Assembly (NCBI GenBank): GCA_021808405.1
Contig: JAKBBQ010000001.1
Location: 7,224-49,235, forward strand
Direction: 5' to 3'
Source of the DNA: Pseudomonadota bacterium
Lineage (GTDB): Bacteria; Pseudomonadota; Gammaproteobacteria; Burkholderiales; Burkholderiaceae_C
DNA: 42,012 nucleotides
Shown: one piece after another, positions 1 to 42,012 of the stretch
Position numbering within the stretch: the stretch's first letter is position 1
Layout of the letters: each line of letters begins with the position of its first letter
Position numbers and translations under genes: made by a program
The notes under the pieces: generated by a model
What the model saw: only the letters and a program-made list of their open reading frames with translations
Told to the model about the DNA's origin: nothing
Databases searched by the model: none

Positions 1-1401
1 CAGTTGGCGCGCTCGCGTCGCGCGCAGCAGCGGGCCTGGCCGCTGCCCCGGCGCGACGCCGGGCTGGTGCAGCGACTGCAGCAAGCGCTGCCCTTCGCCC
101 TCACCGCGGACCAGCTCGGTTGCGTGGCCGAGATCGCCGCCGACCTGCAGCGCGAGCAGCCGATGCATCGCCTGCTGCAGGGCGACGTCGGCAGCGGCAA
201 GACGGTGGTGGCGGCGCTGGCCGCGGCGCAGGCGATCGACTGCGGAATGCAGTGCGCGCTGATGGCCCCGACCGACATCCTGGCCGCGCAGCACCTGCAG
301 CGCCTGGCCGGCTGGCTGCAGCCGCTGGGGGTCGAGGTGGCCTGGCTGCGCGGCGGGCAGCCGCGCGCCGAGCGAGAGGCGGCGCTGGCGCGCGCCGCCA
401 GCGGCGAGGCCGCGCTGGTCGTCGGCACGCATGCGGTGATCCAGGACAAGGTGCGGTTCGCTCGCCTGGCGCTGGCGGTGGTCGACGAACAGCACCGCTT
501 CGGCGTCGCCCAGAGGCTGAGCTTGCGCGCCAAGGGTGCCGGCGAGCAGCGCCAGCCGCACCTGCTGATGATGACCGCGACGCCGATTCCCCGCACGCTG
601 GCGATGGCCGTGTTCGGCGACCTGGACATTTCGACCATCGCCCACGCCCCGCCGGGCCGCCAGCCGGTGCGCACCCGGGTGTTCTCGGAACAGCGGCGCG
701 ACCAGGTCATGCGGCGGGTGCGCGAACTGGTGCTCGCGGGTCGCCAGGCGTACTGGGTGTGTCCGTTGATCGAGCCCGCCGCGGACGCTCCCGCGGGCGG
801 CGGCGCGCAGGAGTTGCGCGACGCGCTGGCCACCCACGCCGAGTTGCAGGCGCTGTTGGGCGAACGCGCCGAGCTGGTGGGCCTGCTGCACGGGCGCATG
901 CCGGCGGCACGCAAGGCGCAGGTGATGGCCGACTTCGCCGCCGCGCGCGTGCGGCTGCTGGTGGCCACCACGGTCATCGAGGTCGGGGTCGACGTGCCGG
1001 CGGCCAGCCTGATGGTCATCGAGCACGCCGAGCGCTTCGGCCTTTCGCAGTTGCACCAGTTGCGCGGCCGCGTCGGCCGCGGCAGCCAGGCCGCGCAATG
1101 CCTGCTGCTGTTCTCCGAGCCCCTGTCGGCGACCGCCCGGGCGCGGCTGCAGGCCCTGCACCAGAGCAGCGACGGTTTCGTGCTGGCGCAGAAGGACCTG
1201 GAGCTGCGTGGCCCGGGGGAGCTGCTGGGGCAGCGCCAATCGGGCCTGCAGGGCCTGCGCCACGCCGACCTGCGCGAGGACCAGGACCTGCTCGAGGCGG
1301 CGCGCGAGGCCGCGCAGGTGCTGCTGCGCCAGCACCCGCAGGCGGCACGCGAGCATCTGCAGCGCTGGCTGGGCGGCGGCAGCGACTGGCTGTCGGCTTG
1401 A
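1..1401 (+). CDS. recG: ATP-dependent DNA helicase RecG, C-terminal part (5' truncated by window edge)
   Basis: RecG is a superfamily 2 helicase that remodels stalled forks and Holliday junctions. The open frame runs in from the window edge, so the N-terminal wedge domain is missing and about 466 residues remain of the roughly 690 usual for the family. Visible motifs in order are Walker A GDVGSGKT (near residue 62), the DEQH box in VVDEQHRFG, MMTATPIPRTLAM, and the second RecA lobe with VATTVIEVGVDVP and QLRGRVGRG. The TTG at base 4 used by the ORF track is internal, not the true start. The gene lies 61 bp upstream of oxyR on the same strand, an arrangement seen in other Burkholderiales. Confidence 0.97.
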   Translation, partial: QLARSRRAQQRAWPLPRRDAGLVQRLQQALPFALTADQLGCVAEIAADLQREQPMHRLLQGDVGSGKTVVAALAAAQAIDCGMQCALMAPTDILAAQHLQRLAGWLQPLGVEVAWLRGGQPRAEREAALARAASGEAALVVGTHAVIQDKVRFARLALAVVDEQHRFGVAQRLSLRAKGAGEQRQPHLLMMTATPIPRTLAMAVFGDLDISTIAHAPPGRQPVRTRVFSEQRRDQVMRRVRELVLAGRQAYWVCPLIEPAADAPAGGGAQELRDALATHAELQALLGERAELVGLLHGRMPAARKAQVMADFAAARVRLLVATTVIEVGVDVPAASLMVIEHAERFGLSQLHQLRGRVGRGSQAAQCLLLFSEPLSATARARLQALHQSSDGFVLAQKDLELRGPGELLGQRQSGLQGLRHADLREDQDLLEAAREAAQVLLRQHPQAAREHLQRWLGGGSDWLSA

Positions 1402-1425
1402 TCCCGCGAGTCGGGTCCATAGCTT

Positions 1426-1455
1426 TTGAGCATATCGCTCTTGATGTGCTTTAAT
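1426..1455 (+). promoter_or_regulatory. Candidate sigma-70 promoter of oxyR
   Basis: TTGAGC (1426-1431) and TTTAAT (1450-1455) are separated by 18 bp in a short AT-rich stretch between recG and oxyR. The predicted transcript would begin within a few bases of the oxyR ATG at 1463, and no Shine-Dalgarno sequence precedes that ATG. A small inverted repeat, GAGC-ATATC-GCTC, lies between the boxes. OxyR autoregulation at this site is plausible but inferred. Confidence 0.4.
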
Positions 1456-1462
1456 GTTGGCT

Positions 1463-2455
1463 ATGACATTGACCGAACTGCGATACATCGTCGCCGTCGC
1501 CCGCGAGCGTCATTTCGGCCGCGCCGCCGAGGCCTGCTTCGTCAGCCAGCCGACCCTGTCGGTGGCGATCAAGAAGCTCGAGGAAGAACTCGACCTGAAG
1601 ATCTTCGAGCGTGGGGGCAGCGAAATCACCATCACCCCGATCGGGGCCGAGATCATCGAACAGGCGCAGCGCGTGCTGGAACAGTCTTCGGCGATCCGTG
1701 AAATCGCCCGCCGCGGCAAGGATCCGCTGGCCGGGCCGTTGCGCGTGGGGGTGATCTACACCATCGCTCCGTACCTGCTGCCCCCGCTGGTGCACAAGGT
1801 CATCGAACTGACTCCGCAGATGCCGCTGCTGCTGCAGGAGCAACTCACCGTGAAGCTGCTGGAAATGCTGCGCAACGGCGAACTCGACGTCGCGGTGCTG
1901 GCCGAGCCCTTCCCCGAGCACGGCCTGGCCACCGCCGCGCTGTACGACGAGCCCTTCGTGGTCGCGGTGCCCAGGGGCCATCGGCTCGCTCGAGGCGAGC
2001 CCGTGCATACCGAGCAGATTCGCGACGAGACCATGCTGCTGCTCGGCACCGGCCATTGCTTTCGCGACCATGTGCTCGAGGTGTGCCCGGAGTTCGCCAG
2101 GTTCTCTCCCGGATCCGAAGGCATCCGCAAGAGCTTCGAGGGTTCGTCTCTGGAGACCATCAAGCATATGGTCGCTTCCGGGATGGGCATCACCATCCTG
2201 CCGACGATGTCGGCGCAGATCGGCCCGGGCGCGACTGGCGGGGGGCCGATCTGCTACGTGCCGTTCAGCGATCCGGTGCCATCGCGCAGGGTGGTGCTGG
2301 CCTGGCGCAAGACCTTCACCCGCACCGCGGCGGTGCAGGCGCTGCGGCGCGCGGTGCTGGAATGCGAGTTGCCCGGAGTGGTCAAGCAGGACGTCGCGCC
2401 GGCGCGAGCCGCGCTGCAACAGGCGTTGCCCGACAAGGCCTCGGCTGCGGCCTGA
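1463..2455 (+). CDS. oxyR: Hydrogen-peroxide-sensing LysR-type regulator OxyR
   Basis: OxyR activates catalase, peroxidase and related genes when peroxide oxidises a cysteine pair to a disulfide. The 330-residue product begins MTLTELRYIVAV, a typical OxyR N-terminus, with the winged helix-turn-helix in residues 1-60. Both redox cysteines are present, in GHCFRD (Cys199) and EVCPEF (Cys208), matching the E. coli numbering exactly. The effector domain fills the rest. I chose the ATG at 1463 over the upstream TTG at 1454 because family members start with MTLTELRY. It is convergent with lrp. Confidence 0.96.
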   Translation: MTLTELRYIVAVARERHFGRAAEACFVSQPTLSVAIKKLEEELDLKIFERGGSEITITPIGAEIIEQAQRVLEQSSAIREIARRGKDPLAGPLRVGVIYTIAPYLLPPLVHKVIELTPQMPLLLQEQLTVKLLEMLRNGELDVAVLAEPFPEHGLATAALYDEPFVVAVPRGHRLARGEPVHTEQIRDETMLLLGTGHCFRDHVLEVCPEFARFSPGSEGIRKSFEGSSLETIKHMVASGMGITILPTMSAQIGPGATGGGPICYVPFSDPVPSRRVVLAWRKTFTRTAAVQALRRAVLECELPGVVKQDVAPARAALQQALPDKASAAA

Positions 2456-2461
2456 GTCGGC

Positions 2462-2491
2462 TCGGCGGGGCGGCCAGCACGGCTCCGCCGA
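2462..2491. terminator. Possible bidirectional terminator hairpin between oxyR and lrp
   Basis: TCGGCGGGGC and GCTCCGCCGA form a 10-bp stem with one G-T wobble in the 61-bp gap between two convergent genes. No T-tract follows, so this is a hairpin with terminator potential rather than a canonical intrinsic terminator. Confidence 0.35.
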
Positions 2492-2516
2492 CGCTCGCCG
2501 CCGACCGTGGCCCGGC

Positions 2517-2993
2517 TTATTCCACCTGCAGCGCCTGCGTGCTCTTGACTTCCTCCATAACCACGTAGCTGCGGGTTTCACGTACGCCGGGCAGCGCCTG
2601 CAGGACCTTGTGGAGGAATTCCCGGTAGGCATCCATGTCGCTGACGCGGGTCTTCAGCAGATAATCGAAATCCCCGGCGATCAGGTAACACTCGAGGATT
2701 TCCGGTCGTTCGCGCGCCGCTTCCTTGAAGCGCTCGAATACGTCGGGGCTGCTGCGCTCGAGCATCACCTCGATGCACACCAGCAGCGACGCGCCGAGCT
2801 TGTGCGGGTTCAGGCGCGCCTCGTAGCCGAGGATGAACTGCTCGCGGACCAGCCGCCGCACGCGCTCGAGTACCGCGGTCGGCGACAGATGCACCGCCTG
2901 CGCCAGCGCGAGGTTGGACATGCGGCCATCGCCTTGCAGCAAGGCGAGAATGCGCCGATCGACGCGATCGAGGGCGCTGGCGGCATCTTTCAT
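2517..2993 (-). CDS. lrp: Lrp/AsnC-family regulator, probable Lrp orthologue
   Basis: This 158-residue protein matches E. coli Lrp along its whole length. The N-terminal helix-turn-helix includes LDRVDRRILALLQ and LSPTAVLERVRRL. The C-terminal RAM (amino-acid binding, oligomerisation) domain includes GDFDYLLKTRV and SYVVMEEVKST. Lrp proteins form octamers or hexadecamers and control amino-acid metabolism in response to leucine or other amino acids. The ORF track extends it to 408 residues, but the Lrp homology begins at MKDAAS, so I start at 2993. It is divergent from proC across 286 bp and could regulate it. Confidence 0.93.
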   Translation of the reverse strand: MKDAASALDRVDRRILALLQGDGRMSNLALAQAVHLSPTAVLERVRRLVREQFILGYEARLNPHKLGASLLVCIEVMLERSSPDVFERFKEAARERPEILECYLIAGDFDYLLKTRVSDMDAYREFLHKVLQALPGVRETRSYVVMEEVKSTQALQVE

Positions 2994-3064
2994 GGTTTGC
3001 AACCTCCGGAAGTCGGGTTGAGCAGCTAAGGGTGGCGGGGCCGTCCGTGCGGCCAAGAGTCCAT

Positions 3065-3081
3065 TGTCGCTGATTGCGACA
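3065..3081. repeat. Inverted repeat in the lrp-proC divergent region
   Basis: TGTCGC-TGATT-GCGACA is a perfect 6-bp inverted repeat. A second small one, ATGTC-GCG-GACAT, lies at 3166-3178. Both fall in the 286-bp region that must hold the promoters of lrp and proC. Neither resembles the AT-rich Lrp consensus, so the binding protein, if any, is unknown. Confidence 0.35.
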
Positions 3082-3279
3082 GGTGATGACACATTAGTCC
3101 AGCATGATGTGGGCCCTTCCCGCGTGGAGTCTTGCCTCGGCGCAACGTTATCAGTAGAAACCCTGATGTCGCGGACATGCGCTGTTACGGCAAATGTACA
3201 GTGCCCGCGATTCGGTGGACTTTCCTTGCGGCAGGCCCGTGGCAGCCCGCTGCGCGCTGCTTGCGGCGATAATCGCGGC

Positions 3280-4116
3280 ATGAAAGACTTGGTCATCGCA
3301 TTCATCGGCGGCGGCAATATGGCCGGCGCGATCATCGGGGGTTTGCGCAACGCGGGTTTCGACTCCCGGCAGCTGCGGGTGGTCGAGCCGGTCGCAGCGC
3401 AACGCGAGCGGCTGCGCGAGCAGTACGGCGTGCTCGCCAGCGAAGCACCCGATGGCGCGCTGGCGGCCGCCGCGGTCGTCGTCTGGGCGGTCAAGCCGCA
3501 GCACTTCCGAGGCGCAGCGCAGGCCTTGCGCGAGCATGCCGCGGCGGCAGCGGGCGCGCTGCACCTGAGCATCATGGCCGGTGTGCGCTGCGCCAGCATC
3601 GCCCGTCTCAGCGGCGCGGCCCGGGTGGTGCGGGCGATGCCCAACACCCCGGCGCTGATCGGCCGCGGCGTTGCGGGCCTGTACGCCAACGCGGCGTGCG
3701 GACAGGCCGAGCGGGATCGCGCCGAACTCGTGTTGTCGGCCACGGGCAGCCTGGTCTGGGTGGAGCAGGAGGCCGCGCTCGACGCGGTGACCGCGCTGTC
3801 GGGCTCGGGGCCGGCGTATGTGTTCTACCTGCTGGAGGCCCTGACCGCCGGCGGGGTCGGCCTGGGGTTGCCCGAGGCCACGGCCAGGCAACTCGCGCTG
3901 GGCACGGTGGCCGGCGCGGCTGCGCTGGCCGAGGGCTCGCCGCTCAGTGCTGCGCAGCTGCGCGAGCAGGTGACGAGCAAGGGAGGCACCACCGCCGCGG
4001 CATTGGACGTGCTGCGCGCGCGCGACGTGGCCGGCGCCTTCGATGCCGCGCTGCAGGCGGCGGCGCGGCGCGCGGCCGAGCTCGCCGATGCGCTGGAGCG
4101 GGAGGGCTCGACCTGA
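3280..4116 (+). CDS. proC: Pyrroline-5-carboxylate reductase
   Basis: ProC catalyses the last step of proline synthesis, NAD(P)H-dependent reduction of 1-pyrroline-5-carboxylate, in the cytoplasm. The 278-residue length is typical. The Rossmann motif FIGGGNMAGAIIGGL is at residues 7-21, followed by the conserved VKPQ loop. The C-terminal dimerisation and substrate-binding half has ALSGSGPAYVFYLLEAL and QVTSKGGTTAAAL. The ORF track starts 216 bp upstream, but the family N-terminus matches MKDLVIAFIGGG at 3280. It stands alone, divergent from lrp and 122 bp upstream of the tRNA gene. Confidence 0.96.
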   Translation: MKDLVIAFIGGGNMAGAIIGGLRNAGFDSRQLRVVEPVAAQRERLREQYGVLASEAPDGALAAAAVVVWAVKPQHFRGAAQALREHAAAAAGALHLSIMAGVRCASIARLSGAARVVRAMPNTPALIGRGVAGLYANAACGQAERDRAELVLSATGSLVWVEQEAALDAVTALSGSGPAYVFYLLEALTAGGVGLGLPEATARQLALGTVAGAAALAEGSPLSAAQLREQVTSKGGTTAAALDVLRARDVAGAFDAALQAAARRAAELADALEREGST

Positions 4117-4238
4117 GCCCGGGGGCCGGCCAGCGCGCGATCCCGCGCCCACCCTTCGGGCGCCTTGCAGCTCATCGCGCAGCGCCTGCGCGCGACCCCC
4201 TCCGGTATTTCAACGGCCTGCTAGGATGTCGGGCTCCC

Positions 4239-4329
4239 GGAGAGATGGATGAGCGGTTTAAGTCGCACGCCTGGAAAGCGTGTAAGGGTGAATAGCCCTT
4301 CGGGGGTTCGAATCCCCCTCTCTCCGCCA
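4239..4329 (+). tRNA. tRNA-Ser (anticodon GGA)
   Basis: A complete class II tRNA with the long variable arm expected for serine. The acceptor stem pairs GGAGAGA (4239-4245) with TCTCTCC (4319-4325), followed by the discriminator G and an encoded CCA at 4327-4329. The anticodon stem pairs CACGC with GCGTG around the loop CTGGAAA, giving anticodon GGA at 4273-4275, which reads UCC and UCU. The T-arm GGGGGTTCGAATCCCCC is canonical. Confidence 0.98.
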
Positions 4330-4365
4330 CCCACGGCTTACGACCGTGGCCTGCCAGCGCCTAGG

Positions 4366-4600
4366 ATGGAACGGGCCGCCCGCGCGGTGGCTGCGCCGCC
4401 GCCGAACGTGGCGATGCGGGACATGGCCAGGCGCCTGGAGGTCAGCGAGCGGCATCCGACGCGTGTGTTTCGCGCGGCGCGGGGTGCGACGCCCCAGCCT
4501 TCGCCCGTGCCGCGCGCCGGGGAACTGCGAGCTGGGCGCGGATCGCGCCGGTGTCGCTGCTGTAAGGCAGGCGGTGCATCGCCGCCGCCGCCCCGGCGTC
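4366..4600 (+). pseudogene. Decayed fragment resembling an AraC-family DNA-binding domain
   Basis: The 340 bp between the tRNA and the EamA-type gene contain no intact gene. In one frame I read MARRLEVSERHPTRVFRA and then GATPQ. This follows the AraC/GlxA C-terminal helix-turn-helix pattern (LAxxxxxSxRHLxRxFxxxxGxTP), except that a helix-breaking Pro replaces the usual Leu. From about 4500 the resemblance seems to continue in another frame (GADRAGVAAVRQAV), suggesting a frameshift. No N-terminal domain or start signal is visible. I interpret this as the rotted end of a regulator gene. Chance resemblance in a GC-rich frame cannot be excluded. Confidence 0.4.
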
Positions 4601-4669
4601 CGCGGTCCGCCGGCGTGCTACTCTTTTCGGCTTCGCCCGCCGGCGCCCGCCGCGCCAACACACCGAACC

Positions 4670-5524
4670 ATGCACTTCCTCGCCCTCGCCGTGGCCTTCA
4701 GCGTCGCCGTGTCGCTGTGGCTGAAGCAGGCGCCGGCCTGGCGCCTCGATCTGACGCAGATGGTGCTGTGGAACTACGCGGCCGCCAGCGTGCTGTGCCT
4801 GCTGCTGTTGCATCCGCACCTCGACCACCGCACGCTGGCCTCGCTGCCCTGGGGCCTCGTGCTGGCGCTGGGCCTGGTGCTGCCGGGGCTGTTCGTGATC
4901 ATGGGGCGCGCGGTGCAGACCGCGGGCATCGTGCGCGCCGACATCGCGCAGCGCCTGTCGCTGATCCTGTCGCTGGTCGCCGCCTTCACGCTGTTCGGCC
5001 AGGCGGTCGGCGCCTGGCAGCTGGCCGCGTTGGCTCTGGGCTTGCTGGCCATGCTCGCGATGCTGGCGCGCTCCTCGGGGCAGGCACGCCAGTCCGGCGC
5101 GGCACTGTGGCTGCTCGCCGTGTGGGCCGGCTACGCGCTGGTGGACATCCTGCTCAAGCTGCTTGCGTTGCGGGGTGCCGATTTCGGTGCCGTGCTGCAG
5201 AGCAGCTTCGTGCTGGCCTTCGGCTGCATGCTGGCGGCGCAGCTGGTGCGCGCCGCGCGCGGCAGGCGCCCGGACCTGCGCAGCCTGGGCGGCGGGGTGG
5301 TGCTGGGCCTGTTGAATTTCGCCAACATCGACTTGTACATACGCGCCCACCAGAGCCTGAGCCACAACCCCGCGGTGGTGTTCGCCGGGATGAACCTGGG
5401 GGTCGTCGCGCTCAGCACCCTGCTCGGCATGGCCTGGCTGCGCGAGCCGACCAGCCGGGTCAACCGCGCCGGCGTGGTGCTGGCCGGGCTGGCGATCGTC
5501 GCGCTGACCCGCGCCGCGGCCTGA
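4670..5524 (+). CDS. EamA/DMT-superfamily inner-membrane transporter
   Basis: The 284-residue product is almost wholly hydrophobic, with about ten predicted transmembrane helices in two repeats, the usual EamA (drug/metabolite transporter) layout. It opens with MHFLALAVAFSVAVSLWLK, which both starts the first helix and fixes the start at the ATG at 4670. The C-terminal repeat contains NPAVVFAGMNLGVVALSTLLG and a final REPTSRVNRAGVVLAGL segment typical of this superfamily. The substrate is unknown. The gene is monocistronic and convergent with the anti-sigma gene, with only 28 bp between them. Confidence 0.8.
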   Translation: MHFLALAVAFSVAVSLWLKQAPAWRLDLTQMVLWNYAAASVLCLLLLHPHLDHRTLASLPWGLVLALGLVLPGLFVIMGRAVQTAGIVRADIAQRLSLILSLVAAFTLFGQAVGAWQLAALALGLLAMLAMLARSSGQARQSGAALWLLAVWAGYALVDILLKLLALRGADFGAVLQSSFVLAFGCMLAAQLVRAARGRRPDLRSLGGGVVLGLLNFANIDLYIRAHQSLSHNPAVVFAGMNLGVVALSTLLGMAWLREPTSRVNRAGVVLAGLAIVALTRAAA

Positions 5525-5552
5525 GGCGCGGCACTCGACCGCTTGCGCCGTG

Positions 5553-6260
5553 TCAGCCCGCGGCCGCGGGCTCGGCCAGCGGGTGGCCCAGATAGGTCAC
5601 CGGGCCGGTGGGTTGGCCGGTCGGCGAGCCGCCGGCCGGCTCGACGCTGATCGCGAAGCCGCGCGCGGTCCGCGCCGCGGCGAGCAGTGCCGGCGGCATC
5701 GCCACGCGCTGGCTGCCGTGCAGGCGAACCAGCCCCGCGGCCAGCGGCTTGCCCTGGCGCGGCAGCACCCACAGTTCGAAGGATCTGCCGGCCGGCGTCG
5801 GCTGGTCGCCGACCGCGGTGAGCACCGCCTGCGGGCCGCGCAACTGCAGCACCGCGGCGTGCCCGGGCGGGCCGGCGAGCACCGCGACCCTGAGCGGCGC
5901 CTGCGCCGGGCGCTGCAGCAGCAACGCCACCACCGCGGCCAGCGCCAGGGCCGACAGCCCGCCGAGCGCCAGCGCCAGGTGCCGCCAGATGCGCGGCACC
6001 CAGCCGGAAGCGGCCGTCGCGCCGCCCGGCTGCGACTGCGGTCCCAGCCGTCGCTGCACGGCCGGCCACACCGCCTCGGGCGTGTGCTCGGGAAGCAGGG
6101 CGCCGTCCAGGCGCTCGCGCCAGCGCTGCAGCGCCTGCGCGGCCAGCGGCTCGCTTTGCGCCAGCGTCTCGAAACGGCGGCGCGCCGCGCTGCCCATGCC
6201 GCCGCTGAGGTAGTCGGCGGCCAGCCGGTCGAGCAGGTCGGGGCGTTCGCGCCAGTCCAT
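5553..6260 (-). CDS. Anti-sigma factor, RskA/anti-sigma-K family
   Basis: This 235-residue protein has a cytoplasmic N-terminal region (residues 1-80, LLDRLAADYLSGGM...), one transmembrane helix (about 85-110, LALALGGLSALALAAVVALLL) and a periplasmic domain. That domain contains RSFELWVLPRQGKPLAAG, characteristic of RskA-type anti-sigma factors. It should sequester the ECF sigma factor encoded just upstream. The two genes share one base: the sigma TGA and this ATG form TGATG at 6262-6258, implying translational coupling. The ORF track starts 21 bp further upstream (MPGGSRV), inside the sigma gene. I prefer MDWRERPDLL. Confidence 0.88.
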   Translation of the reverse strand: MDWRERPDLLDRLAADYLSGGMGSAARRRFETLAQSEPLAAQALQRWRERLDGALLPEHTPEAVWPAVQRRLGPQSQPGGATAASGWVPRIWRHLALALGGLSALALAAVVALLLQRPAQAPLRVAVLAGPPGHAAVLQLRGPQAVLTAVGDQPTPAGRSFELWVLPRQGKPLAAGLVRLHGSQRVAMPPALLAAARTARGFAISVEPAGGSPTGQPTGPVTYLGHPLAEPAAAG

Positions 6261-6811
6261 CACGCGGCTCCCGCCAGGCATTCGCGCAAGGCCAGTACCG
6301 AGCGGCGGATGAGGGTCTTGACCGTGCCCAGCGCCAGGCCGCGCCGCGCCGACAGTTCCGCATGGCTCAGGCCCAGGATGTAGGAGTCGCTCAGCAGCTC
6401 ACGCTGGCGCGGCTGCAGTTGGTCGAAGCACTGCTGCAGCCGGCGCTGCGACAGGCTGGCCTGCAAGCGCTGTTCGGGGCCGGGCGCCGAGTCGTGCGGC
6501 TGCGCCTGCTCGGGCAACTGATCGAGGCTCTCGGCGGGGTCGCGTCGGCTGGCGCGTATGCGGTCCAGGCAGGTGTTGCGCACCACCGCGGCCAGCCAGG
6601 CCTCCGCCGCGCCCAGCGCCGGACGGTAGCGCCGGGCCTGGTGCCAGACCTTCACGTAGGCGTCCTGCATCGCGTCCTCGGCCTGCGCGGGGTCGCGCAA
6701 CAGGCGCAGGCAGATCGCCCAGGCGCGGCGCCGCGTCGCCTCGTACAGCTGGGCGAAGGCGTCGCGGTCGCCGAGGGCGCTGAAGGCCAGCAGTCGTTGC
6801 AGGTCGGGCAT
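6260..6811 (-). CDS. ECF RNA polymerase sigma factor (SigK-like)
   Basis: This 183-residue sigma-70 family member has region 2 (RDAFAQLYEATRRRAWAICL, AEDAMQDAYVKVW) and region 4 (LQPRQRELLSDSYILGLSH, LGTVKTLIRRSVLALREC), with no regions 1 or 3, as in ECF factors. It should direct RNA polymerase to a small stress regulon. The start MPDLQRLLAFSALG was chosen because it gives the standard ECF length. An upstream in-frame ATG (MRGPPQCT) would add a non-homologous tail. It lies between the ferritin-like gene and the anti-sigma gene on the same strand, and all three look like one operon. Confidence 0.9.
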   Translation of the reverse strand: MPDLQRLLAFSALGDRDAFAQLYEATRRRAWAICLRLLRDPAQAEDAMQDAYVKVWHQARRYRPALGAAEAWLAAVVRNTCLDRIRASRRDPAESLDQLPEQAQPHDSAPGPEQRLQASLSQRRLQQCFDQLQPRQRELLSDSYILGLSHAELSARRGLALGTVKTLIRRSVLALRECLAGAA

Positions 6812-6867
6812 GCGAGGGTCGGTGCACTGCGGCGGCCCCCGCATTGTGCCCCAGGATCCGGCGCGCT

Positions 6868-7458
6868 TCAGGCGATGAACGCCGCCGGCACCGGATCCTG
6901 GCCGAGCGCCTGCAGCAGGATCGCCCAGTGCATGGTCTCGTCGCCCAGGATGCTGGCGGCGGCCTTGGCCAGTTGCGGCATCGCGAAACGACCGACCGTG
7001 CCCAGGTAGGCACTGGCGGCGCCCTTTTCCAGCCCCGCGGCGAATTCCAGCACGTCGGCCTGGTTCTTCAGTCGATCGGTGGGAAAGCCGTAGTCGGCAG
7101 GCTTGCGCGGCTCGACCGCCGTGCCTCCGAGGCGCCGGATGGTCGTCTCCAGCACCCCGGCGTGGGCCTTGTGCTGGCCCTGGAACGACACGGCCAGCGC
7201 CAGCACCGGCTTTTGCAGCAGCCCCGACTCGGCACCGACCTGGTAGGCGGCGATCGCCTGGTACTCCAGCCCGAGCGCGGTGTTGAGCATCTGCAGGTCG
7301 CCGGCGGCCGCGGCCGGTGCCGCCAGCGCGCGGCCGGGCAGCGCCAGCGTGGACGCGGCGCCGAGGCCGGCGACGAAAAGTCCGCTGCGCTTGCACCATT
7401 CGCGCCGGGCGGGAACGCAAGCCTGATCTTGTTGCATGCCTTGCATGGTCATCTCCAT
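6868..7458 (-). CDS. Tat-exported ferritin-like domain protein
   Basis: The 196-residue product has a twin-arginine-type signal (ARREWCKRSGLFVAGLGAAS, then LPGRALA), so it is probably exported folded to the periplasm. The mature part resembles the ferritin-like fold of Ferritin_2-type proteins. It has helix motifs carrying Glu and His, including LNTALGLEYQAIAAYQ, FQGQHKAHAGVLETTIRRLGG and ILGDETMHWAILLQALG. These could bind a di-iron site. The enzymatic or storage role is unknown. It is the first gene of the operon with the ECF sigma and anti-sigma factors (56 bp gap) and is a likely member of their regulon. Confidence 0.82.
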   Translation of the reverse strand: MEMTMQGMQQDQACVPARREWCKRSGLFVAGLGAASTLALPGRALAAPAAAAGDLQMLNTALGLEYQAIAAYQVGAESGLLQKPVLALAVSFQGQHKAHAGVLETTIRRLGGTAVEPRKPADYGFPTDRLKNQADVLEFAAGLEKGAASAYLGTVGRFAMPQLAKAAASILGDETMHWAILLQALGQDPVPAAFIA

Positions 7459-7522
7459 GGTTCGCTTGGATGGATGGAAGCGGCAGGGGGCGCGTCGCCG
7501 CGCCGGGCCCTGCCTGCCACTC

Positions 7523-7570
7523 TCTACGTCGCAGCCAGCGAAATGGATTCAACCCGCGGATGCAACCCGC
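7523..7570 (-). promoter_or_regulatory. Candidate ECF-type promoter with tandem 13-bp repeats
   Basis: On the minus strand two adjacent 13-mers, GCGGGTTGCATCC and GCGGGTTGAATCC, differ at one base (7558-7570 and 7545-7557). The second ends 16 bp before CGTAGA (7528-7523). A GAATCC/CGTAGA pair with 16-bp spacing has the geometry of an ECF promoter and would start transcription near 7515, about 57 bp before the ferritin-like gene. Autoregulation by the adjacent sigma factor is inferred. Confidence 0.45.
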
Positions 7571-7590
7571 GTCGACCGTGTCGCGACGAC

Positions 7591-8298
7591 CTACTGCGCG
7601 GGCAGGTCGAACACCAGCACCTCGGCGTCCGCCGCGTGGTCCAGTCGCAGTGCGGGCGCGTTGCGCAGCTTGAGCGCGTCGCCGCCTTGCAGCTCGACTC
7701 CATTGGCATGCAGGCTGCCGCGCACCACGTGCACGTAGGCCAGCCGGCCCGGCGCCAGAGCAAGCTCGCAGTCCTCGCCGGCGTCGAACAGCCCGGCGTA
7801 CACACTGGCGTCCTGCTGCATCGACAGCGCCCCGTCGTGCCCCTGGCCGTCGACGATCCGGCACAGCCTGGCACGCCGCTGCTGCGGCGTGAAATGCCGC
7901 TGCTCGTAGCCGGGCGCCCCGCCGGGGCTGGTGGGCTTGATCCAGATCTGCAGGAAGTGCACCGGGTGCTCGCTCGAGGGGTTGTACTCGCTATGCAGCA
8001 CCCCGCTGCCCGCGCTCATGCGCTGTACGTCGCCTGCGCGCAACGTCGAACCGTTGCCCAGCGAGTCCTTGTGGGCCAGCTCGCCGCTGAGCACGTAGCT
8101 GATGATTTCCATGTCGCGGTGGCCATGTTCGCCAAAGCCGGTTCCCGGCTGCACGCGATCCTCGTTGATCACCCGCAGCGGCCCGAATTCGATGTGGCGC
8201 GGGTCGTAGTACGACGCGAAACTGAAGCTGTGGTAGGAGTCCAGCCAGCCATGGCTGGCATGGCCTCGCTCGACTGAGCGTCGAATTTCCTGCTGCAC
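7591..8298 (-). CDS. Pirin-family protein
   Basis: This 235-residue bicupin matches pirin/YhhW proteins. N-terminal motifs are HGWLDSYHSFSFASYYD, FGEHGHRDMEIISYVLSGEL and GDVQRMSAGSGVLHSEYN. They include the His/His/His/Glu set that binds a metal in the first cupin. E. coli YhhW and human pirin show quercetinase activity, but the physiological role is unsettled. The track begins at 8406, yet homology starts at VQQEIRRSVERG. The GTG at 8298 is preceded by AGGGAG about 9 bases upstream, so I use it. It is divergent from ovoA across 149 bp. Confidence 0.9.
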   Translation of the reverse strand: MQQEIRRSVERGHASHGWLDSYHSFSFASYYDPRHIEFGPLRVINEDRVQPGTGFGEHGHRDMEIISYVLSGELAHKDSLGNGSTLRAGDVQRMSAGSGVLHSEYNPSSEHPVHFLQIWIKPTSPGGAPGYEQRHFTPQQRRARLCRIVDGQGHDGALSMQQDASVYAGLFDAGEDCELALAPGRLAYVHVVRGSLHANGVELQGGDALKLRNAPALRLDHAADAEVLVFDLPAQ

Positions 8299-8447
8299 GA
8301 TGTCGCTCTCCCTGTGAGATGGTTGGCGAGGTGTCGGTCGGGTCGGGCAGCCTCGGCTCCAAACCCCGATCGGCCAACTGAACCATAATTCCCAGATAAC
8401 AAGCAATGCCTTTCGGCCTTTCGGGCTGAACCGGAGACCAGTCTGCC

Positions 8448-10562
8448 ATGAATCTTTCCGTTGCGCTGCGCAGCCCGGCGCTCGACGATGCCGACCCCGA
8501 GCGCCTGCGCCAGCGCGTGCGCGCCGACTTCCACGCCACCTTCGACCGCTACGAACAGTTGTTCGAGGTCCTGCAAGGCGAGCAGGCCTATGTCGTCAAG
8601 CCGATCGCTTTGCGACACCCGCTGATCTTCTACCTCGGCCATACCGCGACCTTTTTCATCAACAAGCTGGTTCTGGCCGGCCTGCTCGAGCAGCGCATCG
8701 ACCCGCGCCTGGAGTCGATGTTCGCGGTCGGAGTCGACGAGATGAGCTGGGACGACCTCGACGACACCCACTACGACTGGCCTTCGTCGGCCGAGGTGCG
8801 CGCCTACCGCGATCGCGTGCGGGCCGTGGTCGACGAGTTGCTGTGCCGCATGCCGATGGGCACGCCCATCGGCTGGGACAGCCCCTGGTGGGTGGTGCTG
8901 ATGGGCATCGAGCACGAGCGCATCCATCTGGAGACCTCCTCGGTGCTCATCCGCCAGCACAAGCTGGAGTTCGTGCGGCCGCATCCCGCGTGGCCGCGTT
9001 GCCGCGACGCCGGCCCGGCGCCGGGCAACGACTGGGTGGACGTGGCCGCCGCCGACATGCGCCTCGGGCGCGACCGCGCGCGCCCCGGCTATTACGGCTG
9101 GGACAACGAATTCGGCGAGCAGATCGTGCAGACGGCGCCTTTTCGCGCGGCGCGCCACCTGGTGAGCAACCAGGAGTTCCTCGCATTCGTCGAAGCCGGC
9201 GGCTATGCCGACGATTCGCTGTGGAGCGACGAAGGCGCGGCGTGGCGCCGTTTCGCGCAGGCGCAGCATCCGAGCTTCTGGCTGCGCGACTCGGGGCGAT
9301 GGCAGCTGCGGCTGATGTGCGAAGTCGTGGACATGCCGTGGAACTGGCCGGTGGAGACCAACTTCCACGAGGCGCAGGCTTTCTGCAACTGGAAGGCCCG
9401 CCGCGACGGCCTTCCCGTGCGCCTGCCCAGCGAGGCCGAATGGCACGCGCTGCGCCACGCGGCAGGCATCGGCGACGACCCGCAGCCCCGTCCGGCGCCG
9501 GCCAACCTGGAGCTCGACCACTGGGCCTCGTCGTGCCCGGTCGACCGCTTCCGGCACGGAGACTTCTACGACGTCATAGGCAATGTCTGGCAGTGGCTGG
9601 ACACCCCGACCTACCCCTATGCGGGCTTCGAGGTGCACCCCATCTACGACGACTTCACGACCCCGACCTTCGACGACCGGCACAACCTGATCCAGGGAGG
9701 CTCGTGGATCTCCTGCGGCAACGAGGCGCTGCCTGCGTCGCGCTATGCCTTCCGCAGGCATTTCTTCCAGCACGCCGGGTTCCGCTATGTCTGCGGCGAC
9801 AAGCCCGCCGCGCCCGCGGCGTCGCAGTACGAAAGCGACGCGCTGGTCGCCCAGTACTGCGAGTTCCACTGGGGAGCCAGCTACTTCGACGTACCCAACT
9901 TCCCGCGGGCGGTGGCGCAGCTTGCGCTGCAGGCCATGGGAGCGCAGCCGATGCGCCGCGCGCTCGACCTCGGATGCGCGACCGGGCGCACGACCTTCGA
10001 GCTCGCGCGCAGTTTCGAGCGCGTCGTCGGCATCGATTTCTCCGCCCGCTTCATCGGCGTGGGCACGCGGCTGGCCGAGCAGGGGCGGGTACGCTACCAG
10101 CTCCTCGACGAGGGCGAGCTGCTGTCCTACCACGAGCATTCGCTGCAGGAGTACGACCTGCAGGATGCGGCGTCGAAGGTCGAGTTCGTGCAGGGCGACG
10201 CTTGCAACCTCAAGCCGCTGTTCAGCGGCTTCGACCTGGTGGTGGCGGCCAACCTGATCGACCGGCTGTACAGCCCGGCGCTGTTCCTGCGCGAGGTGCA
10301 CCGGCGCATCGTCCCCGGCGGGCTGCTGGTGATCACATCTCCCTACACCTGGCTGGCCGAGCACACGCGGCGCGAGGAGTGGATCGGCGGCTTCAAGAAG
10401 GATGGCGAGAACTTCACCACGCTGGACGGCCTGCAGCAGGTCCTCGGCGAGCACTTCGAGCGCGTCGCTGCGCCGCGGCAGTTGCCGTTCGTGATCCGCG
10501 AGACGCGGCGCAAGTTCCAGCACACCCTGTCCGAGGTCACGCTGTGGCGACGGCGCGCCTGA
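8448..10562 (+). CDS. ovoA: 5-histidylcysteine sulfoxide synthase OvoA with fused methyltransferase (ovothiol synthesis)
   Basis: OvoA is a non-heme iron enzyme that joins cysteine to histidine with O2 to give 5-histidylcysteine sulfoxide. Its fused methyltransferase later N-methylates the mercaptohistidine to yield ovothiol A. The 704 residues show a DinB-like N-terminal domain with iron ligands HERIHLE (H156, H160) plus an upstream His in HPLIFYLGH. An FGE/sulfatase-modifying-like domain follows (about 200-460, with NWPVETNFHEAQAFCNWK and NLIQGGSWISCGNEA). A C-terminal SAM-dependent methyltransferase carries ALDLGCATGRT near residue 505. The extra methyltransferase separates it from EgtB. 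No ovoB-like PLP lyase gene lies in the window. Confidence 0.93.
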   Translation: MNLSVALRSPALDDADPERLRQRVRADFHATFDRYEQLFEVLQGEQAYVVKPIALRHPLIFYLGHTATFFINKLVLAGLLEQRIDPRLESMFAVGVDEMSWDDLDDTHYDWPSSAEVRAYRDRVRAVVDELLCRMPMGTPIGWDSPWWVVLMGIEHERIHLETSSVLIRQHKLEFVRPHPAWPRCRDAGPAPGNDWVDVAAADMRLGRDRARPGYYGWDNEFGEQIVQTAPFRAARHLVSNQEFLAFVEAGGYADDSLWSDEGAAWRRFAQAQHPSFWLRDSGRWQLRLMCEVVDMPWNWPVETNFHEAQAFCNWKARRDGLPVRLPSEAEWHALRHAAGIGDDPQPRPAPANLELDHWASSCPVDRFRHGDFYDVIGNVWQWLDTPTYPYAGFEVHPIYDDFTTPTFDDRHNLIQGGSWISCGNEALPASRYAFRRHFFQHAGFRYVCGDKPAAPAASQYESDALVAQYCEFHWGASYFDVPNFPRAVAQLALQAMGAQPMRRALDLGCATGRTTFELARSFERVVGIDFSARFIGVGTRLAEQGRVRYQLLDEGELLSYHEHSLQEYDLQDAASKVEFVQGDACNLKPLFSGFDLVVAANLIDRLYSPALFLREVHRRIVPGGLLVITSPYTWLAEHTRREEWIGGFKKDGENFTTLDGLQQVLGEHFERVAAPRQLPFVIRETRRKFQHTLSEVTLWRRRA

Positions 10563-10634
10563 TCCGGCATGCGCGGGCGCGGTCGGTTACCGGCCGATAC
10601 GTACACTGTAGGTGCCTGCGTCGGCCGCGCCGCG

Positions 10635-11372
10635 ATGAAACCACTGATCGAAACCCTGTTCACCGACCAGCACCGGCTGACGGCGCGCCGCCGGGCGCTG
10701 GCCGTGCTGCACGACCTGTGCCAACGCCATGAGCGGCTGGGCCTGTATGTCGACGGGGCGCTGCGTGAACTTCCGTCGATCCTGCTGGAGGTCGACGAGG
10801 AGCAGCAGCGCCTGGTGTTCGACATTCCCCCGCCCGTCGAAGGGGTCGTCTGGGACCAGCGCGAACCCGTGCTCGCGCTGGCTCGCCATCACGGCGTGCA
10901 CGTGGGTTTCCTGCTCGAGGACATCGCGCCGGTCGAGTGGACCGGAGCCAAGGCACTGTGCGCCGGGCTGGCGCAGCAGGTGTACTACCTGCAGCGCCGG
11001 CAGTACTTCCGCGTTCCGGTGGGCGGCGGCGACGTGCACTCGGTGGTGCTGGTGCGCCAGGGTGCGCCGGCGCTCAGCGGGCGCTGCCACGACCTGAGCG
11101 CCGGCGGCATGCGCGTGCTCGTGCCGGCCGAGCAGGGGCGCTTCGCGCTGCGCGCCGGGGAGTTGCTGCCCGAGTTGCGCTTCGCACTGCGCGGGGTCGT
11201 GTTGCAGACCGAGGCGCGCATCCGCCATGTCGGCGAGCCGCTGCTGCTGCCCGACGGCAAGTCGCTGTCGCCGCTGGGGCTGGAGTTCGTCGACAAGTCC
11301 TTCGCCTTCGACCAGGCGGTGGTGCGCTATGTGCAGCAGCGCGACCGCGACCTGCTCAGCGGGCGCAAGTGA
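10635..11372 (+). CDS. ycgR: YcgR-like PilZ protein, cyclic-di-GMP-responsive flagellar brake
   Basis: The 245-residue protein has an N-terminal YcgR-type domain (residues 1-115) and a C-terminal PilZ domain. The PilZ cyclic-di-GMP signature is complete: RRQYFRVP (RxxxR, residues 122-126) and DLSAGGMRV (residues 153-161). YcgR proteins bind cyclic-di-GMP and slow flagellar rotation by contacting the motor. Flagellar genes are not in this window, so the output here is inferred. The start MKPLIETLF at 10635 matches the domain boundary, and the upstream track start has no homology. It is convergent with the XdhC-like gene, separated by 4 bp. Confidence 0.85.
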   Translation: MKPLIETLFTDQHRLTARRRALAVLHDLCQRHERLGLYVDGALRELPSILLEVDEEQQRLVFDIPPPVEGVVWDQREPVLALARHHGVHVGFLLEDIAPVEWTGAKALCAGLAQQVYYLQRRQYFRVPVGGGDVHSVVLVRQGAPALSGRCHDLSAGGMRVLVPAEQGRFALRAGELLPELRFALRGVVLQTEARIRHVGEPLLLPDGKSLSPLGLEFVDKSFAFDQAVVRYVQQRDRDLLSGRK

Positions 11373-11376
11373 AGGG

Positions 11377-12378
11377 TCAGGCCAGCGCGCACACCGAGAC
11401 CGACTGGGTCCAGTCGGTCAGCGCTCCCGACAGATCGGTGCCGCGCCGCACCGCGGTCATTTCGGCCAGGATGCTGATGGCGATTTCCGGGGGCGTCAGC
11501 CCGCCCAGGCGCAGCCCGACCGGCCCGTGCAGGCGCTGCGCCTGCTGCTCGCTGACGTCGAACTGCAGCAGGCGTTCGCGGCGACGCGCGTTGTTCTGCC
11601 GCGAGCCGAGGGCGCCGACGTAGAACGCCGGCGTGCGCAGCGCCTCCATCAGCGCCAGGTCGTCGAGCTTGGGGTCGTGGGTCAGCGCGACCACCGCGGT
11701 GGCCGCGTCGGGCTGCATCGCCAGCACCTCGTCGTCGGGCATGCGGGTCGACAGCGCGATGCCGTCCAGGCCGTCCCAGCCTTCGTGATACTCGATGCGG
11801 GGTTCGCAAACCGTGACCCGGTAGTCGAGCATCACCGCCATCGTCGCCAGGTAGCGCGAAAGCTGGCCTCCGCCGATGACCAGCAGCCGCAGCTGCGGTC
11901 CGTGCACGGTGCGCAGCACCCGCTCGTCGAAGGACAGCTGCTCGCCGCCGCGCGCGCGCTCCAGGCCGACCTGGCCGCTGGTCATGTCCAGGGTGCGCAG
12001 CACCCGCTCCGAGCCTTCGATGCGGCGCAGCAGCTCGGCCAGCCCGCTGGCCTCGCTCAGCGGCTCCAGCACGACCTGCACGCTGCCGCCGCAGGGCAGT
12101 CCGAAACGCCGCACTTCCTCCGCGGTGCGACCGTAGATGGTCGCCTCCGGGCGGTGCAGCGCGAGTTCGCCGGCGGCCACGCGCCGGATCAGGTCGTCCT
12201 CGATGCAGCCGCCCGACAGCGAACCGGCGACCTGGCCGTCATCGCGGATGACCATCAGCGAGCCCGGGGGGCGTGGCGCCGAGCCCCAGGTGCGTACCAC
12301 GGTGCCCAGCACCACCCGGCGACCGCGCTGCAGCCATTGCAGCGCACTGCGCATGACTTCGATGTCCAGACTGTTCAT
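11377..12378 (-). CDS. XdhC/CoxI-family protein
   Basis: This 333-residue protein has the two family domains. The N-terminal XdhC_CoxI domain has GTVVRTWGSAPRPPG and GSLSGGCIEDDLI. The C-terminal Rossmann-like domain has LLVIGGGQLSRYLA and FYVGALGSRQNNARRRERL. Members insert or sulfurate the molybdenum cofactor of xanthine-dehydrogenase-type enzymes (xanthine and CO dehydrogenases). No such hydroxylase is encoded in the window, so its client must be elsewhere. It follows the CoxG-like gene by 32 bp on the same strand, and both are probably cotranscribed. Confidence 0.9.
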   Translation of the reverse strand: MNSLDIEVMRSALQWLQRGRRVVLGTVVRTWGSAPRPPGSLMVIRDDGQVAGSLSGGCIEDDLIRRVAAGELALHRPEATIYGRTAEEVRRFGLPCGGSVQVVLEPLSEASGLAELLRRIEGSERVLRTLDMTSGQVGLERARGGEQLSFDERVLRTVHGPQLRLLVIGGGQLSRYLATMAVMLDYRVTVCEPRIEYHEGWDGLDGIALSTRMPDDEVLAMQPDAATAVVALTHDPKLDDLALMEALRTPAFYVGALGSRQNNARRRERLLQFDVSEQQAQRLHGPVGLRLGGLTPPEIAISILAEMTAVRRGTDLSGALTDWTQSVSVCALA

Positions 12379-12410
12379 GGTTGCGCACTCCGATCCGATC
12401 CAGCCGGCTG

Positions 12411-13052
12411 TCAGCGGCGCCTGCCGAACAGCGAAGCCAGCCACCCCTTGAACAGCGCCCAGGCCAGCGCCAGGCCGTTGAGCTCGCTGGCCGCGTGGCG
12501 CTGCCGCGGGCCGGCCGTCTGCGCCGGCTGCGCGGGCCCGGCCGGCGGCGCCTGCTCCTGGGCAGCCGCCTGCGCCGACGCTGCCGGTGCTTGCGCGGCC
12601 TGCGCAGCGGCGCCGAAGTTCTGCACGAACTGGGTCAGCAGCAGTTCCGAGACCTGCCCCATCATGCGCGCCCCGAACTGGGCGAACTTGCCGTTGACCT
12701 CCAGCCTGGCGTCGCCGTGCAGGGTCGAGCGACCCGGATCGGATGCGTCGGCCTCGATCACCGCGTGCAGGTCCAGCGAAGCCGACGATCCGCCCTTGTC
12801 CGCGCCCTTGCCGCGCAGCGCCATCCGGCGGGCCTCGGGGTCGGTCTCGAGCACCTCCAGCGTGCCGCCGAACTGCGCCTGCGCGGGGCCGACCTTGATC
12901 TTCATCAGGCCCTTGTACGAGTGGTCCGACAACTGCTCGGTGATCTGCGCTCCCGGCATGCAGCCGGCCACCGCGTGGACATCCCGCAGCACGCACCAGG
13001 CGGCCTGCGCGCTGACGGGCAACGGATAGCGTTTGTCGATTCGAACTTCCAT
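12411..13052 (-). CDS. CoxG-like SRPBCC-domain protein
   Basis: The 213-residue product has an N-terminal SRPBCC fold (about 1-145) of the CO-dehydrogenase subunit G type: [37 protein letters not shown] and [17 protein letters not shown]. An Ala/Pro/Gln-rich linker and a hydrophobic tail ([20 protein letters not shown]) follow. CoxG proteins help recruit molybdenum hydroxylases to the membrane, and the tail here could be the anchor. The XdhC-like neighbour supports a role in a molybdoenzyme system whose structural genes are outside this window. Confidence 0.85.
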
Positions 13053-13173
13053 GGAATGTCCGGGAAATGGAGCAAAACCGGCATTTCCTGACGGTTTCTT
13101 CGCCGGCAGGCTTGCGATGCCTGGTCAGCTGCCAAGCATACAGCGCCCAGGCCCCTGTCTGCACGGCGCAGCC

Positions 13174-13899
13174 TCAGCCGCCGGCGGCCACCTTGCGATC
13201 GCCGACCAGGCGGCCGTCGACCAGGTCGACGATACGGTCGCAGCGATGCGCCAGCCGCGGATCGTGGGTGACCACCAGCACTGCGCAGCCGAACTCGCGG
13301 TTGAACCTGCGCAGCAGTTCGAACACTTCGTCCGCGCTGTGCGTATCGAGATTGCCGGTGGGTTCGTCGGCCAGCACCAGCGGCGGCCGGGTCAGCAGCG
13401 CGCGCGCGATGGCCACGCGCTGCTGCTGGCCGCCGGACAGTTCGTTCGGGCGCTTGCGGGCATGCGCGGCCAGCCCCACGGCCTGCAGCAGTTCCAGGCC
13501 GCGCTGCTCGAGTTCGCCGTTGCGCCGGGCGCCCTGCACCAGTGCCGGCATCAGCACGTTGTCGAGCACCGGGAAGGCCTGGATCAGGTGATGGAACTGG
13601 AACACAAAGCCGATGGAACTGCCGCGCAGCGCGGTGCGCGCGGCATCGTCGAGCTCGCGGGTCGGGCGTTCGAGCAGGAACAGCTCCCCGCCGGTCGGGG
13701 TATCGAGCAGGCCGATCAGGTTGAGCAGCGTGGTCTTGCCCGAGCCGCTGGGGCCGACCAGTGCGGTGAATTCGCCTCGCCGCAGTTCGAAGTCGATGCC
13801 ATGCAGCACCTCGACCTGCAGCGCTGTGCCGACCTGGTAGGACTTGCGCAGTTGCTGCAGCCGCAGCACCGGCGGACCGCTGGCTGCCGGCTCAGACAT
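13174..13899 (-). CDS. ABC transporter ATPase, MacB/LolD type
   Basis: This 241-residue nucleotide-binding subunit carries Walker [13 protein letters not shown]-loop FVFQFHHL, signature [16 protein letters not shown], Walker [13 protein letters not shown] and H-loop VVTHD. The LolD/MacB subclass is shown by its short length and the SSIGFVFQ segment. It powers the FtsX-type permease encoded directly upstream, whose stop codon overlaps this start by 8 bp. With the adaptor protein they form a MacAB-like mechanotransmission system. The substrate is unknown, and no outer-membrane TolC gene is in the window. Confidence 0.93.
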
Positions 13900-15094
13900 A
13901 GCGGATGGCCACCACCGGGTCCAGGCGCGCCGCGCGCAGCGCCGGCAGCGCCGCCGCGGCGATTCCGGCCAGCGTGGCCAGCGCCACCGCCTCCAGCACC
14001 AGCGCCGGCGGCACCGGCACGTAGAACAATCCCGGCCCGTAGTGGTTGAACACCCAGACCATCGCCGTGCCGGCCAGCGCGCCCAGCGCCGAGCCGGCGA
14101 AGCCGACCGCCGCGCCCTCGTACAGGAACACCGCCAGCACGCGCCCGCGGGTGGCGCCCATGGCGCGCAGGATGCCGATCTCCCGCGTGCGCTGCACCAC
14201 GCTGACGGCCAGCACGCTGGCGATGCCGAAAGCCACCGAAAGGCCGACGAAAAAGCGGATCAGCGCGCTCGACAGCGATTGCGAACGCAGCGCGTTGAGC
14301 AATTGCGAGTTGGTGCTCATCCAGCTCTCCGACTTCAGTCCGGTGAGCGCGGCGATGCGCTGCGCGATCGCCTGCGCGTCGAAGATCCTCGCCACCGTGA
14401 GGTCGATCTCGGTGGCGCCGCCGGGCAGTGCGAGCAGCGACTGCGCCGGCTTGAGGCCCATGTAGACGTAGCGCTCGTCGAGGTCGCGCACCCCCAGGCT
14501 GAAGATGCCCGCGACGTCGAAGACCTGCGAGCCCCCCGACGCTCCCTGCACGCGCAGCTTGTCGCCCACGCGCAGCCCCAGGTCCTGCGCCAGGCGGGTC
14601 CCCACCAGCACCTGGCTGGCGCCCACCGTGAAGCTCCCGCGCACCATGTCCTGCTGCAACGGGATCACCTGGACGTAGCGCCGGGGAATGATTCCCAGCA
14701 CCGCGATCGCGCGCACCGCGGTGCCGCGCTGGGCGAAGGCCGGGCCGCTGACCATCGGCGACGCGGCGCGCACTCCCGGCAGGTGCTGCAGCACCCCCAG
14801 CAGGCCCGGCCAGTTGTTGATCGAGCGCAGGCGCTGCGGCCGTGCGTCGGTGGCGCGCAGGTCGACGGTGGCCGGCGGCACCGGCGGAGCCAGCGGCAGC
14901 AGGTCGGGGGCCGACACCACGATATGCGGCTGGGTGCCGAGGGTGCGCTGCACGATGTTGCCCTGCAGTCCGTCGACCAGCGCGGTGATGAACACGATCA
15001 CCGCGGCCCCCACCGCGACGCCCCCGATGATCAGCAGGGTCTGCGACCGGCCGTCGCGCAGGAAGCGCAGCGCGATGTTCCACGACAGGGTCAT
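13892..15094 (-). CDS. FtsX/MacB-type ABC permease
   Basis: The 400-residue membrane subunit begins [21 protein letters not shown] and has a first transmembrane helix at about 20-42. A large periplasmic MacB-like domain follows (about 45-265), then three C-terminal helices in the FtsX domain ([22 protein letters not shown]). This four-helix topology fits type VII ABC systems that drive periplasmic work or efflux rather than ordinary transport. It sits between the adaptor gene (26 bp upstream) and the ATPase gene (8 bp overlap). Confidence 0.92.
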
Positions 15095-15120
15095 GACGCC
15101 TCGAGTGCAGGTGGCGCGGT

Positions 15121-16317
15121 CTACTGCACCGGGCCGGCCGCCGCGCCGTCGGCCGCCGCAAGGGTCTGCAGGCGGGCGCGGACCCGCTCGCCGGGCTGCA
15201 CCGAGCCTGCGGCCAGCACCACGTCGCCGGCGCGCAGCCCCCGCAGCACCTGGCTGGCGACCAGGCCGCGCAGCCCCAGGCGGACGGCCTGCGGTCGCGC
15301 CTTGCCGTCGCGCAGCACCAGCACCCGGGCGCTCTCGCCGCTGAGCGCGCGCAGCGCATCGTCGGGAACGACCAGCGCGTGCGCGAGGCGAGCCGTGATC
15401 ACGTCGCACGAAGTGGTCATGTCCTGGCGCAGCCAGGCGGGGGGCGATGGCACGCGCAGCCGCAACTCGATGGTGCCGCTGGTGGTGTCGACCGCAGGCG
15501 CGATGAACACCAGGCGGGCGCCGAAGCTGCGCCGGGGGTAGGCGTCGGTGATGCAGGTGGCGTCTTGCCCGAGCGCCAGGTTCTGCAGGTTCTGCTCGTC
15601 CACCGGAAGCGACACCTCGGTGTCCCCGGCTCGCGCCAGGGTGAACAGCACCTGGCCCGGGGTGACGGTGTCGCCCACCTCGACGTTGCGGGTCAGGACC
15701 TCGCCCGCGACCTGGGAGCGGATGTCCGCGCGCCGCAGCACGGCCTGCGCCGAACCGACGGCTGCCTGCAACTGGGTCGGCAGCGAGCCCGACGGGCGCG
15801 CCGCCAGCCAGGCCGCCCGCGCCGCGAGTTGCTGCTGGCGCGCCGCCTGCTCGGCCTGTTCGGCCTGTTCCAGCGCCTGCCTGGACATCGCCCCTCCGGC
15901 CGCCTGCGCGCGTGCGCGGCGCGCCAGCGAGACGGCCAGGCTCAGCGCCGAGTCGGCGTTGCGCAGTGCGGCGCGCGCCTGCGGCAGGGTCTGCTGCCGC
16001 CACTGCGCCAGCGCCGCGAGGGCCTGCCGCACCTGGGCCTGCGCCTGGTCGTCGCGCAGTCGCAGCAGCACCTGGCCGGGGCGCACCCGGTCGCCGCGCT
16101 CGACCAGGCGGCGCACCACGGTGCCGGTGATCTCGCTGGCCACGTTGACCCGCGACGGGGTGATCAAGCGTCCGGTGGCGACCACGTCCTGCACCAGCGG
16201 CTGCTCGCGCACCCGGTAGGCCGCCACGCGCGGCCCCAGCCATCGCTGCACCCCCCACCAGCCGAGCAGCACAAGCAGACAGGCGGCAGTCACGGACCAG
16301 AGCAGGCGGCGGGTCAT
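15121..16317 (-). CDS. Periplasmic adaptor (membrane fusion protein) of the MacAB-like system
   Basis: This 398-residue HlyD/RND-type adaptor has an N-terminal membrane anchor (LLWSVTAACLLVLLGWWGV) and a lipoyl half-motif (GTVVRRLVERGDRVRPGQVLLRL). A long coiled-coil hairpin follows (about 80-175, rich in Ala, Gln and Arg), then the second lipoyl half (GEVLTRNVEVGDTVTPGQVLF) and beta-barrel and membrane-proximal domains. It would link the permease to an outer-membrane channel. The track starts at 16386, but the anchor begins at MTRRLLWS, hence 16317. It lies 88 bp downstream of the MFS gene and may share its transcript. Confidence 0.92.
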   Translation of the reverse strand: MTRRLLWSVTAACLLVLLGWWGVQRWLGPRVAAYRVREQPLVQDVVATGRLITPSRVNVASEITGTVVRRLVERGDRVRPGQVLLRLRDDQAQAQVRQALAALAQWRQQTLPQARAALRNADSALSLAVSLARRARAQAAGGAMSRQALEQAEQAEQAARQQQLAARAAWLAARPSGSLPTQLQAAVGSAQAVLRRADIRSQVAGEVLTRNVEVGDTVTPGQVLFTLARAGDTEVSLPVDEQNLQNLALGQDATCITDAYPRRSFGARLVFIAPAVDTTSGTIELRLRVPSPPAWLRQDMTTSCDVITARLAHALVVPDDALRALSGESARVLVLRDGKARPQAVRLGLRGLVASQVLRGLRAGDVVLAAGSVQPGERVRARLQTLAAADGAAAGPVQ

Positions 16318-16405
16318 CGCGGGAACGGAAGACGCAATACGGCCATTGTGCTTGATCGGCGGCCGCCGGCATCGGCCGCGCGGCATGCCGGATTCGTTCC
16401 CACCT

Positions 16406-17623
16406 TCAGGCCAGGCCGTCCTGCGCCGCCAGTTCGGGAAACCTGCGGCGCCACAGCCAGACGATCGCCAGCGTGCCGACGCCGCCCAGCAGCACCGCGG
16501 GCACCGTGCCGAACCAGGCGGCGGTCAGTCCCGATTCGAACTCGCCGAGCTGGTTGGATGCGCCGACGAACAGCGAGTTGACGGCGTTGACCCGGCCGCG
16601 CAGCACATCGGGAGTCTGCAGTTGCACCAGGGTGCCGCGGATGACCACGCTGATCACGTCGGCGCCGCCCAGCACCACCAGCGCCGACAACGACAGGGGC
16701 ATCGACCGCGAGGCTCCGAACACCAGGGTGGCGACACCGAACACCGCCACGGCGCCGAACATCAGGCGCCCGGCATGGCGCTCGATGGGGTGGTGGGCCA
16801 GCCAGCCCGCCATCAGCAGCGCGCCGCCGGCGGGAGCCGCGCGCAGCAGCCCCAGCCCCCAGGGCCCGGTGTGCAGGATGTCGCGGGCGTAGATCGGCAG
16901 CAAGGCCGTGGCGCCGCCCAGCAGCACGGCGAACAGGTCGAGGGAGATCGCGCCCAGCAGCACCCGCTGCGCGCGGATGTGATGGACTCCCTCGAGCATC
17001 GACTGCCAGGTGATGCGGGTGGTCGAGGCGCGGCCGCCGCGCGGCAGGCTCAGCAGCAGCGCGGCGGCGAACAGCTCCACGCCGAAGGTCAGGCCGTAGC
17101 TGGCGGCGGCGCCCAGCGCGTAGAGCAGCCCGCCCAGCGCCGGCGCGATCACCGTGGCAGCCTGGGTGGCCGAGGCGACCAGGGCGACCGCCCGCGCCAA
17201 CAGCCCGGTCGGCACCAGCGAAGGCAGCATCGCCTGCATGCCCGGCATGTCGAAGGCACGGCAGGCGCCGACGGCCAGCGAGGCCGCCAGGATGAGGCCG
17301 CGCCCCGGCCGCAGCCACCAGTGCAGCGACGCGGCCATCAGCAGCGCGGCCAGCAGGGCCTGGCAGGCCAGGCTGGCGGCCACGACGTCGCGACGCTCGT
17401 AGCGGTCGACCACGCTGCCGGCCACCAGCACCAGGACCGCGCGCGGCACGAACTGCAACAGGCCGACCAGGCCGAGATCGAAGGCGCTGCCGGTGATGGC
17501 GTACATCTGCCAGCCGATGGCCACTCCCAGCACCTGGTAGCCGCCGGACAACCCGACCCGCACCAGCCACAAGCGGGTGAACCCCGGGCAGCGCCAGACC
17601 GACTGCGCCTGCGCCCGCGTCAT
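16406..17623 (-). CDS. MFS transporter, EntS-like (MFS_3)
   Basis: The 405-residue protein has about 12 hydrophobic segments and the motif VVDRYERRDVVAASLACQALLAALL, typical of the MFS_3 group that includes the enterobactin exporter EntS. Further signatures are QAMLPSLVPTGLLARAVAL and RGRVNAVNSLFVGASNQLGEFESG. The exported compound is unknown, and no siderophore genes are in the window. Its ATG overlaps the TGA of the GGDEF-EAL gene in a 4-base ATGA, so the two are likely coupled in translation. That is an unusual pairing for a cyclic-di-GMP enzyme. Confidence 0.9.
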   Translation of the reverse strand: MTRAQAQSVWRCPGFTRLWLVRVGLSGGYQVLGVAIGWQMYAITGSAFDLGLVGLLQFVPRAVLVLVAGSVVDRYERRDVVAASLACQALLAALLMAASLHWWLRPGRGLILAASLAVGACRAFDMPGMQAMLPSLVPTGLLARAVALVASATQAATVIAPALGGLLYALGAAASYGLTFGVELFAAALLLSLPRGGRASTTRITWQSMLEGVHHIRAQRVLLGAISLDLFAVLLGGATALLPIYARDILHTGPWGLGLLRAAPAGGALLMAGWLAHHPIERHAGRLMFGAVAVFGVATLVFGASRSMPLSLSALVVLGGADVISVVIRGTLVQLQTPDVLRGRVNAVNSLFVGASNQLGEFESGLTAAWFGTVPAVLLGGVGTLAIVWLWRRRFPELAAQDGLA

Positions 17624-19713
17624 CGGGCCGGCGGCGCGGCGCGCCAGCGCGTCGTGGCGTCGAACAGCCAGCGCGTGGCGTCGGCCTCGGGCAGCGGCTG
17701 GGCGTACAGGTAGCCCTGGGCGAAATCGCAGTCGATCTCTTGCACCTTGCGCTGTTCTTCCTCGGTTTCGATGCCTTCGGCGATGACCTGGATTCCCAGG
17801 CGGTGGGCCATGGCCACCACGGCCTCGCAGATCGCCAGCTTGCGCTCGTCGGCCGGCAGCTTGCGGATCAGCGACTGGTCGATCTTCAGGTAATCGACGT
17901 CGATGCGGCTGAGCGAGGCCAGGTTGGATTGTCCGGTACCGAAGTCGTCGACCGCGACCTGCAGGCCCTGGCGGCGCAACTCGCCCAGGCGCGCGGCAAT
18001 GCGAGGGGAGTCGTCGAGGATCACCGTTTCGGTGACCTCGACCACCATGCAACTCGCCGGCAGCCCGATGGCCTGCAGGTGGGCCGGCCATTGGGCCGTC
18101 GGGTCGGCGTCCGAGCTCAGCTGCAGCGGCGACACGTTGAAGCTGACCTGCGGCGGCTCGGCGCATTGCTCGCGCCAGCGCCGCGCCTGCGCCGCAGCGC
18201 AGCGGAACACCCAGTCGCCCAGTTCCAGGATCAGGCCGCTCTCCTCGGCCAGCGGGATGAAGCGATCGGGGCCGATGATGCCCAGGCGCGGGTGGCGCCA
18301 GCGCGCCAGCGCCTCGAACTTGACCGGTGCGCGGTCGACGTTGCGCACCACCGGCTGGTACAGCAGGAACAGTTCGCCCTGCTGCAACGCGCGGCGCAGA
18401 TCGCCGGCCAGCAGCATCCGGCCGCGGGCGCGCTGGTCCATCGCCGCCTCGTAGCCGACGCTGCGGTTGCGGCCGCTGCGCTTGGCCTCGTACATCGCCA
18501 GGTCGGCGTGGCGCAGCAACAGCATGGCGTCGCGGCCGTCGCGGGGGTAGAGCGCGATGCCGATGCTGGCCGACGCGTGGATCGGGTGTTCGGCATGCTC
18601 GAAGGGCGGCTGCAGCGCGCGGTGCAGCTTGGCGGCCACGGTCAGCGCGTCGCCCGGCTGCTCCAGGCCCGGCAGCAGGACCGTGAATTCGTCGCCGCCC
18701 AGGCGCGCCAGCAGGTCCGAGCCGCGCAGCGCCGAGCGCATGCGCTGCGCCACCGCGACCAGCAGTTCGTCGCCGGCGGCGTGGCCGAGGGAGTCGTTGA
18801 CCGCCTTGAAGTGGTCGAGGTCGACATACAGCACCGCCAACTGCGCCGCGGCGTGCTCGGCGCCGTCGATGGCGCGTTGCAGGTGGTCGCCGAAGGCCTT
18901 GCGGTTGGGCAGCCCGGTCAGCGCATCATGGTGGGCCTGGCGCCAGATCGCCTGGGCGGCGTGGATGCGCTCGCCGATGTCGCGGGCGATCTTCGACGCC
19001 CCGACGACGCGCCCGTTGGCGTCGCGCAGCGGCGAAATGGTCACCGAGACGTCGACCCGACCGCCGTCCTTGTGCAGACGCACGGTCTCGAAATGCTCGA
19101 CCCGCTGACCCATCGCGATGCGTTGGAGGATCATCTCCTCCTCGTGCAGGCGCTCGTCGGGAATCAGCTTGGTGACCGACTCGCCGATCATCTCCGCTGC
19201 GCTGTAGCCGAAAACCCGCTGCGCGCCCGGGTTCCAGCTGGTCACCACACCGTTCAGCGTCTTGGTGATGATCGCATCGTCGGAGCATTCGACCAGCGAC
19301 TCGTAGACATTCATCATCTGGTGCACACGTGTGGCCGAGCCGCCCCCGGCCGCAAGCGTGCGCTGCAGGGGATGCACCGTGAGGAGCCAGCCCAGCGCGC
19401 CCAGCGCGGGGTCGCGGATCGACGAGCGCGTGACCAGCACCGGCAGCAGGCGGCCGTCGCGGTCGCGCACGAAACCCTGGGCGCTCAGTCCGCCGCCGTG
19501 CGGCGCATCGCCGGCCACCGCGCCGCAGTACTGCGGCAGCAGGTGGTGCAGCGGCTGCCCCAGCGCCTGCGCCTGCGCCAGGCCGAACAGTTGCGCCGCG
19601 GCCGGGTTCCAGCTGCTGACCAGCCCTTGCGGGGTGATGCTGAACATCGCATCGTCGTGCGACCGTACGATCGCCTCGAACAGACAGGCGCATGCTGCGG
19701 TGGGAGCGTCCAT
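17620..19713 (-). CDS. PAS-PAS-GGDEF-EAL cyclic-di-GMP signalling protein
   Basis: The 697-residue cytoplasmic protein has two PAS domains (about 8-110 and 134-250), each with a SWNPxAxxxFG core, then GGDEF and EAL domains. The cyclase site is intact (RLGGDEFTVLLPG), with an inhibitory RxxD site (RGSD) five residues before it. The phosphodiesterase site is also intact: FEALARWRHP, VEVTETVIL, VDDFGTGQSNL, LKIDQSLI and AEGIETEEE. It may therefore make or break cyclic-di-GMP depending on PAS ligands. No membrane segment is visible. YcgR in the same window is a possible receptor. Confidence 0.94.
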   Translation of the reverse strand: MDAPTAACACLFEAIVRSHDDAMFSITPQGLVSSWNPAAAQLFGLAQAQALGQPLHHLLPQYCGAVAGDAPHGGGLSAQGFVRDRDGRLLPVLVTRSSIRDPALGALGWLLTVHPLQRTLAAGGGSATRVHQMMNVYESLVECSDDAIITKTLNGVVTSWNPGAQRVFGYSAAEMIGESVTKLIPDERLHEEEMILQRIAMGQRVEHFETVRLHKDGGRVDVSVTISPLRDANGRVVGASKIARDIGERIHAAQAIWRQAHHDALTGLPNRKAFGDHLQRAIDGAEHAAAQLAVLYVDLDHFKAVNDSLGHAAGDELLVAVAQRMRSALRGSDLLARLGGDEFTVLLPGLEQPGDALTVAAKLHRALQPPFEHAEHPIHASASIGIALYPRDGRDAMLLLRHADLAMYEAKRSGRNRSVGYEAAMDQRARGRMLLAGDLRRALQQGELFLLYQPVVRNVDRAPVKFEALARWRHPRLGIIGPDRFIPLAEESGLILELGDWVFRCAAAQARRWREQCAEPPQVSFNVSPLQLSSDADPTAQWPAHLQAIGLPASCMVVEVTETVILDDSPRIAARLGELRRQGLQVAVDDFGTGQSNLASLSRIDVDYLKIDQSLIRKLPADERKLAICEAVVAMAHRLGIQVIAEGIETEEEQRKVQEIDCDFAQGYLYAQPLPEADATRWLFDATTRWRAAPPAR

Positions 19714-19819
19714 GGCCAGACCCCCTGGAAGCGGCCCGGGTCATGCCAGAGCCCAGGCCTTGCAGCAAGGATAGCGAAAAGCGCATGCGTCGGCGCGGTC
19801 GCGCCGGTGCGCCGTCGAC

Positions 19820-20536
19820 TCAGAACGGGTAGTGCACCCCGGGGGCCTGCGCCGCCTCGGGGAAGCGGTCATCCATCCGGCGCAGCCAGGGGCGCAGGCC
19901 GTCGTCGGCCGCCAGCACCGGCTGCGGATCGCACATGCGGGCCCACTGGAAGGCCGAATACGCCACCATGTCGGCGTACAGGGGTTGCGCGCCGCACAGG
20001 AAGTCCTGGGTGCCCAGGGTGCTGCGCAGCGGCTGCAGCACCTTGGTCAGCGCGGCCAGCGACTCGCCGCGAAGGCGACGCAGCTCGTCCATGCTGGCGC
20101 CCAGGGTCGCCTCGCGGGTTTGCACGAAGTAGGCGCGGTCGCAGTCCGCGACCATGTCGGCGATCGCCGGCACGATCACCCGCGCCAGCGCCGGGTGCAG
20201 CGATTCGGCGGCCCACTGGTTGACAAAGCGCGCCAGCGCCTGGCCCGGCGCCGGTCCGAACAGGCTCGGACGGTCGGCGTGGCTGCGCTCCAGGTGGCAC
20301 GCGATGTCCCAGCTTTCGTGCAGCACCAGCCCGCCGTCCACCAGTACCGGCACCTTGCCCTGGCCACTCGCGGCAATGCGCTGTTTTTCGGTGAAGCGCC
20401 AGTCCAGGCGCTCGCATTGCAGTCCCTTGTGGATCAGCGCCAGGCGGATGCGCCAGCAGTTCGGGCTGAAGCGCACCTGGGGGTCGGCCGCCGCCAGTTC
20501 GAACAGTTGCAGGGGCCCGGCTTGCGAGGAGGTCAT
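19820..20536 (-). CDS. Glutathione S-transferase family protein (LigE-like)
   Basis: The 238-residue protein has an N-terminal thioredoxin-fold GST domain (FSPNCWRIRLALIHKGL, then GKVPVLVDGGLVLHESWDIACHLE with the glutathione-binding ES pair) and an all-helical C-terminal domain from about residue 100. The SPNCWR active-site region resembles beta-etherase (LigE)-like and related bacterial GSTs. The substrate is unknown. It is preceded by a strong inverted repeat 19-44 bp upstream, implying control by a dedicated repressor, and is divergent from the second ECF sigma factor. Confidence 0.88.
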   Translation of the reverse strand: MTSSQAGPLQLFELAAADPQVRFSPNCWRIRLALIHKGLQCERLDWRFTEKQRIAASGQGKVPVLVDGGLVLHESWDIACHLERSHADRPSLFGPAPGQALARFVNQWAAESLHPALARVIVPAIADMVADCDRAYFVQTREATLGASMDELRRLRGESLAALTKVLQPLRSTLGTQDFLCGAQPLYADMVAYSAFQWARMCDPQPVLAADDGLRPWLRRMDDRFPEAAQAPGVHYPF

Positions 20537-20554
20537 GGTGTCGTCCAGTGGAGG

Positions 20555-20580
20555 AATTCGGTACCAAACGGTACAGAATT
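20555..20580. promoter_or_regulatory. Operator-like inverted repeat upstream of the GST gene
   Basis: AATTCGGTACC (20555-20565), a 4-bp spacer AAAC, and GGTACAGAATT (20570-20580) form an inverted repeat matching at 10 of 11 positions. The GTACC/GGTAC core is perfect. It lies just upstream of the GST start codon (20536) in a divergent control region. Such a 26-bp palindrome fits a TetR- or MarR-type repressor, but no such gene is in the window. Confidence 0.5.
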
Positions 20581-20752
20581 GTGCCCTGGCTTGCGCTTGC
20601 GGGCAAGGGCGCGCTGCCCGCGGGCCCGCCGCAGCGTGCCCTGGCGGGCAGCGGCGTGCGGGACATGGCCATGGCGTGCAAGAATTCGGCGCAATCCCGG
20701 TGGCTCCGTCAGGACGTGCTGCCGGCGGCGACTACAGCCTGAGCACCAATCC

Positions 20753-21325
20753 ATGAACGACCCGGCGGACCACGACCTGCTGCGCCAGATCGAAGCCATG
20801 CGGCCGACCCTGCTGCGACTGGCGCAGATGCAGTTGCGCAACACCGCATGGGCGGAGGATGCGGTCTCCGAAGCCTTGCTCGCCGCGCTGGAAGGCCTGG
20901 GTCGCTTCGCCCGCCAGTCGAACCTGCAGACCTGGGTCGTCGGCATCCTCAAGCACAAGGTGCTGGACCAGCTCAGGCTGCGGCAGCGCGAATTCGAATA
21001 CCAGTCCGAGATCGACGACGAGGGGCTGGAGGATCTGGTCTATGCACCCGACGGCCATTTCCGCGAAGCTCCGCAGCACTGGCAGACACCCGCCGAGTCG
21101 GTGCAGAGGATGCAGTTCTTCAAGGTGCTGGAGGCCTGCATGGACGCGCTGCCGGGGCAACTGGGGCGGGTGTTCCTGATGCGCGAGTGGCTGGAGCTCG
21201 ACACCGAGGCCATCTGTCAGGAATTGAGCATCACTCCGACCAATGTGTGGAAGATGCTGTCGCGCGCGAGGTTGCGCCTGCGGCAGTGCCTGCAATTGCA
21301 GTGGTTCGGTGAGCAGACATCGTGA
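20753..21325 (+). CDS. ECF sigma factor (RpoE-like)
   Basis: This 190-residue factor has region 2 (MQLRNTAWAEDAVSEALLAALEGL, LQTWVVGILKHKVLDQLR) and region 4 (LPGQLGRVFLMREWLELDTEAICQ, NVWKMLSRARLRLRQCL). The long acidic linker (about 80-115) containing FREAPQHWQTPAES is typical of a betaproteobacterial group paired with a small zinc-finger protein. The gene ends ...TCGTGA, where the stop overlaps the GTG start of that partner by 4 bases. The regulon probably includes the following envelope genes. Confidence 0.92.
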   Translation: MNDPADHDLLRQIEAMRPTLLRLAQMQLRNTAWAEDAVSEALLAALEGLGRFARQSNLQTWVVGILKHKVLDQLRLRQREFEYQSEIDDEGLEDLVYAPDGHFREAPQHWQTPAESVQRMQFFKVLEACMDALPGQLGRVFLMREWLELDTEAICQELSITPTNVWKMLSRARLRLRQCLQLQWFGEQTS

Positions 21326-21537
21326 AACGGCCTTCGCTGCGGTCCTGCCGGGATATCTCGGCGCTGGTGCTGGCGCGCGAGGATCGCGCGCTGAATAGGT
21401 ACGAGCGCCTGGCCATCCGCGTGCACTTCCTGATCTGCAAGGCGTGTCCGCGCTTCCAGCGCCAGGTGCAGACCATGCGCGATGGCCTTGCGCTCTGGCG
21501 CAGCTACCGCGACGACGGCGAGGACGGCAGGTCCTGA
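21322..21537 (+). CDS. Small zinc-finger anti-sigma factor
   Basis: The 71-residue protein carries the ZAS zinc-binding pattern HxxxCxxC in RVHFLICKACPRF and no transmembrane segment, so it is a soluble cytoplasmic partner. ZAS anti-sigma proteins hold their ECF factor inactive until an oxidative or metal signal releases zinc or changes the fold. It starts at a GTG overlapping the sigma stop (GTGA), implying coupled, near-stoichiometric synthesis. The small size and soluble character are normal for this pair type. Confidence 0.88.
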   Translation: MKRPSLRSCRDISALVLAREDRALNRYERLAIRVHFLICKACPRFQRQVQTMRDGLALWRSYRDDGEDGRS

Positions 21538-21729
21538 GGCTGCGCGCGGCGGGGCGACGGGCCTGCCGCCGCTGGCCGCGTCGATTGCGCAACAGGCCGT
21601 TTCGAGGAGTCGGCACCGGTAGCGATTGCTGACATTGCGGGGCCCTCCAAGGGCACGTTGGCGCTCGGGTTGCGGCCTATGATGGCAGCCAGGATGCACG
21701 ACACCCCATCCCATGTCGGACACGCTCGC

Positions 21730-22179
21730 ATGACATCCAGCCCGGCTCGCCTTCGGCAATGCGCCGCGGCGCTCGCCGCCGCCGGCGCGCTGGCGGCGCT
21801 GGCGACGTCGCCAGCACAGGCCCAGTACGACCATCCCGGCTACGGCCACCGCGACTTCCGGCATCGCGGCTTCCAGCGCCGTGACCGACCCGCGCCCGCG
21901 TGGAGCGGCGGCTACCAGGGTGGGGGCGGAGGAGGAGGCGGAGGAGGAGGCGGCCTGGTGCTCGGCGCGATCCTCGGTGCCGTGCTCGGCGCCGTGACCT
22001 CCAGCGCCGTGCAGCCGCCTCCCGGGGTGGTGTATGGCGCTGCGCCGCCCCCGCCGCCGCCAGGGGTGTACTACGCGCCCCCGCCGCCTCCCCCGCCGCC
22101 TCCCCCGCAGGCGGGCGGCTACTACCAGCCTGGGCCGCCGCCAGGCTACTACGCGCCGGCCTATCCGCCGGCGCGCTGA
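21730..22179 (+). CDS. Secreted Gly/Pro/Tyr-rich low-complexity protein
   Basis: The 149-residue product has a signal peptide (ALAAAGALAALATSPAQA, cleavage after AQA) and then a mature region of low complexity. It has a run of 12 glycines, a hydrophobic segment LVLGAILGAVLGAVTSSAV resembling a glycine-zipper, and a C-terminal half of polyproline blocks spaced by GVYYAP and GYYAP. The glycine-zipper and Tyr/Pro tail suggest an envelope-associated structural protein, but I do not recognise a family. An upstream ATG at 21694 is also in frame. The signal peptide favours 21730. It follows the sigma/anti-sigma pair. Confidence 0.7.
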   Translation: MTSSPARLRQCAAALAAAGALAALATSPAQAQYDHPGYGHRDFRHRGFQRRDRPAPAWSGGYQGGGGGGGGGGGGLVLGAILGAVLGAVTSSAVQPPPGVVYGAAPPPPPPGVYYAPPPPPPPPPPQAGGYYQPGPPPGYYAPAYPPAR

Positions 22180-22243
22180 AGGCGGGCGTGCAGCGGTGTT
22201 GCGCCTGTTGCCTGCCAGCCTCTTCCCAACCGTCGGTCCTGTC

Positions 22244-22275
22244 GCCACGAACCCGCCACGAACCCGCCATGAACC
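22244..22275 (+). repeat. Three 11-bp tandem repeats ending in a start codon
   Basis: GCCACGAACCC occurs twice (22244-22254 and 22255-22265), then GCCATGAACC (22266-22275), in which one base change creates the ATG of the Spy-like gene. The repeat occupies the place where a ribosome binding site would be, and no Shine-Dalgarno sequence is seen. Confidence 0.6.
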
Positions 22276-22739
22276 ACACGACCTTTCGCGCCATCGCGCT
22301 GCCGGCGTTGCTGACGCTGGCGTTTTGCGCGTCGCCGGCCCGCGCCGAGGGTGCCGCCTCGTCCGCGCCCGCCCCCAAGGCCCAGCCGGCGGCCGCCGCG
22401 GCGCGCAACCGCTTCGACAGGGTCGAGCAGCGCATCCGCAAGCTGCACCAGGAACTGCACATCACGGCCGCCGAAGCCGGCCCGTGGCACGCCTTCGCGC
22501 AAACCATCCGCGCCAATGCCGAGAGGATGGAGCAGGCCTTCGGCGAGCGGGCGCGCAAGTTGCCGACCATGAACGCCGAACAGGCCATGCAGTCCTACAC
22601 CGGACTGGCGCAACTGCATGCCCGCAACATGGACAAGCTGTCGGATGCCTTCGGCAAGCTCTACACCGTGTTGTCGCCGGCCCAGAAGCACCAGGCCGAC
22701 GTGCTGTTCCGCAACGCCCGCCCGCGTCGCAAGCGCTGA
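22269..22739 (+). CDS. Periplasmic Spy/CpxP-like (LTXXQ) protein
   Basis: The 156-residue protein has a signal peptide (IALPALLTLAFCASPARA) and a helical, charged mature region. It carries the CpxP/Spy-type segment RIRKLHQELHITAAEAGPWHAFAQTI and a closing LSPAQKHQADVLFR, a match to the LTxxQ-like repeat (LSPAQ). Family members are ATP-independent periplasmic chaperones or metal-responsive inhibitors of envelope sensors. The position after an ECF sigma pair supports a role in envelope stress. The substrate and exact family member are not certain. Confidence 0.78.
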   Translation: MNHTTFRAIALPALLTLAFCASPARAEGAASSAPAPKAQPAAAAARNRFDRVEQRIRKLHQELHITAAEAGPWHAFAQTIRANAERMEQAFGERARKLPTMNAEQAMQSYTGLAQLHARNMDKLSDAFGKLYTVLSPAQKHQADVLFRNARPRRKR

Positions 22740-22833
22740 CGGCCAGCGCGGGCCCGCCCCTGCGCGCTGCAGCGGGGGTGGGTACGAACCCGCGCCCAGC
22801 GTGCCTGCGCAGCAGCCGACTGGAGGCCTTGCG

Positions 22834-23628
22834 ATGCCTGAGCCCAAGATCTGGTGCTGCCTGACCCTCGTGCTGGCGCTGGCCTGCGGCAGCGCCGCGC
22901 AGGCCGCCCCCTGCGCCGGCTGCGCCCTGCCCGGTCCCGTCGCCGACCAGCAGGCGGTGGCGAGCGCAGCGGGCACGCAGGCCGGGCCGCAGCCCTCGGC
23001 GCTCGGTTCCTTCGCGTCGGGCACGCTCGACGCCTACCTGCTCGGCGCCGGCCTGGGGCTGCTCGACGTGGCCGGACTGCACCGCCTGGACCACCCGGTG
23101 CATGCCCAGTACTCGGGAATCTGGTCGGTGGGCAAATCCCCGCAGTTCCCGGAAGAGCTGATCGGCCTGACCCTGGCCGCCGCGGTCTGGGAGGGCGGTC
23201 GCTCGACCCTGGGTCGCACGCTGTGGCAGAGCCTGGACGCCGCGGCGATGGCCGGCATCTCGACCCAGGCCCTGAAGTGGACCTTCCAGCGCATGCGGCC
23301 GTCGACCACCAGCAATCCCGACCGCTGGTTCCAGGGGGTGCACAACCAGAGCTTTCCCAGCGGCGACGTGTCGTCGATCACCGCGCTGGTGACCCCGCTG
23401 ATCCTGCAATACCACCGCAGCGCGCCGGCGGTGGACGCGCTGGCCGCGCTTCCGGTGTTCGACATGGCCGCGCGCATGAAGGCCCATGGCCACTGGTTCA
23501 CCGACACCGTCGCCGGTGCGGCGGTGGGCGTGGCCAGCGGCTATTTCGCCCATCGCATGCACAGCCCGTTCCTCCTCGGGCTGTTGCCCGGCGGCTTCTA
23601 CGTGGGCCTGCGCGAACGCTTTCGCTGA
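22834..23628 (+). CDS. PAP2-superfamily protein with a variant active site
   Basis: The 264-residue protein has a signal peptide (LTLVLALACGSAAQA) and the three PAP2 motifs: KWTFQRMRP (KxxxxxxRP), FPSGDVSS (normally PSGH) and RMKAHGHWFTD (RxxxxxHxxxD). In motif 2 Asp replaces the His usually assigned as general acid, so normal phosphatidate phosphatase or chloroperoxidase chemistry may be altered. The nucleophilic His of motif 3 is kept. Probable substrates are lipid phosphates at the periplasmic face. GGAGG before the ATG at 22834 supports this start. It ends 13 bp from the convergent LysR gene. Confidence 0.8.
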   Translation: MPEPKIWCCLTLVLALACGSAAQAAPCAGCALPGPVADQQAVASAAGTQAGPQPSALGSFASGTLDAYLLGAGLGLLDVAGLHRLDHPVHAQYSGIWSVGKSPQFPEELIGLTLAAAVWEGGRSTLGRTLWQSLDAAAMAGISTQALKWTFQRMRPSTTSNPDRWFQGVHNQSFPSGDVSSITALVTPLILQYHRSAPAVDALAALPVFDMAARMKAHGHWFTDTVAGAAVGVASGYFAHRMHSPFLLGLLPGGFYVGLRERFR

Positions 23629-23641
23629 GCTCGCCGCCGGC

Positions 23642-24532
23642 TCAGGCGGCCGCCCGGAACAATTCGTACAGACGCGCCGCGCTGGCCGACAGCGCGTGGC
23701 CGCGGCGGCGGATCAGTCCCAGGCTGCGCCGGACTTCCGGCTCGACCAGCGGCACGCCGATCAACTCCGGATGGGCGGCGGCGTCGAGCGCCATCGCCGG
23801 CATCGCCGCCACCCCCAGTCCGCCTTGCACCAGGCGCAGCGCGCTGGCGCCGGTCTGCACCTCGTAGGCCACGCGCGGGCGCGCGGCGGCCCCGGCCAGC
23901 GCGCGGTCGACCGCCAACCGGTTGCCCGAGGTGCGCGCCAGCGCGATGAACGGATGGCCGCCGAGTTCGTCCCAGCGCAGCCGCGCATGCCGGGCCAGCG
24001 GATGGTCGCGGCGGCACGCCAGCACGAAGCGCTCCTCGACCAGGGGCTCGAACTCGATGTCGCCTTCTCCGGCATCGACAAAGCTCAGCCCGAAATCCGC
24101 TTCGCCCTGAGCCACCGCGTTGCGCACCTCGTGGGCCTTGGCGTCGAACACCAGCAGTTGCACCCGCGGATGGGTCCGGCGGTACTGGTCCAGCACCCGG
24201 CACACCAGTTGCCCGACCGTCGAGGGCACGCAGGCCAGGCTGACGCGCTCGCCGCGCGTGGCCGGGTCGCCGCGGATGGCCAGCAGCGCGTTGTCGAGGT
24301 CGTCGAGCAGCACCCGCATCTTGCCTTCGAACTCGCGGCCGGCCGCGCTCAGCGTGACCCGCCGGGTCGTGCGCTCGACCAGGCGCACTCCCAGCGCGCG
24401 CTCGAGCTTGTCGATGCGCCGGCTGTACGCGGGTTGCGACAGGTGCACCGCCCGCGCCGCCTTGCCGAAGCTGCCGAGGTCGGCCAGCGCGCGCAAGGCC
24501 ACGAGGTCGTTGAGGTCGAATTGCAGGCCCAT
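23642..24532 (-). CDS. LysR-type regulator of the tcu locus (TcuR-like)
   Basis: The 296-residue regulator has an N-terminal winged helix-turn-helix (FDLNDLVALRALADLGSFGKAAR, LSQPAYSRRIDKLERALGVRL) and a periplasmic-binding-like effector domain from about residue 90. It is divergent from tcuA, as TcuR is in the known tricarballylate locus, and likely controls tcuAB in response to its substrate. The track start (24571) would lie inside a perfect palindrome. I use MGLQFDLNDL at 24532, which leaves that palindrome in the intergenic region. Confidence 0.85.
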   Translation of the reverse strand: MGLQFDLNDLVALRALADLGSFGKAARAVHLSQPAYSRRIDKLERALGVRLVERTTRRVTLSAAGREFEGKMRVLLDDLDNALLAIRGDPATRGERVSLACVPSTVGQLVCRVLDQYRRTHPRVQLLVFDAKAHEVRNAVAQGEADFGLSFVDAGEGDIEFEPLVEERFVLACRRDHPLARHARLRWDELGGHPFIALARTSGNRLAVDRALAGAAARPRVAYEVQTGASALRLVQGGLGVAAMPAMALDAAAHPELIGVPLVEPEVRRSLGLIRRRGHALSASAARLYELFRAAA

Positions 24533-24562
24533 CGCGCGTCCCCCGCTGTATTGATGTCGAGT

Positions 24563-24580
24563 TTCGATCAATCGATCGAA
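24563..24580. promoter_or_regulatory. LysR-type operator palindrome between the regulator and tcuA
   Basis: TTCGATC-AATC-GATCGAA is a perfect 7-bp inverted repeat in the 128-bp divergent region. The palindrome ATTGCAAT follows at 24583-24590. The 12-mer GTTTCGATCAAT (24561-24572) recurs at 36395-36406, upstream of the TRAP transporter. Binding by the adjacent LysR protein is inferred. Confidence 0.55.
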
Positions 24581-24660
24581 TCATTGCAATTGACGCAGGA
24601 TACGGCCTGATCGAGACTTCGGGCTGGTCCCGTTCCAGACTGTCCACCGTGTTGCCTGCG

Positions 24661-26076
24661 ATGATGGCCGAGCCCATTCCCGACGTGCTGGTGATCGGCG
24701 GCGGCAATGCCGCGCTGTGCGCCGCGCTGACCGCGCGCGAGCAGGGCGCCTCGGTGCTGCTGCTCGAGGCTTCTCCCCGTGCCTGGCGCGGCGGCAACAC
24801 CCAGCACACCCGCAACCTGCGGTGCATGCACGATGCGCCGCAGGACGTGCTGGTCGATGCGTATCCCGAAGAGGAGTTCTGGCAGGACCTGCGCAAGGTC
24901 ACCTCGGGCCGCACCGACGAGGAACTGGCGCGGCTGGTGATCCGCGCGTCGGCCACCTGCCGTCCCTGGATGCGCAACCATGGCGTGCATTTCCAGCCTT
25001 CGCTGTCGGGAGCGCTGCACACCGCGCGCACCAACGCCTTTTTCATGGGCGGGGGCAAGGCGCTGGTCAACGCCTACTACCGCAGCGCCGAAGGGCTGGG
25101 GGTGGCCATCCGCTACGACACCGCGGTCGATCGCCTGGAACTCGACGAAGGGCGCTTCGTCGCGGCCTTTGCCGGCGAGCAGCGCATCGCCGCGCGCAGT
25201 TGCGTGGTCGCCGCCGGAGGCTTCGAATCCAACCGCGACTGGTTGCGCCAGGCCTGGGGCCGCGACCCGCAAGGCGACTACCCGGCCGAGCAGTTCCTCA
25301 TCCGCGGCACGCGTTTCAACACCGGAGTGCTGTTGCGCCACCTGCTCGACCGCGGCGCCGATCCGGTCGGCGACCCGACCCAGGCGCACATGGTGGCCAT
25401 CGATGCCCGCGCGCCGCTGTACGACGGCGGCATCTGCACGCGCATCGACTGCGTCAGCCTGGGCGTGGTGGTCAATCGCGACGCCGAGCGCTTCTACGAC
25501 GAGGGCGAGGATTTCTGGCCCAAGCGCTATGCCATCTGGGGCCGCCTGGTGGCCCGCCAGCCGGGGCAGATCGCCTATTCGATCATCGATGCCAAGGCGC
25601 TGGGCCGATTCATGCCCCCGGTGTTTCCCGGCACGCGGGCCGACAGCCCTGCGCAACTGGCGCGCGCGCTGGGACTGCCCGAGCAGCGCCTGGTGGCCAC
25701 CTTGCGCGACTACAACCACGCCTGCCGCGGCAGCGGCTTCGACCACACGCGTCTGGACGACTGCCATACCGAAGGCCTGCAGCCGGCGAAATCGCACTGG
25801 GCGCGTGCGCTGGATACGCCGCCCTTCCTGGCCTACCCGTTGCGCCCGGGAGTCACCTTCACCTACCTGGGTTTGCGCACCGACCGCAGCGCCGCAGTGC
25901 GCTTCGGCGGGCGAGCGAGCCCGAACCTGTTCGTGGCCGGGGAAATGATGGCCGGCAATGTGCTCGGGCAGGGTTACACCGCGGGAGTCGGAATGAGCAT
26001 CGGAACCGCCTTCGGGCGCATCGCAGGGCGACAGGCCGCCGAAGCGGCACGACGAGCACTCCATGTCGGGGCTTGA
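24661..26076 (+). CDS. tcuA: FAD-dependent tricarballylate dehydrogenase TcuA
   Basis: TcuA oxidises tricarballylate to cis-aconitate using FAD. The 471-residue protein has the dinucleotide-binding motif VIGGGNAALCAALTAREQGASVLLLE and the typical RGGNTQHTRNLR stretch. A fumarate-reductase-like core follows (GGFESNRDWL, HMVAIDARAPLYDGG), with a C-terminal FAD segment NLFVAGEMMAGNVLGQGY. Start options are GTG 24649 and ATG 24661 or 24664, and no clear Shine-Dalgarno decides between them. The stop overlaps tcuB by 14 bp. The substrate assignment rests on the family. The neighbouring CoA genes leave room for a related acid. Confidence 0.88.
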   Translation: MMAEPIPDVLVIGGGNAALCAALTAREQGASVLLLEASPRAWRGGNTQHTRNLRCMHDAPQDVLVDAYPEEEFWQDLRKVTSGRTDEELARLVIRASATCRPWMRNHGVHFQPSLSGALHTARTNAFFMGGGKALVNAYYRSAEGLGVAIRYDTAVDRLELDEGRFVAAFAGEQRIAARSCVVAAGGFESNRDWLRQAWGRDPQGDYPAEQFLIRGTRFNTGVLLRHLLDRGADPVGDPTQAHMVAIDARAPLYDGGICTRIDCVSLGVVVNRDAERFYDEGEDFWPKRYAIWGRLVARQPGQIAYSIIDAKALGRFMPPVFPGTRADSPAQLARALGLPEQRLVATLRDYNHACRGSGFDHTRLDDCHTEGLQPAKSHWARALDTPPFLAYPLRPGVTFTYLGLRTDRSAAVRFGGRASPNLFVAGEMMAGNVLGQGYTAGVGMSIGTAFGRIAGRQAAEAARRALHVGA

Positions 26077-27238
26077 CGACTTGATCGGCCAGGCGGCGGC
26101 CTGCGCCGATCCCGGCGCTTCGGCGCTGCCGCGGCAGGCTGCCGATGCCGAGCAGGAGGCGCTGCGCATCCTGCAGATCTGCAACGCCTGCCGCTACTGC
26201 GAGGGCTATTGCGCGGTGTTCCAGTCGATGACCCGGCGGCTGAGCTTCGACACCGTCGACGTGCGCTACCTGGCGAACCTGTGCCACAACTGCGGTTCCT
26301 GCCTGCATGCCTGCCAGTACGCGCCTCCGCACGAATTCGCGGTCAACGTGCCGCAGACCATGGCGCGGGTGCGCCTGCTCGGCTGGCGACGCCACGCCTG
26401 GCCGCGCGTGCTGGGCCGGCTGTACACCCGCAACGGCCTGGTGCTGGCGTGGCTGCTGGCGGCCGGCAGCGCGCTGTTCCTGGTGCTGGCGCTGCTGCTG
26501 CACGGCACGCTGTGGCACGCGCAGTCCGGCGGCGACTTCTACGCGGTGTTCCCGCACGACCTGATGGCCGGGGTGTTCGGCTTGCTGTCGCTGGGGGTGC
26601 TGCTCGCGCTGGGAGTCGGCTGCGCCGGCTACTGGCGCGAAATCGACCCCGGCGGCCCCGGCGCGGCCAGCCTGGCCGATGCCGTCGGCGCGGTGGCCGG
26701 CCTGCGCTATCTCGGCGGCGGGCACGGCCAGGGCTGCAACAACGAGGACGACCGTTTTTCGCTGGCTCGCCGCAACGCCCACCACGCCTTGTTCTACGGC
26801 TTCGGGCTGTGCCTGCTCGCCACCTGCGTGGCCACGCTGTACCACTACCTGCTGCGGCTTCCGGCTCCCTACCCCTACACCAGCCTGCCGGTGGTGCTGG
26901 GCATGGCGGGCGGAGCGGGCATCGTGGTCGGCGGCACGGCGCTGCTGGCGCTGCGGCTGCGCCGCGACCCGCGGCAGGGCGACCCGGACCAGGCGGCGAT
27001 GGACCTGGGCTTCACCGCCTTGCTGCTGCTGGTGGCGCTCACCGGGCTGGTGCTGGCGGTGCTGCGCGCAAGCGCGGCGATGCCCGCGCTGCTGGCGCTG
27101 CACCTGGGCGCGGTGTTCGCGCTGTTCGCCACCATGCCCTACGGCAGGTTCATGCACGCCCCGCTGCGCGTGATCGCGCTGCTCAAGTGGGCCGTCGAGC
27201 GCAGGCGTGCGGCCGGCGTGGCGGCCGCCGGGGACTGA
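26063..27238 (+). CDS. tcuB: TcuB, iron-sulfur membrane protein reoxidising TcuA
   Basis: The 391-residue protein has a cytoplasmic N-terminal domain with two cysteine clusters (CNACRYCEGYC and CHNCGSCLHACQY) for Fe-S centres. A membrane domain of about six helices follows (from residue 120), containing His residues that could bind heme. TcuB passes electrons from reduced FAD in TcuA to the quinone pool. The 14-bp overlap with tcuA argues for coupled expression. It is convergent with the MHS transporter gene, 30 bp away. Confidence 0.9.
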   Translation: MSGLDDLIGQAAACADPGASALPRQAADAEQEALRILQICNACRYCEGYCAVFQSMTRRLSFDTVDVRYLANLCHNCGSCLHACQYAPPHEFAVNVPQTMARVRLLGWRRHAWPRVLGRLYTRNGLVLAWLLAAGSALFLVLALLLHGTLWHAQSGGDFYAVFPHDLMAGVFGLLSLGVLLALGVGCAGYWREIDPGGPGAASLADAVGAVAGLRYLGGGHGQGCNNEDDRFSLARRNAHHALFYGFGLCLLATCVATLYHYLLRLPAPYPYTSLPVVLGMAGGAGIVVGGTALLALRLRRDPRQGDPDQAAMDLGFTALLLLVALTGLVLAVLRASAAMPALLALHLGAVFALFATMPYGRFMHAPLRVIALLKWAVERRRAAGVAAAGD

Positions 27239-27268
27239 GTCCGACGGCGGCCCGGCGCCGGCCTCGCC

Positions 27269-28579
27269 TCAGGCTTCGCGCTGCAGGTCGACCGACTTGG
27301 TCTCCGGGCTGGCGAGGATGGCCAGGATGGCCGCCGCGGCATAGCCCATGACCAGCAGCCCGATGTACAGGTAGGCGTGGGCGATGCCGTAGGCGCGCAG
27401 GATCTGCCCGGCCACGATGGGGATCAGCCCGCCGCCGTAGACCTGGGAGATCTGGTAGGAGGCGCTGGCCGCCGAGGCGCGGTAGCGGGTCGGGAAATTC
27501 TCGGTATAGAAGCTCGGCACCGCTCCGTATCCGAAGCCGAACACGAAGCCGAAGCCGATGATCTCGGCCAGCGCGGCCAGCGCGAAGTCGTGGCTGTTGA
27601 TCAGGTAGAAGTAGGGGATGGCGAACACGAAGAACACCACCGCCGAGGTCAGCAGCACGGCGCGCCGGCTGATGCGGTCGGCGAGCAGCGAGCCGATGAT
27701 CATGAACACCAGCATCGAGGCGGCGGCGATCAGCCCGATCTCCTCGGCCTGGCTGCCGGTGAAGCCGACGGTCTTCATGTAGCTGGTGCCGAAGATGAAG
27801 CTGAGGAAGAACGCGCCGCCGAACATCGCGTTGACCAGCGAAGCCCGCAGCAGCCGCCAGGGCATGTCCTTCCATACCTGCAGCGCCGGGACCTGCAGCA
27901 GCGGCTTCTCCGACTTGTACTTCTCGAACACGAAGCTGTCCTCGGTCCGCATGCGGATCACGATGCCGACGATGGCGACCAGGAAGCCGATGAAGAAGAA
28001 GATCCGCCACCCCCAGGCGATGAAGCTCTGCGGGGTCATCAGCGACTTGACGAACAGCACCGAGCCGAATCCCAGCAGCAGCCCGATCGGCACCGCGAAG
28101 CCGACCCACGCACCCCAGAAGGCCCGGTGCCGCGACTTGGCCGCCTGCTCGACCACCCAGGTCGACGCGGTGCCGAATTCGGCGCCGAAGCTGATCCCCT
28201 GGGCCAGCCGGAAGACGATCAGCAGCACCGGCGCCGCCACGCCGATGCTGTCGTAGGAGGGGGTGAGGCCGATCAGCAGGGTGCCCACGCCCATCAGCAG
28301 CAGCGCGTACACCATGGCGTCGCGCCGCCCCTTGCGGTCGGCGATGTTGCCGAACAGGTAGGCGCCGATCGGGCGCACGATGATGCCGATGCCGTAGACG
28401 GCGATCGCCGCCGCCACCGCGGCCAGTGCCGGCAGCTTGAAGAACACCTTGCCCCACACGGTCGCGGCGATGATCCCGGTGACCAGGAAGTCGTACTGCT
28501 CGATGATCGACCCGATGATGCTCGCCAGCGCGACCTTGTAGACCTGTTGCGCCGACGGACTGCCGACTTGGCTTGCCAT
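27269..28579 (-). CDS. MHS-family (MFS) organic-acid/proton symporter
   Basis: The 436-residue protein has 12 predicted helices and MHS signatures: GSIIEQYDFLVTG in helix 1, RPIGAYLFGNIADRKGRR in loop 2-3, and RLAQGISFGAEFG. MHS proteins import citrate, 2-oxoglutarate, shikimate and similar acids with protons, and TcuC, the tricarballylate carrier, belongs here. The location beside tcuAB would fit a TcuC role. However, the gene is transcribed the other way, 60 bp downstream of a CoA-transferase gene, so it may serve that pathway instead. Confidence 0.87.
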   Translation of the reverse strand: MASQVGSPSAQQVYKVALASIIGSIIEQYDFLVTGIIAATVWGKVFFKLPALAAVAAAIAVYGIGIIVRPIGAYLFGNIADRKGRRDAMVYALLLMGVGTLLIGLTPSYDSIGVAAPVLLIVFRLAQGISFGAEFGTASTWVVEQAAKSRHRAFWGAWVGFAVPIGLLLGFGSVLFVKSLMTPQSFIAWGWRIFFFIGFLVAIVGIVIRMRTEDSFVFEKYKSEKPLLQVPALQVWKDMPWRLLRASLVNAMFGGAFFLSFIFGTSYMKTVGFTGSQAEEIGLIAAASMLVFMIIGSLLADRISRRAVLLTSAVVFFVFAIPYFYLINSHDFALAALAEIIGFGFVFGFGYGAVPSFYTENFPTRYRASAASASYQISQVYGGGLIPIVAGQILRAYGIAHAYLYIGLLVMGYAAAAILAILASPETKSVDLQREA

Positions 28580-28639
28580 GACTGTCTCCTTGTCGAGGAA
28601 GTCCCTCTTGGGGTGTTGTCGTAGGGGTGGGTGGTGGTT

Positions 28640-29872
28640 TCAGTCGCTGCGGCGTACCGGTGCCCAGGCGAAACGGCTGGCCCCGTCGGGCAGCGTGGCC
28701 GCGCAGCGGGCCAGGGCATCGAGGTCGGCGTCCTGCAGGCCGACCGCCTGCAGCACCTGCCGGGTGTGTTCGCCCAATTCGGGCGGCGGCAGCGTCGGCG
28801 CCGCCTCGGCCCCTGGCGGGCGCGGGAATTCCGGCACCTCGAAGTCCAGGCCGCGGTAGCGGATGTCGCGCAGCTTGCCGGGCTGGCGAGCCTGCGGCGC
28901 CTCGAGCACCCGCTCCAGCGGCAGCACCTCGGTGCAGCCGATCCCGGCCGCCTGCAACCGCGCCGCGGCCTCGTCGAAGGCCAGGCGCCCCAGCGCCTGG
29001 CGCACCAGCGCCTCGCAGCGATCGCGTTGCTTGCGGCGGTTGCGCAGGCTGGCCAGCTCGGGGTCATCGGCCTCGGCGAGCTGCATGGCGCGGCAGAACC
29101 TGTGCCAGTGGGAGTCGGTCAGCATCAGCAGGTACAACCAGCGCTGGTCGCTGCTCTGGTAGGCGCCGTAGCCCGGCATGCTGAACTCGCCATGGGGTTC
29201 GCGCTCGGGCCGCCCCAGCAGCCGGGTCTTGAGCTGCACGCCGACCAGGTCGCGCGAGGCCACGTGCAAGCCGGTCTCGTACAGCCCCACCTCGACCGCG
29301 GACGCCGGCTTGCCGGCAGCCTGCTGCAGCAGGCCGGCCAGCACGCCGATCACCGCGTAGGCGCCTGCGAACTGGTCGTGGTAGCTCGGCCCGAGGCGGC
29401 TCGGGCGGCCGTCGATGCGGTTTTGCTCCATCACCCCGGTGGCCGCTTCGGCGACCGGGTTGGACGCCAGGTCATCCTGCAGCGGTCCGCCCGCATAGCC
29501 GCGGATGTGGCAGTAGATCAGCGAGGGCTTGACGGCCCGGCAATCCGCCTCGGTCAGCCGCAGCTTGCGCGCGGCCCTGGGCGCGAGGTTGTGCACCAGC
29601 GCATCGGCGCTGTGCAGCAGCCGGCAGAACGCCGCGTGGCCCTCGGGCTGCGCCAGGTCCAGGCAAACGCTCTTCTTGCCGTGGCTGTAGGCGATGAACG
29701 TGCCGCTGGGGCCGCCTCGCACCAGCGCGCGGGTGGGGTCCCCGTGCGGCGGCTCGACCTTGATGACTTCGGCCCCAAGCTGGCCGAGCAGGTGCGCGGC
29801 GAAGGGCGCAGCCAGCATGGTGCCGACTTCGATGACGCGGCGGCCGGCGAGCGGGAGGGTCGATGTGTTCAT
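28640..29872 (-). CDS. Class III (CaiB/BaiF) CoA-transferase, MHS-linked
   Basis: The 410-residue enzyme begins with LAGRRVIEVGTMLAAPFAAHLLGQLGAEVIKVE, typical of family III CoA-transferases. The catalytic Asp aligns with D in SYHDQFAGAYAVIGVLAGLL. Such enzymes move CoA between acids, often from succinyl-CoA to a dicarboxylate. The ATG at 29872 lacks a Shine-Dalgarno sequence. The predicted promoter (TTGCCA-N17-TAGAAT) would give an almost leaderless transcript. It is followed by the MHS carrier on the same strand and diverges from the hydratase gene. The acid substrate is unknown. Confidence 0.88.
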   Translation of the reverse strand: MNTSTLPLAGRRVIEVGTMLAAPFAAHLLGQLGAEVIKVEPPHGDPTRALVRGGPSGTFIAYSHGKKSVCLDLAQPEGHAAFCRLLHSADALVHNLAPRAARKLRLTEADCRAVKPSLIYCHIRGYAGGPLQDDLASNPVAEAATGVMEQNRIDGRPSRLGPSYHDQFAGAYAVIGVLAGLLQQAAGKPASAVEVGLYETGLHVASRDLVGVQLKTRLLGRPEREPHGEFSMPGYGAYQSSDQRWLYLLMLTDSHWHRFCRAMQLAEADDPELASLRNRRKQRDRCEALVRQALGRLAFDEAAARLQAAGIGCTEVLPLERVLEAPQARQPGKLRDIRYRGLDFEVPEFPRPPGAEAAPTLPPPELGEHTRQVLQAVGLQDADLDALARCAATLPDGASRFAWAPVRRSD

Positions 29873-29876
29873 GGAC

Positions 29877-29884
29877 AATGCATT
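29877..29884. promoter_or_regulatory. AATGCATT operator-like site 1
   Basis: A perfect 8-bp palindrome. On the minus strand it reads TATAGAATGCATTG and overlaps the -10 box of the CoA-transferase promoter, so a bound protein would repress. Matching copies occur at 29985 and 30913. Confidence 0.5.
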
Positions 29885-29910
29885 CTATAAGATAGCGATG
29901 GCAGTGGCAA
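29882..29910 (-). promoter_or_regulatory. Sigma-70 promoter of the CoA-transferase/MHS operon
   Basis: On the minus strand TTGCCA (29910-29905) and TAGAAT (29887-29882) are separated by 17 bp, each with 5 of 6 consensus bases. Transcription would begin near 29875, only about three bases before the ATG at 29872. Confidence 0.55.
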
Positions 29911-29984
29911 TTCGCCGCAGCCGGCAGGCAAAATACCGGTTGGCACGTTGCGTGCCGCCAGGTAGACTGGCAAAAAGAATATAC

Positions 29985-29992
29985 AATGCATT
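29985..29992. promoter_or_regulatory. AATGCATT operator-like site 2
   Basis: The palindrome lies in ATATACAATGCATTTG, upstream of the hydratase gene. It repeats the TA(G/C)AATGCATT pattern of site 1, again with a -10-like TACAAT overlapping it. Confidence 0.5.
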
Positions 29993-30019
29993 TGTTGTCC
30001 CGTGAACGAGGAACTCCCG

Positions 30020-30859
30020 ATGACCCATCCCTACGCCGAGTGGCTGGGGCGCAGCGAAGAGTGCACCGAACGCCTGGGCGTCGGCGCGGTGCGCGCGCTG
30101 GCCGCGACGCTGGATCTGGAGGCCGCGCCGCAGCCGGGCCAGCCGCTGCCGGCGGGCTGGCACTGGCTGTACTTCAACCCCGTGGTGCGTCGCAGCGGCC
30201 TGGGTGCCGACGGGCACCCCAGGCGCGGGGGTTTCCTGCCGCCCATCGAGTTGCCCAGGCGCATGTGGGCGGGCGGACGCATCCGCTACCTGCAGGATCT
30301 GCCGGTCGACGCGCTGGCGACCCGGCGCAGTGTCATCCGCAGCATCGAACACAAGGCCGGCAAACGCGGCGCGTTGTGCTTTGTCACCGTCGAGCACACC
30401 GTGTCGTGCGGGGCAAGCGACTGCCTGGTCGAGGAGCAGGACCTGGTGTATCGCGAAGCGCCGCCGGCCGCGGCGCCGGCCGCGGCGCCCCAGCCCTTCG
30501 ACGGGGTCGCCCAGTTCGGCGACGACTTCGTCGCCGATACGACCCTGCTGTTCCGCTACTCGGCGCTGACCTTCAACGGGCACCGCATCCACTACGACCA
30601 GGCCTACGCCCAGGCCGAAGAAGGCTATCCCGGACTGGTGGTGCACGGCCCGCTGCTCGCCACCTTGCTGCAGCAACTGGCCCTGCGCCAGGCGGCGGGC
30701 CGCAGGCTGCAGCGCTTTGCCTTCCGGGGTGTCAACCCGGTCTTCGTCGACCGCCGCTTCCGCCTCGAAGGCAGGCAGGACCGGGAGGGCGAACTCGAAC
30801 TGTGGGCGCGCGGCCCCGCGGGAGAACAGTTGATGTCGGCCAGCGCCACGCTGGTCTGA
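30020..30859 (+). CDS. Mesaconyl-C4-CoA hydratase/HTD2-type hotdog hydratase
   Basis: This 279-residue protein matches the mesaconyl-C4-CoA hydratase (FAS1-like dehydratase) family. Its N-terminal part has PRRMWAGGRIRYLQDLPV. Its C-terminal hotdog domain has LTFNGHRIHYDQAYA and GYPGLVVHGPLLATLL, carrying the catalytic His. Characterised relatives hydrate mesaconyl-C4-CoA or itaconyl-CoA to citramalyl-CoA. The CitE-type lyase downstream fits as the next step. The ATG at 30020 is preceded by GAGGAA at good spacing. The GTG at 30002 used in the ORF track would start upstream of that site. Confidence 0.85.
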   Translation: MTHPYAEWLGRSEECTERLGVGAVRALAATLDLEAAPQPGQPLPAGWHWLYFNPVVRRSGLGADGHPRRGGFLPPIELPRRMWAGGRIRYLQDLPVDALATRRSVIRSIEHKAGKRGALCFVTVEHTVSCGASDCLVEEQDLVYREAPPAAAPAAAPQPFDGVAQFGDDFVADTTLLFRYSALTFNGHRIHYDQAYAQAEEGYPGLVVHGPLLATLLQQLALRQAAGRRLQRFAFRGVNPVFVDRRFRLEGRQDREGELELWARGPAGEQLMSASATLV

Positions 30860-30912
30860 GCCGGCTTGCCGGCTGGCGTGCGCGGTCGTCGCGGGAGTCT
30901 GCGCAGGCAAAG

Positions 30913-30920
30913 AATGCATT
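30913..30920. promoter_or_regulatory. AATGCATT operator-like site 3
   Basis: The third copy, in CAAAGAATGCATTGGGC, lies 37 bp before the start of the MaoC-type gene, within the 97-bp gap after the hydratase gene. It suggests a second regulated promoter inside the cluster. Confidence 0.45.
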
Positions 30921-30956
30921 GGGCATCGGAAACACCGCACTACAGGAGCATCCGAG

Positions 30957-32171
30957 TTGAACCACGTCACCAACCCCTCTGAATCCGGCGTCGGCGACGC
31001 CCCGGCGCAAGGCCTGATCACCGACGAAGCGGTGGCCGCGGCCCGGGCGATGATCGGCCTGCACCTGCGTCCCGAAGGCCCGTACCTGCAGGACGCCACC
31101 GCCGACACCTTGCGCAACTGGTGCAATGGCATCGGCGACCTCAACCCCCTGTACCGCGACCCGGGCTACGGGCCGGGCACGCGCTACGGCACCCAGGTCG
31201 GGCACCCGATGTTCCCCATGGCCTTCGGCTGGCTGGGGCGCACGCGCTGGGGGTTGCCGGGAGTCCACGGCTTCTACGCCGGAAACGACTGGGAACTGTT
31301 CCGCCATGTGCGCCCGGGCGACCGCCTGTCGGCGATCGAGCGGGTCGTCGGGGTGGAGGAAAAGCAGAGCAAGTTCTCCGGCCGACTGGTGCTGCAATAC
31401 GTCGAGGCCTGCTACTACAACCAGCGCGGCGAACTCGTCGCGCGCGCGCTGGGCACCTGCACCCGCCACGAGCGCAAGGCGGCGCGCGAAACCGGCAAGT
31501 ACAAGGAAATCACCCAGCATCAGTACAGCGACGAGGAGCGCGACCGCATCGACCAGATGGTCCTCGACGAGTCGAAGAACATCCGGGGCGCCGACGTGCG
31601 CTACTGGGACGATGTCCAGGTCGGCGAGTCCCTGCCGACCATCGCCCGCGGTCCGCTGTCCCTGATGGACACCATGGGCTTCCTCGTGGGCTGCGGCCGA
31701 GGCCATACCCACGGCGTGCTGCTGCAGGCGGCGGTGCGCCATCCCGGCCACTATTTCCGCAACCCGGAAGCCGGCGGCGGGGTGGAATACACCGGGATCG
31801 GCCACCACCGGGAATCGGTGGCCAAGGAAGTCGGGGTTCCCGGCACCTACGACTACGGCCCGCAGCGCTCGGCCTGGATGTGCAGCCTGGTCACCAACTG
31901 GATGGGCGACGCCGGCTTCCTCAAGCGGGTGCGCACCGAAATGCGCCGCTTCAACATCATGGGTGACACCACCTTCTGCAAGGGCACGGTGGTGCGCAAG
32001 TACGTCAAGGACCGGACCGCCCTGGTGGACATCGAGATCGCCGCCGAGAACCAGCGCGGCGAGGTCACCACGCCCGGCCTGGCCACCGTGGCGCTGCCGT
32101 CGCGCGACATCCGTCTGCCGGCGTTCCTCGACGGCGCAGGCTGCGACCTCGAGCTGCCGGTGGTGCGGTGA
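30957..32171 (+). CDS. Double-hotdog MaoC-family dehydratase/hydratase
   Basis: The 404-residue protein consists of an N-terminal MaoC-like domain (WCNGIGDLNPLYRDPGYG, residues about 52-70) and a C-terminal MaoC domain. The latter has GHHRESVAKEVGVPGTYDYGPQRSAWM and WMGDAGFLKRVR. In the N-terminal domain the usual GDxNPLH is GDLNPLY, a pattern of non-catalytic or variant halves, so catalysis is likely in the other half. Members hydrate or dehydrate acyl-CoAs. The start is TTG at 30957, with AGGAG 8 bases upstream and no better ATG. Its stop overlaps the next gene by 4 bases (GTGA). Confidence 0.82.
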   Translation: MNHVTNPSESGVGDAPAQGLITDEAVAAARAMIGLHLRPEGPYLQDATADTLRNWCNGIGDLNPLYRDPGYGPGTRYGTQVGHPMFPMAFGWLGRTRWGLPGVHGFYAGNDWELFRHVRPGDRLSAIERVVGVEEKQSKFSGRLVLQYVEACYYNQRGELVARALGTCTRHERKAARETGKYKEITQHQYSDEERDRIDQMVLDESKNIRGADVRYWDDVQVGESLPTIARGPLSLMDTMGFLVGCGRGHTHGVLLQAAVRHPGHYFRNPEAGGGVEYTGIGHHRESVAKEVGVPGTYDYGPQRSAWMCSLVTNWMGDAGFLKRVRTEMRRFNIMGDTTFCKGTVVRKYVKDRTALVDIEIAAENQRGEVTTPGLATVALPSRDIRLPAFLDGAGCDLELPVVR

Positions 32172-33352
32172 CCGCGAGCGCTGCGAGCCGAGCGGGCCCG
32201 GAGCGGCCGCCCGCACCGCCCGCGGCACTGCCGCTGGCCGGCTGCCGGGTGCTGGAGCGCTCGCGCAGCGTGGCGGCCGCCTACGCCGGGCGCCTGCTGG
32301 CCACGCTGGGAGCGCGCGTGCTGATGCTCGAGCCACCGGGCGGCTCGCCGCTGCGCCGCGCGGCGCCGCGGATCGAGCCCGGCGGCGAGAGCGCGCTGTT
32401 CGCCTACCTGGCCGCCGGCAAGCGCAGCCTGGAGTGCGACACCCTGTCGGACGCCGGCCGCCAGAGGTTGCGCCAGGAGTTGCAGGCCGCCGACCTGCTG
32501 CTCGACGACACCCCGCTGGCCGAGCGCGGCGCCCACGGCTTGCAACCGCAGCAGGTGGCCGAGTGCGCGCCCCGGCTCATCCATGTCAGCGTGCTGCCCT
32601 TCGGCGCCAGCGGCCCGAAGGCCGCCTGGGACGGCGAGGAAGTCAACCTGCTGCACGCGGGCGGCGAAGGCTACCTGCTGCCCAACGGCTACGCCCAGGA
32701 GCTGTTTCCCGAGCGGCCGCCGCTGAAGATCTACGGCCCCTTCGCCGGTTACCAGGGCGGCTGCCTGGCCGCGCTGAGCGCGCTGTCGGCCTGGTGGAAG
32801 GTCGACACCGAAGGCGGGCGCTTTGTCGACGTCTCGGTGCAGGACGCGGTGCTGGCGGTGGGGGCCTTCGCGCTGCAGCGGCTGGGCGACGGTTCGCTCG
32901 AGCACCGCGCCACCCGCAAGTTCCGCTATGGGGGGGTGTTCCAGGCGCGCGACGGCTTTGTCGAAATCCTCACCCTCGAGGACCGCCAGTGGGAAGCCCT
33001 GCTCGACTTGTTGCAGCGTCCCGCGTGGAGCGCCGACCCGGCGCTGCGCGACCCGCTGGAGCGCAGCCGCCGCGGCGACCAGATCAACCGGCATATCCGC
33101 GTATGGATGGCCGGGCAGGACGTCGACCAGGTGGTGCGGCGGGCGCAGCAGCTGGGCGTGCCGGCGGCCCGCTACCGCGCCCCCGAGGAGGTGCTGGCCG
33201 GCGAGCACGAGGCCGCGCGCGCGCTGTTCGCCGACATCGACCTGCCGGGCGCCGGCGCGGCGCGGGCGCTGCGGGCGCCCTACCAGTTCCTGCGCACCCC
33301 GCTGCCGGGTGGCGGCCGGGTGCCGCGGCTCGGTGAAGGAGGGCAGCCATGA
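32168..33352 (+). CDS. Class III CoA-transferase, subunit apparently lacking the catalytic Asp
   Basis: The 394-residue protein is of the CaiB/BaiF family (LAGCRVLERSRSVAAAYAGRLLATLGARVLMLE). Where active family members have Asp (in the next gene VMDHSAGLHAAL), it reads FAGYQGGCLAAL, so Gly appears to replace the nucleophile. It starts with GTG overlapping the MaoC stop, and its stop overlaps the next CoA-transferase start (ATGA). I infer a heteromeric enzyme with one catalytic and one structural subunit, for which succinyl-CoA:benzylsuccinate CoA-transferase (BbsEF) is a precedent for two family III subunits. Confidence 0.82.
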   Translation: MTASAASRAGPERPPAPPAALPLAGCRVLERSRSVAAAYAGRLLATLGARVLMLEPPGGSPLRRAAPRIEPGGESALFAYLAAGKRSLECDTLSDAGRQRLRQELQAADLLLDDTPLAERGAHGLQPQQVAECAPRLIHVSVLPFGASGPKAAWDGEEVNLLHAGGEGYLLPNGYAQELFPERPPLKIYGPFAGYQGGCLAALSALSAWWKVDTEGGRFVDVSVQDAVLAVGAFALQRLGDGSLEHRATRKFRYGGVFQARDGFVEILTLEDRQWEALLDLLQRPAWSADPALRDPLERSRRGDQINRHIRVWMAGQDVDQVVRRAQQLGVPAARYRAPEEVLAGEHEAARALFADIDLPGAGAARALRAPYQFLRTPLPGGGRVPRLGEGGQP

Positions 33353-34545
33353 GCCACCCGCCCGCGCTGCAGGGCGTGCGCATCGCCGACTTCACCATCC
33401 ACGCGGCCGGGCCCTTCTGCACCCACCTGCTGTCCCAGCTCGGCGCCCAGTGCATCAAGATCGAGAGCCGCGCCAGGCCCGATGCCTTTCGCAAGCCCCA
33501 CGCGGTCTACGGGCGCATGACCGCGGCGACCTTCGACCAGGTCTCGGCCAACAAGCTCTCGGTGCGCTTGAACCTCAAGCAAGCCGAGGCGGTGGAGCTG
33601 GCGCGCCGCCTGGTGGCGCTGTCGGACCTCGCCGCCGAGAGTTTCCGCCCCGGGGTGATGCAGCGGCTGGGCCTGGGCTTCGAGTCCCTGTGCGAGGTCA
33701 AGCCCGACCTGGTGATGCTGTCGCTGTCGGCGAGCGGGCAGTACGGCCCCGATTCGTACTTCGCAGGCTATGCCCCGCTGTTCGGCGCCTGGGGCGGGCT
33801 GGGCTGGATGAGCGGCTACAGCGACGGCCCTCCGGTGGAAATGCGCCATGTGATGGACCACTCGGCCGGGCTGCACGCCGCACTGGCCGCGGTGGCCGCG
33901 CTGCACCAGCGACGCCGCACCGGACAGCCCCAGCATGTCGACGTGGCCGCGCGCGAGGTCGCCTCGGCGATGATCGGCGATGCGCTGGTGCTGGCTTCGC
34001 TGGGCCAGATCGCCGAGCGCCCCGGCAACGCCGACCCCGGATTCGCGCCCTCGGGGGTCTACGCGACCGCCCAGCCGGACCGCTGGCTGAGCCTGGCGGT
34101 GCGCGACGATGCGCAATGGCAGGCGCTGTCGCGGGTCGTCGGCGAGGGTGCCGAGCGCCCGGAGCTGGCGCGGGCCGACGAGCGGCTGCGCCGGCGCGAA
34201 CAGGTCGACCAACTGGTGGGCGGCTGGCTGCGCCAGCGCGACGCCGATGCCACCGCGCGGGCGCTGCAGCAGCAGGGCGTCTGCGCCCATGTGTCGTGGA
34301 CCATGCGCGACATCGCCGGCGACCCCCACCTGCGCGCGCGCGGCGCGGTGGTCGAGGTCGGTTCGCCCGACATCGAGTCGCGCCCGGTGGTCGGCGCGCC
34401 GGTACGATTGGCCCATACCGAGGGAATGGGCATACGGCGCCTGACGCCGGCCCTGGGCCAGGACGAGGACTATGTATTCGGCGAACTCCTCGGGCTGTCC
34501 GCCGAGCAGCGCCGCGACCTCGAGCAGCGCGAGGTGATCTTTTGA
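33349..34545 (+). CDS. Class III CoA-transferase, catalytic subunit
   Basis: The 398-residue partner begins LQGVRIADFTIHAAGPFCTHLLSQLGAQCIKIE, and the expected nucleophile is D in RHVMDHSAGLHAALAAVAAL. Other family blocks are VSANKLSVRLNLKQAEAVELARRL and PQHVDVAAREVASAMIG. It probably activates a di- or tricarboxylic acid by transfer from succinyl- or acetyl-CoA. The ATGA overlap with the preceding gene supports stoichiometric assembly. The CitE-type gene follows after 52 bp. Confidence 0.87.
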   Translation: MSHPPALQGVRIADFTIHAAGPFCTHLLSQLGAQCIKIESRARPDAFRKPHAVYGRMTAATFDQVSANKLSVRLNLKQAEAVELARRLVALSDLAAESFRPGVMQRLGLGFESLCEVKPDLVMLSLSASGQYGPDSYFAGYAPLFGAWGGLGWMSGYSDGPPVEMRHVMDHSAGLHAALAAVAALHQRRRTGQPQHVDVAAREVASAMIGDALVLASLGQIAERPGNADPGFAPSGVYATAQPDRWLSLAVRDDAQWQALSRVVGEGAERPELARADERLRRREQVDQLVGGWLRQRDADATARALQQQGVCAHVSWTMRDIAGDPHLRARGAVVEVGSPDIESRPVVGAPVRLAHTEGMGIRRLTPALGQDEDYVFGELLGLSAEQRRDLEQREVIF

Positions 34546-34597
34546 CATCCATGCAGCGCGTCGCCCCCCGCCGCGCGCGGCGACCCACGGAGGCCCC

Positions 34598-35434
34598 ATG
34601 AGCCATGCGCGCGGCTGCGCGCCCGCGACCGCCGCGCTGGCCGGCGCGCGCAGCCTGTTGTTCGTTCCCGCCGATCGGCCCGAGCGCTTTGCCAAGGCCG
34701 CGGCCAGCGGCGCCGACTGCATCGTCCTCGACCTGGAGGACGCGGTGGCGCCGCAGTCCAAGGCGGCGGCCCGCGCCCACGCCGCGCAGTGGCTGGCCGG
34801 CGGCGGCGCGGCCATCGTGCGGGTCAACGCCGCCGACACGCCGTGGTACGAGGACGACCTGGCGATGCTGCGCGCAGCCCCCGCCGCTGCGCTGATGCTG
34901 CCCAAGGCCGACGCGGCCGCGCTGGAGCGCACCGCGACCGCGCTGCCCGGTCGCGAACTGGCGGCGCTGCTGGAAACCGTCGCCGGCTACTTCGACCTGC
35001 GGCGACTCGCCGCGGCTCCCGGCGTGGCCCGCATCGCCTTCGGCAGCGTGGACTTCGCCGCCGACACCGGGATCGTCGACGAAGGCGAGGCCCTGACTTC
35101 GGTGCGCACGTCGCTGGTGCTGGCCTGCCGCGCGGCGGCGCTGCCGCCGCCGCTGGACGGCGTCAGCCTGGAGCTCGACGACGAGCAGCGCATGCGCGAG
35201 GACGCGCTGCGTTCGCGCCGCCTGGGTTTCGGCGGCAAGCTGTGCATACACCCGCGGCAGGTCGCCGCGGTGCACCAGGCCTTCACCCCCGGTGCGCAGG
35301 AACTGCAGTGGGCGCAACGGGTGGTCGAGGCCTTCGAGGCTGGCGGCGGGGCGGCGATCGCCCTCGACGGGCGCATGGTCGACAAGCCGGTGGTGGACAG
35401 GGCGCGACGCCTGTTGGGGCTGGCGGGCCGCTAA
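34598..35434 (+). CDS. HpcH/HpaI (CitE-type) CoA-ester lyase
   Basis: The 278-residue TIM-barrel protein has the CitE/malyl-CoA lyase motifs RSLLFVPADRPERFAKAA, CIVLDLEDAVAPQSK, the metal ligand Glu in LLETVAGYFDLR, the metal ligand Asp in FGSVDFAADTGI, and FGGKLCIHPRQV. Relatives cleave citramalyl-CoA to acetyl-CoA and pyruvate, malyl-CoA to acetyl-CoA and glyoxylate, or citryl-CoA to acetyl-CoA and oxaloacetate. Beside a mesaconyl-CoA-hydratase-type gene, citramalyl-CoA lyase is the first guess. GGAGG precedes the ATG at good spacing. Confidence 0.87.
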   Translation: MSHARGCAPATAALAGARSLLFVPADRPERFAKAAASGADCIVLDLEDAVAPQSKAAARAHAAQWLAGGGAAIVRVNAADTPWYEDDLAMLRAAPAAALMLPKADAAALERTATALPGRELAALLETVAGYFDLRRLAAAPGVARIAFGSVDFAADTGIVDEGEALTSVRTSLVLACRAAALPPPLDGVSLELDDEQRMREDALRSRRLGFGGKLCIHPRQVAAVHQAFTPGAQELQWAQRVVEAFEAGGGAAIALDGRMVDKPVVDRARRLLGLAGR

Positions 35435-35539
35435 ACTCGGGCCGGCAAGGGCCTTGCGATGGGCAATGCTCGCCTCCCCCTGGCGCGGCGCGCGGCCGGC
35501 GAGTGCAGGCCGGCGCAGGCGCTCGCCCGCGAATCCCCC

Positions 35540-36175
35540 ATGGACTATCGCACCAAGGAAGAACAGGTCGCCGATTTCCTGCGCGAGCGCATCCTCTCGG
35601 GGGTCTACCCGCGCGGCTCGCGCCTGAAGCAGGCGCAGATCGCCGAGCAATTGCGCCTGAGCATCACCCCGGTGCGCGAGGCGCTCAAGCTGCTCGAGGC
35701 CGAGGGGTATGTCAGCGGCAATTCCTACCGCGGCGCGCGGGTGGTGCCCTTCGACCCCGCGGCCTCGGCCGAGATCCTGCAGTTGCGCCTGCTGCTGGAA
35801 GCGCAGTTGGTGCGCGAGGCGGTCGGCAACGCGACCGCCCGGGACATCGAGGATCTGCGCGCGCTGGCCGAGGAGTTTCGCGACGCCTTCGCCAGCGGCG
35901 ACCGGGCCGGCGCTCGCGGCATCAACTACCGTTTCCACCGCCGGCTGTACGACATCGCCCACCTGCCGCAGACCCTGCATTTCGTGCAGATCCTGTGGGC
36001 CAGGTACCCGTTCGACCTGATCAATGCCGTGCAGGGGCGCGGTGGCGACGCCGTGCGCGAGCACGAGGAGATCCTGCAGGCGCTGACCGCGGGCGACGTG
36101 GCCGCCGCCACGCTGGCGATGCGCAGGCATATCGAATCGGGATGGGCCGTGCTCAGGCAGTCGGCCCCCGGATGA
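35540..36175 (+). CDS. GntR-family (FadR/FCD subgroup) regulator
   Basis: The 211-residue protein has an N-terminal winged helix (YRTKEEQVADFLRERILSG, LKQAQIAEQLRLSITPVREALKLLEAEGY) and an all-helical FCD domain (about 78-205) with Asp/His positions that can bind metal and carboxylates. FadR-type regulators often sense the substrate of the adjacent catabolic operon. It is the leading candidate to bind the AATGCATT palindromes. I start at MDYRTKEE. The track start at 35459 adds 27 residues without homology. It lies 105 bp after the lyase gene. Confidence 0.86.
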   Translation: MDYRTKEEQVADFLRERILSGVYPRGSRLKQAQIAEQLRLSITPVREALKLLEAEGYVSGNSYRGARVVPFDPAASAEILQLRLLLEAQLVREAVGNATARDIEDLRALAEEFRDAFASGDRAGARGINYRFHRRLYDIAHLPQTLHFVQILWARYPFDLINAVQGRGGDAVREHEEILQALTAGDVAAATLAMRRHIESGWAVLRQSAPG

Positions 36176-36548
36176 GCACGGCTGCCCGCGGTCCTTCCGC
36201 GGCCGGATAGGGATTACCCCGCGCCCGCGACCGCCGGCGCCGCCGCGGCGGAGTCGCCCGTCTTTTTGCTGCGACGCGGCAGAAAAGACCGGATGCAGCA
36301 GAGCAAGCGCGCCTGCTGCGCCGCGCAAACCGGGGATTCGAAAGCGACGATCGGGGCATGCGAAGCATGCCGCGGCAGCGTGGGGTGATCGGAGGTTTCG
36401 ATCAATGCAGGGAAAAACGATTAACAGCAGGCCGGCCAGCCCACGTAGCATCCACATAGGTCAATGAAAGAATGAATGCCGGCGGTTTTCGCGGACAAGC
36501 CGAGATTCGGGCGAACGCCAGCCGGTGACCACAAACGAGGAGACAAGG
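36176..36548 (+). other. 373-bp control region between the GntR gene and the TRAP operon
   Basis: I see no gene here. The region holds four inverted repeats: CCGCGG-TCCTT-CCGCGG (36186-36202), an imperfect GTCTTTT...AAAAGAC hairpin with an inner CTGC/GCAG pair (36260-36289), the perfect GGCATGC-GAA-GCATGCC (36355-36371), and TGATCG-N7-CGATCA (36386-36404). The last overlaps the 12-mer shared with the tcu promoter. A drop in GC content from about 36395 to 36480 probably marks the TRAP promoter. The T-run after the second hairpin's left arm could help terminate the upstream transcript. Confidence 0.6.
36386..36406. promoter_or_regulatory. Palindrome and 12-mer shared with the tcu control region
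   Basis: TGATCG-GAGGTTT-CGATCA is followed by AT, giving GTTTCGATCAAT at 36395-36406, identical to 24561-24572. It lies about 145 bp upstream of the TRAP binding-protein gene. Confidence 0.45.
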
Positions 36549-37583
36549 ATGCGCAAGCGAGGCTTCCACTGGCTGCGGCCGGTGTTGCTGGCGGCGGGTG
36601 GCGTGCTCAGCGCCGCGGCGAGCCTGCCGGCACAGGCGGCGACCACCCTGGTGATCAACCAGTTGCTGCCTCCGGGCGACCCCTTCAACCAGCAGGTGCT
36701 GCGTCCGTGGGCGAAGGACGTCGAGCGGGTCACCGACGGCCGGGTGCGCATTTCGCTGCCCAACGCCCCGATGGCCGGCCCGGCGCAGCTGTGGAATGCG
36801 GTGACCGGGGACATTGTCGACGGCGCCTATGTGTTCAACGGCCTGTTGCCGAGGCAACTGCCCCTCGAGCAGGTCGCGGCGCTGCCCTTCGTCTCGGGCA
36901 CCGCCGCGGCGACCTCGGTGGCGTTGTGGAAGACCCACGAGAAATTCTTCGCGCGGGCGCCCGAGTATCGCAGCGTCAAGTTGCTGGCCTTGTTCTCCCT
37001 GCCCCCGGGCGAGGTGTTCAGCATGGCCAAGCCGATCGTCCATCCGGGCGACCTGCGCGGCCGGCGCATCTGGGCGCTGCCCGGGGTGCCGCAGCGCGTG
37101 CTGGTGCACAGCCACGCCGGGGTGATTTCCAGCCCGGCGGTGCAGGTCAGCGAACTCGTCGCCGGCGGTACCGTCGACGCGGTGGCGGGCATAGGCGACT
37201 ACAACGCCCGGGCCTTCAAGATCCTGGGCTACATGAAGTCGGAAACGGTCATCCCCGGCGGGCTGACGGTGCCCAGCTTCTCGCTGATCATCAACCGCGG
37301 CAAATGGGACTCGATCGCCCCGGCCGACCGCAAGGCGATCGAGGCCATCTCCGGGCTGGCCTTCGCCAGGCGCATGACCCTGATCACCCGGATCAACCAG
37401 CAGGCGCGCGAGCAGGCGCGCAAGCAGGGGGTGCGGATCCTGCAGGCTTCGCCGGCGCTGGTGGCCGAACTCAAGGGCTACGCCAAGCCGCTGTTCACCC
37501 AGTGGCTGGCTTCGGCGCGGGCGATGCATGTCGACGGGCCGGCGGCGCTGAAGTATTTCGAGTCGCGGGCGCAGGCGCACTGA
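36549..37583 (+). CDS. TRAP transporter substrate-binding protein (DctP type)
   Basis: The 344-residue periplasmic protein has a signal peptide (VLLAAGGVLSAAASLPAQA) and a DctP fold. Recognisable segments are PWAKDVERVTDGRVRISL, DLRGRRIWALPGVPQ with the Arg that usually clamps the ligand carboxylate, and ADRKAIEAISG near the C-terminus. It captures an organic acid for the QM membrane complex. The ATG at 36549 is preceded by GAGGAGACAAGG, a strong ribosome binding site, and this excludes the longer track start. The ligand is unknown, but the CoA genes upstream suggest a di- or tricarboxylate. Confidence 0.9.
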   Translation: MRKRGFHWLRPVLLAAGGVLSAAASLPAQAATTLVINQLLPPGDPFNQQVLRPWAKDVERVTDGRVRISLPNAPMAGPAQLWNAVTGDIVDGAYVFNGLLPRQLPLEQVAALPFVSGTAAATSVALWKTHEKFFARAPEYRSVKLLALFSLPPGEVFSMAKPIVHPGDLRGRRIWALPGVPQRVLVHSHAGVISSPAVQVSELVAGGTVDAVAGIGDYNARAFKILGYMKSETVIPGGLTVPSFSLIINRGKWDSIAPADRKAIEAISGLAFARRMTLITRINQQAREQARKQGVRILQASPALVAELKGYAKPLFTQWLASARAMHVDGPAALKYFESRAQAH

Positions 37584-37596
37584 AGCGGAGGCCGCG

Positions 37597-38127
37597 ATGC
37601 AGACGATGCAGGCCATGCGGGGGCCGGGGGGCGGGCTGCGCGCCCGGACGGTGGGGCTGGCGCGGCTGCTGCTGCGCACCGGGGTCGCGCTGAGCATGCT
37701 GGGGATCATGGGGCTGACCGTGGTCAACGTGTTCATGCGCTACGTGTTCGTGCGGCCGATCAGCGGCAGCGACGAGATGGTGCAGTTCATGCTGGCGCTG
37801 CTGGTGTTCTCGGCGTTTCCGCTGGTGACCGTCGAGCGGCGGCACTTTTCGGTCTCGGTGCTGGCGCGCGGCGCGCGCGGCTGGCTGAAGTTCGCCGGCG
37901 TTGCGCTGGAGCTCGCGGTCAGCGCGCTGGGCTGCGCGATCGTCACCTCGCAGCTGTACAGCCAGGCGGCGATGCTGGGCTCCGAGCAGATGACCACCAT
38001 GGTGCTGCAGCTGCCGCTGGCGCCGCTGAACTATGCGATGAGCGCCTTGTCCTCGCTGGCGTTCGTGGGGATCGTGGTGCTGCTGGCCGAGCATGTGCTG
38101 GGCGGCCGCTCGGGGGATGCGAAATGA
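37597..38127 (+). CDS. TRAP transporter small membrane subunit (DctQ type)
   Basis: The 176-residue protein has four predicted helices and the DctQ pattern VVNVFMRYVFVRPISGSDEMVQFMLALLVF. It forms the scaffold around the DctM transport subunit. It begins 13 bp after the binding-protein gene and ends in ATGA shared with dctM, so all three TRAP genes form one operon. Its N-terminal 20 residues are Gly/Arg-rich and not conserved, so the start could be slightly later. Confidence 0.9.
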   Translation: MQTMQAMRGPGGGLRARTVGLARLLLRTGVALSMLGIMGLTVVNVFMRYVFVRPISGSDEMVQFMLALLVFSAFPLVTVERRHFSVSVLARGARGWLKFAGVALELAVSALGCAIVTSQLYSQAAMLGSEQMTTMVLQLPLAPLNYAMSALSSLAFVGIVVLLAEHVLGGRSGDAK

Positions 38128-39416
38128 TCCTGCCGCTGCTGGGATTCGCGGTCGTGCTGGCGCTGGCCTTCCTGGGCGTGCCGCTGTGCTTTTCGATGCT
38201 CACGGTGGGCGTCGGGCTGTTCAGCCTGGTGCGCGGGCTGCACCCGGCGCTGATGATGGCCGGGCAGACGATTTCCGACCTGGCGATGAACGAGGGGCTG
38301 TCGGTGCTGCCGATGTTCATCCTGATGGGCGCGCTGATCTACAAGTCCGAGCTGGCCGAGGAGCTGTACGACGCGGCCTACGCGCTGGTGGGCCACAAGC
38401 GCGGCGGGCTGGCCTACGCGACGGTGCTGGCCAGCGCCGGCTTCGCGTCGATCTCGGGCAGCTCGATCGCCACCGCGGCGACGATGACCAAGGTGGCGAT
38501 GCCCTCGATGCGCCGGCTGCGCTACGACGACAGCCTGGCCAGCGGCTGCGTGAGCTCGGCCGGCACGCTGGGCGCGCTGGTTCCCCCCAGCGTGCCGCTG
38601 CTGATCTACGGCATCATCACCCAGCAGGACATCGCCAAGCTGTTCGTCGCCGGGGTGCTGCCGGGCATCCTGCTGGGCTCGCTGTTCATGGTGGCCATCT
38701 GGTGGACGGTGCTGCGCAACCCGGCGCTGGGCCCGGCGGGTCCCGCGCTGCCCTGGGGCGACCGGCTGCGGCGCATCGCCAAGGTGTGGCCGATCGTGCT
38801 GCTGTTCGCCATCGTCATGGGCGGGCTGTACAGCGGGATCTTCACCGCCAACGAGGCCGGGGGCATCGGCGCGGCCGGCGCGATGGTGTTCACCGCGCTG
38901 CGGCGCAAGCTGACGTGGTCGGTGCTCATCGAATCGCTGGTGGAGGCCGGGCGCACGACGGCGATGATCTTCGCCGTGGCCTTCGGCGGCATGGTGTTCG
39001 CCAACTTCGTCACCATGTCGGGGCTGACCGGCGGCCTGGTGTCGCTGATCGGCGGGCTGCACCTGCCGGTGACCGGGATCATCCTGGTGATCATGGCCGT
39101 CTACGTCGTGCTGGGCTCGATGATGGAGTCGATCTCCATGATGCTGCTGACGGTGCCGGTGTTCGCCGCGGTACTGGCCCCGCTCGGGGTGAGCATGATC
39201 TGGTTCGGCATTTTCGTGGCGATGATGATCGAGATCGGGATGATCCACCCGCCGATCGGCATGAACGTGTTCATGGTCAAGACCATGATGCCCGAGTTGA
39301 GCATCCGCACCATCTTCGCCGGCACCATCCCGTTCCTGGTGGCCAATTTCACCGCGCTGGCGCTGATCATCCTGTTCCCCGCCATCGCCACCTGGCTGCC
39401 CGCCTTCGCGCGCTGA
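38124..39416 (+). CDS. TRAP transporter large permease subunit (DctM type)
   Basis: The 430-residue protein has about 12 hydrophobic segments and the DctM signatures PMFILMGALIYKSELAEELYD, ASAGFASISGSSIATAATM, LGALVPPSVPLLIYGIITQQDIAKLF and IEIGMIHPPIGMNVFMVKTM. It carries the sodium-coupled transport path. It is 4-bp overlapped with the DctQ gene (ATGA). It completes a full TRAP system, and the operon ends here. Confidence 0.94.
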   Translation: MILPLLGFAVVLALAFLGVPLCFSMLTVGVGLFSLVRGLHPALMMAGQTISDLAMNEGLSVLPMFILMGALIYKSELAEELYDAAYALVGHKRGGLAYATVLASAGFASISGSSIATAATMTKVAMPSMRRLRYDDSLASGCVSSAGTLGALVPPSVPLLIYGIITQQDIAKLFVAGVLPGILLGSLFMVAIWWTVLRNPALGPAGPALPWGDRLRRIAKVWPIVLLFAIVMGGLYSGIFTANEAGGIGAAGAMVFTALRRKLTWSVLIESLVEAGRTTAMIFAVAFGGMVFANFVTMSGLTGGLVSLIGGLHLPVTGIILVIMAVYVVLGSMMESISMMLLTVPVFAAVLAPLGVSMIWFGIFVAMMIEIGMIHPPIGMNVFMVKTMMPELSIRTIFAGTIPFLVANFTALALIILFPAIATWLPAFAR

Positions 39417-39417
39417 G

Positions 39418-39466
39418 CCGGGCGGCGCCGCCCCGGGCTTGCGCCGATCGCAGCATCGGGCGCAAG
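39418..39466 (+). terminator. Two hairpins after the TRAP operon
   Basis: Directly after the DctM stop, GGGCGGC/GCCGCCC forms a palindrome. CTTGCGCC and GGCGCAAG (39438-39466) then form an 8-bp stem, extended by GAT/ATC with a one-base bulge. No T-tract follows, so termination is likely but not canonical. Confidence 0.4.
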
Positions 39467-39603
39467 ATCGGGGCCCATGCCGACTCGCCGGCGCATGAGC
39501 GCTGTGGCCGGATCGGGAGTCTGCGTGGGTTTTGTTGTCCGGGATCAAGCCTGCGGTGCCAACTGTCGCCAGAATGGAGCCCCGGCGACGTGCGGGAGGG
39601 CCC

Positions 39604-39632
39604 GCCGCAGCCTGCGGCGCCGCCGGCGGCGC
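39604..39632. repeat. Paired GC palindromes upstream of the hemerythrin-GGDEF gene
   Basis: GCCGCAG-C-CTGCGGC (39604-39618) overlaps the perfect 16-bp palindrome GCGCCGCCGGCGGCGC (39617-39632), which ends 18 bp before the ATG at 39651. No Shine-Dalgarno is seen in between. The two hairpins are mutually exclusive at their junction. Confidence 0.5.
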
Positions 39633-39650
39633 GACCATCCGACCCATTCC

Positions 39651-42012
39651 ATGAATGCGCAACTGCAAGGGCTGCAGTGGAGCCAGGCGCTGGCCACCGG
39701 GATACCGGAGGTCGACGAGCAGCACCGCGAGCTGCTGGACATTTTCAACCGGGTCGCGCTGGCCCAGGCGCAGGGCACGGGGTCGCAGCAGGCGGGTCGC
39801 TTGCTCGAATCCCTGGTCGAGTACACCCGCTACCATTTCCGCGAAGAAGCCCGGCTGATGCAGCGCTGGTCGATCGCCGAGTCGCATCGCGCGATGCACC
39901 TGCATGCGCATCGGAGTTTCACCCGTTTCCTGCACCGCGCCCAGGCACTGGCCGAGCGCCAGCCGGCCGACGTGATGGTCGACGTGCTGGCCTTCCTGGC
40001 GCAATGGCTGCTGCACCATATCGCCGGGGTCGACGCGCGCATGGCGCGGGAGGTGGGCGCCGCGCAGGGGGCGGCGCAGCCGCGCGCGCCCGGCACGAGC
40101 GACGATGCGCAACTCGAGCAGCTGGTGGAGGCGGTCAGCCAGTTGACCGACACGCTGGGGCAGCGCACCTTCGACCTGCTCGCGCAGCGCCAGCGGCTGC
40201 TCGACCTGCAGGGCTTGTACCGCGCGCTGCTGCGCTCCGGCGAGGTGCTGATCCAAAGCCGCAGCGAGCAGGAAATGCTCGCCAGCCTGTGCGCCAAGCT
40301 GACCCAGGAAACCCCCTTCCACGTGGCCTGGGTCGGGCGCCCCGGCGCCTCGCAGCTGTTCGAGGTGCTGGCCATCGCCGGCGAGGGGGCCGCGCAGGTG
40401 CGCCAGGTCCTTCCCCGTCTGTCCGACCAGCAGGCGGCGCCGGTCGTGGTCAAGGCGTGGAATTCGCGCCAGCCCGTGGTCTGCAACGACACCCTGGCCG
40501 ACGCGTCGTTGCAGCCGTTTCACGAGGGCTTTCGCAGCAACCAGTGGCTGGCCATCCTGGCGGTGCCCATCGTGCGCGAAGGCAGCGTCTGGGCGGTACT
40601 GACCTTTGTCGCGGCGCGTCGCCAGGTGTTCGACGAGCGCACCGTGGAGGTCTGCGGGCGCATCGCCGCGCTGCTGGGCTTCGGCCTCGACGAGTTCGAT
40701 CTCAAGAGCCGCATCCAGAGCCTGCAGGCGCAGGAGGCGCGCATGGCGCGCACCGACTCCCTGACCCAGCTGCCCAATCGCTTCGCCTTCGAGGAATACC
40801 TGCCGGCGGCGATCCTGCGTTCGCAGCGTCGCGGTCGCGCGCTGGCCGTGGGCATGATCGACCTGGACGACTTCAAGCCGGTCAACGACCGCTTCGGCCA
40901 CGAGGCCGGCGACGAACTGCTGCGCGCGGTGGCCGCGCGGTTGCGCGAGCGGCTGCGCGGAGCCGACTTCCTGGCACGCCTGGGCGGCGACGAGTTCGCC
41001 GTGGTGCTCGAGGACCTCGACGCCGGGCAGGTGCTGCAGCAGCTCGGGGCCGCCTTCAGGCGGCTGCACCAGGCGGTGGATCAGCCCTTCGCGCTGGGCG
41101 GCGAGGCCAGCGCCCGCATCGACATGACCCTGGGCGTGGCCATCTATCCAGCCGACGGAGTCGACGCCGACGCCTTGCTGCGCAAGGCCGACGTCACCAT
41201 GTACCAGGCCAAGCAGCACAAGGACCAGCGACCTCAGTGGTGGCGCATGAGCTCGGCGGCCGCCGAGGAGCCCCACTCCGAGGCGGCTCCCGATCCCTTC
41301 GGGGCCGAGTCGCGGGAACTGCTCGAAGGCCTGTGGGACAGCCTGGACAGCGTGGCCGAGCGCTTCGCGCTGCGCTTTCGCGGACATCTGCAGGCCTCGC
41401 CCGAGATGGCATCGATCCTGGCCAGCCTGGACGAACGACAGTTGCGCGAGCTGGCGTGCACCGAGGCCGCTCAGCTGCGCTTCCTGCTCGACCCCCGCAC
41501 CACCGCGCAGGCCGCGCAGAGCGACTGCGCGCGCCTGGGCACGGTCCACGCGTTGGTCGGCGTCTCGGGCGCCTGGATGACCCAGGCCCTCGGGCTGCTG
41601 CGCGAAGTGCTGCACGAGCACCTGGACGCCGCGGTGGTGACCGCGCGCACCCGCTACCGCACGCTGCGCGCGGTCGAGTCCAGGCTGCAACTGGTGCTGC
41701 AGGCCATGCTGCAGGCCATGCGGGGTGTGGCCGACAGCTACCAGGCCTACCTGACCCAGCCGTTTGCCGAAAAGCTGCTGTCCGGCGACGCCATCCAGGC
41801 CGAGCTGGATTCGCTGGCGGCGCTTCCCGGGGTGCGCGCCGCCGTGCTGTTCCGCCCGGATGCCGGCAGCCGCTTCCTCATCGAACAGGCTTCGGGCGCG
41901 ATCGCCCGCGAGCTGATCGAGGCCTTCGCCGCGCGCGAACTGCATCCCATGGTCGACCCCGGCCACGCCCGCGGCCAGGGGCTGGTGGCGCTGGCCTGCC
42001 TCGGCGAGCTGG
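39651..42012 (+). CDS. Hemerythrin-GAF-GGDEF protein with globin-sensor-like segment (3' truncated by window end)
   Basis: The frame is open from the ATG at 39651 to the window end (787 codons) and is missing from the ORF track because no stop is reached. Residues 1-130 form a bacteriohemerythrin domain with its ligand series: DEQHRELLD, YHFREEARL (HxxxE), HLHAHRSF and LLHHIAGVD (HxxxxD). A GAF-like domain follows (about 200-350), then a GGDEF domain with RLGGDEFAV near residue 446 and an RxxD inhibitory site (RGAD) before it. Residues 545-660 resemble globin-sensor domains, with GTVHALVGV carrying a candidate proximal His. A second GAF-like segment begins near 715. It should make cyclic-di-GMP under oxygen control. 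Confidence 0.85.
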   Translation, partial: MNAQLQGLQWSQALATGIPEVDEQHRELLDIFNRVALAQAQGTGSQQAGRLLESLVEYTRYHFREEARLMQRWSIAESHRAMHLHAHRSFTRFLHRAQALAERQPADVMVDVLAFLAQWLLHHIAGVDARMAREVGAAQGAAQPRAPGTSDDAQLEQLVEAVSQLTDTLGQRTFDLLAQRQRLLDLQGLYRALLRSGEVLIQSRSEQEMLASLCAKLTQETPFHVAWVGRPGASQLFEVLAIAGEGAAQVRQVLPRLSDQQAAPVVVKAWNSRQPVVCNDTLADASLQPFHEGFRSNQWLAILAVPIVREGSVWAVLTFVAARRQVFDERTVEVCGRIAALLGFGLDEFDLKSRIQSLQAQEARMARTDSLTQLPNRFAFEEYLPAAILRSQRRGRALAVGMIDLDDFKPVNDRFGHEAGDELLRAVAARLRERLRGADFLARLGGDEFAVVLEDLDAGQVLQQLGAAFRRLHQAVDQPFALGGEASARIDMTLGVAIYPADGVDADALLRKADVTMYQAKQHKDQRPQWWRMSSAAAEEPHSEAAPDPFGAESRELLEGLWDSLDSVAERFALRFRGHLQASPEMASILASLDERQLRELACTEAAQLRFLLDPRTTAQAAQSDCARLGTVHALVGVSGAWMTQALGLLREVLHEHLDAAVVTARTRYRTLRAVESRLQLVLQAMLQAMRGVADSYQAYLTQPFAEKLLSGDAIQAELDSLAALPGVRAAVLFRPDAGSRFLIEQASGAIARELIEAFAARELHPMVDPGHARGQGLVALACLGEL

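Follow-up and report, generated by a model that had tools for sequence, protein, structure and literature searches.

Here, we analysed a 42,012-nucleotide stretch of DNA (the window) from a Pseudomonadota bacterium, which carries on its plus strand two adjacent genes for family III CoA-transferase subunits, designated A and B. Subunit A (32168..33352, +; GTG start, 394 aa) and subunit B (33349..34545, +; ATG start, 398 aa) are both spanned over their full length by PF02515 (CoA_transf_3), with E-values of 4.5e-60 and 7e-89, respectively. The ATGA overlap of both genes, reported in the initial annotation, is present at 33349..33352 (+), where the stop of A meets the start of B. The best PDB sequence match of B is chain B of BbsEF (1.6e-51), and we predict B to be an active subunit of the BbsF type. 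A Foldseek search with the predicted model of A (pLDDT 79, pTM 0.76) retrieved family III CoA-transferase structures, a result that confirms the fold only.

The gene directly upstream encodes a 404-aa FAS1-like/MaoC-type hydratase-dehydratase (30957..32171, +; PF13452, 1.9e-17) and overlaps A by 4 nt; sequence comparison with the PDB yielded no solved relative of this protein. It is preceded by a 285-aa homologue of itaconyl-CoA hydratase of the Ich type (30002..30859, +; PDB 8khg, 1e-66) and by a divergently oriented third family III CoA-transferase with the catalytic Asp (28640..29878, −; PF02515, 2.5e-85). B is followed by a CitE-type acyl-CoA lyase (34598..35434, +), whose nearest relative is the itaconate-pathway lyase RipC/Ccl (PDB 8khl, 4e-56) and which scored 1.8e-50 and 172 bits against NF038242 (RipC/Ccl), below the cut-off of 375. 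A GntR/FCD transcriptional regulator (35459..36175, +; PF07729, PF00392) and a TRAP transporter, DctP-DctQ-DctM (36525..39416, +; PF03480, PF06808; DctQ assigned from its position), with predicted organic acid uptake function, complete the neighbourhood. Elsewhere in the window, we noted a 704-aa protein (8448-10562) with DinB, FGE-sulfatase and methyltransferase domains, which resembles the layout of the ovothiol enzyme OvoA by domain order only, as well as a protein combining hemerythrin, GAF and GGDEF domains (39477-42012), which runs off the window and shows a faint protoglobin-like match.

In the alignment, Asp170 of B (codon 33856..33858, +; VMDHSAG), the catalytic nucleophile, stands opposite Gly194 of A (codon 32747..32749, +; FAGYQGG), where active members of the family carry the catalytic Asp. 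The initial annotation had read the same two stretches, VMDHSAGLH as the retained nucleophile of the second gene and FAGYQGG as its counterpart in the first, and was right in both respects. Asp170 aligns with Asp178 of BbsF and is conserved in 76/76 B orthologues; Asp likewise occupies this column in 22/22 sequences of the third CoA-transferase. None of the 75 A orthologues has Asp there (0/75), the column being filled by Glu (36), Gly (14), Ser (10), Gln (7), Ala (6) or Cys (2), with Gly common in the subclade to which A of the window belongs. Within its own genome, A alone lacks the Asp, which is found in 16 of 17 family III ORFs, a count of search hits that includes a few fragments at contig ends. 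The earlier description of an ‘Asp-to-Gly’ change is thus correct regarding the absence of Asp, while a single change to Gly does not describe a column in which six residues occur. We also looked for an Asp elsewhere in the active site of A, the possibility against which the initial annotation had weighed its reading; the alignment of the 75 orthologues contains no replacement close to the column, so that neither misalignment nor displacement of the Asp accounts for its absence. On account of the variable position and the deep Asp-less clade, we also rejected a recent point mutation. Since no orthologue of A keeps the Asp and the residue varies, the sequences indicate an old loss of Asp as the defining event in A, after which the position appears free to vary. 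A is hence a member of family III by fold that lacks the catalytic Asp and is presumably inactive by itself.

But is such a subunit kept together with its neighbour? Relatives of A turned up at 78 loci when public genomes were scanned, and B lies directly downstream of A in nearly all intact ones. The adjacency extends over alpha-, beta- and gammaproteobacteria and Dehalococcoidia, and about 51 of the 72 inspected junctions have ATGA at the stop of A. In one metagenome-assembled genome (MAG), A and B form a single reading frame of 818-819 aa (L022:169-2625, −), which could be a genuine fusion or stem from misassembly. The FAS1/MaoC protein is encoded upstream of A in most loci (61-89% identity), in some with another gene in between. 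This most constant neighbour also shows the highest conservation within the module, with 75-89% identity in many cases (L026-L102). Two further arrangements were seen: a Dehalococcoidia MAG harbours two A-B-like pairs flanking a FAS1 gene (L100:5801-12403), and several betaproteobacterial MAGs have a third CoA-transferase gene after A-B, whose product shares about 33% identity with B (L066, L070, L074, L078, L083 and L088, at about 12-13.5 kb).

BbsEF, an enzyme of the toluene pathway with benzylsuccinate as substrate, is the closest known counterpart. The title of PDB entry 9FOL refers to the D178-CoA adduct of BbsEF; residue 178 of its chain B (BbsF) is Asp, and BbsE has no Asp at that column. 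In a maximum likelihood tree of 68 rows, for which BbsE and BbsF were taken from printed PDB alignments with some terminal residues missing, all first subunits including A and BbsE formed one clade (bootstrap/SH-aLRT 100/99), and all second subunits including B and BbsF formed the other (100/98). Within the clades, the branching orders largely mirror each other. The likeness to BbsEF, which the initial annotation had pointed out, thereby proves to be homology: because A clusters with BbsE and B with BbsF, each with a bootstrap of 100, A-B represents a branch of its own within the lineage of BbsEF-type heteromers. Grouping of Asp-less subunits by their long branches was considered; the careful 68-row tree retained both clades, although some model bias may persist. 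Searches with BbsE led to 13 further tandem pairs, and in 13/13 the first subunit lacked the Asp and the second carried it. Single-gene relatives recovered in these searches had Asp with one exception (L131): a BbsE-like protein of the first-subunit type that carries Gln at this position and for which the locus yielded no partner.

The genes surrounding A-B belong to an island, annotated copies of which are found on plasmids of Cupriavidus, Agrobacterium, Salipiger and Qingshengfaniella. These copies encode a further CoA-transferase, an ABC transporter, an SDR, a 3-hydroxyisobutyrate-dehydrogenase-like protein, a lactonase-type protein, a GntR regulator and an isochorismatase-family hydrolase in addition to the FAS1/MaoC protein, A, B, the Ich-like hydratase and the CitE-like lyase. 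In the window, the island is reduced and has transporters of the TRAP and MFS types. A literature search for a paper describing the island found none. The lactonase-type proteins suggest that a lactone is opened; they have two unrelated folds, SMP-30 in Cupriavidus and a metallo-beta-lactamase fold in alphaproteobacteria (L104-L109). In Pseudomonas, itaconate is degraded by a cluster encoding Ict, Ich and Ccl, in which the CoA-activating enzyme derives from one gene (PMC12290011, PMC9875883) and which includes a lactonase for fungal 2-hydroxyparaconate (PMC9875883). The A-B island resembles this cluster in having homologues of its hydratase and lyase beside A-B and a lactonase in several copies, but differs by its two CoA-transferases, one of them encoded by two genes, and by the extra 404-aa hydratase-like protein. 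Because the island encodes counterparts of itaconyl-CoA hydratase and of the associated lyase, we tentatively propose branched dicarboxylic acids as substrate class; to name itaconate derivatives of the 2-hydroxyparaconate kind as candidates is speculation. Membership of BbsEF in the same clade would instead favour a bulky aryl- or alkyl-succinate over a small branched C5 acid, an assignment to which we give slightly less weight, as the neighbours resemble the itaconate pathway and benzylsuccinate genes were seen in none of the copies inspected. At A-B, the FAS1/MaoC, Ich-like and CitE-like proteins and the transporters take the place of the benzylsuccinate operon context.

If the two subunits share one working pocket per heterodimer, one expects constraint on the Rossmann domain of B and the small domain of A along with relaxation of the remaining two domains, and this is the pattern that we observed. 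Mean column entropy of the Rossmann domain was 1.37 in A versus 0.76 in B (p = 1e-10), while that of the small domain was 1.14 in A versus 1.72 in B (p = 2e-5); these p-values treat columns as independent and overstate the certainty. The third CoA-transferase, presumed to be homomeric and employed as control, had low entropy in both domains (Rossmann 0.87, small domain 1.09). Entropies were derived from separate alignments of the same 72 loci, a joint alignment showed the crossed pattern as well, and domain borders were set by aligning to published structures. The crossed conservation fits one composite active site, built from the Rossmann domain of B and the small domain of A, and would be compatible with the earlier suggestion that the Asp-less subunit shapes the pocket. 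Among 14 heterogeneous BbsE/F-like pairs the crossed constraint was not reproduced, the small domain of the first subunit being less conserved, for which mixed substrates could account; we thus claim the pattern for the A-B subfamily only. A predicted model of the A-B fusion, computed from 11 sequences, was weak (pLDDT 66, pTM 0.68); larger alignments placed A rows on the wrong half.

Flanking the position of the lost nucleophile, subunit A has, in addition, an A-specific loop (residues 163-187, HAGGEGYLLPNGYAQELFPERPPLK; 32654..32728, +) with the motif HxGGEGYLxPNGx5FPxRxPxK, in which H163, E167, P172, N173, G174, P181 and R183 are invariant (75/75). The loop includes an insertion of 7 residues that neither B nor BbsE nor the other pairs have. 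Asp114 is present in 75/75 A orthologues as well, at a position occupied invariably by Asn in single-chain enzymes. Owing to this invariant loop, A appears specialised rather than decaying, and with invariant residues in its Rossmann part it may have a pocket that is more than just vacant. Such residues, together with the absence of the motif from BbsE and the other pairs, could be taken as signs of a site rebuilt around Asp114, H163, E167, PNG 172-174 and R183 for binding of a second ligand, regulation or a different reaction, in which case the heteromer would have two different sites instead of one live and one dead site. We consider this improbable, as the Rossmann domain of A is overall less conserved than that of B, the same position is Asp-less in all related pairs without the motif, and the poorly predicted loop may simply reach the site of B or the centre of the dimer. 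Least probable of all, with hardly any credence from our side, is that A and B are separate enzymes, B an ordinary homodimer with A as degenerate or unrelated passenger: B does have the active-site Asp and resembles single-chain enzymes, and adjacency by itself proves no complex, but A is kept beside B across phyla with a strongly conserved small domain, the junction is usually overlapping and fused once, and the related BbsEF is a solved two-subunit enzyme.

Hence, we propose with considerable confidence that A and B interlock into a heteromeric family III CoA-transferase of the BbsEF type. We infer the complex, the facing of its domains, the mechanism, the donor and the substrate as follows. 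B would contribute the Rossmann domain with the nucleophile Asp170, and A, devoid of a nucleophile, the small domain that closes over the site of B, giving one working active site per heterodimer. As in other family III enzymes, catalysis would proceed via an anhydride between the acyl group and Asp170 and then a thioester of Asp170 with CoA, the latter probably donated by succinyl-CoA. The acid activated might be a branched dicarboxylate such as itaconate, methylsuccinate or a 2-substituted succinate; the two hydratases would act next, before the CitE-type lyase cleaves the product. Our results suggest that heteromers with a catalytically empty subunit represent an old and widespread branch of family III rather than a curiosity of toluene degraders, and the crossed conservation predicts from which half of A and of B the site is built. 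A-B would also mark an uncharacterised catabolic island with a relationship to itaconate degradation, which is often carried by plasmids.

Several known systems invite comparison. SptAB consists of two subunits as well. It resembles A-B in being a family III enzyme, a succinyl-CoA:phthalate CoA-transferase, whose gene name carries the two letters A and B (cited in PMC11659651). Formyl-CoA transferase, YfdW and mesaconyl-CoA transferase share the fold and the position of the nucleophile with A-B but, unlike A-B, are homodimers with an Asp in each chain. BbsEF, like A-B, has two homologous family III subunits and the catalytic Asp in the second only. Its sequences are nevertheless distant (BbsF is at most 37% identical to the B rows compared, BbsE lower), BbsE is devoid of the invariant loop carried by A, and its genes reside in a benzylsuccinate beta-oxidation operon, whereas A-B is part of an island with hydratases and a CitE-type lyase. 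A heteromer with one Asp-less subunit is thus already known from BbsEF, and here it occurs in a different, unstudied gene set.
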